A stretch of DNA of 64,000 nucleotides from Christiangramia salexigens. GTDB lineage: Bacteria > Bacteroidota > Bacteroidia > Flavobacteriales > Flavobacteriaceae. A program made the translations under genes and the position numbers. The stretch spans positions 840,501 to 904,500 of the forward strand of contig NZ_CP018153.1 in NCBI RefSeq assembly GCF_001889005.1. Reading direction: 5' to 3'. Positions within the stretch are counted from its first letter, which is position 1; each line of letters starts with the position of its first letter. Of this stretch, positions 1 through 64,000 are shown piece by piece. The notes under the pieces were generated by a model that was not told where the DNA came from, searched no databases, and saw nothing but the letters and a program-made list of their open reading frames with translations.

Positions 1-474
1 CCTATGACGGGTGACGAAGATATCCTTGAAAATATCGATTTTAAACTCACGCTAGATGCCATGGCCTTAAGCTTATATGACTGGACTCAGGCACTTTTCC
101 GCAACCACATGTTTTCAAAAGATGCGCGAATCATTTCATTTACCAGCGAAGGAAATAAAAAGGCATGGAAAAATTATGCCGCTGTATCTGCTGCAAAAGT
201 GACCCTGGAATCGCTTACAAGAAGCATTGCTCTGGAATTCGCAAAATTTGGGATAAGAGCTAATTGTATTCAGGCGGGCATCACGGTCACCAGATCTTTC
301 CAAATGATCCCCGGAAATGAAACCTTGAGGGTTCATGCTCTAAAACACAATCCCTTTAGAAGACTAACCGTCCCCGATGATGTGGCAAATGCAGTTTATC
401 TATTAAGCAAGGATGAGGCCAGTTGGATAACCGGAACCGTTATACCGGTTAATGGGGGTGAACACCTAATGTAA
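1..474 (+). CDS. Partial SDR-family enoyl-ACP reductase-like protein (3' part)
   Basis: The reading frame is open from base 1, so this is the C-terminal part of a gene that starts left of the window; the ATG at 4 is probably internal. It is the C-terminal half of a Rossmann-fold short-chain dehydrogenase. The usual Tyr-x3-Lys pair of ketoacyl reductases is absent. Instead a Tyr in NYAAVSAAK is followed by six residues and a Lys, the Y-x6-K spacing typical of FabI/FabL enoyl-ACP reductases. The C-terminus WITGTVIPVNGGEHLM is the standard SDR ending. It lies 11 nt ahead of a FabZ-like dehydratase and four more acyl-chain genes, so reduction of an enoyl thioester on an acyl carrier protein is the likely step. 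The substrate is not evident. Confidence 0.8.
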   Translation, partial: PMTGDEDILENIDFKLTLDAMALSLYDWTQALFRNHMFSKDARIISFTSEGNKKAWKNYAAVSAAKVTLESLTRSIALEFAKFGIRANCIQAGITVTRSFQMIPGNETLRVHALKHNPFRRLTVPDDVANAVYLLSKDEASWITGTVIPVNGGEHLM

Positions 475-485
475 TTGGCGTATTT

Positions 486-926
486 GTGAATAAAAACGAA
501 ATCATACCCAATCTTCCCTATACTAAACCATTCCTTTTCGTGGATACTATAGATTCACTGGATGAGGATTCGGTTTCTGGAAGTTATTTTTTTGCTCCGG
601 ACTTATGGTTTTATAAAGGTCATTTCAAAGGCCATCCTGTGACCCCCGGAGTGATTCTAACGGAGTGCATGGCACAGATTGGACTGGCTTCTTTAGGAAT
701 TTATTTACTGGATAATAATACCGGTACTTATGAAACAAAAATTGCACTTACTTCCACCGATGTAGAATTCTTAAAACCAGTCCTACCCGGTGAAACTGTA
801 ATTGTGATATCAAAAAAGGTTTATTTCAGATTCGGGAAGTTAAAGTGCCGCATTGAAATGATTGATAATGATAGGAACATTATCGCTAAAGGGGTTCTGG
901 CCGGAATGATCCTAAAAAATCAGTAA
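486..926 (+). CDS. 3-hydroxyacyl-ACP dehydratase, FabZ-like hotdog protein
   Basis: This 146-residue hotdog-fold protein has the FabZ/FabA active-site block: GHFKGHPVTPG at about residues 45-55 with the catalytic His46, followed by the helix LTECMAQIG with the acidic catalytic residue Glu60. It should remove water from a 3-hydroxyacyl thioester on an acyl carrier protein, in the cytoplasm. Length matches FabZ. The start is GTG at 486, 11 nt after the upstream reductase; no in-frame ATG is available before the conserved core, so GTG is the best choice. It sits in a five-gene run (reductase, dehydratase, ketosynthase, ACP, PPTase) that looks like a dedicated secondary chain-building unit rather than primary fabZ, which in this phylum is commonly near lpxC/lpxA. 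The product is unknown. Confidence 0.88.
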   Translation: MNKNEIIPNLPYTKPFLFVDTIDSLDEDSVSGSYFFAPDLWFYKGHFKGHPVTPGVILTECMAQIGLASLGIYLLDNNTGTYETKIALTSTDVEFLKPVLPGETVIVISKKVYFRFGKLKCRIEMIDNDRNIIAKGVLAGMILKNQ

Positions 927-934
927 GTCCCAAT

Positions 935-2218
935 ATGAAGAAAAGAGTTGTCATCACCGGAATGGGAGTAGCCGCACCAAATGCAGTAGGCCTTCAGAAC
1001 TTTCTTGAAGCTATTAAAAAAGGTCAAAGCGGGATTCAATTTTTTCAGCAATTAAAAGATTTAAATTTTAGCTGTCAACTAGGGGGGAAGCCCCATATTT
1101 CAGAAGATATTTTGAATACTTATTTTACCCCATTACAATTACGTGGCCTCAATAGTAGTGGCATCGTTTATGGAGTAATTGCCGGAACAGATGCATGGAC
1201 CGATGCCGGACTTAAAATGAATAATGAATCTCCAGACTGGGATTCTGGAATAATATTCGGGACAGGAATTCTTGGAGTAGATAAGTTCCGTGAGGCTATA
1301 CAATTAATAGATGAAGGAAAAACACGACGCCTGGGAAGTACCAGTGTGGTGCAAACCATGGCAAGTGGTATTAGTGCCTATTTAGGTGGAATCCTTGGTT
1401 GCGGAAATCAGGTTACCACTAATTCATCTGCCTGTACTACAGGTACAGAAGCTTTATTAATGGGATATGATCGAATAGTTTCCGGCAAGGCCAGCAGAAT
1501 GCTCGTTGGGAGTTGTGGAGATGATGGTCCTTATGTTTGGGGAGGTTTTGATGCGATGAGAGTTCTTCCCAGCAAGTTCAATGATAAGCCTGAAAAAGCT
1601 TCTAGACCCATGAGTTCTACTGCAACCGGATTCGTTCCGGGAAGTGGAGCAGGTGCACTAGTTCTGGAAGATCTGGATTCGGCCCTAGAACGGGGAGCAA
1701 GAATATATGCAGAAGTACTAGGGGGTGAAATTAATAGCGGAGGACAAAGGGGAGAAGGAAGTATGACAGCTGCCAATAATGAAGCGGTTATAAGATGCAT
1801 AACAGCTGCAATGAAAAATTCGGGAATCCATGCAGACGAAATCGATTGTATAAACGGACATTTAACCGCGACTACACGTGATGTAACAGAAATCGAAAAC
1901 TGGAAGAAAGCCCTGAACAGACCGACAGATCAATTTCCTTATATCAATTCTCTTAAGGGAATGACGGGGCATTGTTTGAGTGCATCGGGTTCCATAGAAT
2001 GCGTTGCTGCTGTTTTAGAATTGAAAGATCAGTTTATTTTCCCAAACATCAATGCAGAAGATATACTTCCGGAAATTTTGGATCTTATACCTACTGAAAA
2101 AATACCACAAAAATTAGAACATAAAAAGATAAATATTCTGGCGAAAGCAAGTTTTGGTTTTGGAGATGTAAATGCTGTCGCCATATTCAAAAAATACTCT
2201 GAAAATACTATATCATGA
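935..2218 (+). CDS. Beta-ketoacyl-ACP synthase, FabF-type
   Basis: This 427-residue condensing enzyme of the KAS I/II thiolase fold has the full Cys-His-His triad: Cys167 in NSSACTTGTEA, His309 in INGHLTATTRD, and His346 in GMTGHCLSASGS. It should catalyse decarboxylative condensation of malonyl-ACP with an acyl-ACP. Length matches FabF. Because all three catalytic residues are present it is not a chain-length-factor-type inactive subunit. It follows the dehydratase by 8 nt, and its stop overlaps the start of the acyl carrier protein gene (ATGA), indicating translational coupling and a dedicated KS-ACP pair. It could belong to a flexirubin-like, aryl-polyene-like or other polyene/lipid pathway; the rest of the cluster lies left of the window. 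Confidence 0.92.
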   Translation: MKKRVVITGMGVAAPNAVGLQNFLEAIKKGQSGIQFFQQLKDLNFSCQLGGKPHISEDILNTYFTPLQLRGLNSSGIVYGVIAGTDAWTDAGLKMNNESPDWDSGIIFGTGILGVDKFREAIQLIDEGKTRRLGSTSVVQTMASGISAYLGGILGCGNQVTTNSSACTTGTEALLMGYDRIVSGKASRMLVGSCGDDGPYVWGGFDAMRVLPSKFNDKPEKASRPMSSTATGFVPGSGAGALVLEDLDSALERGARIYAEVLGGEINSGGQRGEGSMTAANNEAVIRCITAAMKNSGIHADEIDCINGHLTATTRDVTEIENWKKALNRPTDQFPYINSLKGMTGHCLSASGSIECVAAVLELKDQFIFPNINAEDILPEILDLIPTEKIPQKLEHKKINILAKASFGFGDVNAVAIFKKYSENTIS

Positions 2219-2469
2219 GCGAAAATGAAATTATAGAAAGATTAGAAAAGATAGTTCGTCCTTATGTACAACGAGAAGATGGACTTAATGATTTCAAAGA
2301 AGAAACAGATTTTTTAAAGGATCTAGAGATCAACTCAGCTAACCTTGTAGATGTTATCCTGGATGTGGAGGATGAATTTAATATTGAAATTGATAATACA
2401 TCTATGGAAGGTATGCTTACCGTAGGAGATGCAAAGGAGATCATCCAAAGAAAAATGGGAACGCATTGA
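2215..2469 (+). CDS. Acyl carrier protein
   Basis: An 84-residue acidic four-helix carrier protein. The modification site is Ser41 in DLEINSANLVDVI. The usual DSL is replaced by NSA, as in several secondary-pathway carriers, but helix II with its acidic residues (DVEDEFNIEI) is intact. The Ser should be phosphopantetheinylated, plausibly by the PPTase encoded immediately downstream. The ATG overlaps the ketosynthase stop by 4 nt, and its own stop overlaps the TTG start of the PPTase gene by 4 nt, so ketosynthase, carrier and activating enzyme are translationally coupled. The divergent DSL motif supports a pathway-specific ACP rather than the primary AcpP. Confidence 0.9.
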   Translation: MSENEIIERLEKIVRPYVQREDGLNDFKEETDFLKDLEINSANLVDVILDVEDEFNIEIDNTSMEGMLTVGDAKEIIQRKMGTH

Positions 2470-3035
2470 TAGGGAATGATATTATAGATCTTAAGCTAGC
2501 AACTAAGATTCCAAAGGCGACAAATAAAAGATTTCTGAATAAGATATTTTCAGAAACCGAAGAGAAAGAAATTCTACAAAGTTCAAATCCCGAGTTACAG
2601 CTTTGGCAATTCTGGTCTATGAAAGAGGCATGCTACAAACTACATCAAAGGAAATTTAATCTAAGTCGAAAAGTTAATCCTAAATCTTTTGTTTGCGAAA
2701 GTATCACAGGATCAGATTTTAATCAGGTTATAATAGATGATCATATATATCATAGCTTTACCAAAACCGCAAACGAATCTATTCATACAATAGCATTAGA
2801 TCATAAAGATAAAGGCTATTATACGATGGTAATGAAGAACGAGACTAACCCGAAGCGCTTATTTTTAAAAGAATTCGCCCAGTGTTTTGGTTATAAAACA
2901 TCCACGCTGAAATTAAAAAAAGATAGCCTTGGCATTCCTCACGTTTACAATGAAAATACTTTACTGAATATTCCTGTTTCTTTAAGTCATCATGGGAAAT
3001 ACACAGCTTTTGTTAATGCGTTAATTATGTCCTAA
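2466..3035 (+). CDS. 4'-phosphopantetheinyl transferase superfamily protein
   Basis: A 189-residue protein with the two signature blocks of the AcpS/Sfp superfamily: GNDIIDLK at residues 3-10 (metal-binding Asp) and WSMKEACYK at residues 50-58 (the W-x-x-K-E-A motif with the catalytic Glu/Lys). It transfers the 4'-phosphopantetheine arm of CoA to the Ser of a carrier protein. The start is an unusual TTG overlapping the ACP stop (TTGA); the conserved IGNDIIDL follows at once, so this start is well supported. Its position directly behind the ACP gene argues that it activates that carrier. It is the last gene of the unit; an 82-nt gap follows. Confidence 0.87.
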   Translation: MIGNDIIDLKLATKIPKATNKRFLNKIFSETEEKEILQSSNPELQLWQFWSMKEACYKLHQRKFNLSRKVNPKSFVCESITGSDFNQVIIDDHIYHSFTKTANESIHTIALDHKDKGYYTMVMKNETNPKRLFLKEFAQCFGYKTSTLKLKKDSLGIPHVYNENTLLNIPVSLSHHGKYTAFVNALIMS

Positions 3036-3060
3036 AAGCAGTTAAACATTTAAAAACTGG

Positions 3061-3092
3061 TTTGACCTCCCAATGATCATTTTGTATCTTCA
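3061..3092 (+). promoter_or_regulatory. Candidate Bacteroidota promoter
   Basis: TTTG at 3061-3064 and TATCTTCA at 3085-3092, 20 nt apart, resemble the TTTG / TANNTTTG pair. Transcription would begin near 3098, which places the ATG at 3118, not the ATG at 3073, as the start of the next gene. The -7 box matches only partly. Confidence 0.4.
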
Positions 3093-3117
3093 AAAAACAA
3101 TTAAAAATCAATTAAAT

Positions 3118-3834
3118 ATGAAGACAGTAGATAAAATGGAGGTGCTTCACAGCCAATCGGCCGAATTTATTGAAAAAGGCGAAAACGGGAAGTTTCTAAA
3201 GCTTATTCCCGATACTTTCCTTATAAAAGGAGATGAAGAAGATGGAAGGTACAATCAGGGATATGCGATAAGACATCTCAACCGCAGAGATATAATTCTG
3301 ATAGATGTAGTTGAAAAATCAACTAAAGCAGCCGTTAAGAAACTTGTGGATGAAGGATACCTTATCAAAGGAATTTTAATTACCTGTGACGGTGTTCTCA
3401 AATCTGCATATGCCGATCTAAAAACTATTTCAGAAGATGCCGGAGGTGCACCAATTTATGCCCACCCACGTAATAACTTCAAGGATACTATGAAAATAAA
3501 AGATATCACTGCCAAGGATAAAACTCTTGATGCTTTTGGTATTAATATTTTTGATCTGCCTGGAAGTGAAGGTGCGTCGGTCGTAGTATATTCAGATCTT
3601 AATGATGGAATGCTATTCCCGGGTGAAGATGCACGTGGCTCAGATTATGATTCAGACTTGAATACTTTCAGCAGACCAGAAAAGACAAATGAAAACAACG
3701 ATTTCGGATTAGCTGAAAGCTGGGCGGCATTCGATACGCCTTTCACATATTTATTTCCACGAAAAGGAAAGCCGGGCTTTAACCTGGAAGAGGGACATCA
3801 AATTGATATCCTAAATAAATTAGGCAGAAGCTAA
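3118..3834 (+). CDS. Metallo-beta-lactamase-fold protein lacking the metal-binding motif
   Basis: A 238-residue protein counted from the ATG at 3118. An in-frame ATG at 3073 exists but lies upstream of the likely transcription start. The layout follows the MBL fold: an early strand pair with a Gly-rich turn, LIDVVEKST, then GYLIKGILIT where active enzymes have ITHxHxDH. Here that block reads ITCDGVLKSAYADL (about residues 88-101), with no histidines. Later PGSEGASVVVYSDLNDGMLFPGEDA (about 148-172) corresponds to the PGHTPGS...LFTGD block, again with His and Asp ligands changed. So the scaffold appears kept and the di-metal site lost. It may be a binding or scaffold protein; no reaction can be assigned. 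Family assignment rests on motif layout only. Confidence 0.55.
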   Translation: MKTVDKMEVLHSQSAEFIEKGENGKFLKLIPDTFLIKGDEEDGRYNQGYAIRHLNRRDIILIDVVEKSTKAAVKKLVDEGYLIKGILITCDGVLKSAYADLKTISEDAGGAPIYAHPRNNFKDTMKIKDITAKDKTLDAFGINIFDLPGSEGASVVVYSDLNDGMLFPGEDARGSDYDSDLNTFSRPEKTNENNDFGLAESWAAFDTPFTYLFPRKGKPGFNLEEGHQIDILNKLGRS

Positions 3835-3960
3835 GTCTTCTAGAAAATAAACTTTTAAGAAAAGGTTGTTCTAAAAGCATTAATTTAACTCTGATTGCCT
3901 TGAATTCAGCAAATCCGTTAGATTAATATATTTTAAGCAACCTTTTTCTTTTTGTATGAA

Positions 3961-4527
3961 TCAGGAGGACTTCTCTTCGTTATTCTTTCGTTCTTCTTTT
4001 TTAGCCTCTTCAGCATCTTCAGAGGATACCAGAGGATGATCTGTTTTATTTAAACCAACAATCAGTATCACATTTGCAATGGTACCATAAAGCATCATTA
4101 CTATTGCAATAAAGCCTCCACCCAATATGGAAGCCAAGCCAAGACTGGAAAAATATATGATCTGATACCAGGATTTTTGAACCTCTTCCGATTCACTGAT
4201 AGGTAAATTAAGCATTAAAAATGTGATCACTGCGGCCAAGATCAAGATGGTTACAGATTTGGCGATCATCAGGACATCCTTATAATGCCTTTTGTTTAAA
4301 GTGGATTCTGAGGATCGGCTTAACCCAAGCAAAGTTAACATTAGGGCAAGAATTGTTGTAGACCCAAGTATTACGGTATTACACAACATATTTATGCCAG
4401 ACATTGAATTTTTTAATAGTTCCAGAGCCTTGTAACCAGAAATTTGTCCTAATATAAAAGTACCAGTTGCCATTACAACGGTAGATACAATACCTCCTAC
4501 AATGGCTCTTTTAGCAATAGCATTCAT
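3961..4527 (-). CDS. Hypothetical four-helix membrane protein
   Basis: A 188-residue protein that I do not recognise. It has four hydrophobic segments, at about residues 8-28, 45-68, 85-108 and 123-158 (the last long and glycine-rich, LGLASILGGGFIAIVMMLYG), and a highly charged C-terminal tail (about 168-188) full of Glu and Lys that should be cytoplasmic. There is no signal peptide and there are no obvious catalytic residues. It is transcribed towards the MBL-like gene, with about 126 nt between the two stops, and diverges from the aconitase gene. Confidence 0.65.
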   Translation of the reverse strand: MNAIAKRAIVGGIVSTVVMATGTFILGQISGYKALELLKNSMSGINMLCNTVILGSTTILALMLTLLGLSRSSESTLNKRHYKDVLMIAKSVTILILAAVITFLMLNLPISESEEVQKSWYQIIYFSSLGLASILGGGFIAIVMMLYGTIANVILIVGLNKTDHPLVSSEDAEEAKKEERKNNEEKSS

Positions 4528-4690
4528 ATCAAATTAATTTGGTTCGATTAAGCAAAGCTTAATATAATCTGAAAAAGTATTTTTTAATCTTTCAGAATTG
4601 CTAAAAATGTGCTCTAATAGGCTAAGGTTCTGTTAAATGCCTGAATAATTCTTGTGAAACTTCCTAATTTAAAGATTAAAATTTCCAACT

Positions 4691-6676
4691 ATGTCTAAAT
4701 TGAATGTCACTCAAAAACTTATTAAAGATCATCTCGTTGAAGGTAAAATGAAAGCCGGAAAAGAGATAGGAATAACTATAGATCAAGCCCTTCTTCAAGA
4801 TGCAACAGGGACTTTAGTTCAGCTTGAACTGGAGGCGATGGAGTTGAAAAAAGCACAAACCGAAGTTGCAGTTCAATACGTTGATCATAATTTACTGCAA
4901 ACCGATTTTAAGAATGCAGACGATCATTTGTTTTTACATTCGGCTGCTCAAAGGTTTGGACTTTGGTACAGCAGACCAGGAAATGGTGTAAGTCACCCTG
5001 TACATATGCAACGTTTTGGAAAGCCGGGAAAAACAATGGTAGGCTCAGATAGTCACACCCCTGCAGCCGGTTCCCTGGGAATGCTCGCAATTGGAACTGG
5101 AGGCCTTGACGTTGCCGCTGCAATCGCGGGCCAGCCGTATTTTGTAAAAATGCCTGAAGTTATGGGTGTAAAGCTAACCGGAAATCTTCCAGACTGGGTG
5201 AGCGCAAAAGATGTGATCCTTGAAATGCTTAGACGATATGATGTAAAAGGCGGAGTAGGGAAGGTTATTGAGTATTATGGGGATGGACTTAAAAATTTAA
5301 GCGCAATGGATCGTCATGTGATCGCCAATATGGGTGCAGAACTTGGGGCTACAACAACGGTCTTTCCTAGCGATGAAGAAACCAAAAGATTTTTAAAGTC
5401 ACAGGAACGTGAGGAAGATTGGATTGAATTGTTGGCAGACGAAGGTTGTGATTATGATTATTATGATGAGATAATATTAGACGATCTCGTACCACTAATA
5501 GCTTTACCTACAAGTCCGGGAAATGTTGTTCCCGTTAGAGAGGTGGAGGGTAAAGCAATAAGTCAGGTCGTGATTGGTTCTTCGGCTAATCCCGGATTAC
5601 GTGATTTTTGGATAGCAGGCGCCATTGTGGAAGGTAAAAATGTAAATAATGATGTTTCATTTGATATAAATCCAACCTCAAGGCAAATGATACAAAATAT
5701 GATAGATAATAGAGCCTTTGCAAACCTTATAAAGGCAGGGGCGAGGTTTCATCAATCCGGATGTATGGGATGTATAGGAATGGGGCAGGCTCCGGCCTCA
5801 GGTACAATAAGTCTTAGGACTATGCCACGTAATTTTCCAGACAGATCGGGTACCAAAGATGATCAGGTGCATTTGTGTAGCCCGGAAACTGCTGCAGCAT
5901 CGGCATTAACAGGAAAGATCACGGACCCGAGAGACCTGGAGCATATTTACAATATGAAATATCCAAAATTCGTTCATCCGGAAACTGAAATTATCAATAC
6001 AGAAATGTTGGTAGCTCCCCCAGAAGATGGCACTAACATACAGTTAAAGAAAGGGCCTAACATTAAGTCGTTACCTTATATAGAGCCAATGCAGAAAAAC
6101 TATAATGTCCCAGTACTTCTAAAAATGGGAGATAATATTTCTACCGACGAAATTCTTAAGGCAGGGGCGGAGGTTCTACCCTTTAGAAGTAACCTGCCGG
6201 AAATCTCGAAATATTCCTATACCGTTATAGATGAGACATTTTATGACCGAGCCATGCAGGCTAAAGATGAACATGGAGGTCATATCGTGGTGGCTAAGGA
6301 TAATTACGCACAGGGATCAAGTAGGGAACATGCAGCTCTTGCTCCAAAATACTTAGGCCAGGTGGCTGTTATCGCAAATTCCTATGCGCGAATAGCCTGG
6401 CAAAACCTTGTGAATTTCGGCATTCTTCCCCTTGAGTTTATTGATATTAGCGACTATGAGAAGATAGAGCAGGGAGATTCGGTTATTTTTAAAGATCTTC
6501 GGGAAGATGTGAAAAATAGAAAGAATATTAGGGTAGTGGTTAAGAAAAAAGATGGTGGTAAGGATGAGTTCGAAACCAAACACAGTATGAGCGACAGGCA
6601 AATTGATATTCTATTAAAAGGAGGTATTATAAATGAATTCAAGGAAAAACTCGAAGAAAAAGACCTTAAAGCTTAA
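4691..6676 (+). CDS. Aconitate hydratase, Aquifex-type (short) form
   Basis: A 661-residue aconitase/isopropylmalate-isomerase superfamily enzyme, about 100-240 residues shorter than standard AcnA/AcnB and close to the Aquifex-type branch. It should interconvert citrate and isocitrate in the TCA cycle. Visible motifs: VGSDSHTPAAGSLG (about 117-130), SGCMGCIGMGQAP (Cys358 and Cys361, cluster ligands), and a swivel-domain block YAQGSSREHAALAPKYLG near the C-terminus. Where classic aconitases have IGSCTNSS with the first cluster Cys, this protein reads IGSSANPG (about 295-302). An extra Cys396 occurs in VHLCSPETAAA. The gene stands alone between a divergent membrane-protein gene and a strong terminator. 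Other members of the superfamily (homoaconitase, isopropylmalate isomerase) are possible but less likely given length and subfamily look. Confidence 0.85.
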   Translation: MSKLNVTQKLIKDHLVEGKMKAGKEIGITIDQALLQDATGTLVQLELEAMELKKAQTEVAVQYVDHNLLQTDFKNADDHLFLHSAAQRFGLWYSRPGNGVSHPVHMQRFGKPGKTMVGSDSHTPAAGSLGMLAIGTGGLDVAAAIAGQPYFVKMPEVMGVKLTGNLPDWVSAKDVILEMLRRYDVKGGVGKVIEYYGDGLKNLSAMDRHVIANMGAELGATTTVFPSDEETKRFLKSQEREEDWIELLADEGCDYDYYDEIILDDLVPLIALPTSPGNVVPVREVEGKAISQVVIGSSANPGLRDFWIAGAIVEGKNVNNDVSFDINPTSRQMIQNMIDNRAFANLIKAGARFHQSGCMGCIGMGQAPASGTISLRTMPRNFPDRSGTKDDQVHLCSPETAAASALTGKITDPRDLEHIYNMKYPKFVHPETEIINTEMLVAPPEDGTNIQLKKGPNIKSLPYIEPMQKNYNVPVLLKMGDNISTDEILKAGAEVLPFRSNLPEISKYSYTVIDETFYDRAMQAKDEHGGHIVVAKDNYAQGSSREHAALAPKYLGQVAVIANSYARIAWQNLVNFGILPLEFIDISDYEKIEQGDSVIFKDLREDVKNRKNIRVVVKKKDGGKDEFETKHSMSDRQIDILLKGGIINEFKEKLEEKDLKA

Positions 6677-6699
6677 GACCTAATAATATAGAAGCACTA

Positions 6700-6736
6700 A
6701 AAAAAGCCCTTTCAAATTTTTTGAAAGGGCTTTTTA
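6700..6736. terminator. Bidirectional intrinsic terminator
   Basis: AAAGCCCTTTCAAA pairs with TTTGAAAGGGCTTT across a 3-4 nt loop, flanked by A and T runs, so it works both ways. It ends the aconitase transcript on the plus strand and the hibernation-factor transcript on the minus strand. Confidence 0.9.
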
Positions 6737-6758
6737 AAATATCTAAAAAATAACTCCT

Positions 6759-7058
6759 TTAATGAGAAGTCATTTTAGCTTTGCGTTTGCTACACTGTCT
6801 CTCAAGATCTCTAACTGTTTCTGCTATCGAAGCCTCGAAAGAATTCTCGTTAGATTGTGCAAAAATTTCGGGTCCTGGAACACTTAGTTTTATTTCTGAA
6901 ATAAAACCATTTGGCTTCTGATTATCATCTTTTTTGATATAAACGTTAGCTCTTACTATCCAGTCATATTTATTTTCAAGTTTATCAAGTTTTTTCTGAG
7001 TGAAGGCCTCAAGGGTTTCACTTTTACTAAGGTCTACAAATTCAAATATAGCTTCCAT
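6759..7058 (-). CDS. hpf: Ribosome hibernation-promoting factor, HPF/RaiA family (short form)
   Basis: About 99 residues, matching short HPF/YfiA. The sequence reads EAIFEFVDLSKSETLEAFTQKKLDKLENKYD, then VRANVYIKKDD, and EASIAETVRDLERQ, which is the beta-alpha-beta-beta-beta-alpha layout with the basic C-terminal helix that sits in the decoding centre of idle ribosomes. The longer C-terminal dimerisation domain of long HPF is absent. A TTG at 7067 gives three extra residues, but the ATG at 7058 places the conserved first strand right at the N-terminus and is preferred. Single gene, convergent with aconitase across a shared terminator. Stress or stationary-phase control is expected from the family but not visible here. 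Confidence 0.85.
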   Translation of the reverse strand: MEAIFEFVDLSKSETLEAFTQKKLDKLENKYDWIVRANVYIKKDDNQKPNGFISEIKLSVPGPEIFAQSNENSFEASIAETVRDLERQCSKRKAKMTSH

Positions 7059-7321
7059 AATCTTCAATTTTTTTGTTGTTATAAATAAACCTAATAATCA
7101 CTGCCTTTCCAAGGCTATTATACTAGAATTAGGAAAGTTTTAATACTACTTTTAGACTTGAATAAATCTTGCAAAAATTATTATTCCAGGGTCAGAGCAT
7201 CTTAATAGGCTTTTGTTTATTCCAAGCATGGCGCTTTAAATAGTGTAATATTTAAGGATTTTATCGGTAAATTAAGGTTATCTTTAATAGGCTGTATTTC
7301 AGCTAATTAAATAATATAGTC

Positions 7322-8176
7322 ATGAGAAATCGTTTAATGAATCCCTCGAGATTTTTAAAAATTGGCTTTTTGATAGGTCTGTTTTTAATAATCGGTATTG
7401 AAGCCACTGCGCAGAAAAAAATAAAAGGGGATAAGGAAGTTATTTCTGTATCTGGTGATATAAATCAGCCTTTTAGATCTATAGTTATTGGAAACGATAT
7501 AAAGCTTACTCTTCAACAAGCTCCTAATAATTCTTATGTCCTTACTACAGATCAAAATCTCGTAGATCAAATTGATTTTAATGTTACTGATGAGATTTTA
7601 ACCATTTCAACCGGGATAAAGATAACGTCGAATAAAAAACTGGAAGTATTCCTTAAATATATAGGACTAGAAGGTCTAACCCTAAATGATAAATCTGAAG
7701 TCATATCCAAGGAAAGGATCGTAAGCGAAATGTTTAAAATAAACTCTAACGGAGATTCTAAATTCAATATTCTGGCGGATGTTGGAAGTTTAGACCTAAA
7801 TATGCATAAAACCAGTAGCGGTAAGATCGATTTAAAATCTGGTCATCTTTATTTAAAAATGAAAGACAGATCGGATCTAAAGGGAGATCTTAACTTAACG
7901 AATTTGGATCTTTTATTAGAGAACTCTGCAAGTCTTGATGCTAAAGGCGAAATAGATAAGGCTATCTTAAATTTATCGGGCAGATCAGATCTGAAGGCTA
8001 AAAAACTGAAAATACGAACTGCTAATTTAAATACGTCCAATACCAGCGATATACATATTTTTGTATCTAAAGCCATTGAAATCCTTGCGGAAGGTAAATC
8101 TAAAATATATCTGTATGGAAATCCGGAAATCTCTCTGAAGGGGCTTACCGATAAATCCAGAATCATTAAAAAATAA
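7322..8176 (+). CDS. Secreted GIN-domain protein (DUF2807)
   Basis: A 284-residue exported protein. A hydrophobic signal segment (about residues 11-30, ending TAQ) is followed by the GIN/DUF2807 domain: a right-handed beta-solenoid-like run of short strands with repeated hydrophobic-polar ladders, such as LDLNMHKTSSGKIDLKSG, LYLKMKDRSDLKGDLNL and LDLLLENSASLDAKGE. This domain is widespread in Bacteroidota and described as an autotransporter-head-like fold; its substrate is unknown. Location would be periplasm or cell surface. No partner gene in an operon: an upstream gap of about 250 nt separates it from the divergent hpf gene. A TATCTTTA -7-like box at 7278-7285 could drive it. Confidence 0.8.
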   Translation: MRNRLMNPSRFLKIGFLIGLFLIIGIEATAQKKIKGDKEVISVSGDINQPFRSIVIGNDIKLTLQQAPNNSYVLTTDQNLVDQIDFNVTDEILTISTGIKITSNKKLEVFLKYIGLEGLTLNDKSEVISKERIVSEMFKINSNGDSKFNILADVGSLDLNMHKTSSGKIDLKSGHLYLKMKDRSDLKGDLNLTNLDLLLENSASLDAKGEIDKAILNLSGRSDLKAKKLKIRTANLNTSNTSDIHIFVSKAIEILAEGKSKIYLYGNPEISLKGLTDKSRIIKK

Positions 8177-8554
8177 ATAATATCCATTCACCTTAAATTA
8201 TCTCCACAATAGATCATCGCTTCGAAGAGAGCATCATGAAATTGCCTATTATACATAATGTAAATTATAGTTCATATAGTTATGTGTATATTATTATGAT
8301 TTAATCCATAACCCATATAATGTACTATATGTAAAATAAACATTATTGCAATCAAAGTATATGATTTAAATCTATCAAAAAACTCTAAGGTTTATTAACT
8401 CAAAAAAGGCCCTCCAGAAATAACGTATTTGAATAATTGTACAGCCAATTCTATTTTACGCGATTCTCAGCTATTAGAAAATCTGTTGCTTGAAATTTAT
8501 TTATTAATAATATTTATAAACCCCTAAATTTAGAACTTTATCAAAAGTGGAAAG
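8177..8554. other. Intergenic region, no gene seen
   Basis: This 378-nt very AT-rich gap holds no credible ORF. It contains a small inverted repeat, CATATA (8314-8319) and TATATG (8326-8331), and many stops in every frame. The promoter of the following SRAP gene must lie here, but no clear TTTG/TANNTTTG pair is present; TAAATTTA near 8525-8532 is the closest -7-like box. Confidence 0.5.
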
Positions 8555-9175
8555 ATGTGCTACAGAACTAAATTAAATTCAAAAATTGCTTCTATAGAAA
8601 AAGCCCTGGATGCCAAATTTATTGAACCCGATAGGTATAGACCTCAGAAAGAAATCAATGCATTCACCTTTATGGAAACACCTGTAATTACCAACGATAA
8701 TCCCGGAGAAATAAATATGTACCACTGGGGCTTGATTCCGTTTTGGGCTAAAGATGATAAAATAAAAAAAATGACCCTAAATTCAAAGATCGAAACAGCT
8801 TCAGAGAAACCGGCATTTCGTAATTCTGTTGAAAACCGATGTCTTATTATAGCCGATGGTTATTATGAGTGGCAATGGCTAGACTCGAAAGGAAAATCAA
8901 AGCAGAAATATCTGATCCAGCCTTCAGATCAAAAAATCTTCACTTTTGCCGGAATTTATTCAAACTGGAAGAATCCTGAAACCGGTGAACAGGTCAATTC
9001 ATATTCAATTTTAACTACAGAGGCTAATGAATTGATGAGTGAAATTCATAATAATAAAAAACGAATGCCTGTGGTATTAAAACCCAATGATCAAAAAGCA
9101 TGGCTTAATGGCGATGAGATCCAAAAATTTTCTTTTCCCTATGAAGTTGATCTTAAGGCTCAAAAAGTAAGTTGA
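8555..9175 (+). CDS. SOS response-associated peptidase (SRAP/YedK/HMCES family)
   Basis: A 206-residue SRAP protein. The initiator Met is followed by the invariant Cys2 (MCYRT), which after Met removal forms a stable thiazolidine crosslink with abasic sites in single-stranded DNA. Other active-site residues are in place: Asn76 in TLNSKIETA, Glu105 in DGYYEW, and His165 in the IHNNKKRMPVVL block. The WGLIPFWAKD core is also typical. The role is protection of abasic sites at replication forks. The start is fixed by the need for Cys at position 2. It is a single gene with no SOS box that I could identify. Confidence 0.93.
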   Translation: MCYRTKLNSKIASIEKALDAKFIEPDRYRPQKEINAFTFMETPVITNDNPGEINMYHWGLIPFWAKDDKIKKMTLNSKIETASEKPAFRNSVENRCLIIADGYYEWQWLDSKGKSKQKYLIQPSDQKIFTFAGIYSNWKNPETGEQVNSYSILTTEANELMSEIHNNKKRMPVVLKPNDQKAWLNGDEIQKFSFPYEVDLKAQKVS

Positions 9176-9196
9176 ATTCTAGAATAATCAGCATTT

Positions 9197-9637
9197 TTAA
9201 TTTATTACGCTACCGTCTTCACGAAATTCAACATCCATATTTTTCCCTTCTTGTTTAAATTCCACGTCGAAAAAAATTCCTTTTTTTGCACTTTCCACAC
9301 GTTCAACTTCCGTAATCTCATAATCGGAGTACTCCTCCTCTATTTTCTTTTTAATGGCATCCGGTAGATTTTCTTTTTTGATGTCATTCTCTGTTTCTAC
9401 CCAGGATCCATCTGCATTAAAATCGGCCCTATATTTTTCCCCATCTATCTTAAAATGAGACTCCCAGTAACCATGATCATCCTGTTCCCAGTCGGGATCC
9501 GTTTCTCCGGGATATTTTTTTATAAAAGCAGATTGAACGGCCTCTGGTACTCCAGTGTTATTATCTTCCTTCTTTTCCTGACAACTTAGTAATCCCACCG
9601 ATAGACATCCAACAATAAATAAGGGTAATTTTCTCAT
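9197..9637 (-). CDS. PepSY-like lipoprotein (DUF2874 type)
   Basis: A 146-residue lipoprotein. The N-terminal signal ends in the lipobox LLSCQ with Cys19 as the acylation site. Two copies of a PepSY-like beta-lactamase-inhibitor-type unit follow. Each runs from a helix, VPEAVQSAFIKKYPG or LPDAIKKKIEEEYSD, into strands with the pattern DxxGxWESHFKIDGEKYRA or VEFKQEGKNMDVEFREDGS. Such proteins are common in Bacteroidota, probably periplasmic and of unknown binding function. A TTG at 9643 extends the frame by two residues, but the ATG at 9637 gives the natural signal peptide MRKLPLF. It converges with the SRAP gene. Confidence 0.78.
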   Translation of the reverse strand: MRKLPLFIVGCLSVGLLSCQEKKEDNNTGVPEAVQSAFIKKYPGETDPDWEQDDHGYWESHFKIDGEKYRADFNADGSWVETENDIKKENLPDAIKKKIEEEYSDYEITEVERVESAKKGIFFDVEFKQEGKNMDVEFREDGSVIN

Positions 9638-9780
9638 GATCAATATTTTCTATAAATCTAAACAGCACTTTAAAATTACTCCGCTAAGGATTTCATAAAA
9701 TTTACTATATTTACACTTAACCTACACTAAATAAGGCGCTTAGTCGCTTTTTAATCTCTTTTTTCACTTAAAACTTTATT

Positions 9781-12087
9781 ATGAGAATGCAATTATTAAA
9801 ATTGCCGCTAATCCTTTTGTTTATAGGGGTGTCGGTTATGCAAGCACAGGAACTTGAGGGTACCTGGAAAGGAAAACTTTTAGTACAGGGTACAGAACTG
9901 CCTTTGAGTTTTGATATTGATAAACAACAGGATGACACCTATAAAGGCACGATGGACAGTCCGGCTCAAAATGCTTTTGGAATGGAACTGGACGAATTGG
10001 TATTAGAGAAAGATTCTGTCACTTTTACTTATAATCAATTCGGAATAGAATATAAAGGGAAGCTTAACAATGGCGTTATAGATGGAATTTTCTCTCAAGG
10101 AGGCCAAAAATTCGATTTATCATTAACTAAAAGCCTGAAAACTGTTCCGGGAAATCAAAGCCTTCCTACTTCGGGGGCCGAGCTTACTAAACTTGCCAAT
10201 TGGGACAGCGGGAATTATAAGTATAAAGTAGAGGATTATTTTGCGAGACCTAAGGCGAGAACATTTCGGTTCTCCCCTAACGGAAAATATGTTTCTTATA
10301 GAGAAAAAGATGACAACAACAAGAATCATATCTACGTAAAAGACCTTGAAACTAATGAAATAACCAGGGCTATTGAAGAAAAAGAGGAATTGATCAGAGG
10401 ATACTTATGGGCAAACAATGAACGTCTTTTATATATTATGGATAAGGGTGGAAATGAAAATTATCATTTGTTTGCTGCGAATATCGATGGATCAGACCAA
10501 AGCGAATTAACTCCATATAATGATGTTCAGGTTAATCTTCTCAATGAGCTGAAGGAAGATAAGGACCATATTATCATTGGAATGAATAAGAATAATCCTC
10601 AGGTCTTTGAGCCTTATAAGATCAATATTAAAGATGGAAAACTTGAGCAATTATTTACTAATTCCGATCCTCAAAATCCTATTGTAAATTATTTGTTTGA
10701 TAAGGACGGAAAACTAAGAGGTTTCGCCCGACTACGGGAAGGAATCTATATTGATCTTTATTATTCAACGAATGACAAGGATTATGAAGTAGTTAAAAAA
10801 ATAAAATGGGATGATACCTTTAGCCCGGAGCTCTCCTACTCTAGCGAAAATCCTCACGAGGTTTATTTGGTATCTAATTTAAATTCAGATAAGAGTGAAG
10901 TTTATAGATATGATCTGAAAGAGAATAAAGAATTGGAAAAGTTATTCTCCAATAAGGATTATGATATTTCAGGGGTTTCATTATCCCGCAACAGAAATTA
11001 TGAATTGGATTACTATACTTACGAAGGAGAAAAACAGGAAATAGTTCCGGTAAGCAACTATTATAAAAAACTTCACAAAAATATCATCGATAAATTCCCG
11101 GGCATGAACTACTCCATAGCCGATAAAACAGATGATGAGAGCAAGTACCTTGTATTTGTTCAAAGTGATAAAGTTTATGGAGAATACTGGTCTTTAGATC
11201 AAAAAACAGGAGGTTTCGAGAAAGTCTACAATCTTATGCCTCAGTTAAAACCAGAGGATATGGCTGAGATGAAAGCCATAACATTTATGAGCCGGGATGG
11301 TAAAAAAATTCATGGTTACATAACCCTACCTAAATCTGCATTAAATGGAGAAATTGTACCCGTGATAGTAAATCCTCATGGTGGTCCTCAGGGTGTCCGT
11401 GATTCCTGGGGTTTTAATCCTGAAGCGCAATTGTTCGCCAGTCGGGGTTATGCAACCTTACAGGTGAATTTCAGGATTTCAGGAGGTTATGGCAAAGAAT
11501 TTTTGAAATCAGGTTTCAAACAAATTGGGCGTAAAGCTATGGACGATGTTGAAGATGGATTGGCTTATGTAGTTAAGCAAGGATGGGTAGATAAAGATAG
11601 AGCGGCAATTTACGGTGGAAGTCATGGCGGATATGCTGTTTTGAGAGGTCTTACCAAAACTCCGGATCTTTATGCCTGTGGAGTGGATTATGTTGGAGTT
11701 TCGAACCTTTTTACATTTATGGAAACTATTCCACCTTACTGGAAACCTTATGAATCCATTTTAAAAGAAATCTGGTATGATTCTACAATCCCTGAAGAAA
11801 AAGCAATAATGGAGGAAGTCTCACCGGTCTATCACATCGATAAGATCGTAAAACCGTTGTTGGTTATTCAGGGAGCAAATGATCCAAGAGTGAATATTGA
11901 CGAGTCAGATCAAATCGTTTCTGCTTTAAGAGCCAGAGGAATTGATGTTCCCTATATGGTGAAATATGATGAAGGTCACGGTTTTGCTAAAGAAGAAAAT
12001 AGTATAGAACTATATAAAACCATGATCGGTTTTCTAGCTAAAAATTTAAAGACCAGAGAAATTCAGGTTGAAGAATTAAAGAATTGA
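9781..12087 (+). CDS. Secreted prolyl oligopeptidase-family (S9) peptidase with extra N-terminal domain
   Basis: A 768-residue exported serine peptidase. A signal peptide (about 1-22, ending MQAQ) precedes a roughly 90-residue beta-rich domain (LEGTWKGKLLVQGTELPLSF onward) often seen fused to alpha/beta hydrolases in this phylum. Then comes a seven-bladed-propeller-like region (about 150-480) and the S9 catalytic domain. The triad is visible: Ser614 in YGGSHGGYAV, Asp701 in GANDPRVN, His733 in DEGHGFAKEEN. It should cleave short peptides in the periplasm (acylaminoacyl-peptidase/DPP-like). Single gene, followed by its own terminator at 12110-12140. Confidence 0.9.
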   Translation: MRMQLLKLPLILLFIGVSVMQAQELEGTWKGKLLVQGTELPLSFDIDKQQDDTYKGTMDSPAQNAFGMELDELVLEKDSVTFTYNQFGIEYKGKLNNGVIDGIFSQGGQKFDLSLTKSLKTVPGNQSLPTSGAELTKLANWDSGNYKYKVEDYFARPKARTFRFSPNGKYVSYREKDDNNKNHIYVKDLETNEITRAIEEKEELIRGYLWANNERLLYIMDKGGNENYHLFAANIDGSDQSELTPYNDVQVNLLNELKEDKDHIIIGMNKNNPQVFEPYKINIKDGKLEQLFTNSDPQNPIVNYLFDKDGKLRGFARLREGIYIDLYYSTNDKDYEVVKKIKWDDTFSPELSYSSENPHEVYLVSNLNSDKSEVYRYDLKENKELEKLFSNKDYDISGVSLSRNRNYELDYYTYEGEKQEIVPVSNYYKKLHKNIIDKFPGMNYSIADKTDDESKYLVFVQSDKVYGEYWSLDQKTGGFEKVYNLMPQLKPEDMAEMKAITFMSRDGKKIHGYITLPKSALNGEIVPVIVNPHGGPQGVRDSWGFNPEAQLFASRGYATLQVNFRISGGYGKEFLKSGFKQIGRKAMDDVEDGLAYVVKQGWVDKDRAAIYGGSHGGYAVLRGLTKTPDLYACGVDYVGVSNLFTFMETIPPYWKPYESILKEIWYDSTIPEEKAIMEEVSPVYHIDKIVKPLLVIQGANDPRVNIDESDQIVSALRARGIDVPYMVKYDEGHGFAKEENSIELYKTMIGFLAKNLKTREIQVEELKN

Positions 12088-12109
12088 GTTAGAATTCATT
12101 TCTTTTATA

Positions 12110-12140
12110 AACATCCCTCTTGTGAGGGATGTTTTATTTT
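12110..12140 (+). terminator. Intrinsic terminator of the S9 peptidase gene
   Basis: ACATCCCTC (12111-12119) pairs with GAGGGATGT (12124-12132) around a TTGT loop and is followed by a T-rich tail. It is 22 nt after the stop codon. Confidence 0.85.
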
Positions 12141-12176
12141 ATATCCAAATGTCCTGATTCAATTAATAAAGTGCCG

Positions 12177-13235
12177 TTAATCTGAAAATTGTTTTTTACT
12201 GAATAGGATTCCTATAGGTTTCAACTCCTGAATATTTAGAAAAACTACGGTAAGTATGCCCATGATCGGAATAGCCAGAATCATACCTATGATGCCCCAT
12301 AACATATTTCCCAGAATCACTACTAAAATCACAAAAAACGGATGTACATCTACCCTATCCCCTATTACATAAGGTTGTAGGATGTAGCTTTCTACAAATT
12401 GGGCAAGCGTAAATGTAATAGCAATCCCAATTAAAACCGTAGGGTTTCCAGAAGTTAAATATCCAAATACCACAGCCATACCAAGACCTATTATATTTCC
12501 TACATATGGGACTAAAGTTAAAACAGCTGCAATAACGCTTACCAGTATAAAATTATCAACTCCCGAGATACCTAATCCAATGGAATAAAGTATAGCAAGT
12601 AAGCCCATAAGCATTAATTTCCCAATTAAATACTGTGGTGCAACTTTCGTAGATTTTGAAATAATAGATTTTACTCGTTCGTCTTTATCGTCTGGAAATA
12701 TTCGCAGAAGGAAGTTCTTAAAAATATGACGATAATTAAGGAGGAAGAATATATAGACAAAAGTTAAGAGGTAATTTGCTGTAAACCCGGTTAATTTACC
12801 CATAAAACTCGTGATCGTATTGCTCGTAGAAGAAAAGGAAGTTAACATAGACGAGCTTTCATTTTTCGCTTCCTTAAGATCGTTTTGATTAAGTGGTGTA
12901 TGCTCCAGGGCAAAATTCTTTACCTGTTCAACTTTTGGCGCCATGGTTTCCTTTATCTTAGGCCAGTCTTTTGCCAGACTTCTAACCTGAAAGGATACCA
13001 AAGCCATAAGTCCGATTGAAATAACGAACAATAGAAGACTATTGAGCAAAGACGCCAGAGGCCGTTTCATCAGTTTTTCTAATCGCTGGGATAATGGTAA
13101 TACCACAAGACTAAGAATAACTGCAGTTAGCAAGGGAGCTAAAAAGCCCTTCGCTTTGAATAATCCCAAAATTAAAAAATAGGTAAATACTACTGCAGCG
13201 GTTAATAAGTAAAATAGCCGGTTATTAAATTTCAT
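12177..13235 (-). CDS. AI-2E family transporter (PerM/YdiK-type)
   Basis: A 352-residue polytopic inner-membrane protein. Two N-terminal membrane segments (about 9-48) and a third (about 62-85) are followed by a soluble, partly coiled region (about 90-135). The conserved C-terminal membrane half contains the family landmarks FVYIFFLLNYRH, PQYLIGKLMLMGLLAILYSIGLGISG and VLTLVPYVGNIIGLGMAV, ending in LWGIIGMILAIPIMGILTV. The family is named for autoinducer-2 export but includes permeases of other or unknown substrates. No signalling genes are nearby, so an AI-2 role is not supported here. Divergent from the CDF transporter gene. Confidence 0.88.
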   Translation of the reverse strand: MKFNNRLFYLLTAAVVFTYFLILGLFKAKGFLAPLLTAVILSLVVLPLSQRLEKLMKRPLASLLNSLLLFVISIGLMALVSFQVRSLAKDWPKIKETMAPKVEQVKNFALEHTPLNQNDLKEAKNESSSMLTSFSSTSNTITSFMGKLTGFTANYLLTFVYIFFLLNYRHIFKNFLLRIFPDDKDERVKSIISKSTKVAPQYLIGKLMLMGLLAILYSIGLGISGVDNFILVSVIAAVLTLVPYVGNIIGLGMAVVFGYLTSGNPTVLIGIAITFTLAQFVESYILQPYVIGDRVDVHPFFVILVVILGNMLWGIIGMILAIPIMGILTVVFLNIQELKPIGILFSKKQFSD

Positions 13236-13356
13236 TAGATCTTATTGGTAGTTAGCAGATCTAATATCGGAAATGTTTAACCCAATTTCTATTAAAGAAA
13301 TCAAAAAGCCGTTCTAAAATATTCAGATAATCGTAATTTGAGCAAAATTTCATTTT

Positions 13357-14271
13357 ATGGCAGCTGGAGGATCTAATATAGCTATATATGGCGCTATTGG
13401 CGCGAATTTATTAATAGCGATAAGTAAGTTTGTAGCATCATTTTTCACAGGAAGTTCTGCAATGCTCGCAGAAGGTATACATTCGCTCGTGGATACCGGT
13501 AACGGACTTCTATTATTGCTGGGCATTAAACGTTCCAAACAAAAACCTGACAATCAGCATCCATTTGGATACGGCAAGGAGGTTTACTTCTGGAGTTTCG
13601 TGGTAAGTATCTTGATTTTCGCCCTAGGTGGAGGCTTTGCAATTTACGAAGGTATTCATGCTTTACAGGACCCACATGTTGTTGAAGATCCAACCTGGAA
13701 TTACGTTGTGCTAGGAGCTGCCATTGTTTTTGAAGGGATAGCTCTTTATCTAGCCCTTAAGGCATTTAATAAAGCAAGGGCTCATCAGTCTAAAAACATA
13801 ATCAAAAATATCATTAAAAGTAAGGATGCCGCTACATTTGCGGTGATCATTGAAGATACTGCTGCAGTTATTGGGTTATGTGTGGCTCTAATAGGCGTTT
13901 TCCTTTCCCAACAACTAAATAATCCTTATCTGGATGGTGCTGCATCTATTGTAATTGGAGCTATTCTACTAGGTGTTGCAACCTTCCTGGCTAGAGAAAG
14001 CAAAGCTTTACTTATTGGAGAAAGCGCTCACCCTGAAGTTATTAATAGTGTTGATCAAATCATTACTTCAAATCCAAATATTAAAGCCTCCAATTACCCC
14101 CAAACCATGCATTTTGGCCCACATAAAATTCTGGTAATCGTCGAGGTAGATGTAAAAGATGAATTAGAGCTGATGGAATCAGAGGCTACTGTAAATGAGT
14201 TAAGAACAAAAATCATGGAACAGCATACTGAAATTAAGGAAGTCTATATTCAAACAACCAATGATATATAA
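13357..14271 (+). CDS. Cation diffusion facilitator (CDF) family transporter
   Basis: A 304-residue CDF-fold antiporter with six membrane segments and a C-terminal cytoplasmic domain (about 215-304). The first metal-site half is HSLVDTGNG (His42, Asp46). HPFGYGKEVYFW follows the second membrane segment and is diagnostic of one CDF subgroup. The second half of the site, AVIIEDTAAVIGL, carries Glu-Asp instead of the usual HxxxD, as in the ZNT9-like branch, so the transported ion (Zn, Mn, Fe or Co) should not be guessed. It works at the inner membrane by proton exchange. Divergent from the AI-2E permease gene, and followed by a terminator shared with the cold-shock genes. Confidence 0.9.
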   Translation: MAAGGSNIAIYGAIGANLLIAISKFVASFFTGSSAMLAEGIHSLVDTGNGLLLLLGIKRSKQKPDNQHPFGYGKEVYFWSFVVSILIFALGGGFAIYEGIHALQDPHVVEDPTWNYVVLGAAIVFEGIALYLALKAFNKARAHQSKNIIKNIIKSKDAATFAVIIEDTAAVIGLCVALIGVFLSQQLNNPYLDGAASIVIGAILLGVATFLARESKALLIGESAHPEVINSVDQIITSNPNIKASNYPQTMHFGPHKILVIVEVDVKDELELMESEATVNELRTKIMEQHTEIKEVYIQTTNDI

Positions 14272-14311
14272 AGTCATTTTTCAATAAAGTCCAGTTCTGA
14301 TTTACTGGTAC

Positions 14312-14345
14312 AAAAAAAAGCCATCTTAAAAAAGATGGCTTTTTA
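14312..14345. terminator. Bidirectional intrinsic terminator between CDF and csp genes
   Basis: AAAAGCCATCTT and AAGATGGCTTTT form a stem around a short A-rich loop, with A and T runs on either side. It ends the CDF transcript on the plus strand and the cold-shock array transcript on the minus strand. Confidence 0.88.
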
Positions 14346-14366
14346 TATTAAAAAAGTTTTGACTAA

Positions 14367-14561
14367 TTAGTCAATTAACTCAACGTTTACAGCGTTAAGA
14401 CCTTTCTTTCCTTGTTCAACTTCAAACTGAACTCTATCGTCTTCACGAACGTCGTCAATAAGACCACTCATGTGTACGAAGATGTCCTCGCTTGAATCGT
14501 CAGCTTTAATAAAACCAAATCCTTTAGTTGTATTGAAAAACTTTACTTTACCTTCTTGCAT
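14367..14561 (-). CDS. Cold-shock protein, array copy 1 (last transcribed)
   Basis: A 64-residue CspA-type protein made of one cold-shock OB-fold. RNP1 is KGFGFI (13-18) and RNP2 is IFVHM (27-31). It binds single-stranded RNA/DNA and melts mRNA structure at low temperature. Copy 1 is the 3'-most gene of four tandem copies on the minus strand and sits next to the terminator. Its 5' part and leader match copies 2 and 3, but its 3' end, including the last codons and stop region, has several base differences from all the others, almost all synonymous. A leader of about 100 nt separates it from copy 2. Confidence 0.95.
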   Translation of the reverse strand: MQEGKVKFFNTTKGFGFIKADDSSEDIFVHMSGLIDDVREDDRVQFEVEQGKKGLNAVNVELID

Positions 14562-14665
14562 TACTATACTTATTATAAATTATTATTGCTGCTACGTTTG
14601 TTTATAGATCGTGTAACATCCAATCTCAATTACTTTATAAACTTTATATGAAAGCCTTAAACTAA

Positions 14666-14860
14666 TTAGTCGATAAGTTCAACGTTTACCGCGTTTAGGC
14701 CTTTTTTACCTTGTTCTACTTCAAACTGAACTCTATCGTCTTCACGAATGTCGTCAATAAGACCACTCATGTGTACGAAGATGTCCTCGCTTGAATCGTC
14801 AGCTTTAATAAAACCAAATCCTTTAGTTGTATTGAAAAACTTTACTTTACCTTCTTGCAT
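14666..14860 (-). CDS. Cold-shock protein, array copy 2
   Basis: A 64-residue CspA-type protein, identical to copy 1 except Ile for Val at residue 38 (DDIRED). It has the same RNP1 and RNP2 motifs. At the DNA level its 5' two-thirds and leader are like copy 1, and its 3' third is like copy 4, so it is a hybrid. The repeat unit (leader plus gene) is about 300 nt. No terminator is visible between copies, so read-through from the upstream copy is possible; each copy also carries the same leader and could have its own promoter. Confidence 0.95.
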   Translation of the reverse strand: MQEGKVKFFNTTKGFGFIKADDSSEDIFVHMSGLIDDIREDDRVQFEVEQGKKGLNAVNVELID

Positions 14861-14965
14861 TACTATACTTATTATAAATTATTATTGCTGCTACGTTTGT
14901 TTATAGATCGTGTAACATCCAATCTCAATTACTTTATAAAACTTTATATGAAAGCCTTAAACTAA

Positions 14966-15160
14966 TTAGTCGATAAGTTCAACGTTTACCGCGTTTAGGC
15001 CTTTTTTACCTTGTTCTACTTCAAACTGAACTCTATCGTCTTCACGAACGTCGTCAATAAGACCACTCATGTGTACGAAGATGTCCTCGCTTGAATCGTC
15101 AGCTTTAATAAAACCAAATCCTTTAGTTGTATTGAAAAACTTTACTTTACCTTCTTGCAT
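14966..15160 (-). CDS. Cold-shock protein, array copy 3
   Basis: A 64-residue CspA-type protein whose sequence is the same as copy 1. It lies exactly 300 nt from copy 2 and differs from it by a single base within the gene (AACG/AATG). As in copy 2, the 5' part resembles copy 1 and the 3' part resembles copy 4. The leader contains TATAAAgtTTTATA on the coding strand, a 14-nt near-palindrome shared by the leaders of copies 1-3 (one base shorter before copy 1) but absent before copy 4. Confidence 0.95.
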   Translation of the reverse strand: MQEGKVKFFNTTKGFGFIKADDSSEDIFVHMSGLIDDVREDDRVQFEVEQGKKGLNAVNVELID

Positions 15161-15265
15161 TACTATACTTATTATAAATTATTATTGCTGCTACGTTTGT
15201 TTATAGATCGTGTAACATCCAATCTCAATTACTTTATAAAACTTTATATGAAAGCCTTAAACTAA

Positions 15266-15460
15266 TTAGTCGATAAGTTCAACGTTTACCGCGTTTAGGC
15301 CTTTTTTACCTTGTTCTACTTCAAACTGAACTCTATCGTCTTCACGTATGTCGTCAATAAGACCACTCATGTGTACAAAGATGTCCTCGTTTGAATCATC
15401 AGCTTTAATAAAACCAAATCCCTTGGTTGTATTGAAAAACTTTACTTTACCTTCTTGCAT
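15266..15460 (-). CDS. Cold-shock protein, array copy 4 (first transcribed)
   Basis: A 64-residue CspA-type protein with Asn for Ser at residue 24 and Ile at residue 38 relative to copy 1. It is the 5'-most gene of the array, 66 nt downstream of the desaturase stop, so desaturase and array may be one transcript. Its leader is different from those of copies 1-3, and its 5' coding part has several unique synonymous bases. Its 3' part is identical to copies 2 and 3. It therefore represents one parental type of the array. Confidence 0.95.
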   Translation of the reverse strand: MQEGKVKFFNTTKGFGFIKADDSNEDIFVHMSGLIDDIREDDRVQFEVEQGKKGLNAVNVELID

Positions 15461-15526
15461 TACTATACTTGTTATAATTGTTATTTTGCCGCCTTTATTT
15501 ACAGATTGTGCGACAACAATCCTAAG

Positions 15527-16510
15527 TTAACCTATTCTCAGGTTGTCCGGCTTACCCAAATTACGAAGCATTTTAAAATGCTCTCCTACGGCCGATACAA
15601 ATGTGTGTTTATTATGATATGGTAATCCATATTCTTTAGCAGTCTCAGCTACTATATGTGATATTTTTCTATAATGAACATGACAAATATTTGGTAATAA
15701 ATGATGTTCGATCTGGTAATTCAAGCCTCCAATGAACCAGGAAAATAATTTGCTTTTCGGAGAAAAATTACTGGTAGTCATTAATTGATGCGTTGCCCAG
15801 TCCCCTGCGATTAATCCGTCTTCGTCAGGCAACGGATATTCTGTTGTAGGCACAATATGAGCCAACTGGAAAACTGTTGTAATTAGAAGACCTGTTACAA
15901 AATGCATTGTAATAAATGCCAGAATAACGATCCAGGCTGCTAAAGGAACCATGATAATTGGAAGCACAAGCACAAAAGTGAATGATGCTATTTTCCATGC
16001 AATTACCTTTATCAATTCTTTGGTAAAGACAGATTTTTCCTGAAAAAATCCCATCTTTTTATACCGGAGCATTCTAACAAAATCCTTAGCAGTAACCCAG
16101 GATACTGTGGAAAGCCCGTAAAAGAACCATGAATAAATATGCTGAAATCTATGAATGCGATATCTTTTAGTATGTGGTGTAAACCTTAAGAAGAAAGGAG
16201 GATTAATATCATCATCTGCTTCTTCTACGTTTGTAAAGGTATGATGCAACACATTATGCTGGATCTTCCAAACACTATCGTTAGCACCAATAAGGTTAAG
16301 GGTATAACCTAAATACTTGTTCACTTTTTGGTTTTTAGAATACGAATTATGGATGGCATCATGCATGATTCCCATTCCAATTCCTGCCATTCCGAAACCA
16401 CTTATCACATATAATGTAAACAATAACCAAACACTGCTTACTATGCCGGTATTCAAAATAATCAAAGGCACGATAAATACCATTAGCATAAGGATCGTTT
16501 TCACAACCAT
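15527..16510 (-). CDS. Membrane fatty-acid (acyl-CoA/acyl-lipid) desaturase
   Basis: An integral-membrane di-iron desaturase with the three histidine boxes: HDAIH (about 50-54 from the listed start), HNVLHH (about 85-90), and QIEHH near residue 268 together with NICHVHY. The Gln in the third box places it near front-end or linoleoyl-type desaturases. It introduces a double bond in acyl chains and raises membrane fluidity. The ATG at 16510 is probably internal: the frame stays open for about 50 codons upstream and encodes a plausible family N-terminus (NNPKFAQRRGSEFSKTLRSR), but no ATG, GTG or TTG occurs there before the stop at 16661-16663. The true start may be non-standard (ATA at 16648 or ATC near 16622). 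Next to four csp genes, which fits cold adaptation. Confidence 0.9.
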   Translation of the reverse strand: MVVKTILMLMVFIVPLIILNTGIVSSVWLLFTLYVISGFGMAGIGMGIMHDAIHNSYSKNQKVNKYLGYTLNLIGANDSVWKIQHNVLHHTFTNVEEADDDINPPFFLRFTPHTKRYRIHRFQHIYSWFFYGLSTVSWVTAKDFVRMLRYKKMGFFQEKSVFTKELIKVIAWKIASFTFVLVLPIIMVPLAAWIVILAFITMHFVTGLLITTVFQLAHIVPTTEYPLPDEDGLIAGDWATHQLMTTSNFSPKSKLFSWFIGGLNYQIEHHLLPNICHVHYRKISHIVAETAKEYGLPYHNKHTFVSAVGEHFKMLRNLGKPDNLRIG

Positions 16511-16734
16511 GCTCGTATTCGCGTGTTTACTGATATTATTTTTTTTGAAATAGGAATTTACCCGGCTTCTTAGAGTCTTGGAAAATTCAGAGCCCCGACG
16601 TTGGGCAAATTTTGGATTATTGATACTGGTACTATTTAATTTCTTTATTTGTCTTAATACTCAAGTGAAACATTACTTGGATAATCCTGGGTAGGATTTA
16701 TAAAAGTGAAGGATACTAAACTATTTTAACGGTA

Positions 16735-16742
16735 CAAATGTA
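16735..16742 (-). promoter_or_regulatory. Candidate -7 box upstream of the desaturase gene
   Basis: TACATTTG on the minus strand matches the Bacteroidota -7 consensus TANNTTTG exactly. No good TTTG is found 19-21 nt further upstream. Transcription would begin near 16728, leaving a leader of roughly 80-110 nt before any non-standard start of the extended desaturase frame. Confidence 0.4.
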
Positions 16743-16899
16743 AGACAATTAATTAAGAATAATACTATTAATGGGATTTTATTTAAATTTTCTGAAAATC
16801 ATGCCTTATAAAACAGTAGTTCGGTATTTTAAAATAAGCATTATTCAGGGATATGGAGCTTGAATGTCAGTGATTAGTAGGTATGGAGAAAATAGGATA

Positions 16900-16933
16900 A
16901 AAAAAACTCCATCTGAAAAGATGGAGTTTTAAA
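16900..16933 (-). terminator. Intrinsic terminator of the KR-rich cold-shock-domain gene
   Basis: AAAACTCCATCT (16903-16914) pairs with AGATGGAGTTTT (16919-16930) around a GAAA tetraloop, with A and T runs outside. It lies 23 nt past the stop codon of the minus-strand gene. Confidence 0.88.
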
Positions 16934-16955
16934 ATCGTTATATAAGAAAACTTAC

Positions 16956-17414
16956 TTAGATCTTTTTAACTCTTACAGCATTGAGTCCTTTCATACCTTG
17001 CTCAAGTTCGAAGCTTACCTTGTCATTTTCATCAATATCATCGATTAGCCCACTTACGTGTACAAAGTATTTTTCTCCAGTCTGTTTTCCGATAATAAAT
17101 CCAAAACCTTTTGAGTGGTCGAAAAATGAAACTTTTCCTTCAGTATCTGTTATGATCTCCTCCTCTTCTCTATCCTCTTTCTTAGGGATAGCTATTTCAA
17201 TATCTTCAGCTTCTACTTCTACTTTCTGAGTCGGATCTGGTGGAGTATCGGTAAGATTTCCATCGGCATCTACATATGCGATCATATCTTCAAAAGAACC
17301 ACCTTTATTAGAATTCTCTTTGCGTTCAAGCCTTTTTAGCTCTTTTTCTTTACGCTTTTTTGCTTTCTTTTTTTCTTTTTCTCTTTTGTTTTGGGTTTGT
17401 CCGGATCTTGCCAT
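16956..17414 (-). CDS. Cold-shock-domain protein with long basic N-terminal extension
   Basis: A 152-residue protein in three parts. Residues 1-40 are almost entirely Lys, Arg and Glu (KREKEKKKAKKRKEKELKRL), predicted as a charged helix or disordered tail. An acidic linker follows (about 45-90). A complete cold-shock OB-fold occupies about 91-152, with RNP1 KGFGFI and RNP2 YFVHV and the ending GLNAVRVKKI. The CSD resembles the small Csp proteins nearby but is clearly divergent. Basic tails on CSDs usually add nucleic-acid affinity or RNA chaperone activity; that is inference here. Own terminator; separate transcription unit from the desaturase-csp run. Confidence 0.9.
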   Translation of the reverse strand: MARSGQTQNKREKEKKKAKKRKEKELKRLERKENSNKGGSFEDMIAYVDADGNLTDTPPDPTQKVEVEAEDIEIAIPKKEDREEEEIITDTEGKVSFFDHSKGFGFIIGKQTGEKYFVHVSGLIDDIDENDKVSFELEQGMKGLNAVRVKKI

Positions 17415-17718
17415 TCACTATATTTTAATTAAAAATCATTTCCATTCCGATGCTTTGAACCACGAATCTTAACCAGAAAAATTAATGTGTAAGATTATTT
17501 TTTGATGGGTTATTCCAGAGAGAGCAATGGCAATTTAAATTGCCTGCATCAAAATTTTGGTAAAGATAAGGATTGGAGTCCGATAATAAAAACCTTATAC
17601 ACTCCTCTTCTAGAAATTTATTCTTTTTTGATTTATTCTCTGATATTTAAGTTTTAATAACAAATATCATTTGAATTATTGCTATCAATTAATAGGTTCA
17701 AAATTTCATCCTTTATAA
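17415..17718. other. Intergenic region with a 16-bp perfect palindrome
   Basis: This 304-nt gap between the CSD gene start and the dodecin stop has no credible ORF. It holds the perfect palindrome GGCAATTTAAATTGCC at 17529-17544, about 115 nt upstream of the CSD gene, and otherwise AT-rich sequence. Confidence 0.5.
17529..17544. promoter_or_regulatory. Perfect 16-bp palindrome, possible operator
   Basis: GGCAATTTAAATTGCC reads the same on both strands. It is in the non-coding stretch upstream of the CSD gene. Symmetry and length suit a dimeric regulator site. There is no loop, so it would not be a hairpin terminator. The binder is unknown. Confidence 0.4.
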
Positions 17719-17922
17719 TCAATCCCCTACCATAAAAGAGATCTTTGCGTTTACCGCATATGATACAATATCATTATTTTCAACTTTGGCTTTCATCTCT
17801 TTTATGTAGACCGATTTTATGTTTTTTACAGATTTTGCAGCTTCTTTCACTGCATTTCGTGTAGCTTCATCAAAACTCTTATTTGAAGATGCTATAACTT
17901 CAATAACTTTAATCACACCCAT
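17719..17922 (-). CDS. Dodecin-family protein
   Basis: A 67-residue protein matching the dodecin beta-alpha-beta-beta fold: MGVIKVIEVIASSNKSFDEATRNAVKEAAKSVKNIKS, then VYIKEMKAKVENNDIVSYAVNAKISFMV. Dodecins form hollow dodecamers that store riboflavin/FMN or CoA. The Trp that stacks on the flavin in bacterial dodecins (in GVWVKE) is Tyr here (SVYIKE), so flavin binding may be altered. Cytoplasmic. It is downstream of the P-type ATPase gene in the same orientation, with a 104-nt gap; co-transcription is possible but not shown. Confidence 0.85.
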   Translation of the reverse strand: MGVIKVIEVIASSNKSFDEATRNAVKEAAKSVKNIKSVYIKEMKAKVENNDIVSYAVNAKISFMVGD

Positions 17923-18026
17923 AATTATATTTTTTATGATTTAACCACATTAAATTACAGTTTAATCAACTACATTTCAATCAATTAACTTTTAATTATC
18001 ATTAATGGATATTTGAAGTTTATTGA

Positions 18027-20708
18027 TTAATCGTCTCTTACCAGCCCTAAAATTTTCATAAGCTGAATAATTAATAATGGGATCACACTTGTAATTATTA
18101 TGAGCATCCAGACTCTTAGGCTAAGGGATTGAAATGCCAGAACATCGGCAATTACCGGAATTTTGTAGGCTGCGATAAGCACACTGCTGCTTAATCCTAA
18201 AGCCATCCAAATATATTTGTTCCTGGTTATCTGATTCAGAAATATTCCCTCTGAATTATCTCTCATATTGAAAACATGAAATAGCTGACCAATAGACAAA
18301 CTAAAAAACGCGATATTATTCGCGACCGCTTCATTCACCTTCCAAACAAAATGAGCATAAAGGTATGCTCCGCAGATCGCAAGAGTAAAAATACTGCTAT
18401 AAAGACCTATCTGTATCCAGTTGACTTTAGAAATTATGGGTTCCTTAGGGTCTTTCGGAGGCTTTTTCATTACCCCAGGACTTCCTGTTCCAATTCCAAG
18501 AGCTAATGCAGGAAACACATCTGAAAGCAAGTTTAAAAAAAGTAACTGTAAAGGTAATAGGGCCAATCTAAATATGGTGAAGCCTAAAATGGCTATAATC
18601 AGGATCTCGCTTAAATTTGAAGATAATTGATAAATAATGAACTTTCGAATATTCCCGAAGATAATCCTCCCCTCTTCTACTGCATTTATTATAGATTGAA
18701 ATGAGTCATCCATGAGTACAATATCCGCTACCTCCTGGGCCACCTGAGTACCACGAATACCCATTGCTACACCAACATTAGCTTTTTTTAGCGCCGGTGC
18801 ATCATTTACACCATCCCCCGTCATGGCCACTATATCTCCTTTCCCTTGAAAATATTTGATCAGGTCTAATTTCTGAGATGGATTAACTCTGGAAAAAACA
18901 AGCGTAGAATCTATAAGCTTTTTGTCATCGCCTGTTAAGTAAGATTGTAATTCTTTGCCGGATAATACTTTAATCTCATTTTCAGAATGAGTTGTCATAC
19001 CCACCTCCTTAGCAACTGTTCTGGCAGTTCCAGCCTGATCTCCGGTTACCATCACTACTTTGATTCCTGCCAGTTTACAGGCCTCCATTGCACCAGCAAC
19101 CTCTTTTCGTGGTGGGTCCATAAAACCTACCAGTCCTGCAAATATCATATCATCCAGAAAATCCTCTTTTTCAGAAACCAAATCGGTGTTTTTATATGCG
19201 AATGCCAGAACTCTTAGCCCTTCTAGAGACAACTGCTCGTTAATTTTAAACCAATCTCCTTTTTCAGAATCAGTTAAATCTCTTTCTGTATTAGAATCAA
19301 GGATTTTATTCGTCTTCTCCAAAATGGCATTGGGCGCTCCTTTTGCAGCGATAAAAACCGATGCGCTTTCATTATAAGCAGCCGCCATGAGCATTTTATC
19401 TGAATCAAATGGTATATGTGCTTTTCTGGTTAAACCCTTGTGATCATAATACTTGTCCTTATTATATTCAAGAGAAAATTCAAGCAGAGCTAATTCCAGA
19501 GGATCCCCTTCGGGCTCTTCATGTTCTTCATCCTTTAAACTGGAATCGTTTGCCAGCACAGCAATTTTAATCATTAGATCCAAGTGCGGATCCTGAATCA
19601 GATCGTCATTTCGGTAAATACCAGGATTTTCTTTAAAGTTCCTCTTAATTTCCAGCCTGTCCAATACCGGAACATGCAGACTTCGCAGACTTAATTGATT
19701 ATGGGTTAAAGTACCTGTCTTATCTGTGGCGATAAGTGTGGTTTCTCCTAAGGTTTCCACCGCCTGTAACTTCTTAACTATTACATTTTTCTTAGCTAGT
19801 CTTAGCATACCTCTTGCCAGTGCTATACTCGCAACTATTGGTAATCCTTCAGGAATTGCCGCAATAATCCATGCTACTGTGGTCTGAATTAAAATGTACA
19901 TTTCTTTTCCTGTGTACCAACCCATCAAAAAGAATATACACGCCAAACTGAGTGTGACCCAAATTAAATTTATGGAAAGTTTATTAAGCTTTTGATTAAG
20001 CGGTATTTCATCTTTTTTCTCCTCACTTACCAGAGATGATATTTTACCTAATTCGGTAGTTTTACCTGTGGCAAAGACCAGTGCTACTCCTGTTCCTCCC
20101 GTAACAGCTGTACCTTTGAATACTATATTGGCCTGCTCAGCGATCACAGTGTCTTCAGGAATATTGTCGGAGGTTTTAGAAACCGGCAGGCTTTCTCCTG
20201 TTAGAGCTGATTCATCAGTTTTAAGATCACTTGTATCTATAATCCTTGCATCTGCCGAAATCATATCTCCCGCTTCAAGAATAAGGAGATCACCGGGAAC
20301 AATAAACGACGAATCAATCTTCTTTTTAACACCGTCCCTTAATACATCCGATTTGATTTTATCCAGTTTTCTTAAAGCATTCATGGATTTTTCAGCCTTA
20401 TACTCCATCCAAAAACCTATAACGGTATTAATTAATATAACCGCAAATATTGCAAGAGCTTCGGTGAAATCGCCAAAGATAAATGCCAGAATTGTAGCCC
20501 CGGTAAGAAGATAAATTACCGGGTTTTTCAGTTGAGATATTATTATTTCAAATATACTCCTGCTTTTATGTTTCTCAAGTTCGTTAAGGCCATAAGTATG
20601 GATCCTTTTATTTGCTTCTTTTTCAGATAGACCTGATTCCAGATCAGATCCAAAATATTCCAAAACTTCTTCAATGGATTTGGTATGAATATTCCGGACT
20701 GGATCCAT
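18027..20708 (-). CDS. Cation-translocating P-type ATPase (P2, Ca2+-ATPase-like)
   Basis: An 893-residue P2-type pump. It starts with a cation-ATPase N-terminal domain (IEEVLEYFGSDLESGLSEKEA). The actuator loop carries TGES, the phosphorylation site is Asp329 in DKTGTLTHNQ, and the hinge is MTGDGVNDAPALKKA. The M4 segment has IPEGLPIVASIAL, where the PEGLP pattern is typical of Ca2+/Mn2+ pumps. About ten membrane helices, with the last six in the C-terminal cation-ATPase domain. It exports Ca2+ (or Mn2+) using ATP. It follows the universal stress protein gene by 23 nt, so the two form an operon, which suggests a stress-related ion response. Confidence 0.92.
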   Translation of the reverse strand: MDPVRNIHTKSIEEVLEYFGSDLESGLSEKEANKRIHTYGLNELEKHKSRSIFEIIISQLKNPVIYLLTGATILAFIFGDFTEALAIFAVILINTVIGFWMEYKAEKSMNALRKLDKIKSDVLRDGVKKKIDSSFIVPGDLLILEAGDMISADARIIDTSDLKTDESALTGESLPVSKTSDNIPEDTVIAEQANIVFKGTAVTGGTGVALVFATGKTTELGKISSLVSEEKKDEIPLNQKLNKLSINLIWVTLSLACIFFLMGWYTGKEMYILIQTTVAWIIAAIPEGLPIVASIALARGMLRLAKKNVIVKKLQAVETLGETTLIATDKTGTLTHNQLSLRSLHVPVLDRLEIKRNFKENPGIYRNDDLIQDPHLDLMIKIAVLANDSSLKDEEHEEPEGDPLELALLEFSLEYNKDKYYDHKGLTRKAHIPFDSDKMLMAAAYNESASVFIAAKGAPNAILEKTNKILDSNTERDLTDSEKGDWFKINEQLSLEGLRVLAFAYKNTDLVSEKEDFLDDMIFAGLVGFMDPPRKEVAGAMEACKLAGIKVVMVTGDQAGTARTVAKEVGMTTHSENEIKVLSGKELQSYLTGDDKKLIDSTLVFSRVNPSQKLDLIKYFQGKGDIVAMTGDGVNDAPALKKANVGVAMGIRGTQVAQEVADIVLMDDSFQSIINAVEEGRIIFGNIRKFIIYQLSSNLSEILIIAILGFTIFRLALLPLQLLFLNLLSDVFPALALGIGTGSPGVMKKPPKDPKEPIISKVNWIQIGLYSSIFTLAICGAYLYAHFVWKVNEAVANNIAFFSLSIGQLFHVFNMRDNSEGIFLNQITRNKYIWMALGLSSSVLIAAYKIPVIADVLAFQSLSLRVWMLIIITSVIPLLIIQLMKILGLVRDD

Positions 20709-20731
20709 AATTAACTATATCAGCTGGAAGT

Positions 20732-21190
20732 TTATTCCTTTATAGGTATAAGGTATACCGGAACCTCTGTCTTTTCCAGTACTCTCGAGGCCGTAGTGCC
20801 CATTAAAACTTTTTCAATTACCGAATGGCTATGAGTTCCCATAACTATAAGATCGGCATCCCATTCCTTGGCGTAATCAAGAATAGCAGCTGAAGTAGGC
20901 CCCTCAGCCATATGTGTGGTTACCCTAGGGTCATCTAAATGTCTAGCGGCGGTTTCTACATAATCTTTGGCTACATTTCGAAGTTCTGAAATGACATTGA
21001 GATCTACCTGCATCTCATTGTAGCCCTCGTAGCCCATGAAGGTTGGGTAATTTATGCCATAATACGCGATATCCGATAATACATGAAGGAGGCAGACCTG
21101 AGCTCCAAGTTTCTTTGCCAGACGGTAGCCTTGTTCGGCAACAATTTCAGAATTAGGATTATAATCCAGTGCAATTAAAACTTTTTTCAT
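20732..21190 (-). CDS. Universal stress protein, UspA family
   Basis: A 152-residue single Usp domain. It opens with MKKVLIALDYNPNSE (phosphate-side loop) and ends with the nucleotide-binding pattern G-x2-G-x9-G-S/T, seen as MGTHSHSVIEKVLMGTTASRVL, then VPVYLIPIKE. It therefore belongs to the ATP-binding Usp subclass. It acts in the cytoplasm in stress survival. First gene of the minus-strand pair with the P-type ATPase (23-nt gap); an ATP-binding Usp next to an ion pump is a recurrent arrangement and may indicate regulation of the pump. Confidence 0.92.
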   Translation of the reverse strand: MKKVLIALDYNPNSEIVAEQGYRLAKKLGAQVCLLHVLSDIAYYGINYPTFMGYEGYNEMQVDLNVISELRNVAKDYVETAARHLDDPRVTTHMAEGPTSAAILDYAKEWDADLIVMGTHSHSVIEKVLMGTTASRVLEKTEVPVYLIPIKE

Positions 21191-21621
21191 TTGAAGTTTT
21201 TTTATTCTTATCTCTAATTTAGTTTAAAAAGAGACAGCTTTCACCCGGATTTCCAACTTAAATGCCTAGAATGATTTTCTAAAACTTCGTTACCCCCTAT
21301 TTCACTCTGCCTGGAATTTAATTTAAAAGCTTTCAAATCCTGGTAAGCTGTGTAAAAAGAAATTAAAAAGATCCATGGATTCATGGCGTTTTGAGGTTGA
21401 GTTGCTGAAATTGTTGACGTGGAACATGTATCGATTGAACTGAAATCAATATTAAATGGTTTTTAAAACGAGCAATGGAAATACTGGTTAAGAAAAATCG
21501 GCTTTTAAAACTCATTTAAATTTTAAACACAAAGCTCTCCTAACAATTATTATCGCAAATAGATTTTAATTAAATATGTATATTCTAATTCAGGCTATGC
21601 GTGATTATATTACCGCGCAGA
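21191..21621. other. Intergenic region, no gene supported
   Basis: This 431-nt gap lies between the Usp start and the cupin stop. A short plus-strand reading frame, 21375-21443 (22 codons, MDSWRFEVELL...), is the only start-to-stop stretch of note. It lacks a recognisable promoter, terminator or family, so I do not call it. No strong hairpin is present. The Usp promoter should be at the left end. Confidence 0.45.
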
Positions 21622-22098
21622 TTAGTGTTTATTCCCCGCAAAAGCGTCTACAGGGCCTTCAAATGCAATAAAAAGGACGCATGGGCCTGAATCCAGACAT
21701 CTGGCTTTATGTGGTTTTTTTGCAGGGCCGTATGCATAAGAACCAGGATTCAATACAGTTGCCTTTTCTCCCTCATATGTAACTTCCATACTTCCGCTAA
21801 TTAATACCATGCGTTCAGCAGAGTTATGCCAATGTTCTGGTATATCAGATTTCGCAGGAACTTTAAAAAGGATATCGGCATTATTAGTTGCAGGATCTCC
21901 ATGCAAAACGGCAATATTACATCCTTCAGGCATAAACTCGGGACAGCCTCCCCACTCCAGGTTAGTATTGTTAAGATCTACAGCTACAGAATGATTAGCA
22001 GAAGCTTCCGATTGAGCAATTACAGATGGACAAACTAAAATAAAGATTAAAGAAATTAAGAACCATCCGTTCCATTTATCTGAATTAGAACTTTTCAT
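21622..22098 (-). CDS. Secreted cupin-domain protein (ChrR-like cupin)
   Basis: A 158-residue exported protein. A signal segment spans about 12-29 (ending VIAQ). The single cupin has motif 1 around IPEHWHNSAERMVLISGSMEV (two His in HWH plus the downstream Glu as metal ligands) and motif 2 near PGSYAYGPAKKPHKARC with the third His. Four Cys residues occur (EWGGCPEFMPEGC and KARCLDSGPC) and may form disulfides in the periplasm. It likely binds a metal ion; enzymatic activity is unknown. Divergent from the DUF2383 gene, across an intergenic region that carries a 14-bp palindrome. Confidence 0.8.
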   Translation of the reverse strand: MKSSNSDKWNGWFLISLIFILVCPSVIAQSEASANHSVAVDLNNTNLEWGGCPEFMPEGCNIAVLHGDPATNNADILFKVPAKSDIPEHWHNSAERMVLISGSMEVTYEGEKATVLNPGSYAYGPAKKPHKARCLDSGPCVLFIAFEGPVDAFAGNKH

Positions 22099-22210
22099 AA
22101 CTACTGGAATTTAAATAGGATTAATAAATAACAATAAAACAATCCTTTAAATTAGAGCAGATTTAATTTTTTTTCAATTAGGAAGAACCTGTATTTTTTC
22201 TCATCAAAAC

Positions 22211-22224
22211 ATGATAATTATCAT
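22211..22224. promoter_or_regulatory. Perfect 14-bp palindrome between divergent genes
   Basis: ATGATAATTATCAT reads the same on both strands and lies between the divergent cupin (start 22098) and DUF2383 (start 22307) genes. The TGATAAT half-site is similar to those of Fur-family regulators, but that assignment is inference. A -7-like box TATCTTTA at 22268-22275 lies 44 nt to the right. Confidence 0.5.
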
Positions 22225-22306
22225 CTTAATTTTTGATTTTCAATGGTTTAGTGATGGTTTTTTAAAGTATCTTTAATGAAATATAATTTATAAAAACCTA
22301 TGCCTT

Positions 22307-22789
22307 ATGAAGACTACAAGAGAAGCTGCCAGGGAAGCAAGCCATAACCAAGTGGTGAAGCATCTCCAGGAATTACTGGAAAAAAATTATGATGCTGAAA
22401 AAGGCTATAAAAAAGCAATGGAGCATACTAACAACCCTCACCTGAAAAAATTCTTGAGCAAACAGGCGGTTCAAAGGAATCACTTTGCAACCGAGCTTGA
22501 CAAACAATTACACATGTTAAATGAGCATCCCAAAGAAAATGGCACCGGAAGTGCTTTGGGAAGTATTCATAGAATATGGATCGATTTTAAAACTTCACTG
22601 AGTAAACATACCGATGAATCTATACTGGAAGAATGTATACGAGGCGAAAAAGCCAGTGTAAGGGAATACGAGGATAAGATCCGAAAAAACGAATTTCATC
22701 CTGATATAAAAATTATGATGGAAGACCACTTGAGTAGCATAAGAAAAACCCTAACAGAAGTGAAGATCCTTGAGGATCTTGAAGATTAA
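22307..22789 (+). CDS. DUF2383 family ferritin-like four-helix protein
   Basis: A 160-residue all-helical protein of the DUF2383 type (PA2169-like), related to ferritin-like bundles. Helix 1 is HNQVVKHLQELLEKNYDAEKGYKKAMEH, helix 2 HLKKFLSKQAVQRNHFATELDKQLHML, helix 3 around SIHRIWIDFKTSLSKHTDESILEECIRGEKASVREYEDKI, and helix 4 KIMMEDHLSSIRKTLTEVKILEDL. Glu and His residues in helices 2-4 (such as ECIRGEKA and EDHLSSI) match the family's bacterioferritin-like ligands in part. The function is unknown, probably stress-related. It is divergent from the cupin gene. Confidence 0.82.
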   Translation: MKTTREAAREASHNQVVKHLQELLEKNYDAEKGYKKAMEHTNNPHLKKFLSKQAVQRNHFATELDKQLHMLNEHPKENGTGSALGSIHRIWIDFKTSLSKHTDESILEECIRGEKASVREYEDKIRKNEFHPDIKIMMEDHLSSIRKTLTEVKILEDLED

Positions 22790-22822
22790 AAAATATGGCC
22801 GGATTTCCGGCCTATTTATTTA
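22790..22822. terminator. Bidirectional terminator-like hairpin
   Basis: GGCCGG (22797-22802) pairs with CCGGCC (22807-22812) around ATTT. An A run on the left gives a U tract on the minus strand; the right side is TATTTATTTAT. It separates the convergent DUF2383 and secreted-protein genes. Confidence 0.65.
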
Positions 22823-22834
22823 TAGGTTAAATCA

Positions 22835-23455
22835 TTAATTTTTAACCACAATAAGTTGTGCTTTAGCACCAGTGAGTAGGTTCCATTCTTTTTTAGCGAT
22901 CTGTTCTCCTTTCTCTGATATCACTCTTAATTCTGCTGTGTTAGGCCCGGAACTTCCCTGATTTAACGCCACAAATTCAATACTGTTAAATCCATCCTGC
23001 AAATTCACAAGTACCGGTTGAAATCCTGCACCTAAAGTAATACTGGAGACAACTAGTTGCCCATTAATGATAATCTGAACCTTATCACCATCAACATATT
23101 CATGGTCCCGGCAATATACTTCGACAAATTTACCCTGAGTTACTACATTTCCGAGGCTTTGATCGTGTTTAAATTCTTCTCTTGCTTCCTTATCCTTGGT
23201 CCATTTCTCTGCTATAACATCGCCGGCTGTCATTAATCCATTTGCTTTTTCCTTAAGGTCTATTGTTCTGGGTTTATCCTTAAGAAATCTGCTTTCAGTT
23301 TCGGTTTCCTGAGACTTTAAAATGGGAAAACCGCTATTCTTTGACTCTTCGGCCTTTAAGATACTACCCGTGTTGGTAGAACGCGGAATTTCAATCTGGG
23401 CATAACTACTCAGACTTAAACCAATTAAACAAATTAGGAGAAAATTAAGCCTCAT
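22835..23455 (-). CDS. Hypothetical secreted protein
   Basis: A 206-residue exported protein that I do not recognise as a named family. The signal peptide is about 1-19 (SLSSYAQ). Residues 20-105 are polar and Lys/Glu-rich, likely extended. The C-terminal half (about 108-206) is beta-rich and looks like an Ig- or C2-like sandwich: KFVEVYCRDHEYVDGDKVQI, then INGQLVVSSITLG, LQDGFNSIEFVALNQGSSGPNTAELRV and AKAQLIVVKN. The phrase DGDKV...NG with a following GFNSIEF is reminiscent of calcium-stabilised beta-sandwiches, but this is inference. Periplasm or surface. Single gene with a good -7 box upstream. Confidence 0.75.
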   Translation of the reverse strand: MRLNFLLICLIGLSLSSYAQIEIPRSTNTGSILKAEESKNSGFPILKSQETETESRFLKDKPRTIDLKEKANGLMTAGDVIAEKWTKDKEAREEFKHDQSLGNVVTQGKFVEVYCRDHEYVDGDKVQIIINGQLVVSSITLGAGFQPVLVNLQDGFNSIEFVALNQGSSGPNTAELRVISEKGEQIAKKEWNLLTGAKAQLIVVKN

Positions 23456-23491
23456 AAATTCAATAGATTATTTATCGTAAAATCAATACAA

Positions 23492-23499
23492 CAAAAATA
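23492..23499 (-). promoter_or_regulatory. Candidate -7 box upstream of the secreted-protein gene
   Basis: TATTTTTG on the minus strand matches TANNTTTG exactly; TTTA is found about 21 nt upstream in place of TTTG. The start site would be near 23485, leaving a leader of about 30 nt to the ATG at 23455. Confidence 0.45.
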
Positions 23500-23555
23500 C
23501 GACCAATTTTGAGTTAATATTAAACTTATTATATAAGCCTTGAATTTGGACATAA

Positions 23556-23590
23556 GAAACCCCGAAACTTAAAAAATATTCCGGGGTTGA
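23556..23590 (-). terminator. Terminator-like hairpin after the DinB-like gene
   Basis: AACCCCG (23558-23564) pairs with CGGGGTT (23582-23588) over a 17-nt A-rich loop. It lies just past the DinB-like stop on the minus strand. The U run on that strand is short, so efficiency is uncertain. Confidence 0.5.
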
Positions 23591-23597
23591 ATTAAAA

Positions 23598-24224
23598 TTA
23601 GTTTTCAGGGAAGCCATCCTCCTGCTTTACTTCTTCAATTTGTGCAGTGTGACGGGCCGTATGTCCTGCCATAAATAATACGGTTTGATATGCATCAATT
23701 TTTCCGAATGGAAATTCATTGATATAATTTCTTAGATCTGCATCGGTATCCTTTAGAAAGTCTACGATGTTTTCTCTCTGGTCATTAAATGCCTCCAAGG
23801 CCTCTTCTGCAGTTTCAAACTCAGCCGCCGGCTCAAATTCAGGTCTTGTTTGAATTGATTGACCGCGATTGGTTATAAAACCAACGATTTGTTGATCTGT
23901 CATTTTAATTTCAGACCGCATGTCTGGGGTTGCTCCTTCGGCAAGTTTGCTTTCCACCATTCCTTTTAAGCCACCTTCTACAATCTTGATATGTTCCATG
24001 ATCTGAGCAATCGACCAGCCATTATCTGCGGGTTTATACTGCATTTGAGCCTCACTCAGGTCTCCAACACTTTCCTCCAGGGCTTCACTAGTCTCGTCCA
24101 GATACGTGAATATTTCGAGGGCTTTGGCACTTTCCATATTCTCATTCTCGGATTGAGCATGGACCATCGGTGTTTGAAAGCCCATGAAGAACAACATAAT
24201 AGCTAATGATAAAATAGTTTTCAT
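23598..24224 (-). CDS. Secreted DinB-family protein
   Basis: About 208 residues from the ATG at 24224. A longer frame to 24302 adds 26 residues ahead of the signal peptide and is unlikely. The signal peptide MKTILSLAIMLFFMGF...VHAQ is followed by a DinB/YfiT four-helix bundle: LDETSEALEESVGDLSEAQMQYKP, then GWSIAQIMEHIKIVEGGL with the first His, and MAGHTARHTAQIEEV with the HxxxH pair. These three His form the metal site of the superfamily. DinB-like proteins include thiol-dependent transferases and S-transferases; an exported one is of unknown role. Confidence 0.82.
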   Translation of the reverse strand: MKTILSLAIMLFFMGFQTPMVHAQSENENMESAKALEIFTYLDETSEALEESVGDLSEAQMQYKPADNGWSIAQIMEHIKIVEGGLKGMVESKLAEGATPDMRSEIKMTDQQIVGFITNRGQSIQTRPEFEPAAEFETAEEALEAFNDQRENIVDFLKDTDADLRNYINEFPFGKIDAYQTVLFMAGHTARHTAQIEEVKQEDGFPEN

Positions 24225-24296
24225 ATTTATTGATTTTAAGGTTTTACATAAAATTACGGTATTATTTCGTGATAGAAAACACCCAATATACTTAGA

Positions 24297-24328
24297 TTTC
24301 ATCAGTATAAATCAAAAGTTTAAATTTG
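24297..24328 (+). promoter_or_regulatory. Bacteroidota promoter of upp
   Basis: TTTC (24297-24300) and TAAATTTG (24321-24328) are 20 nt apart; the -7 box is a perfect TANNTTTG match. The start site would be about 24335, giving a 22-nt leader before the ATG of upp at 24357. Confidence 0.6.
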
Positions 24329-24356
24329 GAGAGAAATCATAAAAATTCAATTATAA

Positions 24357-25016
24357 ATGCAGGTTCAGGAATTACTTCAAAAAAAATCGATCGCCAATAA
24401 ATTCATAGCACAATTAAGGGATGTGAATATTCAAACTGACCGAATGCGCTTCAGAAAAAATATTGAACGATTGGGTGAAGTTCTGGCCTATGAACTTAGC
24501 AAGGAATTGAATTATGATAATAATGAGGTAAAGACCCCTCTAGGCCCATGTAAAGTAGCTGTTTCAAACGATGAACTTGTTATCTGTTCAATTTTAAGAG
24601 CCGGTCTACCACTTCATCAGGGAATCTTAAATTATTTTGATGATGCAGAAAACTCTTTTATTTCTGCCTATAGGCATCATCCAAACAATGATGAGAAATT
24701 TGAAGTTCTGGTGGAATACCTGGCTTCAGCCTCCCTTGAAGGTAAAACCTTAATCTTGGCAGACCCTATGCTTGCCACCGGAAAGTCTTTTGCAAATGTT
24801 CTCAAAGCTTTAAAGCCAATGGGAATGCCTAAAAAAATTCATCTTGTATCGGTTATCGGATCTAAACAGGGTATCGAATATTTAAAATCTGAATTTCCTG
24901 AGGATTCCAAGCTATGGATAGCTACCATCGATGAAGAATTAAACGACCGTGGATATATAGTTCCTGGTCTTGGTGACGCAGGTGATCTATGCTTTGGAAC
25001 TAAGCTACAACACTAA
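24357..25016 (+). CDS. upp: Uracil phosphoribosyltransferase
   Basis: A 219-residue type I phosphoribosyltransferase. The fingerprints are ICSILRAGLPLHQG, the PRPP-binding loop LILADPMLATGKSF, and the uracil-specific C-terminal YIVPGLGDAGDLCFG. It salvages uracil with PRPP to make UMP in the cytoplasm. Length agrees with Upp. Single gene; its stop overlaps the stop of the convergent tamL gene by 4 nt (25013-25016), so there is no room for a terminator between them. Confidence 0.96.
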   Translation: MQVQELLQKKSIANKFIAQLRDVNIQTDRMRFRKNIERLGEVLAYELSKELNYDNNEVKTPLGPCKVAVSNDELVICSILRAGLPLHQGILNYFDDAENSFISAYRHHPNNDEKFEVLVEYLASASLEGKTLILADPMLATGKSFANVLKALKPMGMPKKIHLVSVIGSKQGIEYLKSEFPEDSKLWIATIDEELNDRGYIVPGLGDAGDLCFGTKLQH

Positions 25017-27280
25017 AAAGGATATCCAATAGCAAAATTGAATACAGGACTGCCAAAATCGTTAACCCAGCGCTGGCCTTTTGGAAGTGCCGGATCATGA
25101 AGTGGAAATGCGAGATCAAACCTAATTACAAATCCCTGTATATCCACTCTTAAACCTACACCAGTTCCTATTCCCAATTCATTTATAAAATCGGAACTGA
25201 ATGTCCCCTCATTTCCAGTATCAGGATTATCCTTAGAAGTCCAAACATTACCTGCGTCTGCAAATACAGCACCATTCAAGTAGGTGATTAGTGGAAACCT
25301 GTATTCGGCATTAGCTTCGAGCCTTATATTCCCATTTTGATCCCTAAACCCGGATTCTACATTAGCCTCTGGACTATAAGTTCCCGGTCCAAGGGAACGT
25401 ATTTTAAAAGCCCTTACACTATAGGGCCCTCCAGAGAAATATTGTTTACTATAGGGCATGACGTCTGAATTTCCATAGGGAATACCATAACCCGCAAATA
25501 ATCTTGTGGCAACCAGATGTCCATTTTCTAAACGGTGATGATACCTTAGATCTGCATCCAGTTTTGCAAATTGCGCATACTCCAGTCCAAAAACTTCTTT
25601 ATTACCTTCAGTATTCTCTTTACCAAAAAGGCTCAAACTATTTCCGGCTATATCCAAATTGGTATTAAGAAAGAATACATTCTTTTTTGAGGTATCTACC
25701 ATTCCGTTATAAGTAAAAGAATAGGTTAGGCCGGCAATAAATTCCTTAGCAAAACTGCTTTTTAGGAAAGGGTTCTCTTCAAGTACCTTTTCAAATTCCT
25801 TTGATGTATTGCCCAGGCGGACGAAATTGAGGCTAACAGGATTCAATTCATGAGTCACAAATTTGTTTGCATTCCAGTAATATCCAAATCTTGCAGATAA
25901 GGATGAAAGACTGAAGAGTTTACTTCTCTTTAGGTACTCCCCGCCTAAACTTATCTTTGTTTTTGGAATTGCATATTTAAAAAAATCTTTGTCTATTTCT
26001 ATTGGAAATAGAAGTCTGGGAATTATGAGTTCGTTAGTTAAAGCAAATTGCAGGCTATTTAATCCGCTTTGGTTACCAGAGGTCAGCTGAAATTCATAGC
26101 CGAGGTTTGCAGAAATATGAAGACTTTCTCCGCCCTTAAAAAGATTTCGGTTGGAAAATGTAACACCCAGGTGGGGACCTGCAAAATTATTAGATTTTGT
26201 AACCGCCTGTAACTCTGCCCTGATAGCACGCTTCTTTAATGGGGACAAGAAAATATTGGCCTCCAGCAATCCAATGCTGTCATTTGCCTGAGTGTCGATT
26301 TCATCATAACGTATATTCACAAATTTATACGCCCCGATAAAACTTAATCTTCTACTCGTATTTCTTGATTCTTCCGGATCGTAATAATCTCCGGTTTCAA
26401 TAAGTATATAGGGATCCAGCCTTTTTGGCTGGAAAAAAAGTTCTTCCTGAAAATAATTCTTCTCCTTGTACCTTTTAAAATTCTTGGCAACCGAATCCTC
26501 ATCTACATTATAGTTGGCATAGACATTCACATTAGAAATACGGTATGGAATAACCGATTTTGAGGGAACATCCTTTTTTAGTCTCAGGTAAAGATCAAAT
26601 TTACGATTATCATAACGGTTTGTGTCAGTCTCAAAGATGAGGAAACCGGGATTAAAATTATAATATCCATCCTTTTTCAGGTGATTATCGATCCTTTCCC
26701 TCTCTGCCTTTAACTTTGGAAGATCGAAACGCATTCCTACTTCTAAAAGACTTTTTTCGAGATTTTTCTCGATATCCTGGTAAACGATCAAAGAATCTGA
26801 ATCCAGCTGGTAGGTTTTAAGGGTGTAGGCCTCAGGTACGTTTAGAACATATTTCACCTTTCCAGTCTTCGTACTTACATCGTGAGTAGTATCTGAACTT
26901 ACCCTGCTATAAAAGAACCCCCGGTTTTCAAGCCGGTTTATTAGTAGTTCATTCGTATTTTCAATGTTTATATCTGAGAGATAGACCGGTTCCTCCCCGA
27001 GTTTCTTATTCAGGAACTTATTGATGAAACCGGGTTTTTCTTTATTGGCTTTATAGTGAAAATATAATCCCGGTCGCATTCCAAGAAATTTTGAGTTCGC
27101 TACCGGTCGTAACACACTTTCCAATTCATCCTTAAGTTGCGCTTTATCGCGTACAAGAGTATCTGATTCTATTTCAATATTGCTTCCGGTATATAAAAAT
27201 TCATCTTCTGGAATGAACTTTTTAACACTGCATGCCTGTATCAATACAGCTAATATTATTATTACAGATCTAATTTTCAT
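25013..27280 (-). CDS. tamL: TamA/BamA-like outer-membrane lipoprotein (TamL)
   Basis: A 755-residue Omp85-superfamily protein. The N-terminus is a lipoprotein signal with lipobox IQAC (Cys17), which marks the Bacteroidota TamL variant of TamA. POTRA-type repeats span about 25-400, followed by the 16-strand C-terminal barrel, with the L6-type motif in RAFKIRSLGPGTY and the closing strand ending FNFAIGYPF. It inserts or assembles outer-membrane proteins together with TamB. Its start overlaps the tamB stop by 11 nt, so the two are translationally coupled. Its stop overlaps upp. Gene order tamB-tamL is the expected one. Confidence 0.92.
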   Translation of the reverse strand: MKIRSVIIILAVLIQACSVKKFIPEDEFLYTGSNIEIESDTLVRDKAQLKDELESVLRPVANSKFLGMRPGLYFHYKANKEKPGFINKFLNKKLGEEPVYLSDINIENTNELLINRLENRGFFYSRVSSDTTHDVSTKTGKVKYVLNVPEAYTLKTYQLDSDSLIVYQDIEKNLEKSLLEVGMRFDLPKLKAERERIDNHLKKDGYYNFNPGFLIFETDTNRYDNRKFDLYLRLKKDVPSKSVIPYRISNVNVYANYNVDEDSVAKNFKRYKEKNYFQEELFFQPKRLDPYILIETGDYYDPEESRNTSRRLSFIGAYKFVNIRYDEIDTQANDSIGLLEANIFLSPLKKRAIRAELQAVTKSNNFAGPHLGVTFSNRNLFKGGESLHISANLGYEFQLTSGNQSGLNSLQFALTNELIIPRLLFPIEIDKDFFKYAIPKTKISLGGEYLKRSKLFSLSSLSARFGYYWNANKFVTHELNPVSLNFVRLGNTSKEFEKVLEENPFLKSSFAKEFIAGLTYSFTYNGMVDTSKKNVFFLNTNLDIAGNSLSLFGKENTEGNKEVFGLEYAQFAKLDADLRYHHRLENGHLVATRLFAGYGIPYGNSDVMPYSKQYFSGGPYSVRAFKIRSLGPGTYSPEANVESGFRDQNGNIRLEANAEYRFPLITYLNGAVFADAGNVWTSKDNPDTGNEGTFSSDFINELGIGTGVGLRVDIQGFVIRFDLAFPLHDPALPKGQRWVNDFGSPVFNFAIGYPF

Positions 27281-30200
27281 TCTCGTCTGTTTTAGATGCT
27301 TCAGAAGATTTTTGCTTGGCTTTTTTATTCAAATCCTGTAACACAGCTTTTTCAAATAAATTCTTGAATTTGTTGAATTCCTTAGTGAAGATCAATGATA
27401 TCCCACTAACTATAAGCTGCCCGTCTATAACATTTTCATATTGATTTTTTCTGAAGCCTTTTATTCGCCAGGTTCCATTTTCATCCAACAGATATGCGAT
27501 ACTCAGATTTCCAATAATAGGTGCAGCTTCCTGACCGGGTTGACCTCCCCCCTGTATATCCACTTCACTTCCAACTTCCACAACTAACCTGTCTTCCATA
27601 AATGCTTTTTGGGCACTTATATCCAGCTGGGTTCTATCCTGTGGACTATCGCCCTGATAATCGGTATAACTATCTACTTCAAAATTCAGCTTTAATCCAC
27701 TTTCTCCTAAAATTCTGCTGGATAACATATTTAACTGATCAGACAGAGCATCATTCAAATTATCTCTGGCAACTGCAAGTGTACCTCCGGAGCTGCCGTC
27801 ACTACCGGATTCAGGGTAAAAACGGTTTAGAACGAGTAATGAAAACACCTGTTTGTTTAGCTCATCCTCCTGATTGTTGAGTTGCTGTATCCTGCCATAT
27901 ACCTGACCTCCAATGGCTCCCTGTTCATCTTCAGGCATATCCAGGTTAAAACTGATTTTAGGTTCCATAAGATCTCCCTCCACATTCAGATAAACCAGAA
28001 AAGGTAATTCCTGACGATATCTTCCGGTAACAGAGGGATCTGTACCAGACAGCTGAGCTGCCATTAAAGAGGAAGCCGAGGTTTCCACATCATAAATAGC
28101 CCTTACGTCCAGTTGAGCCTCAAATGGATCTCCGGCCCAGGAAACCCGGCTACCCTGAGCTATTCTAAACCTTCGTTTTACAAGGTTGTAAAGGCTCATT
28201 TCATAGAATCCGACATTTATTTCATACACACCGGTAAGCGCCAGCCTTCCATTTGGGTACATATTGAAAATGAGGTCTCCTTCACCCTGAACCTGAAATT
28301 TATCACCGGTTTCCTGATTAATTATAACATTAAATTCCGCTCCTTTACTTACGGTTAATCTGGATCTAATATCATATCCCGAAACCACATAGGACTCTTC
28401 TTCGGTTTGGGTTAAGATATCATCCGGATTCTCTTTATTTACGAAGATCACTACCCCTTCCCTTTCTTTGATCTGCAATTCGGTTTTTGGAATGACATAA
28501 GTGAAATCTGTACTTTCATTAACCCTGAGATCCATATTTACCACGGGTAAATTCAGGTCCCCACTAACCTGTGCATCTACATCAACTACCGCAGTACCAA
28601 AGAACAAATCATTATCCTCTTCTGTAGAATTCAATAACTGGAAATTCTTTGCCTGGACATCGAGATCAAACTTGGGATTTAAAAGATTTGTTATATTAAT
28701 ATCGCCGTTAACAATTATGGAATTATCTCTGGTATCTTCAATTCTAAATTGATCGAATTTTACCGATTTTTCATCGATAGCAATAGTTTCGTCAGGCAAG
28801 GTAAATGCTGTATTTATAGCTGCTACATTAAAATTCGCTTCATTAAACTTGATCTCTCCCGTGTATTTTGGCTCGGCAACTGTTCCATTTAGATCTATAT
28901 TCCCGGAAAGACTTCCACTTCCATTTTTAATGGCTCCTCTGGAAAACCCTTCAATCGCCGTCATTTTCACTTCATTAAGATTCAGATTCATGTCCAGAAT
29001 GGCCGATTCCTCCGAGGCCACATAAGATCCTGTTAGGTCCAGATCAACCTCGCCTCCTTTAACGAACATCTCGAAATCATAATTATTAAATCCGGAAGAA
29101 TTGGCATTCAAACTTAGCATATTAAGGTCTACACCAAGCATTGCAAACCGATCTATCTCCAGATCTGCTAGTAATCCAGTCTTTCCAAAAGGCTCTTCGT
29201 AAATAAGATTTCCATTAAGATTTCCTTGGGCCAGCTGCTCTTCCGGGTTAAGATAATTTAGCAAAGCTGCCAGGCTAAAGTTTTTAAAACTCAAGCTCAA
29301 GTGCTCCTTTTCTATCCCGGGTGTATCATTTTCAATTAACATCTCCTGACCATTTCTAAACAACTTGAAATCATCAAATTGAAGATATTCTGTGGCTGCA
29401 CGGACCTGGTTGGAAGAACTTATGCTCCATGGATTTCCGTTTAATATAAGTTCCTTTGGCTCTACATGAAATTTTAGCGTATCTCCTTTAAAATTCAGAT
29501 TTGAATTTATATGTACTATAGGTTTATCTTTATAGATAGAGGTAAATTCCAGATTAAGTTTTTCATTGATCAACTTGCCATCCAGGATCGTTTTTTTGAT
29601 TGCCAGTGGCCCGGCATTTAATTCATTAAACCCGAATCTAAAATTAAGATCTGTAGCATCTGAACGAACATCAAGTTTAAGACTATCAATAACGCTGCTA
29701 TAGTAATTTATGTGTGGTATAGAAATATCAGCATTTAAGGTTCTTTCCTTCTCTCTGAAATCTATATTTAGATCTATAGTATCAAATTTTTTCAGGTTCA
29801 ACAGAAAAACTTCGGTAAGTATTGGTGATTCACTGATCTTGGCATTCAGACTAAGATTTACCGGATTTTTGATGCTATCCTCCTTATAGTTTTCGGTGAT
29901 ATATCTTTTAAAATGTTCGTTAACTGCGGTGGAGATCAGGTTCGGGCTAGCGTTAGACTTAAGCTCCATGTTAATTATCCGGTTATCTATTTTGACTGAA
30001 GTGCTATCGGGTTTTACGAAAGCATTGGCCTGCAGATCTCCCAGTAAATAAGTCTCATTATTAAAAACCGCCACTCCTTTAGTGATATTGGCTGAAGCCT
30101 CATAGTTTTCAGAATTCCCCTGAAACCAACCTTCAAGAGTAAAACCTGTTTTAATATTTCTTCTTGCTAAATTAAGTTCTCCGAGGTCAGCGCCATTTAG

Positions 30201-32276
30201 CATTACTTTAAAGTCTAAGCGTGGAGACAGACTGTCCAATACAACCGAAGTTTGAGCCTCTATATCCAGATTGGGATCCTTATAATTAAGGTTAACAGGA
30301 CCTTTACCATTTTTTAAATCAGCGGCCAGATCGATCTTTCTGAATTCATAATTTTTATAAGTAAAAGAACTGATCTCTGAATCTAAATTCAGGTCTAAAC
30401 TTTCCACCGAATTACCACTACCAGAGATCTTCGCCTTCAGATTAAGATTCCCTAAGGCCTCATTTTTTAGAAGTCTTCCCAGAGCTATACTATCCCCTTT
30501 AATCCTGGCATCAAATAAAATATCATCATCATAACTGAAGTTCCCCGTCACACTTAAATCACCATCAGAGGTCAATAAAATCGCATTGGTTTTTATGTTG
30601 GTAAGATCTCCTGAAAAACCACCTTTCAAAGAGACTTTCTCAGGTAAGTTTAGCCCCAAAGTCTCTTCATCCACAAAATTGATAAGATCATTTCTTCTAG
30701 AATCCAGTCTAAGTGAAGGAAAGTTAAAACCTATTTCTTCAGGTTTATCTAAATTGAATAATACTCCTGATCCATTTATAGTGGTTTGATTCCATGTAAT
30801 ATTCGCAGAAGAAATATTTAATTTGTTCAGAGTTCCGTTTGCTTTTAAACGACCATTAACCGGCGACTTTTCGAGAGAACTTATGTACTGATTATTTCTT
30901 AAGTCCGGTTGAAATCTATATAATTCCTGACCATCCAATTTGAGGTTCTCCAGATCAATATCCACTGTTGCGGTTCCGGGATCCAGTATAAAGGAATTAA
31001 GATTTTTATAGTCAATGAACACATTTCCGACTAAAATGCTGGAATTTACAATAGCATTAATATTGTTGAATTGCATTTGGTCATCACTTACAAACAATTC
31101 AATATTGAATTTATTCAGATTTAGGCCGGAAACTTCATTGAACTGAAACTTTTCAATTTTAAGTTTTGCGTTCTTTTCACGGTAAAGTAAATTTTTCGCC
31201 AACAGATCCAGACTATCCAATTTTATCGCATTAGGATTGAATTGACCGCGTTGCACTTGCGAATTATTAACTACATACTCAAGGGCATTATTATCAAAGT
31301 TTATCTCACTTATATCTAATACCCAGTTTGGCCATTGGAAATCTGAAGCAGCCGTGTTTTCTTTCTTTGGGCTGGATTGCTTTGCCTCTTCTACCTGTAC
31401 AGCTATTAAAGAATTTGAAAGAGATATGCGTTCCCCTGTTAATTCTTTTTGCTTCATATTTATCCCGGCATTAATGAGTTGCAATTCCTTTATATTGATA
31501 TCGGAATTCAATGAATCTGGCTTAGAATTATAGCTTAGTGCCACTTGATTGATGTTTAACTCTTCAACTATGAAAACAGGCTCTGCTGGTGTGGAAGAAC
31601 TATCTATAGGAAAAGCTTTAGTTTGGTCGTAAATGATACGTGCATTGGAAAGGTTGATCTCTCCAAGTTTGAATAACATTTTATCTATATCGATCTCACT
31701 AAACTCTGCATTGAACTGATCAAATTTTACTTGAGTATCTATCCCAGTGATCTCATCTTTATAATTAATATTAAAATCTGAGAGATCTATATCCCCCAAT
31801 TCGATCTTCATAGGCGACGCTGTGGTATCTGCAGGAACAGTTCCTTCAGATTTAGTAACATAGGCATTTAATAGAAACTCATAATTGAAGCCTTGTATAG
31901 AGTCTTTCCGATAGATATTGGCCTTCACATTTTTCCAATCCAGATCTTTTAATTGAAATCCATTACCTTTTATCAATGGCATAATTCCAATGTTAGCCGA
32001 AATGCGTTCAGAATAAACAAGCGTATCCCCCTTTGGATCCTCTATATATAGCTGGTCTATATGAATGTCTCCATTAAATTCTATAAATAATCTTTCCAGA
32101 TCAATATTACCACCAGTTTTATTTTCGATGGAGCTAATCACTTTGTTCTTGATTATATTCTGTCCCCAGGGACTTCTAATAAAAAGAATGATTAGGAGTA
32201 GAAAAACCAGAATACCCAGGACGATCTTAGCCAGGATTTTAAGCCATTTAATAAGTCTGGTCTTTTGGTTGGTCAA
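27270..32276 (-). CDS. tamB: Translocation/assembly module protein TamB
   Basis: A 1668-residue AsmA/TamB-type bridge protein. A single membrane anchor near residues 12-32 (ILAKIVLGILVFLLLIILFI) is followed by a very long run of beta-strand repeats forming a hydrophobic groove, and a C-terminal DUF490/TamB domain (about 1290-1640) with GDLIFNMYPNGRLALTGVYEI and GDLMEPKISFNLDMPE. It spans the periplasm and moves lipids or assembly substrates to the outer membrane with TamL. The start is TTG at 32276; an in-frame stop lies nine bases upstream, so no better start exists. A well-formed promoter lies 23-54 nt upstream. Confidence 0.93.
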   Translation of the reverse strand: MTNQKTRLIKWLKILAKIVLGILVFLLLIILFIRSPWGQNIIKNKVISSIENKTGGNIDLERLFIEFNGDIHIDQLYIEDPKGDTLVYSERISANIGIMPLIKGNGFQLKDLDWKNVKANIYRKDSIQGFNYEFLLNAYVTKSEGTVPADTTASPMKIELGDIDLSDFNINYKDEITGIDTQVKFDQFNAEFSEIDIDKMLFKLGEINLSNARIIYDQTKAFPIDSSSTPAEPVFIVEELNINQVALSYNSKPDSLNSDINIKELQLINAGINMKQKELTGERISLSNSLIAVQVEEAKQSSPKKENTAASDFQWPNWVLDISEINFDNNALEYVVNNSQVQRGQFNPNAIKLDSLDLLAKNLLYREKNAKLKIEKFQFNEVSGLNLNKFNIELFVSDDQMQFNNINAIVNSSILVGNVFIDYKNLNSFILDPGTATVDIDLENLKLDGQELYRFQPDLRNNQYISSLEKSPVNGRLKANGTLNKLNISSANITWNQTTINGSGVLFNLDKPEEIGFNFPSLRLDSRRNDLINFVDEETLGLNLPEKVSLKGGFSGDLTNIKTNAILLTSDGDLSVTGNFSYDDDILFDARIKGDSIALGRLLKNEALGNLNLKAKISGSGNSVESLDLNLDSEISSFTYKNYEFRKIDLAADLKNGKGPVNLNYKDPNLDIEAQTSVVLDSLSPRLDFKVMLNGADLGELNLARRNIKTGFTLEGWFQGNSENYEASANITKGVAVFNNETYLLGDLQANAFVKPDSTSVKIDNRIINMELKSNASPNLISTAVNEHFKRYITENYKEDSIKNPVNLSLNAKISESPILTEVFLLNLKKFDTIDLNIDFREKERTLNADISIPHINYYSSVIDSLKLDVRSDATDLNFRFGFNELNAGPLAIKKTILDGKLINEKLNLEFTSIYKDKPIVHINSNLNFKGDTLKFHVEPKELILNGNPWSISSSNQVRAATEYLQFDDFKLFRNGQEMLIENDTPGIEKEHLSLSFKNFSLAALLNYLNPEEQLAQGNLNGNLIYEEPFGKTGLLADLEIDRFAMLGVDLNMLSLNANSSGFNNYDFEMFVKGGEVDLDLTGSYVASEESAILDMNLNLNEVKMTAIEGFSRGAIKNGSGSLSGNIDLNGTVAEPKYTGEIKFNEANFNVAAINTAFTLPDETIAIDEKSVKFDQFRIEDTRDNSIIVNGDINITNLLNPKFDLDVQAKNFQLLNSTEEDNDLFFGTAVVDVDAQVSGDLNLPVVNMDLRVNESTDFTYVIPKTELQIKEREGVVIFVNKENPDDILTQTEEESYVVSGYDIRSRLTVSKGAEFNVIINQETGDKFQVQGEGDLIFNMYPNGRLALTGVYEINVGFYEMSLYNLVKRRFRIAQGSRVSWAGDPFEAQLDVRAIYDVETSASSLMAAQLSGTDPSVTGRYRQELPFLVYLNVEGDLMEPKISFNLDMPEDEQGAIGGQVYGRIQQLNNQEDELNKQVFSLLVLNRFYPESGSDGSSGGTLAVARDNLNDALSDQLNMLSSRILGESGLKLNFEVDSYTDYQGDSPQDRTQLDISAQKAFMEDRLVVEVGSEVDIQGGGQPGQEAAPIIGNLSIAYLLDENGTWRIKGFRKNQYENVIDGQLIVSGISLIFTKEFNKFKNLFEKAVLQDLNKKAKQKSSEASKTDENEN

Positions 32277-32298
32277 ATTCTTCTAATTTGTTAATTCT

Positions 32299-32330
32299 CA
32301 AAGTTATTGTATAGCATCTATAATGCGAAA
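32299..32330 (-). promoter_or_regulatory. Bacteroidota promoter of the tamB-tamL operon
   Basis: On the minus strand TTTC (32330-32327) is followed after 20 nt by TAACTTTG (32306-32299), a perfect TANNTTTG box. The start site is expected near 32292, leaving a leader of about 16 nt before the TTG start of tamB. Confidence 0.65.
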
Positions 32331-32421
32331 CCTGATCATCTCAAATACTGGTAAACTTATGTTAAACCTCTGTGTTTAGCAGTAAAATCAAGTCTTCCTA
32401 GATTTTTTAAAGACACCAGAA

Positions 32422-32461
32422 CTGTGGAATTTCCCCACACATCAAGTCGTTAATTCCACAG
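32422..32461. repeat. 10-bp perfect inverted repeat with 20-nt spacer
   Basis: CTGTGGAATT and AATTCCACAG are exact reverse complements. There is no following T run, so it is not a terminator. It may be a two-half-site operator or a structured leader about 260 nt ahead of the OmpA-like gene. Confidence 0.4.
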
Positions 32462-32716
32462 ATCACGGACTTTGTGAAACAGCCTTAAAAATTGGAATCA
32501 GAATTAATTTTTCCTGGTTTTTACCAACAAATGCAAAGTATTATAATATTCATTATCAGAAGGCTTAGCCGATACGAAGAAGAGAATGAAATTTATAAAA
32601 TTCATTAGAAATACCCGTGGATATTGAGATTTCCGACAGCTGGCATTAAATTGGCAACAAGAATTGCAGGTCGAAAAACTAAATAATAACCTGACCATTA
32701 ATTAAAAATTCTATTT

Positions 32717-33544
32717 ATGAAAAAAGTAATCACTGTAACAGTATTAGCTGCAACTATGTTAACTTCTTGTGTATCTAAAAAGAAGTACGTTGCCTTAGAA
32801 ACCGAATTAAATAGTACCCAGGATACTTTACAGCAAACCCGTGTAGAAAAAGAAGAAATCGAAGAAAAATTTGCTATAATCGAAGAAAGAGTAGCAGAAT
32901 ACAATGCAAAGATCAATTCTCTTAGATCCGAGAAAGACGGTATGATGGAGATGAATGAGGTCACTGCAATGTCTAAAAATTCAAAAGACAAAATGCGTAA
33001 GACCATTTCTAAAATGGATCCTGAAAAAGTAAAAGGCGCAAGAACTCTTGAAGATTCGATCAATCTTGCGGTTTCTTATAACCTAAAGAAAAACATTTCT
33101 GAAGGTTCAGAAGATGAAGATATCGATATCAATGTTGATGAAACAGTTGTAATGATCAACGTATCTGACAAGTTACTTTTTGGAAGCGGTAGTTACAGAG
33201 TGAGCAGTAAAGCGCATCCATTGCTTAAAAAGCTTGCAGAAGTAATCAACAGCGAGCCTGCTATGGAAGTTATGATAGAGGGGCATACCGATGACCGTAC
33301 AATGGTAAAGCAATCTTATATCCAGGATAACTGGGATCTTAGTGTTAGAAGAGCTACTTCTATTGTAAGACTTTTACAGGATAAATATGATGTAGATCCA
33401 GCTAAACTAATCGCAGCAGGAAGAAGCAGTTACCAGCCACTTGTTGAAAATACAAGTAAAGAAAATATGGCGAAGAACAGAAGAACCAGAATTGTGATCA
33501 TCCCTAATCTGGATAAATTCTTTGCACTAATGGAGTCTGAATAA
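32717..33544 (+). CDS. OmpA-family peptidoglycan-binding lipoprotein with coiled coil
   Basis: A 275-residue lipoprotein with lipobox LTSC (Cys18). Residues about 22-75 form a coiled coil (ALETELNSTQDTLQQT, EEIEEKFAIIEERVAEYN). The OmpA/MotB domain covers about 140-270, with MEVMIEGHTDDRTM, the peptidoglycan-binding Asp in DNWDLSVRRA (with its Arg) and NRRTRIVIIP. It ties the outer membrane to the cell wall through meso-DAP. Single gene, terminated at 33566-33604. Similar YiaD-like lipoproteins occur across Flavobacteriia. Confidence 0.9.
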   Translation: MKKVITVTVLAATMLTSCVSKKKYVALETELNSTQDTLQQTRVEKEEIEEKFAIIEERVAEYNAKINSLRSEKDGMMEMNEVTAMSKNSKDKMRKTISKMDPEKVKGARTLEDSINLAVSYNLKKNISEGSEDEDIDINVDETVVMINVSDKLLFGSGSYRVSSKAHPLLKKLAEVINSEPAMEVMIEGHTDDRTMVKQSYIQDNWDLSVRRATSIVRLLQDKYDVDPAKLIAAGRSSYQPLVENTSKENMAKNRRTRIVIIPNLDKFFALMESE

Positions 33545-33565
33545 TAGGTGAAATAATTATTCTTA

Positions 33566-33604
33566 GAAAAGGCAAAGACTTTAAAAGTCTTTGCCTTTTT
33601 TTTA
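33566..33604 (+). terminator. Strong intrinsic terminator of the OmpA-like gene
   Basis: AAAGGCAAAGACT pairs with AGTCTTTGCCTTT (right arm 33587-33599) around a short A/T loop and is followed by a T run. It starts about 20 nt after the stop; the A run on the left also lets it serve the convergent DoxX gene. Confidence 0.9.
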
Positions 33605-33615
33605 TTCATAGATTT

Positions 33616-34035
33616 CTATTTTTTCCGCTTGGAAATAAGAAAATCCAGTGAATACTTTCCACCTCCGGTAAAGACTATACAAAGAAAACCGAAAAAATAA
33701 AGTAACGGCAATTCCTGTCTGCCAAAACCATCTGGCATATGAACAATCAATGCAGCTACCGCCATGGTTATTACGAGTGGAATCGCAGCAAATCTGGTTA
33801 AAAAGCCAAAGATTATAAAAACTGCACATACAAATTCTGCCAAAACAGCAAATGTAAAAGTGAATTCGGGACCAAAACCTAAGGGATCACCAAAGGTGAG
33901 TTCTTCTGGGCCAAAGAACTTAATGAGTTTTGGAACACCATGAGTTAGCATAAGTGCTGAAATACCAATTCTAAAGATCAGTAAGCCTAAATCAACACCC
34001 CGCAGATTTAGGTTGGTTATATAAGAGTTTTTCAT
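33616..34035 (-). CDS. DoxX-family membrane protein
   Basis: A 139-residue, four-helix inner-membrane protein. Family features include GLLIFRIGISALMLTHGVPKL in the first helix, FGPEFTFTFAVLAEFVCAVFIIFGFLTR in the second and third, and the final AGGGKYSLD-like stretch (FTGGGKYSLDFLI). DoxX proteins are linked to sulfur metabolism or thiol redox stress, but the biochemical function of this subgroup is not established. It follows the GreA/B gene by 74 nt in the same orientation. Confidence 0.88.
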   Translation of the reverse strand: MKNSYITNLNLRGVDLGLLIFRIGISALMLTHGVPKLIKFFGPEELTFGDPLGFGPEFTFTFAVLAEFVCAVFIIFGFLTRFAAIPLVITMAVAALIVHMPDGFGRQELPLLYFFGFLCIVFTGGGKYSLDFLISKRKK

Positions 34036-34109
34036 AAATGATAATTTCAGAGTAAAAGATAGAGAAGTTTTAAGGAATTTTACAAGCTAATATTTTAAAA
34101 TTGAAGACT

Positions 34110-34613
34110 CTATCCATAGGTGATGGTAAGAATCTTTAATTTTCTAAGCTCACTCCCTAACTTAAATTCTGCTGTCTCGCCCACTTTTTTCCCGGTAATT
34201 GCTCGCGATATAGGTGCGACAAAAGCAATCTTCTGTTTTTTAATATTCGCCTCATCTACTCCAACGATCTGAAATTCCTGAACCTGTTTAGTTTCTGTGT
34301 TTTCAATTTTAACCCTGGCTCCAAAACGGACTTCATCAACGGGCTGATCTTCAGGCTCAAGAAGTCTGGCAGAATTTAAGCGTTCAAAAAGCAGTTTTAA
34401 TTTACCATCTATGAGTGCTTGCGCCCGTCTTTTTTCTGTATCATTTTCAGCATTAATATTTGCGCGCTCATTTTCCAGTTCTTCTTTTTCTTTTTTTAAT
34501 TCTTCCATCCCATTTGGGGTGACATAATTGATAGCATTTGGCGGTAGGGCCGCTCTGGGTGGAATCATTGGTGGTTCCTCCTGGTCACCTTCTTTCACGA
34601 ATCCTCTACTCAT
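34110..34613 (-). CDS. GreA/GreB-family transcription elongation factor
   Basis: About 167 residues from the ATG at 34613. A longer frame to 34688 adds 25 unrelated residues; MSRGFVKEGDQEEPP is the conserved start in Flavobacteriia. A Pro-rich linker (MIPPRAALPP) precedes the coiled-coil hairpin (MEELKKEKEELENERANINAE...RRAQALIDGKLKLLFERLNSARLL), whose acidic tip would enter the RNA polymerase secondary channel to cleave backtracked RNA. The FKBP-like C-terminal domain (GARVKIENTETKQVQEFQIVG...AFVAPISRAITGKKVGETAEF) is complete. Divergent from the SLC13 transporter gene. Confidence 0.9.
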   Translation of the reverse strand: MSRGFVKEGDQEEPPMIPPRAALPPNAINYVTPNGMEELKKEKEELENERANINAENDTEKRRAQALIDGKLKLLFERLNSARLLEPEDQPVDEVRFGARVKIENTETKQVQEFQIVGVDEANIKKQKIAFVAPISRAITGKKVGETAEFKLGSELRKLKILTITYG

Positions 34614-34736
34614 AATTGATAAATTGTTTCTTCTAATTAATTCAAACATACCTCTATCTCCAAGTTTTGAATCATAAACTTTTCTCAATGCAGAGCAATA
34701 AGCTTCAACTTTTTAGATATTTTTATTGGACATTTC

Positions 34737-36545
34737 ATGATCATGACGCTTGAGATAATTATTCTGTTTGCCATAATTGTGACGGTTATCATTCTTTTTA
34801 CACTGGAAATATTTCCTGTAGATAAGATAGCCTTCTTTATTATGGTTAGCCTTCTGGTCACCAATCTGGTTAGCCCTGAAGAAGCTATTTCAGGCTTTTC
34901 AAGTCCTGCCACGATAACAGTGCTTTCCCTAATGATCATCGCTATTGGACTTGAAGATAATGGTGTGATAGATTGGCTGGCAGGAGGGTTAAAGAAGCTG
35001 AGGGGTCTCCCCCTGTTCATCATGGTGCCGATATTCATGTTCATCACCGGAGGTATTTCAGCATTTATAAATACAACTGCTGTGGTGATCGTTTTTATAA
35101 AGATCATTAATGACCTCTCCGCGAAATATAATTTACCCTACTCCAAATTATTACTCCCAATTTCCTTTGCAGGAATTATAGGAGGTAGCTGCACCCTTAT
35201 GGGGACTTCCACGAACTTATTGGTAAATGCTATAGCTATGGATCGTGGTGTTGAAAGATTTGGGTTCTTTGAATTTTCCGGCTATGGCTTGATCTTTTTG
35301 GTGATCTGTATTGTAATAGTAAGTCTTATGGTAGGCTTTTTACCAGGAAAGACAGATGGCGATCTAAGTAGTGCTTATGATCTGGATGAATTTATTACCA
35401 AAGCGATCATTACCAGAAATTCAGCTCTAATTGGCGAGAGTCTGGGCAATGTCTTTTCCAGAGAAGGTGATGAGATTGAAGTGATAAGAATTAAAAGAGA
35501 CGGAGTTATCAATGATCATCCGGGAAAGAATACCACTTTTAAGGAAGGTGACCAGTTACTGCTAAGATGTAACATGGACCAGCTTCTTAAGCTTCGGGAG
35601 AAGGAAGATCTAACAATAATTAAAAGTTCAGATAAAGAGGAAATACCTGAAAATGAAAAAGGAATTGAAGAAGGTGTTCAACTCGTGGAGATCCTTATGC
35701 TTCCAAACTCTCCTTTAATTGGTAAGAGTATTAAGGCCATAGGTTGGTACGATCTTCAGGGAGCCGTTCCTTTAGCACTAAGAAAAAGGCGTAATTTCAT
35801 GAACCCAAAGCGCAGGATCGTGGATAACAGAAGGGATGAAATTGAACTTAGACTTGGGGACAGGGTGTTGGTTGAAGTGACTGATGATACCCTCAAAAAT
35901 TTACAAAAATTAGATAGTATTACGATACTTCAGGAATATGAAGATATTGATGAAACCAAAACTTCCAAACGTAACATTTCACTGGGTATACTTCTTCTGG
36001 TTATTGGACTTTCAGCCTTTTCAATTTTTCCAATTCTAAAAAGTGCTCTTGTAGGTTGTTTTTTAATGATCTTCCTCAAATGTATAGATTTGGGTAAGAT
36101 CTATACACAGGTAAACTGGCAGATCATTTTTTTGCTTGCTGGGATGATACCTCTAGGAGTGGCAATGAATAACACCGGGGCCGATGTCTGGCTGTCTGAT
36201 CATCTTCTCATGCTTTTCGATTCCAAAGCAGATTATATGATCATTGGTTTACTATTTTTAATTACCATGTTTCTTAGTGGATTTGTATCGAATAATGCTA
36301 CCGCCATTATTGTTACTCCAATTGCAATAACCATTGCTGCAACACTAAATATGGATCCGAAACCTTTTATACTTGCAGTCCTATTTGCTTCAAATTTCAG
36401 CTTTTTCACTCCTGTAGGATACCAAACCAACACCATTATTTACGGTATGGGAATCTATCGTTTCAAACATTTCTTTATAATTGGTGGAGTGGTCTCCCTC
36501 GTACTCTGGATAACTGCGACTTTCCTGCTTTCCCGACAATTTTAA
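34737..36545 (+). CDS. SLC13/DASS-family anion transporter with two RCK_C domains
   Basis: A 602-residue inner-membrane protein of the CitMHS/SLC13 type. The N-terminal membrane half (about 1-205) contains the re-entrant signature FINTTAVVIVF and GGSCTLMGTSTNLLVNA. Two cytoplasmic TrkA_C/RCK_C domains lie about 215-295 and 310-390. The second membrane half (about 410-600) has the matching GFVSNNATAIIVTPIAI and FFTPVGYQTNTIIYGMG. It probably imports dicarboxylate, sulfate or a similar anion with Na+; RCK_C domains are ligand sensors. A second in-frame ATG lies two codons downstream of the start. It precedes a glycosyltransferase gene by 24 nt. Confidence 0.92.
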   Translation: MIMTLEIIILFAIIVTVIILFTLEIFPVDKIAFFIMVSLLVTNLVSPEEAISGFSSPATITVLSLMIIAIGLEDNGVIDWLAGGLKKLRGLPLFIMVPIFMFITGGISAFINTTAVVIVFIKIINDLSAKYNLPYSKLLLPISFAGIIGGSCTLMGTSTNLLVNAIAMDRGVERFGFFEFSGYGLIFLVICIVIVSLMVGFLPGKTDGDLSSAYDLDEFITKAIITRNSALIGESLGNVFSREGDEIEVIRIKRDGVINDHPGKNTTFKEGDQLLLRCNMDQLLKLREKEDLTIIKSSDKEEIPENEKGIEEGVQLVEILMLPNSPLIGKSIKAIGWYDLQGAVPLALRKRRNFMNPKRRIVDNRRDEIELRLGDRVLVEVTDDTLKNLQKLDSITILQEYEDIDETKTSKRNISLGILLLVIGLSAFSIFPILKSALVGCFLMIFLKCIDLGKIYTQVNWQIIFLLAGMIPLGVAMNNTGADVWLSDHLLMLFDSKADYMIIGLLFLITMFLSGFVSNNATAIIVTPIAITIAATLNMDPKPFILAVLFASNFSFFTPVGYQTNTIIYGMGIYRFKHFFIIGGVVSLVLWITATFLLSRQF

Positions 36546-36569
36546 AGTCTTATTTTTGAAAAAAAACTA

Positions 36570-37805
36570 ATGCCTAGATTATTGATCATCGGTTATGTAT
36601 GGCCGGAACCAGCTTCTTCTGCCGCCGGTAGCCGCATGATGCAGCTAATTAATTATTTCCTGAAAGAAGAATATGAGATCGTTTTTGGGACTACCGCTCG
36701 TGAAACCTCCAATATGGCAGATCTCGGGGATCTAGGTGTAAGTATTGAAAAACTAAGGTTAAACGATTCCTCTTTCGATGTCCTGCTTAAAAAATTAGAT
36801 CCTGAGATCGTTCTGTTTGATCGCTTTATGATAGAGGAACAGTTCGGGTGGCGCGTGGATAATGTATGTCCAAAAGCCTTAAAACTACTGGATACAGAAG
36901 ACCTTCATTTTTTAAGGGAAATCAGACAAAAAGCCTATAGAGAAGACAAACCTGAAAAGGACTATTATTTCAATTCAGATTTAGCAAAAAGAGAAATTGC
37001 GAGTATCTACCGCTGCGATCTTAGCCTTATTATTTCTGAAGCAGAAATGGAATTACTTAAGACAACCTTTAATGTCCCAGCAGAAATTCTTTTCTATTTG
37101 CCATTTATGATCCAGGAACTCTCAAAAGATGAAATGATAGATATTCCCGATTATGATGAAAGAAAAGATTTCTTCTTTATTGGCAATTTTCTACATGAAC
37201 CTAATTGGAATGCTGTTCTATTCTTAAAAGAAAAAATCTGGCCCGAATTACGGAAAAAATTACCTGATGTAAAACTTCAGATTTTTGGGGCTTATCCTTC
37301 TCAAAAGGTAAAAAACCTTAATAATAAAAATGAAAGATTTATTGTTAACGGATGGGCTGAAAATTCTGCAGATGTTATGAAAAATGCCCGAATTTGTTTG
37401 GCGCCCATTCAGTTTGGGGCCGGCCTGAAGGGAAAACTTGTGGAAGCCATGCAAAACGGAGTACCGTCCATTACTACTTCGGTGGGAGCCGAAGGAATCA
37501 AGGCAGATATGGATTGGAATGGTTACGTCTGTGATGAGATAAATGAATTTATTGGAAAAGCTGTAAGTCTTTATACAAACTCAAGTATGTGGAAAGAAAA
37601 GCAGAATTTCGGTTTCCAAATTCTGAAAGAAAGATTCAATAAAAAACATCATGAACTAAGATTCAAAAATAGACTCGGAGAGATTATAAAAGATTTAGAC
37701 ATTCATCGGCAGCAGAACTTTACAGGGAGCATGATGAAATTTCATTTGATGAAAAGCAGTTATTATTTATCGCGTTTCATTGAAGAAAAAAACAGGAATA
37801 AATAG
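36570..37805 (+). CDS. GT4-type glycosyltransferase
   Basis: A 411-residue GT-B fold protein. The N-terminal Rossmann half starts MPRLLIIGYVWPEP and contains SAAGSRMMQLINYF. The C-terminal half has KDFFFIGNFLHEPNWNAVLFL, LQIFGAYPS and the donor-binding stretch LAPIQFGAGLKGKLVEAMQNGVPSITTSVGAEG, with the conserved Glu of family GT4. It transfers a sugar from a nucleotide donor; donor and acceptor are unknown. No other glycan genes are nearby. A TATTTTTG box at 36551-36558 could give it its own transcript. Confidence 0.88.
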   Translation: MPRLLIIGYVWPEPASSAAGSRMMQLINYFLKEEYEIVFGTTARETSNMADLGDLGVSIEKLRLNDSSFDVLLKKLDPEIVLFDRFMIEEQFGWRVDNVCPKALKLLDTEDLHFLREIRQKAYREDKPEKDYYFNSDLAKREIASIYRCDLSLIISEAEMELLKTTFNVPAEILFYLPFMIQELSKDEMIDIPDYDERKDFFFIGNFLHEPNWNAVLFLKEKIWPELRKKLPDVKLQIFGAYPSQKVKNLNNKNERFIVNGWAENSADVMKNARICLAPIQFGAGLKGKLVEAMQNGVPSITTSVGAEGIKADMDWNGYVCDEINEFIGKAVSLYTNSSMWKEKQNFGFQILKERFNKKHHELRFKNRLGEIIKDLDIHRQQNFTGSMMKFHLMKSSYYLSRFIEEKNRNK

Positions 37806-37840
37806 AAAACCGCGGAGCAACAAATAAACTCCACGGTCTT
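37804..37840 (-). terminator. Hairpin after the aspartate kinase gene
   Basis: ACCGCGGAG (37809-37817) and CTCCACGGT (37829-37837) pair with one mismatch over an A-rich loop. On the minus strand a TTTTC run follows, so it can end the lysC transcript. It may also affect the convergent glycosyltransferase gene. Confidence 0.5.
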
Positions 37841-37882
37841 CACTACACAAAAAACAGATTATTTAACCTTTGATCAATATTA

Positions 37883-39217
37883 TTAAGCTGACAGATTAAC
37901 TGTTTCAACAAATAATTTTTCATTCAATTTCTGTAGAACTTCTACTTTATGGCGGGTATCTACTAACAAAGAAACATTGTTCTTGCTGCCTCCATAAGAG
38001 ATCATTCTCACCGGAATATCATGCAGGATCTCAAATAACCTGGACATTCCTTTCTCCTCGATAAGCCCCTCTCCTACCACACAAATAATACTATGATTAG
38101 AGTCTACACTTATTTCTCCATACTTTTCAAGTTCAGACCAAATTGGAGCGATGTTCCTGGTATCATCTATGGTAAGAGATATAGCGATCTCTGAAGTCGT
38201 GATCATATCTATAGCAGTCTCATACTTATCAAACACTTCAAATATTTTCTTTAAAAATCCGTGAGCCATCAGCATGCGGTTGGATTTTATTCTAATAGCT
38301 GTAATCCCATCCTTTGCTGAAATAGCTTTAAGTCCCTTTTTCTCAGCTACAGCTTTGATGCAGGTACCTGCAGCATCTGGTGTAAAAGTGTTCTTAAGGT
38401 ATACCGGAATATTTTTCCCAATCACCGGAGATATTGTTTGAGGGTGAAGGATCTTAGCGCCAAAATATGCAAGTTCGGCTGCTTCCTCAAAGCTCAGTTG
38501 TGCCACAGCATGTGTATTCTCTACAAATCTTGGATCATTATTGTGCAGTCCACTAATATCTGTCCAGATCTGGATCTCTGAAGCCCTGATGGCAGCTCCA
38601 AGAATGGTTGCTGTATAATCACTTCCACCTCTTTTTAAGGTACCAACTTCATTATTATTATCAATCCTTACGAATCCCTGAGTAACAAATAACTCCTTCT
38701 CCCCAGATGCCTCGATAACTTCCTCTAAAAGCTTTCCTATTTTCCCGGTATCCGGGTTTTCCAGGTTGGGGACTTGCATAAAGTCTTTGGCATCCAATAA
38801 TGCATTAGATACCTGTTCACTTCTAAGGTATTGACTGAAAATATAAGTGAGTAAACTCTCACCGATAGTAAGAATTCTTGATTCTAAACTTGAAGACCAT
38901 TCATTTTCGCAGAGCGATTTGAGTTCAATAAGCCTTTTGTTTATCTGAACTTTAACTTTATCGCATATCTCAATATCCTCAATCAATTCATCAATCAAGC
39001 TAAAATGCTTGGATCTTAAATGCTGAATTTTTTCAGGGATATCATATTTGGAGTCCTTCTTAACCAGATCTGATATTTCTACAAGATAATTTGTAACTCC
39101 AGACATAGCCGACAACACCAGGATTTTTGACCCCGGAGATGTGGTGATAATATTTTTTACGTTCCTGATACTTTCTGCCGATCCAACTGAAGTACCTCCA
39201 AATTTTAAAACTTTCAT
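37883..39217 (-). CDS. lysC: Aspartate kinase (monofunctional)
   Basis: A 444-residue amino-acid kinase with tandem ACT domains. KFGGTSVGSAESI at 5-17 is the aspartokinase signature; the substrate-binding GGSDYTATILGAA and WTDISGLHNNDPRFV blocks are intact. ACT-type regulatory domains follow (about 300-440). It phosphorylates aspartate at the head of the Lys, Thr, Met and DAP pathway. It is not fused to homoserine dehydrogenase, although its sequence is closer to the ThrA/MetL type. Divergent from a gene encoding an ACT-like protein (start 39318, 100 nt away), which may take part in feedback control. A hairpin follows its stop. Confidence 0.93.
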   Translation of the reverse strand: MKVLKFGGTSVGSAESIRNVKNIITTSPGSKILVLSAMSGVTNYLVEISDLVKKDSKYDIPEKIQHLRSKHFSLIDELIEDIEICDKVKVQINKRLIELKSLCENEWSSSLESRILTIGESLLTYIFSQYLRSEQVSNALLDAKDFMQVPNLENPDTGKIGKLLEEVIEASGEKELFVTQGFVRIDNNNEVGTLKRGGSDYTATILGAAIRASEIQIWTDISGLHNNDPRFVENTHAVAQLSFEEAAELAYFGAKILHPQTISPVIGKNIPVYLKNTFTPDAAGTCIKAVAEKKGLKAISAKDGITAIRIKSNRMLMAHGFLKKIFEVFDKYETAIDMITTSEIAISLTIDDTRNIAPIWSELEKYGEISVDSNHSIICVVGEGLIEEKGMSRLFEILHDIPVRMISYGGSKNNVSLLVDTRHKVEVLQKLNEKLFVETVNLSA

Positions 39218-39286
39218 AAGCTCTGCATTACGAATGCATAAATATTATTAAAATGCGCACAGGCAAAAATTACCTCTCATTTTATA

Positions 39287-39294
39287 TACATTTG
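39287..39294 (+). promoter_or_regulatory. Candidate -7 box of the ACT-like gene
   Basis: TACATTTG matches TANNTTTG exactly, but no TTTG is found at the right distance upstream. The start site would be about 39301, only 17 nt ahead of the ATG at 39318. Confidence 0.4.
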
Positions 39295-39317
39295 TACAAA
39301 ATGTTCAATAATTAACA

Positions 39318-39962
39318 ATGAAGACAATAACTACCTGCGTACACGACATTATTCGTCATCAACCTTTTCTGGATGACGCTATTGCCAGAGATATCATAAA
39401 TTTCAGTGGTTTAGCCATAGATATTCAACCACAGGTGGAAAAGGAAATGAAGAAACCGGTAAAGCAAGGCAGTATTATAATGGCTCTTAGAAGGTATGCG
39501 CCGAGCCGTACCAAAATAGACATGAAGAGTCTAAGGGAACTTGGGGATATTATTGTGCGTTCGGGAATTACGGAATATACTTTTCTAAATTCTAAGACGA
39601 TCATCTCCAATAAAGCGAGACTGCTGGAGGCAGTTAAAGATCAGACTGGAGTTTATCTTAATTATTCGAGTAATTATCAGGAAAGCAATATACTAGTATC
39701 CTCAACTCTGACAGATCTGGTAGAAAAGTGTTTTAGACATGAGGTTCGGGTTTCTGTAAAGGAGGAGCTTTCTTCAATAACTATAGCCTTACCTAAAAAC
39801 AGTTCGCAAACCGTTGGACTATATTTTTATCTGTTCAAATTATTGGCATACGAAGGTATACCTGTTTTTGAAATGATTTCAACCTCTAATTATTTCGCGC
39901 TTTTTCTTGAAAAAGAATACATTAACAAAGCATTTCTATTACTTAACGAGATCAAACAATAG
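39318..39962 (+). CDS. Conserved protein with ACT-like C-terminus, next to aspartate kinase
   Basis: A 214-residue cytoplasmic protein of no assigned function. Residues 1-60 resemble a small helical DNA- or substrate-binding unit (VHDIIRHQPFLDDAIARDIINFSGLAIDIQPQVEKEM) with a following KPVKQGSIIMALRRY. The C-terminal part (about 85-214) has two babbab-like stretches, the second (SSITIALPKNSSQTVGLYFYLFKLLAYEGIPVFEMISTSNYFALFLEKEYINKAFLLL) very like ACT domains. Sharing an intergenic region with aspartate kinase suggests regulation of aspartate-family amino-acid synthesis, but this is inference. No enzymatic motif is seen. Confidence 0.72.
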   Translation: MKTITTCVHDIIRHQPFLDDAIARDIINFSGLAIDIQPQVEKEMKKPVKQGSIIMALRRYAPSRTKIDMKSLRELGDIIVRSGITEYTFLNSKTIISNKARLLEAVKDQTGVYLNYSSNYQESNILVSSTLTDLVEKCFRHEVRVSVKEELSSITIALPKNSSQTVGLYFYLFKLLAYEGIPVFEMISTSNYFALFLEKEYINKAFLLLNEIKQ

Positions 39963-39964
39963 GC

Positions 39965-40117
39965 CTACCAAAATTCAAGAAATACTCCGGTAACGGCAAT
40001 TATCGTAGTTACAATAACTAATAAAATAGCAATCCAGATGGGATTTGGTCCGGCTTTTTTACTCATATCAGATCTACCTGAATCGCTCTGGGAATTCGGT
40101 TCTTTATAGGTTAGCAT
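39965..40117 (-). CDS. Small single-pass membrane protein (50 residues)
   Basis: A 50-codon reading frame not obvious at first sight. It starts ATG at 40117 (MLTYKEPNSQSD...) and ends TAG at 39965. The first 26 residues are polar and contain SKKAGPNPIW. Residues 27-47 are a clean membrane helix (IAILLVIVTTIIAVTGVFLE), giving a Lys-positive N-terminal side (N-in) topology. The stop is 3 nt from the end of the convergent ACT-like gene. The pattern of a short charged N-terminus, GPNPIWIA and a single helix is common for tiny Bacteroidota membrane proteins of unknown role. It is supported by codon regularity and the clean hydrophobic segment only. Confidence 0.55.
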   Translation of the reverse strand: MLTYKEPNSQSDSGRSDMSKKAGPNPIWIAILLVIVTTIIAVTGVFLEFW

Positions 40118-40244
40118 TGTGAAGATTTAAAAATGACATCTTCAATGTACTAAATTTCAACAACTTAGAAAACCTCAATTAAAGTTTTCATAATTGGCTA
40201 TAAATATTAATGGCCGGGATTTAATTTTAATCAAAAATCAAACT

Positions 40245-40376
40245 ATGAAAACTATATTACGAGCCATCCTGGCAGGCTGGGGTGCGAAAAAATTTGGTGG
40301 TGGATGTGGTTGTTTTGGTATTGTGATCGTATTTATAATCCTTTGGGTGATCTTAGGTTATCTTGGTTTAGGCTAA
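40245..40376 (+). CDS. Small glycine-rich membrane protein (43 residues)
   Basis: A 43-residue protein from the ATG at 40245; a TTG start at 40194 is possible but adds 17 unhelpful residues. The N-terminus MKTILRAILAGWGAKKFGGGCGCFG ends in a Gly/Cys-rich turn, and residues about 23-43 are a membrane helix (FGIVIVFIILWVILGYLGL). The charge distribution suits N-in topology. The stop lies 1 nt from the stop of the channel gene on the other strand. No function can be given; such tiny proteins are frequent in Flavobacteriia and may be regulators or toxin-like peptides. Confidence 0.55.
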   Translation: MKTILRAILAGWGAKKFGGGCGCFGIVIVFIILWVILGYLGLG

Positions 40377-40377
40377 A

Positions 40378-41442
40378 TCAATTATAATCTTCAACCAATG
40401 TTGCCCATTCCATGGACTTAAGTGTTCTTATAAGTACAGGATCTATAGTCTTAAGCAATTTTGAATCTTTTGGAAATGCATAACTGTAATAATCTTTTTT
40501 TAAGGTTTTACCTAGTACTTCCAGCTTTTCGGAAAGATTACGTCTCTCGATCTCGTATTTTAATATAGGCTCATCATAAACGAATAAAGTGGTCTTATGA
40601 TCCAATAAAGCATTTAAACCTGAGGAGCCATTAGACACGACCTTATTTTCGATATTATAAAGATCCAGAAGTTCCTGGGAACTACTGCTCTGAACCGTAG
40701 TCACATCAAATCGTTCCAAATCCATTATACCGCTTATCTCATCGTTTATGCTCTGAACCGTAAGTGATGACGCAATTCCCGCAGTAAAACTAGAAATGAT
40801 TATAACAGCCATAAACATCCATACCAGACCGATTATACGACCTCCGGTGGTTCGTGGAGATTTATCACCGTAACCAACGGTGGTCATTGTTACAGCACTC
40901 CACCAGAATCCTTGCATAATCCCTTTAAAACTTCCCCCAAATTCTTCTTCATTCTTCTTTCTTTCAAATAACCATACAAGAAAGCCAAAGATGAAAATTA
41001 CCAGTAGAAGCAACGAAATCACCGAGAAAAACTCCCAACTGAATAAGTTTTTAAGGTGTCTAAAAACAGAAGATTCTTTCCTTTTCGCGACGCTGGTATG
41101 TGAGATGAAATAAGGTTGGGAGAAATCCATTCGTTTCATCCGCTTATCTGTAACTGTGATAGGATTAACGCTGAAGTCTACCTCCCCTTTTTCTATAGCG
41201 TTTAATAAACCGTTTAAATTATCGTATTCCCTGAATTCATATTCAGACTGTAACTGATCGTTAACCAGCTTCCAAGAAGAAATGCTTAACCCGGAAAAAC
41301 CCTGAGGAGTTTTCTCAACGAATGGAGGTGTTTCGGTAACCCCAATTATATACTTTTCTTTTTTCTCTATTTTTTGCTGGGAAAAGCCCTTAAAACAAAA
41401 TAATGAAATCAGTAATATCAGGGTAATTTTGTAAATCCTCAT
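40378..41442 (-). CDS. Prokaryotic ionotropic glutamate receptor-like K+ channel (GluR0 type)
   Basis: A 354-residue channel with an unusual order of parts: signal peptide (about 1-21), then the first lobe of a periplasmic solute-binding domain (about 30-125, YIIGVTETPPFVE...GEVDFSVNPITVT...FSQPYFI). A first membrane helix (about 138-160) and a pore loop with the potassium filter TVGYGD (188-193) follow. A second helix (about 203-225) ends in SSFTAGIASSLT, similar to the SYTANLAAFLT gate of animal glutamate receptors. The second binding-domain lobe (about 230-354) ends the protein. This is the GluR0 architecture: an amino-acid-like ligand gates K+ flow. The ligand is unknown. It follows the 3D-domain gene by 57 nt. 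Confidence 0.88.
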   Translation of the reverse strand: MRIYKITLILLISLFCFKGFSQQKIEKKEKYIIGVTETPPFVEKTPQGFSGLSISSWKLVNDQLQSEYEFREYDNLNGLLNAIEKGEVDFSVNPITVTDKRMKRMDFSQPYFISHTSVAKRKESSVFRHLKNLFSWEFFSVISLLLLVIFIFGFLVWLFERKKNEEEFGGSFKGIMQGFWWSAVTMTTVGYGDKSPRTTGGRIIGLVWMFMAVIIISSFTAGIASSLTVQSINDEISGIMDLERFDVTTVQSSSSQELLDLYNIENKVVSNGSSGLNALLDHKTTLFVYDEPILKYEIERRNLSEKLEVLGKTLKKDYYSYAFPKDSKLLKTIDPVLIRTLKSMEWATLVEDYN

Positions 41443-41499
41443 TCAATTTAAATTTGGACCTCGAAAATAGTATTAAAAGCCTATAAATTAAAATCTAAA

Positions 41500-41943
41500 T
41501 CATTTTATAGGCTGCTTTTCAAATACATATTCAATATTCAGCTTTTTTCTTCCAAAGTCTCTGGCATTATCTACATTATTGCCCATATAAATATCTATGC
41601 GATTTCTCCATCTGTAATGCATCTTATCCTTAACCAGAAAAACACTATCAAAGCCTTCAATTTTAACTTTGGCATTATGGTCTAATCCTAGTTTTATAAG
41701 GTCTCTGGAAACAGCTATAGCATTCATACCCGGTTTTAGTGTATCTCCCCAGGCAGTGATCCTTGGGTTATCTTGCGTTTGTGATAAAACTGAATTATAG
41801 GCCGTAGCTGTAACACAAAGACTAATCCAATCTTCGTCCCCTGGCAGTTTATCATTTTTACAAGCAGAAAATACGATTAAAAAAAGGCAGTATAAACTGA
41901 AGCTTATAGGTTTCATTAATCGTATTTTCTGCCGCAAAAACAT
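41500..41943 (-). CDS. 3D-domain lipoprotein (MltA C-terminal-like barrel)
   Basis: A 147-residue lipoprotein with lipobox FSAC. The 3D domain (double-psi beta-barrel) covers about residues 40-135: CVTATAYNS, ITAWGDTLKPGMNAIAVSRDLIKLGL, VKIEGFDSVFLVKDKMHYRWRNRIDIYM. The three Asp residues that give the family its name are in GDTL, KDKM and RIDIYM. In MltA and YuiC-type proteins this fold cleaves peptidoglycan; here it stands alone and could be a small lytic transglycosylase. An ATG at 41916 gives a shorter signal (MKPISFSLYCLF) and may be the real start; the 41943 start lies 8 nt after the upstream stop. Confidence 0.78.
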   Translation of the reverse strand: MFLRQKIRLMKPISFSLYCLFLIVFSACKNDKLPGDEDWISLCVTATAYNSVLSQTQDNPRITAWGDTLKPGMNAIAVSRDLIKLGLDHNAKVKIEGFDSVFLVKDKMHYRWRNRIDIYMGNNVDNARDFGRKKLNIEYVFEKQPIK

Positions 41944-41951
41944 AATATTCT

Positions 41952-43415
41952 TTATAAAGTAAATCCTTCAGGATACTCTCTTTTTACGAATTGATTGGCT
42001 TCATCAAAATTGGTTACTTTCATATTCTCAGCATCCCAGATCATCTTTAGATCTCTCCCCGGATAATAGACCCTTTCTTCTCCTCTTTCATTCAGCCTTG
42101 TTTTTTGAATATCGTATCCCCTAATCGCAAGATTGGCAACTAATAGGGATTCGGTTAATGGTCCCGCAATTTCGAATGGTGAGCTCATTTGTTTCTTACC
42201 GTAACCCGCAATTGCTCCTTCAACCCACTGAGCATAATGTCCATTCATTCCATTAGGCACTCTTTTGTACTTCTGAGGCACGCTAACTTCATCAGTTTTT
42301 GAAGTAGGTAATAACCTTGGATTAAGACCATATGTACCACACATCATTTTTCCTTTGGATCCAATGATCAGGGCACCGTTCCCTCCATCACCAAAAGTTT
42401 CTTCCGGCCCAAGTTCCTCGGGTCTCATCGGTTTAATTCCTCCATCCATCCAATGGACTTTGATGTCTTTTGAATTGGCTTTTTTCCCGTCAAAGCTCAT
42501 GATCACATGGCTAGAAGGTGGGCAGCTATCGGGGAAGTAACCGCGTTGGAATTCATCTACGTATACACTTCCTACGCTACACTCAACCTCTTTAGGGTAT
42601 TTTAGATCCAAAACGCTAAATGGCGGCTCTATCAGATGGCAACCCATATCACCAAGAGCGCCTGTACCATAATCCCACCAGCCACGCCAGTTGAATGGAA
42701 CTAATCCATCCACATATTCCTTATGAGGAGCCGTTCCAAGCCATAATTTCCAATCTAGTTCAGAAGGTATTGTTGAAGATGTCTTTGGCCATGGAATCCC
42801 CTGCGGCCAAACGGGTCGGTTGGTCCATACATAGACTTCTTCTACCTCGCCAATCAATCCGGCTTCATACCACTCCTTCATGGTTCTTACACCATCGCCC
42901 GATGCTCCCTGGTTCCCCATTTGGGTCACTACTTTATATTTTTGCGCACCTTCTGTCAACATGCGCGCCTCATAGATATCATGGGTTAAAGGTTTTTGAA
43001 CATATACGTGCTTCCCTCTTTCCATGGCGGCCATGGTCTGTACTGCATGATTATGGTCTGGAGTAGAAATGGAGACCGCATCGAAATTCTTCGACTCCTT
43101 ATCCATCATCTCACGATAATCCTTATAATATTTTGCTTTAGGAAAACGAGTTCGGGAAGCTGCTGCTCTTCTGTCATCAACATCACATAAAAAGGCAATT
43201 TCGGCTTTACCGCTTTCATAGAAACTGAGAAGGTCGGTTTCCCCCTTTCCTCCTACACCTATACCAGCGATAAGCAGTTTATCACTTGGAGCGGTAAAAC
43301 CTGGGCCTCCAAGTACATGCCGGGGTACGATCATAAAAGCTCCCGCCGCCATGGATGTATTTTTTATAAAATTTCTGCGCGATTTGGATAGGTTATTTTC
43401 CTCGCTTTTTTTCAT
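41952..43415 (-). CDS. Tat-secreted Gfo/Idh/MocA-family oxidoreductase
   Basis: A 487-residue NAD(P)-dependent oxidoreductase. The N-terminus is a twin-arginine signal, SRRNFIKNTSMAAGAFMIVP, so it is exported folded with its cofactor. The nucleotide site is IAGIGVGGKGETDLL, and the family motif VSISTPDHNHAVQTMAAMERGKHVYVQKPLTHD carries the Lys of EKP-type motifs (here QKP). The C-terminal half is the usual open-faced sheet (WRGWWDYGTGALGDMGCHLI). Substrates are probably sugars or cyclitols, but no sugar-use genes flank it. It leads a minus-strand run with the 3D-domain and channel genes; functional coupling is unclear. Confidence 0.9.
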   Translation of the reverse strand: MKKSEENNLSKSRRNFIKNTSMAAGAFMIVPRHVLGGPGFTAPSDKLLIAGIGVGGKGETDLLSFYESGKAEIAFLCDVDDRRAAASRTRFPKAKYYKDYREMMDKESKNFDAVSISTPDHNHAVQTMAAMERGKHVYVQKPLTHDIYEARMLTEGAQKYKVVTQMGNQGASGDGVRTMKEWYEAGLIGEVEEVYVWTNRPVWPQGIPWPKTSSTIPSELDWKLWLGTAPHKEYVDGLVPFNWRGWWDYGTGALGDMGCHLIEPPFSVLDLKYPKEVECSVGSVYVDEFQRGYFPDSCPPSSHVIMSFDGKKANSKDIKVHWMDGGIKPMRPEELGPEETFGDGGNGALIIGSKGKMMCGTYGLNPRLLPTSKTDEVSVPQKYKRVPNGMNGHYAQWVEGAIAGYGKKQMSSPFEIAGPLTESLLVANLAIRGYDIQKTRLNERGEERVYYPGRDLKMIWDAENMKVTNFDEANQFVKREYPEGFTL

Positions 43416-43544
43416 AAGTTAGATGGTGTTAAGTTGGTAGATTAAGTGATTATTAGGTTTAAAGTTATCCGATTCGGATGTAATATCCAATTTAGGTTAA
43501 GTTTTTACTAAAATTGGACTTTAACCAGTTAAAGTCTCATATAA

Positions 43545-43575
43545 TTTGGCGTTCACTAAGATACTTGTACCTTTG
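43545..43575 (+). promoter_or_regulatory. Bacteroidota promoter of the FKBP gene
   Basis: TTTG (43545-43548) and TACCTTTG (43568-43575), 19 nt apart, match the TTTG / TANNTTTG pair exactly. The start site would be near 43582, giving a leader of about 54 nt and ruling out the upstream in-frame start at 43585. Confidence 0.7.
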
Positions 43576-43635
43576 CAGCTTTAATTGGCTGAAAATGAAT
43601 ATTCAGTCTGTAAAATAATAGTAAAAATACTTTTT

Positions 43636-44067
43636 ATGAGTCAAGTAAAGCAAAATGACACCGTTAAGGTACATTACACAGGTAAGTTAGAAGATGGCCA
43701 GGTTTTCGATAGTTCAGTAGAGCGTGGAGAGCCTATAGAGTTCACTCTTGGTCAAGGACAACTTATTCCAGGTTTTGAAGACGGCCTTATCGATATGGAA
43801 GTGAACGAGAAAAAGACTATCAATATACCAAAAGAAGAAGCTTACGGAGATCCTAAAGCGGAACTTATCCAGGAAGTTGAAAAAAATCAACTACCAGAAG
43901 AGCTTAAGCCGGAAGTTGGAATGCCATTAGTTTCTAAAGGACCTGATGGTCGTGAAATTAACCTTGTGGTAAAAGAAGTAAAGGATGAGAGTATCGTAGT
44001 AGATGCTAATCACCCACTAGCAGGTAAAGATTTAATCTTTGATCTTGAATTAGTAGAGATCAAATAA
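43636..44067 (+). CDS. FKBP-type peptidyl-prolyl isomerase, SlyD-like
   Basis: A 143-residue FKBP from the ATG at 43636. An upstream frame start at 43585 is ruled out by the promoter and by the standard MSQVKQNDTVKVHYTGKLEDG start. The FK506-binding core GQVFDSSVERGEPIEFTLGQGQLIPGFEDGLIDMEVNEKK is followed by the inserted IF (insert-in-flap) domain, about residues 70-120, characteristic of SlyD. There is no His-rich tail. It is a cytoplasmic chaperone and prolyl isomerase. Single gene with promoter and terminator clearly visible. Confidence 0.93.
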   Translation: MSQVKQNDTVKVHYTGKLEDGQVFDSSVERGEPIEFTLGQGQLIPGFEDGLIDMEVNEKKTINIPKEEAYGDPKAELIQEVEKNQLPEELKPEVGMPLVSKGPDGREINLVVKEVKDESIVVDANHPLAGKDLIFDLELVEIK

Positions 44068-44085
44068 GAATTTCTTATATCATTT

Positions 44086-44120
44086 TAAAGCCCGAAGTAT
44101 CACTTCGGGCTTTTTTTTTG
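44086..44120 (+). terminator. Intrinsic terminator of the FKBP gene
   Basis: AAAGCCCGAAGT (44087-44098) pairs with ACTTCGGGCTTT (44102-44113) around a 3-nt loop, with a run of nine Ts. It starts 20 nt past the stop. Confidence 0.93.
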
Positions 44121-44157
44121 TTCAAAATTGAAAATTGGTTAAGGTTTTTATAATTCT

Positions 44158-44188
44158 TTTCTGATTCATGACTGCATTAGTACTTTAG
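44158..44188 (+). promoter_or_regulatory. Candidate promoter of osmC
   Basis: TTTC (44158-44161) and TACTTTAG (44181-44188) are 19 nt apart; seven of eight -7 positions fit TANNTTTG. The start site would be about 44195, leaving 17 nt before the ATG. Confidence 0.45.
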
Positions 44189-44211
44189 AAGTGAATTCTA
44201 AATTATAAGTT

Positions 44212-44622
44212 ATGAAGAGAAAAGGATCTGCCATCTGGAATGGTTCATTAAAAGAAGGAAAAGGAACTGTTAGCCTTGAAAGCGGCGTATTACAGGGAGC
44301 TCAATATTCTTTTAAAACCCGATTTGAAGATGGTCAAGGAACAAATCCTGAGGAACTAATTGGTGCAGCCCATGCAGGTTGTTTTAGTATGCAACTTTCG
44401 GCGAACCTTACCGAAGCCGGATTTGAACCAAAAGAACTTGATACTACATCCGAGATCACCTTTGAAGATGGAACAGTGAAAAAATCTCATCTGGTACTAA
44501 AAGCTAATGTACCAGGAATAGATAAAGACAAATTTGATGAGATCGTTAACTCTGCAAAGACCAATTGCCCTATTTCAAAATTATTGAAAGCTGAGATCAC
44601 CTTAAGCTACGATCTAAACTAA
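44212..44622 (+). CDS. osmC: OsmC-family peroxiredoxin
   Basis: A 136-residue OsmC/Ohr-superfamily protein. Two redox Cys residues are in place: Cys57 in AAHAGCFSMQL and Cys119 in AKTNCPISKLL; Arg37 (TRFED) and Glu47-Glu48 (NPEELIGA) complete the active site. The sequence is of the OsmC rather than Ohr type (long GTNPEELIG, NCPISKLL). It reduces organic hydroperoxides. Single gene with own terminator; osmotic or oxidative stress control is expected from the family. Confidence 0.92.
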   Translation: MKRKGSAIWNGSLKEGKGTVSLESGVLQGAQYSFKTRFEDGQGTNPEELIGAAHAGCFSMQLSANLTEAGFEPKELDTTSEITFEDGTVKKSHLVLKANVPGIDKDKFDEIVNSAKTNCPISKLLKAEITLSYDLN

Positions 44623-44642
44623 ACTGCTTAAAAAGCTATAAA

Positions 44643-44676
44643 GTAAGCCTCTATAAATTTAGAGGCTTTTTTTATT
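44643..44676. terminator. Intrinsic terminator after osmC, overlapping the end of the amidohydrolase gene
   Basis: AAGCCTCTA (44645-44653) pairs with TAGAGGCTT (44660-44668) over a 6-nt loop, with Ts after it. The right arm overlaps the last codons of the convergent N-formylglutamate amidohydrolase-like gene (stop at 44659). Confidence 0.85.
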
Positions 44677-45351
44677 TAAGCGATCGGCTATCACGTAAAA
44701 AGCAGATGAAAGTCTCTCATCCATTATATTGTTTTTCACCAATTTTTGATTCACCTCTATTTCAATTCCTATATAATTCGTTGGAAAAATTCTTCTTAAA
44801 CTAGTAGTAAAGCCATCGGCTTTCCCTAAATAAGGATAGTTGAACCTAATATTTAAAGCTAGGCTCGCCGTATGCAATTCTTTCTTTAAGAACTTACAGA
44901 ATTCCTTCTCTTTAATTCTTGATGGGTCATATAGAAGGCCTACATCACAATTTCTTTCTATTCCGTTTAAGACCGGAGTAAAACTATGAATAGATAAATG
45001 TAAAACCTCCTCACCCGCTTCAAGACTTTTCTGAATTGAACTCTTAACCTTATTCCGAAACGGATAATAATATTGATTTAAAATCTGATCTTTATTAGCT
45101 ACATCCAGCTTTTTTGAATATCTCGAAAATAAAGATGGATGCCCAATACTCCTATTAGTTTCCACCAACAGTCTCCCAATATTTTGATGAAAAGATAGCT
45201 TGGAAATAGGTTTCAGGATCTTATAAAGATCATAAGTCCCCGGATCATAAGCCTCATGTGTATCTAATATCTCAGATTCTTCACTAAATAGATAACGATA
45301 GGCTACGGGTATCCTTGAAGTTGCGTGCTCACAAGTTAAAAGTAAGATCAC
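44659..45351 (-). CDS. N-formylglutamate amidohydrolase-family protein
   Basis: A 230-residue Zn-dependent amidohydrolase of the HutG2/FGase type. It starts MILLLTCEHATSRIPVAYRYLF, where CEHA carries the first metal ligands, and continues with DTHEAYDPGTYDLY, LVETNRSIGHPSLFSRYSK (substrate-binding Arg), and LHLSIHSFTPVLNG with the third His. These match the family. In histidine breakdown it would hydrolyse N-formylglutamate, but no hut genes are near. Its ATG overlaps the stop of the GCS2 gene by 4 nt, and ATP-grasp comes before that, so it more likely trims or hydrolyses an amide product of the operon. Last gene of the set. Confidence 0.85.
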   Translation of the reverse strand: MILLLTCEHATSRIPVAYRYLFSEESEILDTHEAYDPGTYDLYKILKPISKLSFHQNIGRLLVETNRSIGHPSLFSRYSKKLDVANKDQILNQYYYPFRNKVKSSIQKSLEAGEEVLHLSIHSFTPVLNGIERNCDVGLLYDPSRIKEKEFCKFLKKELHTASLALNIRFNYPYLGKADGFTTSLRRIFPTNYIGIEIEVNQKLVKNNIMDERLSSAFYVIADRLNKKSL

Positions 45352-46568
45352 GGACGGAACATTCTGTTATTCTGAAGACATTCTGCAAGTCTCGAATAGA
45401 CTTTTAGAATGTTTGCATGAGAAAAATCACTTCTTAATCCTTTTAAAATCCTGGTAGAAAGACTTCCATGCTGAAGTAAAAATTCGATATGATTTCTATG
45501 ATTTTCACATAGATTACTCTTCACCTTTTCATAAAGAGTTTTCCAGATCTTTTTTACATCGGCATCTCTGTCCAGATCAAAAATGGCAAGGTATGCATGA
45601 TCTGTGATCAGAGTATTTTCAGCATCCTTAATGACGTCATTAAAGATCTTAAATAGCTTGTCTTCGTGCCATGATTTCTGATCTTTAAGTGAGACAAGTT
45701 CTTCACTTACCAATAGTTTTAAAACTTCAACTATTAATGTCGCAATTGCTATATCTGAACTAGGGTTTTCCTGGATATCTATTATTCGAATTTCAATTGC
45801 ATTTCTGTCAAATCGTGCAATGGCTCCTCTAGAGTTTAAAAAATGATGATCTAATATCTTTTCATCATCGAAGGCTTTGATCGCCTTATTGATAGGTTCG
45901 AAGATCTTTTTATGATAATCCTTCTTATTAAATACCTGTTCAGGGATCACTTTCCCAGTCATTTCTGGAACTTCCTTCTGATTGGTTTTATAATATTGCA
46001 ATCGGGTATCCTTAAGTCCGGTAAACTTCCTATCCATAACCGGTGAACTTGCTGCCAGACCAGGTATTATAGGTAATAAAATCCTGATGGCTGCATGTAA
46101 CTTTTCAAACTCCGCATCATTTGCGAATGGAAGATTGATATGCATGCTCTGTAAATTGCTCCAGCCATGTCCATTACAATCAAAGATACGGTTATAGAGA
46201 TCATAAATCTTATTATGGTCGTGCTTCCATAATTCCGTTTCGGTAAATGGATCCATAAAGGGATGGGTAGCAGTTGGTAATAAACAGGTATCAAATTGGG
46301 TCAGGATCTTATTGATCTCTTTGATGTTCTCATAAAATAACTGATCCAATTGTTCCAGGTCGCCCGTTGGACCATTAGTTTTTATTTCGACAACATGATT
46401 TACGATTTCATTGCTCCACTCTATCTTGCCATTTTCTACATCTGAAGTTAGTTCACCATTTTTGGCAGTAAGCAATTTATCTACCATAGGATGAACCTTT
46501 AGATCTGGTTTGTGCACCAGCATATACTCTAACTCAATTCCATAAACTTCAAAAAGATGATATGCCAT
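45348..46568 (-). CDS. GCS2-type carboxylate-amine ligase (glutamate-cysteine ligase superfamily)
   Basis: About 406 residues from the ATG at 46568; an earlier in-frame start at 46583 overlaps the upstream gene and adds five residues. It belongs to the glutamine-synthetase-like glutamate-cysteine ligase 2 superfamily: YGIELEYMLV with metal-binding Glu near the N-terminus, VVEIKTNGPTGDLEQLDQLF, TATHPFMDP, SMHINLPFANDAEF and the late NAIEIRIIDIQENPSSDIAIA. It should activate a carboxylate with ATP and join it to an amine. Sequence between the motifs is not that of YbdK or GshA, so it is not assigned to glutathione synthesis. Coupled on both sides with ATP-grasp and amidohydrolase genes. Confidence 0.85.
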   Translation of the reverse strand: MAYHLFEVYGIELEYMLVHKPDLKVHPMVDKLLTAKNGELTSDVENGKIEWSNEIVNHVVEIKTNGPTGDLEQLDQLFYENIKEINKILTQFDTCLLPTATHPFMDPFTETELWKHDHNKIYDLYNRIFDCNGHGWSNLQSMHINLPFANDAEFEKLHAAIRILLPIIPGLAASSPVMDRKFTGLKDTRLQYYKTNQKEVPEMTGKVIPEQVFNKKDYHKKIFEPINKAIKAFDDEKILDHHFLNSRGAIARFDRNAIEIRIIDIQENPSSDIAIATLIVEVLKLLVSEELVSLKDQKSWHEDKLFKIFNDVIKDAENTLITDHAYLAIFDLDRDADVKKIWKTLYEKVKSNLCENHRNHIEFLLQHGSLSTRILKGLRSDFSHANILKVYSRLAECLQNNRMFRP

Positions 46569-46569
46569 A

Positions 46570-48021
46570 CTATTTATTTTCAAGTCTGTTTTTCAATGCA
46601 CTTAGAATATCCAGATAGACCTGGTCTCCATAATAAGCATCTTCCACCCCATTATCTATATTGGGATTATCATTAATTTCAATTACCAGAGCCTTACCGT
46701 TTACCTCCTTAATATCGATCCCATATAAACCTTTTCCCATTAATTTAGCTGCTTTAATAGCATTTTTAAGGATCTTCTCAGGCACTTCTTCTATTGGCAT
46801 ACAATCTGCATTTCCATCCTGATCGTGTTTCTTTTTAGCATCCCAATTATAGATCTGCCAGTGTCCTTTTGCCATATAATACCTGCAAGCATAAAACGGG
46901 ATCCCATCAAGTATGCCTATACGCCAGTCATAATCTGAAGGAGAATATTCCTGAGCGATAACCAGCTCCGATTTTTTTAGCATTTCTGAAACCAGATTTT
47001 GATACTCCTCCTCATTCTTGGCTTTTTTTACTCCGAAAGAGAAAGTGGAGTCCGGAGATTTCAATACTACCGGTAAACCTGTAATTTCAAGAACATCATT
47101 TTTATTATCCTTGTGTACTATAACTGTTTTTGGAGTAGGAATACCTGCATTGGTCATTGCCTCGGCCATAAAAACTTTATTACAGCATTTAAGTATAGAG
47201 TCGGGATAATCCAGGATCGCAATATCTTCCTGTTGCGCTTTTCTGGCAAAGGCATAAGCCTCATTATTAACCTCTGTACTTTGCCTTATAAAAAGCGCAT
47301 CAAATGCCGATAATCTTGAAAGTTCATGAGGCTCCACAATTTCAGTATAAAAGCCCATTTTTTCAGCAAGATCTGTGAATTTTTTTATGGCTTTCGAATT
47401 ACTTGGAGGTGCCGGATCCTTGGGATTTACCAGAATAGCAAGATCGTATTCAGACGTATTTACTTTAGGTGTATCATAGCGTTTTTTTGCAAAATACTGC
47501 TCCGCAAACCAAAGCATGCTCTCTTTATGATCTTCTGGGATCTCAGATTCTGATATAGCTTTGATACTTCTTATATTCCAACGATTGGAATAATTAAATT
47601 TCACTCTCAAAAAAGGAATTTGGAAATGCCTGAAGAACATTGCGCTCAAATCGCGATATTTGGCAGCGACATTCTGTCCAAAATAGATGCTCAGAGTAAA
47701 CTCATGAGACTTTAAACCCTTTAGAGCCTGTTGAATGAGATCGTCAAATTCTTCTGATACAATTTTAACCAGCTTAGGCTCCCCGAGATCAACAATATTC
47801 TTCACCGTTGGAATTGCAAGATGACCCCGGGCTTCCGCAAGTAAAGAAACATAGTATCCTTTTGACTGATAAGAATAATCCTTACACAGATTGAATATCC
47901 TTGCTTTTTTTAAGCGTGAAAATTCAGGGTTGGTTAGATACTCCCTGGAAGATATGATCTTAACATGTTCAGAAGGAATCGTCCAGGTTTCAGGGTTATT
48001 TACAACTATATATTTATTCAT
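46570..48021 (-). CDS. RimK-type ATP-grasp ligase with RimK-associated N-terminal domain
   Basis: A 483-residue protein with two parts. Residues about 1-190 are the RimK-like ATP-grasp-associated N-terminal domain (MNKYIVVNNPETW, FNLCKDYSYQSKGYYVSLLAEARGHLAIPT, FRVKFNYSNRW). Residues about 195-480 are an ATP-grasp fold: LFIRQSTEVNNEAYAFARKA, LPVVLKSPDSTFSFGVKKA (phosphate loop region), QEYSPSDYDWRIGILDG, and the metal-binding ALVIEINDNPNIDNGVED. Such enzymes join a carboxylate to an amine, often adding Glu to a peptide or small molecule. First gene of the three-gene operon; the stop lies 1 nt before the GCS2 start. A perfect -7 box lies 22 nt upstream. Confidence 0.88.
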   Translation of the reverse strand: MNKYIVVNNPETWTIPSEHVKIISSREYLTNPEFSRLKKARIFNLCKDYSYQSKGYYVSLLAEARGHLAIPTVKNIVDLGEPKLVKIVSEEFDDLIQQALKGLKSHEFTLSIYFGQNVAAKYRDLSAMFFRHFQIPFLRVKFNYSNRWNIRSIKAISESEIPEDHKESMLWFAEQYFAKKRYDTPKVNTSEYDLAILVNPKDPAPPSNSKAIKKFTDLAEKMGFYTEIVEPHELSRLSAFDALFIRQSTEVNNEAYAFARKAQQEDIAILDYPDSILKCCNKVFMAEAMTNAGIPTPKTVIVHKDNKNDVLEITGLPVVLKSPDSTFSFGVKKAKNEEEYQNLVSEMLKKSELVIAQEYSPSDYDWRIGILDGIPFYACRYYMAKGHWQIYNWDAKKKHDQDGNADCMPIEEVPEKILKNAIKAAKLMGKGLYGIDIKEVNGKALVIEINDNPNIDNGVEDAYYGDQVYLDILSALKNRLENK

Positions 48022-48042
48022 TAAAAAACTTCAAACTTTATT

Positions 48043-48050
48043 CAAATGTA
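48043..48050 (-). promoter_or_regulatory. Candidate -7 box of the ATP-grasp operon
   Basis: TACATTTG on the minus strand matches TANNTTTG exactly. No TTTG occurs at the right spacing upstream. The start site would be near 48037, about 16 nt before the ATG at 48021. Confidence 0.45.
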
Positions 48051-48135
48051 TATTAAAAACCAATCTGATTTTAAAAATTAAGTCAGCCTTAATATTAATT
48101 CTTAAATTCAGGTTTTTATTAATTAAACTACGAGA

Positions 48136-49422
48136 ATGAGATTAAAATTAAGTGCTGCACTTCTAATTTTCCCGGTATTATTTTCTACTGCACAAACTAC
48201 AGATCAGGAAATAATGGAGAAAGCAAAGAAAATTCATCAAGAGGCTATCACGATTGATACTCACAACGACATCAATGTAAACAATTTTTCCAAGAACAAG
48301 AACTATACGATGGATCTTGATACTCAGGTAAATCTTCCTAAAATGGATGAAGGAGGTTTGGATGTAAGCTGGTTAATAGTTTACACAGGACAGGCTGAAC
48401 TTAATGATGCCGGATATGCTGCTGCCTACAAGAATGCAATTTCAAAATTCGAGGCTATACATTGCCTAACAGAAGAAATCGCCCCAGAGCGAATTGGCCT
48501 GGCCACCACTTCAGAGGAAGTTCGAAAATTGATTGAGGCAGGAAAAAAAGTGGCGATGATCGGTGTAGAAAATGCCTATCCTATTGGTACAGATCTTTCC
48601 AGAATTCAGGAATTTTATGATAAAGGAGCCAGATATATGTCTTTATCACATAATGGACACAGTCAGTTTAGCGATTCAAATACCGGAGAGGAGAATGATG
48701 AATGGCTACACAATGGTTTAAGTGAACTTGGCAAGAAAGCTGTAAAAGAGATGAATAAATGTGGTATCATGATAGACGTATCTCATCCAAGTAAAGAAGC
48801 AATAAAGCAAATGTTTGCCCTTTCCAAAGCGCCTTTAATTGCCTCTCATTCATCTGCAAGAGCATTATGTGATCATAGCAGGAACCTTGATGATGAGCTT
48901 TTAGAGCTGTTCAAAGAACATGGGGGCGTTGTACAGACAGTTGCTTTTAGTTCTTATCTAAACACACAAAAGCACAATAGTTTTAATGCCGCCAAAACCA
49001 GGATTTACGAGAGAAATGCGAGGGAAGCAGGCTTTGAGATCTTAGCCAGAGATTCAGTAAGGAATTTAAATGAAAATGAAAGAAACTTATATTATCAGGA
49101 ATATTCTAAGATAAGGAAGGCTTCCGCGCATGAAGTTGAAAAGCTGAAATCCAAGATTCAACCTGTAAATGTTATTGATTTTGTAGATCATATAGACTAT
49201 CTGGTCGAAAAGATAGGAATAGACCATGTTGGTATTAGTTCAGACTTCGACGGAGGAGGTGGAATTGATGGATGGGATGATGCTTCAGAGACCCTGAATG
49301 TCACAATAGAATTGGTGAAAAGAGGATATACCGAAGAAGAGATCTACAAATTATGGGGTGAAAACCTTCTAAGAGTACTGGATGAAGTACAGGCGGTTGC
49401 TAAATCCATGCAGCAATCCTAA
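48136..49422 (+). CDS. Membrane (renal) dipeptidase family M19, secreted
   Basis: A 428-residue metallo-dipeptidase with a signal peptide (about 1-20, FSTAQ). The binuclear Zn site is visible: DTHNDINVNN (first His and Asp, residues about 42-46), the bridging Glu in MIGVENAYPIG, and His in MIDVSHPSKEA and IASHSSARALCDHSRN. Also typical is HVGISSDFDGGGG near the C-terminus. M19 enzymes cleave dipeptides, including ones with D-residues and Cys-Gly, and act outside the cytoplasm. Divergent from the ATP-grasp operon with 114 nt between starts. Its product or substrate may be related to that pathway, but this is not shown. The stop is adjacent to that of the next minus-strand gene. Confidence 0.93.
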   Translation: MRLKLSAALLIFPVLFSTAQTTDQEIMEKAKKIHQEAITIDTHNDINVNNFSKNKNYTMDLDTQVNLPKMDEGGLDVSWLIVYTGQAELNDAGYAAAYKNAISKFEAIHCLTEEIAPERIGLATTSEEVRKLIEAGKKVAMIGVENAYPIGTDLSRIQEFYDKGARYMSLSHNGHSQFSDSNTGEENDEWLHNGLSELGKKAVKEMNKCGIMIDVSHPSKEAIKQMFALSKAPLIASHSSARALCDHSRNLDDELLELFKEHGGVVQTVAFSSYLNTQKHNSFNAAKTRIYERNAREAGFEILARDSVRNLNENERNLYYQEYSKIRKASAHEVEKLKSKIQPVNVIDFVDHIDYLVEKIGIDHVGISSDFDGGGGIDGWDDASETLNVTIELVKRGYTEEEIYKLWGENLLRVLDEVQAVAKSMQQS

Positions 49423-50277
49423 TCACTTCAGCTTTACTTCCAGAATATTGGGGTCTCCCCCCTTCCCTTCATTAGAAATAAACATTCGGCCGGATGGACT
49501 GAAACAGATACCTTCCGGCTGAAAAAATTCTTCGGGATCTAACAGGTGCATTCGTTTTATACTTCCTTTGGGATTTAAAACAAGTAACTTTGGAATCTCG
49601 GCATCCAGAACGTATAAATAACCATCTACAGGGTTATAATTAATATCTGAGGGCCTTATTAATTTCTTGGGATTATTGATTTTTATTTTAGAAAATTCCC
49701 GGTCTGTATAATTGATCTTAATCGCCGGACTGCTTTCTAATTTCCCTGAAACCGGATCGTACTTATAGATCGCCTTATAACCTCCTTCGTCGGTTTTAAG
49801 ATTTCTATCTTTAACTGAGATAAGAAGTTTACCATCGGGACTAGCAGTGAGCCCTTCAATATTGTTTTTATATTCAAATTCCAGCTCAAATTTATCAGCC
49901 TTAACCTGAGTATTCTCAATGTTCTTTACCCGAAATAGTTTTCCATCACTTTCCGCTATCCAAAACTCATTATTTAAAATAGCCAAAGCTTCATAATCCC
50001 CCGGCTCTCCAAATTCGATTCTTTTTGTCACAGTAGAGGTCTTGAGGTCATATATAAATATAATTCCATCTTCATCCTGAATACAGGCCAGCTTGTCGTT
50101 GCCCAACCATACCATTCCGGAAATTTCATCCAGTTCATTTGGCAGATCCCATTTCTGTACGATCTCATAAGACTTTTTACTTTTATCAAAATCATAATCG
50201 TGTTCCTGATACAGAAAATAGATCAATCCAGCCAGAAATAATACTCCTAATACAATACCAGTAGTCCAACGTCTCAT
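49423..50277 (-). CDS. SdiA-regulated-type beta-propeller protein
   Basis: A 284-residue protein with an N-terminal membrane anchor or signal (about 6-23, TGIVLGVLFLAGLIYFLY) and a six-bladed beta-propeller-like domain. Repeated blade motifs include LDEISGMVWLGNDKLACIQDEDGIIFIYD, GDYEALAILNNEFWIAESDGKLF, IEGLTASPDGKLLISVKDRN, IRPSDINYNPVDGYLYVLDAEIPKLLVLN and FQPEGICFSPSGRMFISNEG. This matches the SdiA-regulated family (PF06977). Despite the name no quorum-sensing link is visible here. Location is periplasmic, tethered to the inner membrane. Its stop is directly next to the dipeptidase stop with no terminator between. Confidence 0.82.
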   Translation of the reverse strand: MRRWTTGIVLGVLFLAGLIYFLYQEHDYDFDKSKKSYEIVQKWDLPNELDEISGMVWLGNDKLACIQDEDGIIFIYDLKTSTVTKRIEFGEPGDYEALAILNNEFWIAESDGKLFRVKNIENTQVKADKFELEFEYKNNIEGLTASPDGKLLISVKDRNLKTDEGGYKAIYKYDPVSGKLESSPAIKINYTDREFSKIKINNPKKLIRPSDINYNPVDGYLYVLDAEIPKLLVLNPKGSIKRMHLLDPEEFFQPEGICFSPSGRMFISNEGKGGDPNILEVKLK

Positions 50278-50379
50278 ACTCGAATTTTAATTCACACTAA
50301 ATTTATAGGATTCACAATAGGTCGCAAAAAGATTAACAATTCTTCGAAAGCACTTCATAATCAACAAATTACTCTAAAA

Positions 50380-50410
50380 TTTGTTAAAAAAAGTTAAAGT
50401 GGTACTATTT
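50380..50410 (+). promoter_or_regulatory. Possible promoter of the micro-ORF unit
   Basis: TTTG (50380-50383) and TACTATTT (50403-50410) are 19 nt apart. The -7 box matches TANNTTTG only partly. The box overlaps the first of three GTACT repeats, which could be regulator sites. Confidence 0.4.
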
Positions 50411-50443
50411 TATACATAGTACTGTAACATTTAGCTAGGTACT
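50402..50443 (+). repeat. Three GTACT direct repeats upstream of the micro-ORFs
   Basis: GTACT occurs at 50402, 50419 and 50439, the last two within longer units AGTACTGTAAC and GGTACTGTCGT. Spacings are 17 and 20 nt. The site is just upstream of the first micro-ORF (ATG at 50482), so this could be a regulator array or part of a structured leader. Confidence 0.4.
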
Positions 50444-50481
50444 GTCGTCTATTAAGTATAATCATCAAAATTTAATTCATC

Positions 50482-50583
50482 ATGAGAACAATAATGAACA
50501 CTACCAAAAGCCGCAAATCATTCATGAGCACACCATCCAATAATCCTAAAAGAGATTGGATGGAGAGAAGACGTCACTTTTAA
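50482..50583 (+). CDS. Micro-ORF a (33 codons), Arg-rich C-terminus
   Basis: Starts ATG at 50482 after TTAATTCATC and reads MRTIMNTTKSRKSFMSTPSN..., ending KRDWMERRRHF and TAA. It is basic, with no hydrophobic segment. The end W-x-x-R-R-R-x-aromatic resembles that of micro-ORF c (WYNRRRYA). It is 1 of 3 short frames in line that share an AATTCATC leader and one terminator. No family is known to me; it could be a small regulatory protein, a peptide precursor or a spurious frame. Its shared context with a and c raises the odds of being real. Confidence 0.45.
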   Translation: MRTIMNTTKSRKSFMSTPSNNPKRDWMERRRHF

Positions 50584-50604
50584 ACGAACTTAAATTCATC
50601 AATC

Positions 50605-50733
50605 ATGCAAGTCTTTCAATCATTGATCCAGGACATGGAATTGGATTCGGGAACCGGGATCATCTCCCGGCGCCCATTTCAAAACGTGAAAGGTCTAACT
50701 CATCAGTCAGAACCTCACAGTCAAATAATTTAA
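50605..50733 (+). CDS. Micro-ORF b (42 codons)
   Basis: Starts ATG at 50605 after AATTCATCAATC and reads MQVFQSLIQDMELDSGTGII..., ending QSEPHSQII and TAA. The middle has DSGTGIISRRPF, loosely like RTGTGRMCW in micro-ORF c. It is polar, with no membrane helix. It is 21 nt after micro-ORF a. A different reading frame overlaps it (50556-50831) but lacks the repeated leader. No function can be stated. Confidence 0.4.
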   Translation: MQVFQSLIQDMELDSGTGIISRRPFQNVKGLTHQSEPHSQII

Positions 50734-50763
50734 ATTATTCATCAATCAATAAATTCATCCATT

Positions 50764-50898
50764 ATGACAACTTTTTCAAAAATCAATCAGGAATTTGGAG
50801 CTGCAAAAGCAGGCAATCAGACACATCGTGAAGCCTTTTTAAGCAACAGAACCGGAACCGGCAGAATGTGTTGGTACAACAGGAGACGTTACGCTTAG
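50764..50898 (+). CDS. Micro-ORF c (44 codons), Arg-rich C-terminus
   Basis: Starts ATG at 50764 after AATTCATCCATT and reads MTTFSKINQEFGAAKAGNQT..., ending GRMCWYNRRRYA and TAG. It is basic, with one Cys. The C-terminal W-x-x-R-R-R pattern is shared with micro-ORF a. The stop is 32 nt ahead of a terminator, as expected for the last gene of a unit. No named family is recognised. Possible roles range from a small stress protein or RNA-binding peptide to a precursor peptide. Confidence 0.48.
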   Translation: MTTFSKINQEFGAAKAGNQTHREAFLSNRTGTGRMCWYNRRRYA

Positions 50899-50929
50899 AA
50901 GACAAAAAATTCAGAAGAAGTGAATCTGT

Positions 50930-50966
50930 AAGGCCGGTAAGTCATACTTCACCGGCTTTATTTTTA
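50930..50966 (+). terminator. Intrinsic terminator of the micro-ORF unit
   Basis: GCCGGT (50933-50938) pairs with ACCGGC (50951-50956), with further AGT/ACT pairing inside, followed by a T-rich run (TTTATTTTT). It sits between micro-ORF c and the PBP gene. Confidence 0.82.
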
Positions 50967-51040
50967 AAACCTAAAATTAGCTTAAAATTTAAACGTTTAA
51001 AACAGACATTCGTTTATTTGCATGATTTTAGATTTTAAAG

Positions 51041-53350
51041 ATGATAGCTAAACTAAACAGGCATCCAAAATTAAAATGGACACTCTTAATAAGTCTAATA
51101 TTAGGAGCCTTATTCCTGTTATTCTTCGCAAGTATTTATCTCGGCGTTTGGGGTAAATTGCCCGGCACCAGCGAACTTAAAGATCTTAAGCAAAACAAAG
51201 CGACCCAGATACTGGCCAGTAATGGAGGATTACTTGGTAAGTTTTATGTTTATGACAGGCAACCAATCGAGTTTTCTAAACTCCCTCCTCACTTAATTCA
51301 GGCATTGATAGCTACAGAGGATGTGAGGTTTTATGAACATGATGGTATAGATAACCGCAGTTTGTTACGGGTTTTTTTCAAAACGATTTTACTGCAGGAT
51401 GAATCAGCCGGAGGTGGTAGCACAATAAGTCTTCAATTAGCTAAGAATATTTATGGGAGAAAGGATTATGGTGAAATTGGGATTCTAGTCAATAAATTAC
51501 AGGAAGCCATCATAGCCAAAAGACTTGAGGATGTTTATACCAAAAATGAGATCATAGAACTATATTTTAATACCGTTCCTTTTAGTGATAACACCTATGG
51601 TATAGAAAGCGCCTCGCTGAAGTTCTTTAATAAACATACTTCAGAATTAAAGCTTGAAGAAGCAGCAGTTCTGGTAGGAATGCTAAAGGCTAGTCATTAT
51701 TATAATCCACGAATATTCCCGGAGCGCAGCAGATTAAGACGAGATGTGGTTCTAATGCAAATGGCTAAATATGGCTATTTAAGTATGGAAGAAGCTCAGG
51801 AGCTTAAGCTCAGGCCGTTGACCCTGAATTACAGAAATTACAGTCCTAATACCGGTCTTGCGCCATATTTCAGGGAACAGGTACGCAAAAGCCTGAGCAA
51901 AGTTCTGGATACCCTAAAGAACAAGGACGGCAAAAAATATAATATCTACCGTGATGGTCTAATTGTAAAAACTACCCTGGATTATAACATGCAACAGCTG
52001 GCTGAAGAAGCTATGCTGGACCATATGTCCAAACTTCAGGAAGCTCATGAAGCATCTTACGGCAAATATGCTCCCTGGAAAACGGACAAAAAGCTTATCA
52101 TGGACAAAATCAAAGCTTCAGACCGATATAAAAAACTACAATCTAAAGGATTAAGCCAGGCCGAAATACATGAGGAATTAGAGAAAACACGACCTACTGA
52201 AGTTTTTGAATACTCCGGAACGGAAACAAGAGAAATAAGTACGATAGACAGTATTGCTCACTATTTAAAATTCCTGAATTCAGGTTTGCTTGCTGTTAAC
52301 CCAGAAAATGGTGGCGTTAAAGCCTGGGTTGGCGGTGTTGATTTCAGATACTTCAAATATGATCATGTTTCTCAAAGTAAAAGGCAGGTTGGTTCTACGT
52401 TTAAACCCATAGTTTATACTGCAGCATTGGAAAATGGAATGGATCCATGTTCCTATTTTTCAGTTCGAGAGGTGACTTATGATAATGGCTGGACACCTTC
52501 AAATTCATCTTCCGAAGGTGATGATCCCGACATGAATTATAACCTAAAGACCGCATTGAGCAGATCTATGAATACCATTGCTGTTAAGGTTTTAATGGAA
52601 ACGGGCATAGGAAATGTTATTACCCAAGCCAAAAAAATGGGGATTAGTTCTGACCTCCCTGCTGTACCTTCTATTGCACTTGGGACTGCATCTTTAGGAC
52701 TTGATGAGTTAACCGAAGCTTATACCAGTTATGTGAATGATGGTTATTCTGCTAAGCCATATTTTATTACCCGTGTAGAGGATGCAGAAGGAAATCTTCT
52801 GGCTCAATTTAAACCAGAAATTGCCGAGCGCAAAGCTTTTTCTGAAACCAACAGACAGCTAATGCTTAATATGATGCAGGCTACTGTAAATGAAGGGACG
52901 GCTACAAGGCTAAGAACAACCTATGGCTTGCAAAATGATATTGCAGGAAAGACCGGAACCACTCAGGATAACAAGGATGGCTGGTTTGTAGGCATCACCC
53001 CTAACCTGGTTTGTGTAACCTGGGTTGGCTCAGATGATCATCGTATAGGTTTCCGAAATACTGCAATAGGCCAGGGAGCAAACTCTGCCCTCCCCATTTT
53101 CGCCAAGCTCTACGAAAAAATGAATTCCCAACCTGAGTTTAATAAGATCACTCAGGCAAGATTTGCACCACCTCCTTCAGATCTTCGAGAAATGGTGGAT
53201 TGCCCGCCAAGCGAACGCGATAACTTCCTTGAAAGATTATTCGGGTCTAAAAAAGACGATCATTCAGAAAGATCTAAACCTAAAAAGGAAAAGAAGAAAA
53301 AAGGATTCTTTCAGCGTTTATTCGGAAAAAAGAAGAACGACGACAATTAG
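51041..53350 (+). CDS. Class A penicillin-binding protein (PBP1a/1b type)
   Basis: A 769-residue bifunctional cell-wall polymerase. A membrane anchor (about 13-33) is followed by the GT51 transglycosylase domain (about 60-240) with the catalytic Glu in IATEDVRFYEHDG and the GGSTISLQLAKNIY and KNEIIELYFNT motifs. The transpeptidase domain (about 400-700) has SxxK as Ser452-Lys455 in GSTFKP, SxN in SRSMNT and KTG in AGKTGTTQDNKDGW. The C-terminal about 40 residues are Lys-rich. It acts in the periplasm on lipid II. Its stop overlaps the convergent helicase stop by 4 nt (53347-53350). Confidence 0.95.
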   Translation: MIAKLNRHPKLKWTLLISLILGALFLLFFASIYLGVWGKLPGTSELKDLKQNKATQILASNGGLLGKFYVYDRQPIEFSKLPPHLIQALIATEDVRFYEHDGIDNRSLLRVFFKTILLQDESAGGGSTISLQLAKNIYGRKDYGEIGILVNKLQEAIIAKRLEDVYTKNEIIELYFNTVPFSDNTYGIESASLKFFNKHTSELKLEEAAVLVGMLKASHYYNPRIFPERSRLRRDVVLMQMAKYGYLSMEEAQELKLRPLTLNYRNYSPNTGLAPYFREQVRKSLSKVLDTLKNKDGKKYNIYRDGLIVKTTLDYNMQQLAEEAMLDHMSKLQEAHEASYGKYAPWKTDKKLIMDKIKASDRYKKLQSKGLSQAEIHEELEKTRPTEVFEYSGTETREISTIDSIAHYLKFLNSGLLAVNPENGGVKAWVGGVDFRYFKYDHVSQSKRQVGSTFKPIVYTAALENGMDPCSYFSVREVTYDNGWTPSNSSSEGDDPDMNYNLKTALSRSMNTIAVKVLMETGIGNVITQAKKMGISSDLPAVPSIALGTASLGLDELTEAYTSYVNDGYSAKPYFITRVEDAEGNLLAQFKPEIAERKAFSETNRQLMLNMMQATVNEGTATRLRTTYGLQNDIAGKTGTTQDNKDGWFVGITPNLVCVTWVGSDDHRIGFRNTAIGQGANSALPIFAKLYEKMNSQPEFNKITQARFAPPPSDLREMVDCPPSERDNFLERLFGSKKDDHSERSKPKKEKKKKGFFQRLFGKKKNDDN

Positions 53351-54861
53351 AATTCTTTATTGATCTGCATTCTTAATTTCCTTGAATAATCTTCTTCGAG
53401 CCAGTCTCTGTAGTTTTTGGTGCTCTTACTAATACAGTAAGAATATTGTTTGATTCTAGAAGAGATATCATCCTTAAGTTCTTTTGCCAGAATTCTCGCG
53501 TCAAAAACATCCTCACTGTTTTCCACGCACATTTTTACGTGTTGCTCCATGGACCATTCAAGAACCGCTTTAGATTTTAATCCGCGTTTAATAACGTCAT
53601 CATAAGCAGCTTCAATATCAAAACTCACATCTTCAGTATTCGAAAATTTCTCTCTTATTTCCGGAGGCATTTGATATTGAAAATCACGCTCAATATCTTC
53701 ATCACTTAACAGATTCTCAAAATAGAAGTCCGGCGAACGAAAAATCTGTTTCCAGTCTACAGGAGCACTCCAGTGACCAAATCTGGCAAGGTTGTTACCC
53801 AGATCTATTACCGTAAATTCGTTCTTATCCTTTAAAACACGGGATCCCCTACCTATCATTTGGAAATACAGAGTTAAGGATTTCGTTGCTCTGTTAAGAA
53901 CAATGGTTTCTACAGTTGGTTCATCAAAACCGGTAGTAAGAATACTCACAGAAGTTACAATCGCATCTGGAGTATGCTTAAACCATTTCAATATGTCTTT
54001 TCGGTCTTGCTTACTGGTCGTGTTATCCAAATGACGAATTGGAAGTCCGGCATTTTTAAAGGTATAATAAACTTCTATTGAGGTGTTTATACCATTGTTG
54101 AAAATAAGTGTCTTTTTTCCGCGGGACCTCTCATAGTACGCATTCAACAGCTTTTCCTGCATACTGTAATTAGAGTACAGTTCTTCTGAAGACTTCACGG
54201 TGTAATCACCATTCATACCAACTTTAAGGTTAGTAAGCCCTACATTATAGCTGTAGATATTAGCTCTGGCAAGAAAGCCTTTCTCAATTAGTGATGAGAT
54301 AGAATCCCCTACGATAAGTTCACGATAATTATCCTTCATAGGAAGTTTAATATTAGAACTTAGAGGGGTAGCGGTAACACCAAGAATAAAGCATTTTTCA
54401 AAAAACTTGAATAGCTTTCTAAAAGAGTTATAATGCGCCTCATCGATGATAATTAGACCAATATCATTGATCTTAAGCTTCTCGTCATTAAGACGGTTAT
54501 TCAGGGTCTCTACCATGGCTACAAAGCACATGTAATCATCCTGATCTGGCAGTTCCTTAACTTTACTGTTTATGATCTTATTACGTACCCCAAAGCCGGA
54601 AAGCATTTTCGAGGTTTGTTTACACAGTTCTATCCTGTGAGTTAATATAAGAACCTTCTTATTCGTTCTTTGAATATATTCCCTCGTCATTTGGGAGAAA
54701 ATAACGGTTTTACCCCCGCCTGTTGGTAATTGATAAAGAAGATTATACTTCTCTGGATGTTCATCAATTATTGCAAATATCTTATCAATATCCTTTTGCT
54801 GATAATCATAGAGTTGCTTGTCTACCTTCTTTTTTTCTATACCAAATGTTTCTTGCGCCAT
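53347..54861 (-). CDS. Superfamily 2 DEAD/DEAH helicase
   Basis: A 504-residue helicase. Walker A QLPTGGGKTVIFS (Gly48-Thr52), motif Ia ILTHRIELCKQT, DEAH at about 140 in IIIDEAHYN, motif III GVTATPL, and motif VI QMIGRGSRV are all present. The C-terminal about 120 residues are unique. It resembles type III restriction helicase-like and RadD/YejH-like SF2 ATPases, probably in DNA repair or recombination. No methylase or endonuclease gene is near, so it is not a restriction subunit by context. It has a very good promoter. The stop overlaps the PBP gene end. Confidence 0.9.
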   Translation of the reverse strand: MAQETFGIEKKKVDKQLYDYQQKDIDKIFAIIDEHPEKYNLLYQLPTGGGKTVIFSQMTREYIQRTNKKVLILTHRIELCKQTSKMLSGFGVRNKIINSKVKELPDQDDYMCFVAMVETLNNRLNDEKLKINDIGLIIIDEAHYNSFRKLFKFFEKCFILGVTATPLSSNIKLPMKDNYRELIVGDSISSLIEKGFLARANIYSYNVGLTNLKVGMNGDYTVKSSEELYSNYSMQEKLLNAYYERSRGKKTLIFNNGINTSIEVYYTFKNAGLPIRHLDNTTSKQDRKDILKWFKHTPDAIVTSVSILTTGFDEPTVETIVLNRATKSLTLYFQMIGRGSRVLKDKNEFTVIDLGNNLARFGHWSAPVDWKQIFRSPDFYFENLLSDEDIERDFQYQMPPEIREKFSNTEDVSFDIEAAYDDVIKRGLKSKAVLEWSMEQHVKMCVENSEDVFDARILAKELKDDISSRIKQYSYCISKSTKNYRDWLEEDYSRKLRMQINKEF

Positions 54862-54888
54862 AAATTCCTATATAAGTAAGCAATTTTG

Positions 54889-54921
54889 CAAAAATAAAGC
54901 TTTTCTCAGCTTTACTCCAAA
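54889..54921 (-). promoter_or_regulatory. Bacteroidota promoter of the helicase gene
   Basis: On the minus strand TTTG (54921-54918) is followed after 21 nt by TATTTTTG (54896-54889), a full match to TTTG / TANNTTTG. The start site would be near 54882, about 20 nt before the ATG at 54861. Confidence 0.65.
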
Positions 54922-55078
54922 ATTTAAAGAGGAATATAGCCTGTTAAATAAGATTTTTGAAATTAAAATTTATGTTAACTTTGTTATTCATCTCGTCCCA
55001 AAATGTTCTTTAATTAATACTAAGAACTCACTTTAGCAACCCCCGGTATTTTTTTTTGAACTTTAAATAGTCGGAACC

Positions 55079-55792
55079 TTGGTGCCAAATAACTCATTGT
55101 TTGATAAGTATAAAACTATCCTAACCAGAAGTGACCTTTTTCATGACCTTTCGGGGAATGAATGGCAGGAACTATTGTGCAATTTTCATGAGGAAGAATG
55201 GCCTAAAAATTCATGTTTCATCAATTATCAAAAATTCCTCTTTCACTTTTATATTATAGTATCGGGAAGGATAAAGATGTATCAGTCTGATGAATTAAGT
55301 GAAAAGGAACACACCTTATTTCTTTTGAAAAAAGGAGATGTTTTCGATTTGTTCTGCCTTCTGGATGGGAGTAAACATATGGTTTATTATGAATGTCTGG
55401 ACGATACGATGGTACTCGCAGCGCCTATGGAGTTTATAAGGGAATGGCTTAAAAAGAACCCTTCCAGATATCACACTTTCCTTACTTATGCCGGCAAAAT
55501 GATGCGCACCCTGGAAAACAATGTATCTCAATTAATTTTCACCGATATTTCTACCCGGCTTTTAAAGTTACTACTGAGTAACGTAAACTACGATTCAAAA
55601 AAATTGGAGGTGATCAACGATCTTCCCAATAAGGAGATCGCCAATTTAATAGGATCTACAAGAGCAGTAGTTAACAGGCACATTCAGAAATTAAAGCGCA
55701 ATGGATCCATCAAAGTTTCCAGAAATCAAATGGAAATAAAGGATATTTCAATTCTACTCCGCGAGCTTAACAATCAGCAAAAAAAGTTTTAA
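55079..55792 (+). CDS. Crp/Fnr-family transcriptional regulator
   Basis: A 237-residue regulator. The N-terminal cyclic-nucleotide-binding-like jelly roll covers about 15-135 (FHFYIIVSGRIKMYQSDE, LFLLKKGDVFDLFCLLDG), and a dimer helix about 135-160. A winged HTH at about 165-225 has NKEIANLIGSTRAVVNRHIQKLKRNGSIKVS as recognition unit. Typical phosphate-cassette residues for cAMP (RSE-A) are absent, and no Fe-S Cys set is seen, so the effector is unknown. The start is TTG (55079) or GTG (55082); an in-frame stop at 55064 limits other options. TAACTTTG at 54976 is a perfect -7 box. Targets are unknown. Confidence 0.88.
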   Translation: MVPNNSLFDKYKTILTRSDLFHDLSGNEWQELLCNFHEEEWPKNSCFINYQKFLFHFYIIVSGRIKMYQSDELSEKEHTLFLLKKGDVFDLFCLLDGSKHMVYYECLDDTMVLAAPMEFIREWLKKNPSRYHTFLTYAGKMMRTLENNVSQLIFTDISTRLLKLLLSNVNYDSKKLEVINDLPNKEIANLIGSTRAVVNRHIQKLKRNGSIKVSRNQMEIKDISILLRELNNQQKKF

Positions 55793-55894
55793 AATCTTCC
55801 CTTGTGCTACTTAAGTAGTTCATGCTGAGATAGATTAGAGTTAAATTAGCCTTAATTAACAAATCATTTATTCATCAATTAAAATTTTTACATC

Positions 55895-56455
55895 ATGAAA
55901 AAGTTCATTCTTTTAATTTTGGTAGCAGGATGGGTGCTTAATTCTTATTCACAAGAAGTGATCCACCTGGAAGAAGCAGAAGTTACTTTCACACCATCGG
56001 CAAAAATCATTCTTAATGATCTGGCAGACGGTAGAGTAATTGTTAAAGAAAATTATGCCCGACAATTTGAGAGCAATGCGATTAAATTCCTAGTCGAGAA
56101 TTTTGATATTTATGGCTTTATGCGAGCCAACAAATCAGGTGATTTCGATGAGTACCTTGTAACTGTAAAAAGTAAAAAAGGTTATCTAAGAGCAAACTAT
56201 GATAGTGACGGATCATTAGTTTCAACCTTCCAAAAATTCAAAAATATTCCATTACCTAAAAGTATAAGGGATCAGGTATTCGCAAGTTATAATACCTGGG
56301 AATTGACTAATACAGCATATATCGCAAAAAGTCAGGGAACTCAAATAGACGACGAAAAATATATTGTGACCTTAAGAAAAGGTAATATGAAAGAAAAAAT
56401 TAAAATAAGTCCGGATAAAGTTACCGGAACCGGTGTCGCATCAATCGAAAAATAA
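55895..56455 (+). CDS. Hypothetical secreted protein
   Basis: A 186-residue exported protein with a signal peptide (about 1-20, LNSYSQ). The body is alpha/beta with repeated PepSY-like features: VKENYARQFESNAIKFLVENFD then strands YLVTVKSKKGYLRANYDSDGSLVSTFQKFKN, and later IPLPKSIRDQVFASYNTWELTNTAYIAKSQG, TQIDDEKYIVTLRKGNMKEKIKISPD. The DSDGSLVSTFQKFKNIPLP element resembles PepSY/DUF2874 proteins, but I would not assign it firmly. Periplasmic or surface location. It lies 102 nt after the Crp-type regulator and is followed by an unusual structured element. Confidence 0.7.
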   Translation: MKKFILLILVAGWVLNSYSQEVIHLEEAEVTFTPSAKIILNDLADGRVIVKENYARQFESNAIKFLVENFDIYGFMRANKSGDFDEYLVTVKSKKGYLRANYDSDGSLVSTFQKFKNIPLPKSIRDQVFASYNTWELTNTAYIAKSQGTQIDDEKYIVTLRKGNMKEKIKISPDKVTGTGVASIEK

Positions 56456-56466
56456 TTTGTAATAGG

Positions 56467-56591
56467 GCTGTTTGAAAATTTAGCGTTTATCTAATTCTTA
56501 ATTTAGATACATAGTTAAAACGTAGTAGTTAAAAAGAATGATCTCTCTTAGATCATACATCACAAAGTTAACGCTCGAATTTTCAAACAGC
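56467..56591. other. Structured three-way-junction element with T-run end
   Basis: Two distant arms are complementary: GCTGTTTGAAAATT (56467-56480) with AATTTTCAAACAGC (56578-56591), followed inwards by AGCGTT (56482-56487) with AACGCT (56570-56575). Between them lie two further hairpins: TATCTAA/TTAGATA (56488-56494, 56503-56509) and ATGATCT/AGATCAT (56538-56544, 56550-56556). A T run (56592 onward) follows. It is about 12 nt after the secreted-protein gene and just before the cysM stop (56598). It could be a composite terminator, a small RNA or a mobile mini-element. Not a known class that I recognise. Confidence 0.6.
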
Positions 56592-56597
56592 TTTTTT

Positions 56598-57482
56598 TTA
56601 TGCAAATAGGTCTGACGACAAATAACGATCTCCCCTATCACAAACGATACTCACCACCAACCCACTTTCAAGTTCATTACAAAGTCTAACTGCTGCAGCA
56701 GCAGCTCCTCCACTACTCATTCCTGCAAAGATACCTTCCTCCTCAGCTAATCTTCTTGTCATTTCTTCAGCTTCCTTTTGGCTTACTTCTAAAACCCTAT
56801 CTACCTTTTTAGGGTTAAATATTTTTGGCAAGTAGGCTTCTGGCCATTTTCTAATTCCGGGAATTCGTGAATCATCTGTGGGCTGTACCCCTATGATCTG
56901 AATCTCATTATTCTTTTCTTTTAAGAATGTACTGGTTCCCATAATCGTCCCGGTAGTTCCCATCGAAGAAACAAAATGCGTGATATTATTATTCGTGTCA
57001 TTCCAGATCTCAGGACCTGTAGTTTTATAATGTGCTTTCCAGTTATCATTATTTCCAAACTGATTAAGCATAAAGTAATCCCCTGTTTTAGCCTTATCTT
57101 CAGCATAATCTCTGGAACCTTCTATTCCTCCATCAGCATCGGTTAAAGTAACCTTTGCACCGTAAGCTCTCATCGTCTGAACCCTTTCTATAGTAGAATT
57201 TTCTGGCATTACCAGCTCTATCTCTAGTCCGAAGATTCCCGCTATCATAGCCAGTGCGATCCCTGTATTCCCGCTGGTAGCTTCAATAAGTCGGGTCTTA
57301 TTATTAATATCTCCTCTGTCCAGAGCGCTTTTAATCATATTAAAAGCGGCACGATCCTTTACACTTCCGCCAGGGTTCTGACCTTCTAATTTAAAGTACA
57401 GCTCTACATTTGGGTTTTCAACTAAACGTTTAGCCTTTACTAGTGGCGTATTCCCTACAATATCTAAAATAGAATCATTCAT
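56598..57482 (-). CDS. cysM: Cysteine synthase B (O-acetylserine sulfhydrylase)
   Basis: A 294-residue PLP enzyme of the CysK/CysM family. The cofactor Lys is Lys42 in NPGGSVKDRAA; the substrate loop SGNTGIALA, the glycine-rich phosphate-binding GTTGTIMG and the C-terminal GIFAGMSSGGAA are in place. Length and the NPGGSVKDR context suit CysM. It makes cysteine from O-acetylserine and sulfide or thiosulfate. The start is 3 nt after the cysE stop, so the two are an operon. Its stop is next to the three-way-junction element. Confidence 0.92.
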   Translation of the reverse strand: MNDSILDIVGNTPLVKAKRLVENPNVELYFKLEGQNPGGSVKDRAAFNMIKSALDRGDINNKTRLIEATSGNTGIALAMIAGIFGLEIELVMPENSTIERVQTMRAYGAKVTLTDADGGIEGSRDYAEDKAKTGDYFMLNQFGNNDNWKAHYKTTGPEIWNDTNNNITHFVSSMGTTGTIMGTSTFLKEKNNEIQIIGVQPTDDSRIPGIRKWPEAYLPKIFNPKKVDRVLEVSQKEAEEMTRRLAEEEGIFAGMSSGGAAAAAVRLCNELESGLVVSIVCDRGDRYLSSDLFA

Positions 57483-57485
57483 CTC

Positions 57486-58271
57486 TTAAGTGTATTTCTT
57501 TATATTGATTTGAGGCTTATGGGAGACCATGCTATTTTCAGGAACAGATTCGGTTAACCAAACATTTCCCCCAATTATGGAATACTTTCCTATTGTTGTT
57601 TCCCCGCCTAAAATGGTGGCATTAGCATAAATAGTTACATTATTCTCTATGGTAGGATGCCTTTTAATATTACGCAGGGTTCGATCCACGGTTAAGGCAC
57701 CCAAGGTTACACCCTGATATATTTTTACATTATCCTTTATCACGGCCGTCTCCCCTATCACTACACCGGTAGCGTGATCTATAAAAAATGAGTCTCCTAT
57801 TTTAGCCCCGGGATTAATATCTGTTCCGGTTAGACTATGAGCACATTCTGCCATAAGTCTTGGAACCAGTGGTAATCCAAATTTGTAGAATTCGTGGCTC
57901 AGTCTGTAAACTGCAATCGCAAAAAATCCGGGATAAGACAGATAGACTTCCTCTACTGAATTGGCAGCAGGATCATTTTTTGAAATAGCAAGGGCATCTA
58001 AATTCAGTTTCTCGAGGATGGTTGGAAGTTTATGTACATAATCCTTCCAGATATCCTGACATGGTGAACCCGGTTCCCAACAAACCAGCTTGGCAAGAAC
58101 TTCAAAGTCCATCCCCAGTTCCATTAGATTATCCTTTACCGGAGTTTGCTTATCAAAAAGCGTGTAAAATAATTTATGTGTAAAAGCTTCGGTTTTTTCC
58201 TTAATACTAAAATTAAGGTTTGGAAGATTTTTTTGATCTTCGATCTGCTTTATAATCTCTTCAATTTTCAT
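57486..58271 (-). CDS. cysE: Serine O-acetyltransferase (EpsC/CysE type)
   Basis: About 261 residues. The start is set at the ATG at 58271 ([13 protein letters not shown]), because the promoter puts transcription start near 58286; an ATG at 58280 adds three residues. The N-terminal helical domain (about 1-140) precedes the left-handed beta-helix of hexapeptide repeats, [36 protein letters not shown], with catalytic His in [11 protein letters not shown] and Asp in [12 protein letters not shown]. It makes O-acetylserine for the cysM product. The C-terminus ends NIKKYT and lacks the typical feedback tail. First gene of the cysE-cysM operon. Confidence 0.9.
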
Positions 58272-58291
58272 AGCTGACATTTATAGTCTTT

Positions 58292-58299
58292 CAAATTTA
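58292..58299 (-). promoter_or_regulatory. -7 box of the cysE-cysM operon
   Basis: TAAATTTG on the minus strand matches TANNTTTG exactly. A TTTT run lies about 20 nt upstream in place of TTTG. The start site would be about 58286, about 15 nt before the ATG at 58271. Confidence 0.5.
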
Positions 58300-58376
58300 C
58301 TCAATTTGAATTGTCCTTAAAAATCAACAAAAATAGAATCTGTTTTAGCTTAAAAATTAGATAACGAGTTAAACTT

Positions 58377-58404
58377 TTGCCAATGAAAAAACAAGCTGTA
58401 TAAT
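58377..58404 (+). promoter_or_regulatory. Candidate promoter of the Lys-rich microprotein gene
   Basis: TTTTG (TTG at 58377-58379) and TATAAT (58399-58404) are 19 nt apart. The first fits the Bacteroidota -33 box; TATAATCC fits TANNTTTG only partly. The start site would be near 58411, about 33 nt before the ATG. Confidence 0.4.
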
Positions 58405-58443
58405 CCTGAAGTAAATTAGGTTATAATTTAATACGTAAAAAAA

Positions 58444-58527
58444 ATGGCACAAGAAAAAAAATCAACAAAAGAGCAAAAAAGCCCGCAAAAGCAGGCTCCA
58501 AAGCAACCAAGCAAACCTAAAAAGTAA
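58444..58527 (+). CDS. Lys/Gln/Pro-rich microprotein (27 residues)
   Basis: A 27-codon frame from ATG 58444 to TAA 58525-58527, reading MAQEKKSTKEQKSPQKQAPK... and ending QPSKPKK. It has 10 Lys, six Gln and four Pro, no hydrophobic core, and would be highly basic and disordered. It stands alone with a promoter-like pair upstream and a clear terminator 30 nt downstream, so it is probably real. Similar tiny Lys-rich proteins are annotated as hypothetical in this family. RNA or ribosome association would fit but is inference. Confidence 0.6.
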   Translation: MAQEKKSTKEQKSPQKQAPKQPSKPKK

Positions 58528-58554
58528 TTTTTTTAGCCTAAGCTTAAATCTATT

Positions 58555-58590
58555 CAGGCCACCTCAAAAGGGTGGCTTTATTATTTATTT
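58555..58590 (+). terminator. Intrinsic terminator of the microprotein gene
   Basis: GCCACC (58558-58563) pairs with GGTGGC (58571-58576) over a 7-nt loop, followed by T-rich sequence. Confidence 0.8.
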
Positions 58591-58627
58591 TTTTAAATGT
58601 TTTGATACCTAGAATTGCTTTTTTTAA

Positions 58628-59140
58628 TTACAAAAACTGATCATTAATCCGCTCAAATAGGTAAGAATTAGACCAGTTCTGGGAAACGGCTTCAGCATTA
58701 ATCTTTTGAATGCGATTTAGAAATTCAGGTAATATTCCTTGCTCTATCACATAATTAACAGCCTGCTCCTGCGACTTGAAAATACTTTTTTCAAAAGCTT
58801 CGGTAATATTGTCTTTATCTGCAGAGAAAGTTTGGGCGATCTCTACATTATAGAACATAAGATCTGCCAGGGAATGCGGTTCCATCTCCAGTTTTTTGAA
58901 ATGCTTGATGTATTTATGAGCCACAGATCTACGGGCCTTGGCTTTTCTTTTATTAGGAGGAAAATATTCTTTAGATATTTTGAATTTAGCCTCATTTACG
59001 AGTTTTTCTTCGTTTGGATTAAATACGAAATTGTAAAAAACCTTAACGTCCTCAAATCTGTTATAAAGGTCCATGATCTGTTCTTCTAGATCTTCTTTCT
59101 CCAAAGATTTTATGTACTTTTTAAAAGCACGCTTACTCAT
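58628..59140 (-). CDS. DUF6155-type hypothetical protein
   Basis: A 170-residue, mostly helical, basic protein resembling DUF6155. The N-terminus MSKRAFKKYIKSLEKEDLEEQIMDLYNRFEDVKVFYNFVFNP is a known start for this family, followed by KISKEYFPPNKRKAKARRSVAHKYIKHFKKL and a second helical half. It is cytoplasmic with no membrane segments or catalytic motif. Its start overlaps the FUSC gene stop by 8 nt, so it is translationally coupled to that membrane protein. Function unknown. Confidence 0.75.
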   Translation of the reverse strand: MSKRAFKKYIKSLEKEDLEEQIMDLYNRFEDVKVFYNFVFNPNEEKLVNEAKFKISKEYFPPNKRKAKARRSVAHKYIKHFKKLEMEPHSLADLMFYNVEIAQTFSADKDNITEAFEKSIFKSQEQAVNYVIEQGILPEFLNRIQKINAEAVSQNWSNSYLFERINDQFL

Positions 59141-61382
59141 AATCTTTTTGATTTAGTTCTTTAATTTTCTTCTCTAATTTTTCTGAAATATCCATCAGCC
59201 ACTCTAGTTGTCCCGTGATCAAATGCGCTTCCTGTAATTTAAGACGCATGCTCTTTTCTATTTGATCCTGCCCCGCCTCTATCTGCAAGTCTCTCTCCCT
59301 TGCTAGTTCATCAAATTTTCTGTGCAGGGTTTCCCCGGCCTCCTTTATGTTTATAGTATCTTTTTTCAATTCTTTATGTTCCAGAATTCTTAGGGCATTT
59401 TCCAGATTATTCCTTATAGATCTGGTATGCAATTCAAAATCTGCAGAAGCTTTTGTTGTGGGATGCGTTCTAATATAGCTCCCGAGTGAGGCTAATGCCG
59501 ATAGAAATGTCTGGTTTAAGCCTACGATGTTATAGACCAAACTTAAGTACATTTGTTTTGATTTAGGTTCCTGAGCCATTCTTTGAAAGGACCCGCTTAA
59601 ATTTCCCATTTCCATAAAGGCTTTCTTCCTGGCCAATTTGTAGCTGGCAGGTATTTCCTTCTTATCATGATAATATTTATCGATCTCAGAAAGATATTCC
59701 AGGTTGGAATTAATCGAGGAAAATATAGTGGCATTAATACTGGTAAACTCCCATTTTGGCCATAATATAACATTACCCAAAGCTGCCAAACCAGCCCCTA
59801 TAAGAGTATCTATCACTCTGTATTGTATTACATTAAGAACTTCCGGCTGAAGCAATGCATAAATAAAAATAATACTTAGTGTAATGAAAATTGCGGCTGT
59901 GGTATAATTCCTTTGTATTAGTGAAAAAGCAAGAGTTAGGGATAATAAACCTAAAACCGCGTAAACCATAGGGTTCTGAGTTAGCATTACTATTCCTATG
60001 GCGATTGCTCCACCGATCAATGTTCCCGTAATCCGTTTTTTAGTGCGTTCTTTTGTAAGTCCGTAATTGGGTCGCATGATCACTACTATCGTAAGAAGGA
60101 TCCAGTAGGAATTCTGTACAGAAAAGTATTCTCCAATGAAGTAACCCGCCACGACTACCAGAGCAAGTCTCAGAGCATGCCTAAAAATGGCTGAGTTAAA
60201 ATTAAAATTTGTTTCCAAGGTTTTAAAGCTGTACTCCTGTGGTGTAAGGAATTTTCGTAGATCCTTATTTTTGTAAAAGATCTTTCGCTTCTCCGCAATA
60301 TTCCTAAGAATACGGTCTATACTATTTATCTTTTGTGCCTGCTTTGTTTGATAGTCGAAGAAATTCCGAAGCAAAAGCATGGCCTCACGCTTCTTTGTAA
60401 CATCTATACTTTCCCTGAATTTCTTTAACGCCTCTCGGGTTTTTGCTAATTCATTAGGAATTGCATTATCCGGCAACCTCGAATTTCTATAGATCGACTG
60501 AGATATTCTGTCTAATTGAGCTGCCATCTGCAAGGAAAAGTTTGAAAAGGCTCTTAGCTGTTTCCAGTCGTCCTTTAGTATACTCTGCATGCGCTCATAA
60601 TCTATGGGATTAGCCATCGCAAATTCAAGAATATCCACAAGGTCTATAAAGATCAAAAGTCTTTTTCTTGTATAACCTGAACTTCCGGAATCCTTTCGGG
60701 AACTTATAAGGATCTCCCTTAAACTCTCATGATGTTCATTTAATTCATTCTGAAGAGTGAACAGCTCTTTTTGAATCTTTTCGGCATCAATATCAGTTTC
60801 AAGTAATTTCATCCGGGTTCTCAGATAATCAGCAGTGATCTCCATGGTTTCAGCCAGTAATTCTTCAGTAGGACGTTTCGGCTTCAGAAAATACCATAAT
60901 GTACTTAGCATTAAATACCATATACCGCCTCCTGCAATTAACAAAGCTTTTTGCCATATTTCGATACCAGAAGAAAGATTTGCAAAACTAAGCACTACAG
61001 CCAGCAATCCTGAAAAAGTGACCAGCGATGCTCTAAAACCATACACAGAAAGGTAGGAAACAGAGAACATCATGATCAAAAGCATTGGAATTACGGCCAT
61101 GGTATATGACGAGGAATATCCAGCGATCATGAAGGAAAGAGAACCCAAACCGGCCGCACTTAGTATACCAAGCACTTTATGTTTAAAGCTCCCGGTTACG
61201 TCACTTGGAGAAGACAACAAGCAACCCATTGCTATACTTATGCCAATTTCCAAGAAATCTAATCTGTAAAACAGAGATACAGGAACCAATATGGCAATGG
61301 TCAATACAATTGCCTTAGAAAAGTCTGTACTCCTCAGAAATTTAAACAGGTCTTCTTTATATGAGATCAGTTTTTGGGTCAA
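59133..61382 (-). CDS. FUSC-family (YccS-like) inner-membrane protein
   Basis: A 749-residue protein with two membrane clusters, about 25-165 and 395-540, and two large cytoplasmic helical regions, about 170-390 and 545-749. The order matches YccS/FUSC (fusaric acid resistance-like) proteins. The second cluster contains LRLALVVVAGYFIGEYFSVQNSYWILLTIVVIMRPNYGLTKERTKKRITGTLIGGAIAIG, the FUSC core. It probably exports aromatic acids or other weak acids, perhaps with an adaptor; no partner MFP gene is near. The DUF6155 gene follows with 8-nt overlap. Confidence 0.9.
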   Translation of the reverse strand: MTQKLISYKEDLFKFLRSTDFSKAIVLTIAILVPVSLFYRLDFLEIGISIAMGCLLSSPSDVTGSFKHKVLGILSAAGLGSLSFMIAGYSSSYTMAVIPMLLIMMFSVSYLSVYGFRASLVTFSGLLAVVLSFANLSSGIEIWQKALLIAGGGIWYLMLSTLWYFLKPKRPTEELLAETMEITADYLRTRMKLLETDIDAEKIQKELFTLQNELNEHHESLREILISSRKDSGSSGYTRKRLLIFIDLVDILEFAMANPIDYERMQSILKDDWKQLRAFSNFSLQMAAQLDRISQSIYRNSRLPDNAIPNELAKTREALKKFRESIDVTKKREAMLLLRNFFDYQTKQAQKINSIDRILRNIAEKRKIFYKNKDLRKFLTPQEYSFKTLETNFNFNSAIFRHALRLALVVVAGYFIGEYFSVQNSYWILLTIVVIMRPNYGLTKERTKKRITGTLIGGAIAIGIVMLTQNPMVYAVLGLLSLTLAFSLIQRNYTTAAIFITLSIIFIYALLQPEVLNVIQYRVIDTLIGAGLAALGNVILWPKWEFTSINATIFSSINSNLEYLSEIDKYYHDKKEIPASYKLARKKAFMEMGNLSGSFQRMAQEPKSKQMYLSLVYNIVGLNQTFLSALASLGSYIRTHPTTKASADFELHTRSIRNNLENALRILEHKELKKDTINIKEAGETLHRKFDELARERDLQIEAGQDQIEKSMRLKLQEAHLITGQLEWLMDISEKLEKKIKELNQKDYE

Positions 61383-61548
61383 GTAATTTTCTTTCTTTAG
61401 GTATTAAAAAATTAGAACTGCGTACTGCTATCCAAATATCAGGATTTAAGGAGAATTTGACAGCAGATCTTTTGGAAAATAGCTGTAATTATGGGCTATA
61501 ATTATTAAGCCGTAATAGAAATTAATGGAAAAGTAGCCGGCAACAAAC

Positions 61549-61583
61549 AAAAAGGGGTCCGTTTTTAAACGGACCCCTTTTCA
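61549..61583. terminator. Strong bidirectional terminator
   Basis: AAAGGGGTCCGTTT and AAACGGACCCCTTT form a 14-bp stem over a 2-nt loop, flanked by A and T runs. It ends the minus-strand SDR gene at 61602 and lies upstream of the FUSC gene. Confidence 0.92.
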
Positions 61584-61601
61584 TTATCTATATTAATGAT
61601 C

Positions 61602-62351
61602 CTATTGCTCCTGCTCGGTAGGCATTATATAAATATCGTTGATATTCGCCCGCTTTGGCTGAGCAAGTGTATAGTAAATTGATTCTGCAATGTCTTCAGC
61701 CTGTAATGGCGTCATTTCTTCAAAATTTGAAAGCAGACTTTCTTTAATTTCATCATCTGTGATAGACTGGGTTAATTCAGTTTCTACAAAACCAGGCTCT
61801 ATGGAAGTTACATTGATGTTGTACTTAGGAGCTAGTTCCTGTCTTAAGCCTTCAGAAAACATTTTCACAGCAGCCTTGGTAGCGCAATATACAGCACCTC
61901 CCGGATATATCTTTCTACCAGCACTGGACGAAATATTAATGATATTCCCGCTTTTTTGATCCATCATGGTAGGTAATACGGCGGCTACACCATTCATAAC
62001 ACCTTTTACATTTACATCTACCATTTTATCCCATTCTTCGGTATGAAGATTTTTCACATAAGAAAGTGGCATTAAGCCGGCATTATTAATAAGACCGTCT
62101 ACATTTTCAAATTCCTTTTTGGTCTTATCCACGAGGTTTTCAAGATCTTTTTTATTCGTAACATCACCGGGGACCACTAAAGCTTTACCTGCTTTTTGTT
62201 CATCTATCTTAGCTTTCAGTTCATTAAGTTTATCCTCTCTTCTAGCTGTTAATACTACATTAGCCCCTTCTTTAGATAGTTTAAGAGCTGTAGCTTCTCC
62301 AATCCCACTTGAAGCTCCGGTAATAATTATTGTTTTTCCTTCAATACTCAT
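61602..62351 (-). CDS. SDR-family NAD(P)-dependent oxidoreductase
   Basis: A 249-residue classical short-chain dehydrogenase. Cofactor loop TGASSGIG (11-18), NNAG at about 90, catalytic Ser in NISSSAG and the Tyr-x3-Lys pair in YCATKAAVKMF are all present. Arg residues after strand 2 (TARRED) favour NADPH. It resembles YdfG-like serine or 3-hydroxy acid dehydrogenases. No operon partner; a terminator follows. A second SDR gene lies upstream in the same orientation. Confidence 0.9.
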   Translation of the reverse strand: MSIEGKTIIITGASSGIGEATALKLSKEGANVVLTARREDKLNELKAKIDEQKAGKALVVPGDVTNKKDLENLVDKTKKEFENVDGLINNAGLMPLSYVKNLHTEEWDKMVDVNVKGVMNGVAAVLPTMMDQKSGNIINISSSAGRKIYPGGAVYCATKAAVKMFSEGLRQELAPKYNINVTSIEPGFVETELTQSITDDEIKESLLSNFEEMTPLQAEDIAESIYYTLAQPKRANINDIYIMPTEQEQ

Positions 62352-62479
62352 ATAATTTTTCTTTTTCGATTCATCTCAAAATACCAAGCATTACTTAGAA
62401 TCGCAGGAAATTTTAAGGCTTTAAAATGAATTTAACCCTGTATAGTTGAGCTTGTTAATTTTTTAATGAATGTTCTAAC

Positions 62480-62512
62480 AAAAAAAGCCGGATCGAGAGA
62501 TCCGGCTTTCTA
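62480..62512 (-). terminator. Intrinsic terminator of the second SDR gene
   Basis: AAAGCCGGATC (62484-62494) pairs with GATCCGGCTTT (62499-62509) around GAGA, with A and T runs outside. Confidence 0.9.
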
Positions 62513-62529
62513 TTAAAATATATATACGT

Positions 62530-63240
62530 TTACTTTTTTGGAGGCCTGGAAGGTCTTACTTCAATTTTTGAAGGAAGTGTTCTCGGATTCATTTTTAAAA
62601 GGTCCTCTACCAATTCCCCTATATCTTCACTCTGGATTTTCCATGCATCTTCTTCAGATGGTTCATGGTCGTTGAAATAAGTGGAAACAGAACCAGGCAT
62701 GATAGTACTTACTTTTACACCATGATCCCTTAGGTCCAGCATAACGGCCTGTGTAAATCCGGTAACTCCAAATTTACTTGCATTATAAGCAGCTCCTCCT
62801 GCAAAGAAATTAGTTCCTGCAAGACTTGAGATCGTGATTATATATCCTTCAGATTTTTTCAAGGCATCCACACCGGCTTTAATGCTATAAAAAACTCCGG
62901 ATAAATTGGTATCTATAGTATCCTTCCATTCCTGAATAGTAATATCTTCAACCGAACCAAAATTCCCAATTCCTGCATTGGCAATTAGCACATCCAGTCT
63001 CCCCCACTTATCCATCAATTTATCCACAGCGGTTTTCTGACTTTCATAGCTTCTCACATCGGCTTCTAAACCTATAATTTCTCCGTATTCAGATAATTTA
63101 TCTGCGGCTTTTTCTGCTGAAGTCAAAGACCGGCTGGTCACAGCAACTTTATATCCCATCTTTAGAAGAGATTTTGCCACACCATAACCAATACCTTTAC
63201 TTCCTCCCGTAACAAGGGCTGTTTTATTCATCTTACTCAT
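62530..63240 (-). CDS. SDR-family oxidoreductase (3-ketoacyl-ACP reductase-like)
   Basis: A 236-residue classical SDR. TGGSKGIG (12-19) is the cofactor loop; VLIANAGIG carries the NAG motif; the catalytic set is Ser in ITISSLAG and YNASK. It ends RTLPSKIEVRPSRPPKK, which lacks the usual IPVDGG ending of FabG, so it may not act on ACP substrates. An alternative start three codons in (MNKTALVTGG) is possible. Separate transcription unit from the SDR gene at 61602, with its own terminator. Confidence 0.9.
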   Translation of the reverse strand: MSKMNKTALVTGGSKGIGYGVAKSLLKMGYKVAVTSRSLTSAEKAADKLSEYGEIIGLEADVRSYESQKTAVDKLMDKWGRLDVLIANAGIGNFGSVEDITIQEWKDTIDTNLSGVFYSIKAGVDALKKSEGYIITISSLAGTNFFAGGAAYNASKFGVTGFTQAVMLDLRDHGVKVSTIMPGSVSTYFNDHEPSEEDAWKIQSEDIGELVEDLLKMNPRTLPSKIEVRPSRPPKK

Positions 63241-63376
63241 ATTTAATTTTTTTCAGTTTTAAAGCTAATAAAGAGGTTTATGCTCCTGAAATTAAAAGCT
63301 CTAAGATTGTGTTAATTTTAATGGTTAAATAGATTATAAAACATTTTAAATTTCTTTTATAGAATACTAAAAAAAC

Positions 63377-63384
63377 TAACTTTG
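63377..63384 (+). promoter_or_regulatory. -7 box upstream of the hypothetical gene at 63461
   Basis: TAACTTTG matches TANNTTTG exactly; TTTC is found 22 nt upstream. The start site would be about 63391, giving a leader of about 70 nt with a hairpin. Confidence 0.5.
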
Positions 63385-63414
63385 TCCTCGTAAATAAATC
63401 ATCTAATAAGACAA

Positions 63415-63438
63415 AGACGATAAGTCTAAAAATCGTCT
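63415..63438 (+). promoter_or_regulatory. Leader hairpin upstream of the 63461 gene
   Basis: AGACGAT (63415-63421) pairs with ATCGTCT (63432-63438) over a 10-nt loop. It lies 22 nt ahead of the TTG start. It could affect translation or stability of the transcript. Confidence 0.4.
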
Positions 63439-63460
63439 GTTCTAACTTAACTGGAATACA

Positions 63461-63862
63461 TTGGAAAATATAAAAGCTCAGAAGTTATTGAATAAGATCC
63501 AAAGAGATCTTATGCGAAATGGAATAATCATTAATACTCTTGTAGAGGATCTGAAAGAACTGAGAAAATTAGTTGTGGAGGAGAACATCCCGCTTCTTGC
63601 CAAGGTTCTTAGATTAACCTACGAGCATATTAGTGAACGTGATGCTTTTGAAATTGCCATTCCAGATGATGAGCCATTGGAGTTGGACGAAGAATCTGAT
63701 AACGATGAAGAAAATACAGTTTCTGAATCTGAAGAAATTACCGGACAGGAAAGTTTGGAGTACATGCTATCCTTGATGGCCGATCATTCTAATAAAGTGA
63801 ATGAAATAGAGCTTAGGGAATATGTAAAGGCTTTGAAAGAAGAAGCTAACGAAGATTACTAG
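63461..63862 (+). CDS. Hypothetical acidic protein
   Basis: A 133-residue protein with two helical parts and an acidic middle. Residues 1-65 (MENIKAQKLLNKIQRDLMRNGIIINTLVEDLKELRKLVVEE...HISERDAF) are helical and amphipathic. Residues 66-95 are a Glu/Asp-rich stretch (PDDEPLELDEESDNDEEN). The C-terminal helix follows (SLEYMLSLMADHSNKVNEIELREYVKAL). No membrane helix or signal. The start is TTG at 63461, with no nearby ATG. I do not recognise the family. It precedes another gene that runs off the window. Confidence 0.65.
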   Translation: MENIKAQKLLNKIQRDLMRNGIIINTLVEDLKELRKLVVEENIPLLAKVLRLTYEHISERDAFEIAIPDDEPLELDEESDNDEENTVSESEEITGQESLEYMLSLMADHSNKVNEIELREYVKALKEEANEDY

Positions 63863-63933
63863 ACATCGATTTTCTTCGTATACGCCACTGATACTTATAA
63901 GGATTTCGAAAGAATTGCTATAAAAAGACTTTA

Positions 63934-64000
63934 ATGAAAGAAAAAGCGAAATCTAAGAAGAAGTCGCGAATCCGATTATTACATCAATATTATAGTTATA
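63934..64000 (+). CDS. Partial CDS at the right edge
   Basis: ATG at 63934 opens a frame reading MKEKAKSKKKSRIRLLHQYYSY to the window end, 22 codons. The very basic N-terminus could be a cytoplasmic flank of a membrane segment, but the product cannot be named. It follows the hypothetical protein gene by 71 nt in the same orientation. Confidence 0.5.
   Translation, partial: MKEKAKSKKKSRIRLLHQYYSY

Follow-up and report, generated by a model that had tools for sequence, protein, structure and literature searches.

Genes and features at the locus

The window that we analysed is a stretch of 64,000 nt from Christiangramia salexigens (contig NZ_CP018153.1, positions 840,501 to 904,500 of the forward strand). 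On its plus strand the ORF list contains three tandem frames of 33, 42 and 44 codons, all beginning with ATG, as a first-pass annotation of the letters had reported. We refer to them as ORF a (50482..50583, 33 aa), ORF b (50605..50733, 42 aa) and ORF c (50764..50898, 44 aa), which belong to types A, B and C of the relatives described below, respectively. The set lies between the gene of an SdiA-regulated/phytase-like protein (49423..50277, minus strand) and that of a PBP1A-type penicillin-binding protein (51041..53350, plus strand), both of which we considered as outside the operon.

A common W-x-x-R-R-R-aromatic C-terminus had been attributed to ORFs a and c only. W-x-x-R-R-R is present in both (tails WMERRRHF and CWYNRRRYA, respectively) and absent from ORF b; the residue after RRR in ORF a is His, and in this respect the description did not hold. 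ORF b has a profile E value of 1.7e-14, and we consider it as a diverged copy, with the tail lost, of the 44-aa type B peptide that is better preserved in relatives.

A good terminator had been placed after the last frame. A terminator-like hairpin is found at 50928..50961 on the plus strand (-17.7 kcal/mol, z -6.4) and it is followed by a T-rich sequence, but it is absent from the list produced by the consensus terminator scan.

The three starts were also said to share a leader, and they do: AATTCATC stands directly before the ATG of ORF a and is separated from the ATG by AATC in ORF b and by CATT in ORF c. We explain these matching leaders, with or without the 4-nt spacer, as flavobacterial translation starts. 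In Flavobacterium johnsoniae, an A at each of the positions -3, -6, -12 and -13 favours the translation start (PMC6847099). In the window, all three starts have A at -3, -12 and -13 and T at -6; they agree with this rule in all but the last-named position. Among 341 array starts, 68% have A jointly at -3, -12 and -13, against 3% of 3427 control starts, while A at -6 is less marked (0.50 in array starts and 0.30 in controls).

The long promoter block

Three GTACT repeats had been noted before the set, and we located them at 50402, 50419 and 50439. The first two form a dyad, GTACTAT-N7-ATAGTAC (50402..50422, plus strand; GTACTAT at 50402-50408 and ATAGTAC at 50416-50422), which is retained in relatives. 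Conservation there is strong in the right half ATAGTAC and in the TAC of the left half, and the dyad is a probable binding site of a regulator. The third copy is inside a promoter spacer and is not retained. Upstream from the dyad there are two GTTAA boxes with starts 10 nt apart (50383..50397, plus strand; 11 nt in the consensus of relatives) and downstream there is a core promoter, TGTAAC-N17-CGTCTATTA (50423..50454, plus strand), which we assign to the ECF type by inference. Going beyond the first-pass annotation, we thus read the GTACT repeats as the mark of a long promoter. The consensus upstream of the arrays of relatives consists of GTTAA boxes separated by roughly one turn of the helix, TAC-N~13-ATAGTAC and TGTAAC-N16-CGTCTWTTA.

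To search for other copies, the contigs of GTDB genomes were scanned with the pattern ATAGTACTGTAACN{15,20}GTCTWTTA, which gave at least 118 matching stretches. Although the pattern allowed six spacings, 116 of the 118 matches listed have exactly the TGTAAC-N16-CGTCT type of spacing. The two differently spaced matches (L132, L155) are probable chance matches and were left out of the tail, charge, pN/pS and array counts. The 80 titles listed for the at least 118 matches name Flavobacteriaceae genera, among them Aequorivita, Salegentibacter, Winogradskyella, Eudoraea, Maribacter, Lutibacter, Mesonia and Gillisia, or else belong to records placed only as Flavobacteriaceae, Flavobacteriales or Bacteroidetes.

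With at most two mismatches, 119 of 299 Flavobacteriaceae genomes contain the long promoter, while the reversed pattern was found in 3. When genomes were drawn more widely from the order and counted by hand, it was present in 11 of 76 Flavobacteriaceae genomes and in none of the 36 genomes of g128, the genus that contributed most genomes of the family to that draw. In other families it occurred in 2 of 319 genomes, against 5 for the reversed pattern, which is the level of chance. The search patterns with N16 miss the window's own copy, whose spacer is N17.

Peptide arrays behind the long promoter

At least one ATG-initiated ORF of 20-50 aa lies behind 106 of the 116 promoters with exact spacing, and at least two behind 96 (among the matches listed). 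A pair of peptides at least 50% identical is present in 68 of these 96 multi-ORF arrays, with identical copies in 8 (among the matches listed), and the several near-copies per unit look like the outcome of selection for dose.

Among the matches listed, at least one peptide has a Trp near its C-terminus in 104 of 106 arrays and [KR]R[RK]?[YF] within its last 9 residues in 80 of 106. In a further count, the ORFs of each array were chained greedily, a procedure that may take in chance ORFs at the ends of arrays. Of the 106 peptides that stand first in the arrays of relatives, 66 contain [KR]R[RK][YF], compared with 7 of 3446 control ORFs (20-50 aa, same loci), and the mean net charge is +5.3 for 341 array peptides and +2.5 for controls.

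Conservation and selection on the frames

At the DNA level the block is matched in 21 of the 24 genomes that represent the genus, a count in which the own genome is included. In these Christiangramia (formerly Gramella) relatives, one to several 33-aa type A frames are followed by 44-aa frames of types B and C, with a similar leader before each; the frames often end in W-x-x-[KR]-R-R-[YF]. One genome without a DNA match (G012) has an array nevertheless (L182). In another (G006), neither a DNA match nor, at its core-promoter sites, an array was found, and its sole core-promoter site belongs to a DUF4870 gene. Searches at the protein level gave little: with a profile, 12 of 397 Flavobacteriaceae genomes were found at an E value of 0.01, several of them weak or stop-containing.

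A lack of conservation with synonymous-biased changes in relatives had been indicated as the result that would count against the frames. The opposite was obtained: over seven sets, in-frame pN/pS was between 0.10 and 0.49, in pairs that are non-independent and near saturation at synonymous sites. Precisely, the values were 0.438 for type A, 0.381 for type B, 0.398 for type C, 0.485 for the 28-aa class, 0.345 for the 37-aa class, 0.097 for the Aequorivita 44-aa set and 0.147 for the MRHFI set. In shifted frames, used as controls for three of the seven classes (28-aa, 37-aa and A), pN/pS was 0.56-1.54; one shifted frame of type A (0.561) is near the true frame. On these ratios we consider the micro-ORF frames as coding and under purifying selection.

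The proposal of a small operon of basic peptides was thus borne out at the level of sequence, with a synonymous bias in relatives and with one promoter block and one hairpin flanking the set. The further claim that gene calling overlooks such frames holds only in part, given that Christiangramia annotations do list many of the 44-aa relatives as hypothetical proteins (the annotation look-up covered peptides of at least 40 aa). The micro-ORFs look like real genes, which would belong to an apparently undescribed and widespread set of Flavobacteriaceae operons. That they are chance ORFs in a spacer, as the irregularity of the window's copy and the divergence of ORF b might suggest, is hardly credible, being contradicted by conservation, promoter spacing, tails, pN/pS, array linkage and starts. 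The window's array is the least regular among those that we read, and with its N17 spacer, its GTTAA boxes 10 nt apart and an ORF b without the tail, this operon may be drifting or weakened.

An additional type C copy is present in the own genome at another place (L033, G000:C1:532324-532452, minus strand). Here, as at L020 and L022, type C peptides lie between genes that we annotated by eye as an AraC-type regulator and an M3-peptidase-like protein. The upstream region of these three loci differs from the array promoter and carries a GGGGAATTATCCCC-like palindrome. At L020 and L022 there is an extra ORF of 32-34 aa, of another type.

The core promoter and a candidate sigma factor

In 24 Christiangramia genomes we found 59 sites with TGTAAC-N16-CGTCTWTT, against 1 for the reversed pattern. 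Thirty of these core sites were read: 14 precede arrays, 10 DUF4870-like genes, 5 a 74-aa gene and 1 a 492-aa gene. The DUF4870-like product is a membrane protein and the 74-aa protein has a hydrophobic N-terminus. As these non-array genes have no GTAC dyad, the arrays would have an extra input. In the own genome, the DUF4870 gene with the core promoter before it is flanked by mnmE-like and dnaN-like genes (L035/L186, G000:C1:571076); this copy was assigned by Pfam and the arrangement was seen in the loci read from 9 further genomes.

The array promoter has an AAC-type -35 and a CGTC -10 at a fixed spacing, the window's copy having N17. In Bacillus subtilis, ECF promoters of the SigX/SigM type likewise have an AAC-type -35 and a CGTC -10 about 16-17 nt apart; they resemble the array promoter in these elements and in their spacing, but they belong to another phylum and are not known to include the GTTAA/GTAC-dyad element or micropeptide arrays. 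Within the family, a study of Flavobacterium psychrophilum describes a conserved promoter motif whose -10 box contains CGT and which the authors assign to ECF sigma factors; its set (the SM6 regulon) includes an ECF/anti-sigma operon (PMC9723704). Both features are shared with the system described here. Behind the selected SM6 promoters printed in that study there are T9SS genes, genes of band-7 proteins and the structured RNA Rfp11, and no micropeptide array is named among them (PMC9723704). An ECF sigma factor very probably reads the array promoter.

Of the 13 Sigma70_r2 genes in the own genome, one (287 aa) probably encodes the primary sigma. One ECF gene (L232, G000:C1:1493738-1494196, minus strand) has TGCAAC-N16-CGTCTTTA upstream and stands in a row with an anti-sigma-like gene and an exported-protein gene. 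Its promoter looks autoregulatory; it is of the same type as the array promoter, the -35 not being identical. The product of the gene after the sigma, which is anti-sigma-like, seems to contain a single membrane stretch and matched no Pfam family over the cut-off. An ortholog of the sigma is present in 24 of 24 Christiangramia genomes, in all of which it is preceded by GCAAC-N16-CGTC, in 22 as TGCAAC-N16-CGTCT, with a -35 that differs from the TGTAAC of the arrays. This candidate was drawn from 38 two-mismatch sites in the own genome, where the reversed pattern gave 62, and it is set apart only by its conservation; at a second sigma locus (L240) there is a site with N17 that fits more loosely. 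We give about even chances that the sigma at G000:C1:1493738-1494196 is the one that drives the arrays.

Interpretation and alternative readings

As best explanation overall we favour, with some reserve, a sigma-driven operon transcript that encodes short basic peptides. RNA polymerase with an ECF-type sigma would act at TGTAAC/CGTCTATTA and produce a single transcript from near 50460, with the GTTAA/GTAC-dyad element as a second input to the promoter. The transcript would end at the hairpin 50928-50961, and its three A-rich starts would yield the peptides.

The working product could instead be the RNA itself, as a structured or repeat-bearing sRNA in which the frames are incidental or secondary. 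The F. psychrophilum Rfp11 RNA does sit behind an ECF-type promoter (PMC9723704), and the whole predicted transcript in the window folds with a z of -2.4. Without the terminator hairpin, however, z is only -1.5 and the fold is equalled by 8 of 100 shuffles, Rfam gave no match over threshold on 50200-51100, and both the in-frame selection and the good translation starts argue for peptides. On balance we consider an RNA product improbable. Two sub-threshold, snoRNA-like Rfam matches were taken as chance. The possibility that Rfp11 is the same locus was set aside, the genus g128 being without the promoter; Rfp11 was compared by description and g128 is a bare genus label.

Tandem tiny ORFs and cationic, Trp-bearing sequences may also recall toxins, either type I toxin-antitoxin peptides or cationic bacteriocins. 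The Ldr and Ibs genes of E. coli are tandem, very short type I toxin genes with hydrophobic products and antisense RNAs. The arrays share this layout of tandem tiny ORFs, but their peptides are basic, under one promoter, and hydrophilic rather than hydrophobic as judged from net charge and, by eye, from hydropathy. Leaderless bacteriocins are similar to the array peptides in size, charge and Trp content; in contrast, the window locus has no adjoining transporter or immunity gene, and one conserved promoter extends over many genera. PADLOC and PHROGs also gave no match with the array peptides tried, and a toxin seems quite improbable.

A third reading takes the ORFs for leader or arrest peptides that act in cis, with control exerted through their translation. 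The conserved basic tail abuts the stop codon, and in the 28-aa class (n=82) the C-terminus is the most strongly conserved part, with W21, N22, R25 and R26 conserved at 98-100%. The tail is encoded with mixed Arg codons, however, and in the window the set ends with a terminator-like hairpin. Moreover, an SdiA-like or PBP1A gene adjoins only 20 of the 118 promoter matches listed (tblastn with the window's proteins), hence the operon is not bound to those genes and has no fixed downstream gene. Control in cis is, in our judgement, very improbable.

We rank these three readings as less likely than that of cationic stress peptides, to which we return. The array peptides have no signal or membrane stretch by eye, and those tried had no family over the cut-off in Pfam or NCBIfam. 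AlphaFold2 gave no confident fold for peptide c (pLDDT 61, pTM 0.24), and neither the promoter motif nor the peptides were found described in the open-licence literature. We tentatively suggest, as a possibility with appreciable doubt, that these multi-copy peptides remain cytoplasmic and serve a stress response, with their W/R-rich tail binding an anionic partner, for example RNA, the ribosome, DNA or the inner membrane. More broadly, though we would put it at somewhat under even odds, there may be a Flavobacteriaceae-wide ECF stress response that has, as one main output, arrays of cationic peptides of about 28-45 aa with W-N-x-[KR]-R-R-[YF] tails. These would be an unrecognised class of multi-copy stress effectors, with some anionic component of the cell as their binding partner, and the composite promoter would add a dedicated regulator to the sigma.

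To our knowledge, little is known about sigma-controlled small proteins in the Flavobacteriaceae, a family of environmental bacteria. In roughly two fifths of the genomes sampled from this family, a promoter with nearly every letter preserved drives tiny genes that are not easily looked up and lack a family model. The locus offers a ready handle: a single promoter, one candidate sigma and a small number of tiny genes, with variants in nature that have from one to several peptides.

Secreted-looking proteins behind the long promoter

Among the matches listed, the other 10 of the 116 promoters with exact spacing are 4 that run into the end of the locus DNA and 6 that precede secreted-looking proteins (L062, L077, L080, L087, L128, L162). 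At five of these loci (L062, L077, L087, L128 and L162), the protein is acidic and repeat-bearing, 151-188 aa in length, with a signal-like N-terminus; the one examined had no Pfam match. At L087 and L128, a second acidic repeat-bearing gene adjoins the first. Secreted-looking proteins of 109 and 115 aa were also observed, directly behind the promoter at L080 and behind an array at L092.
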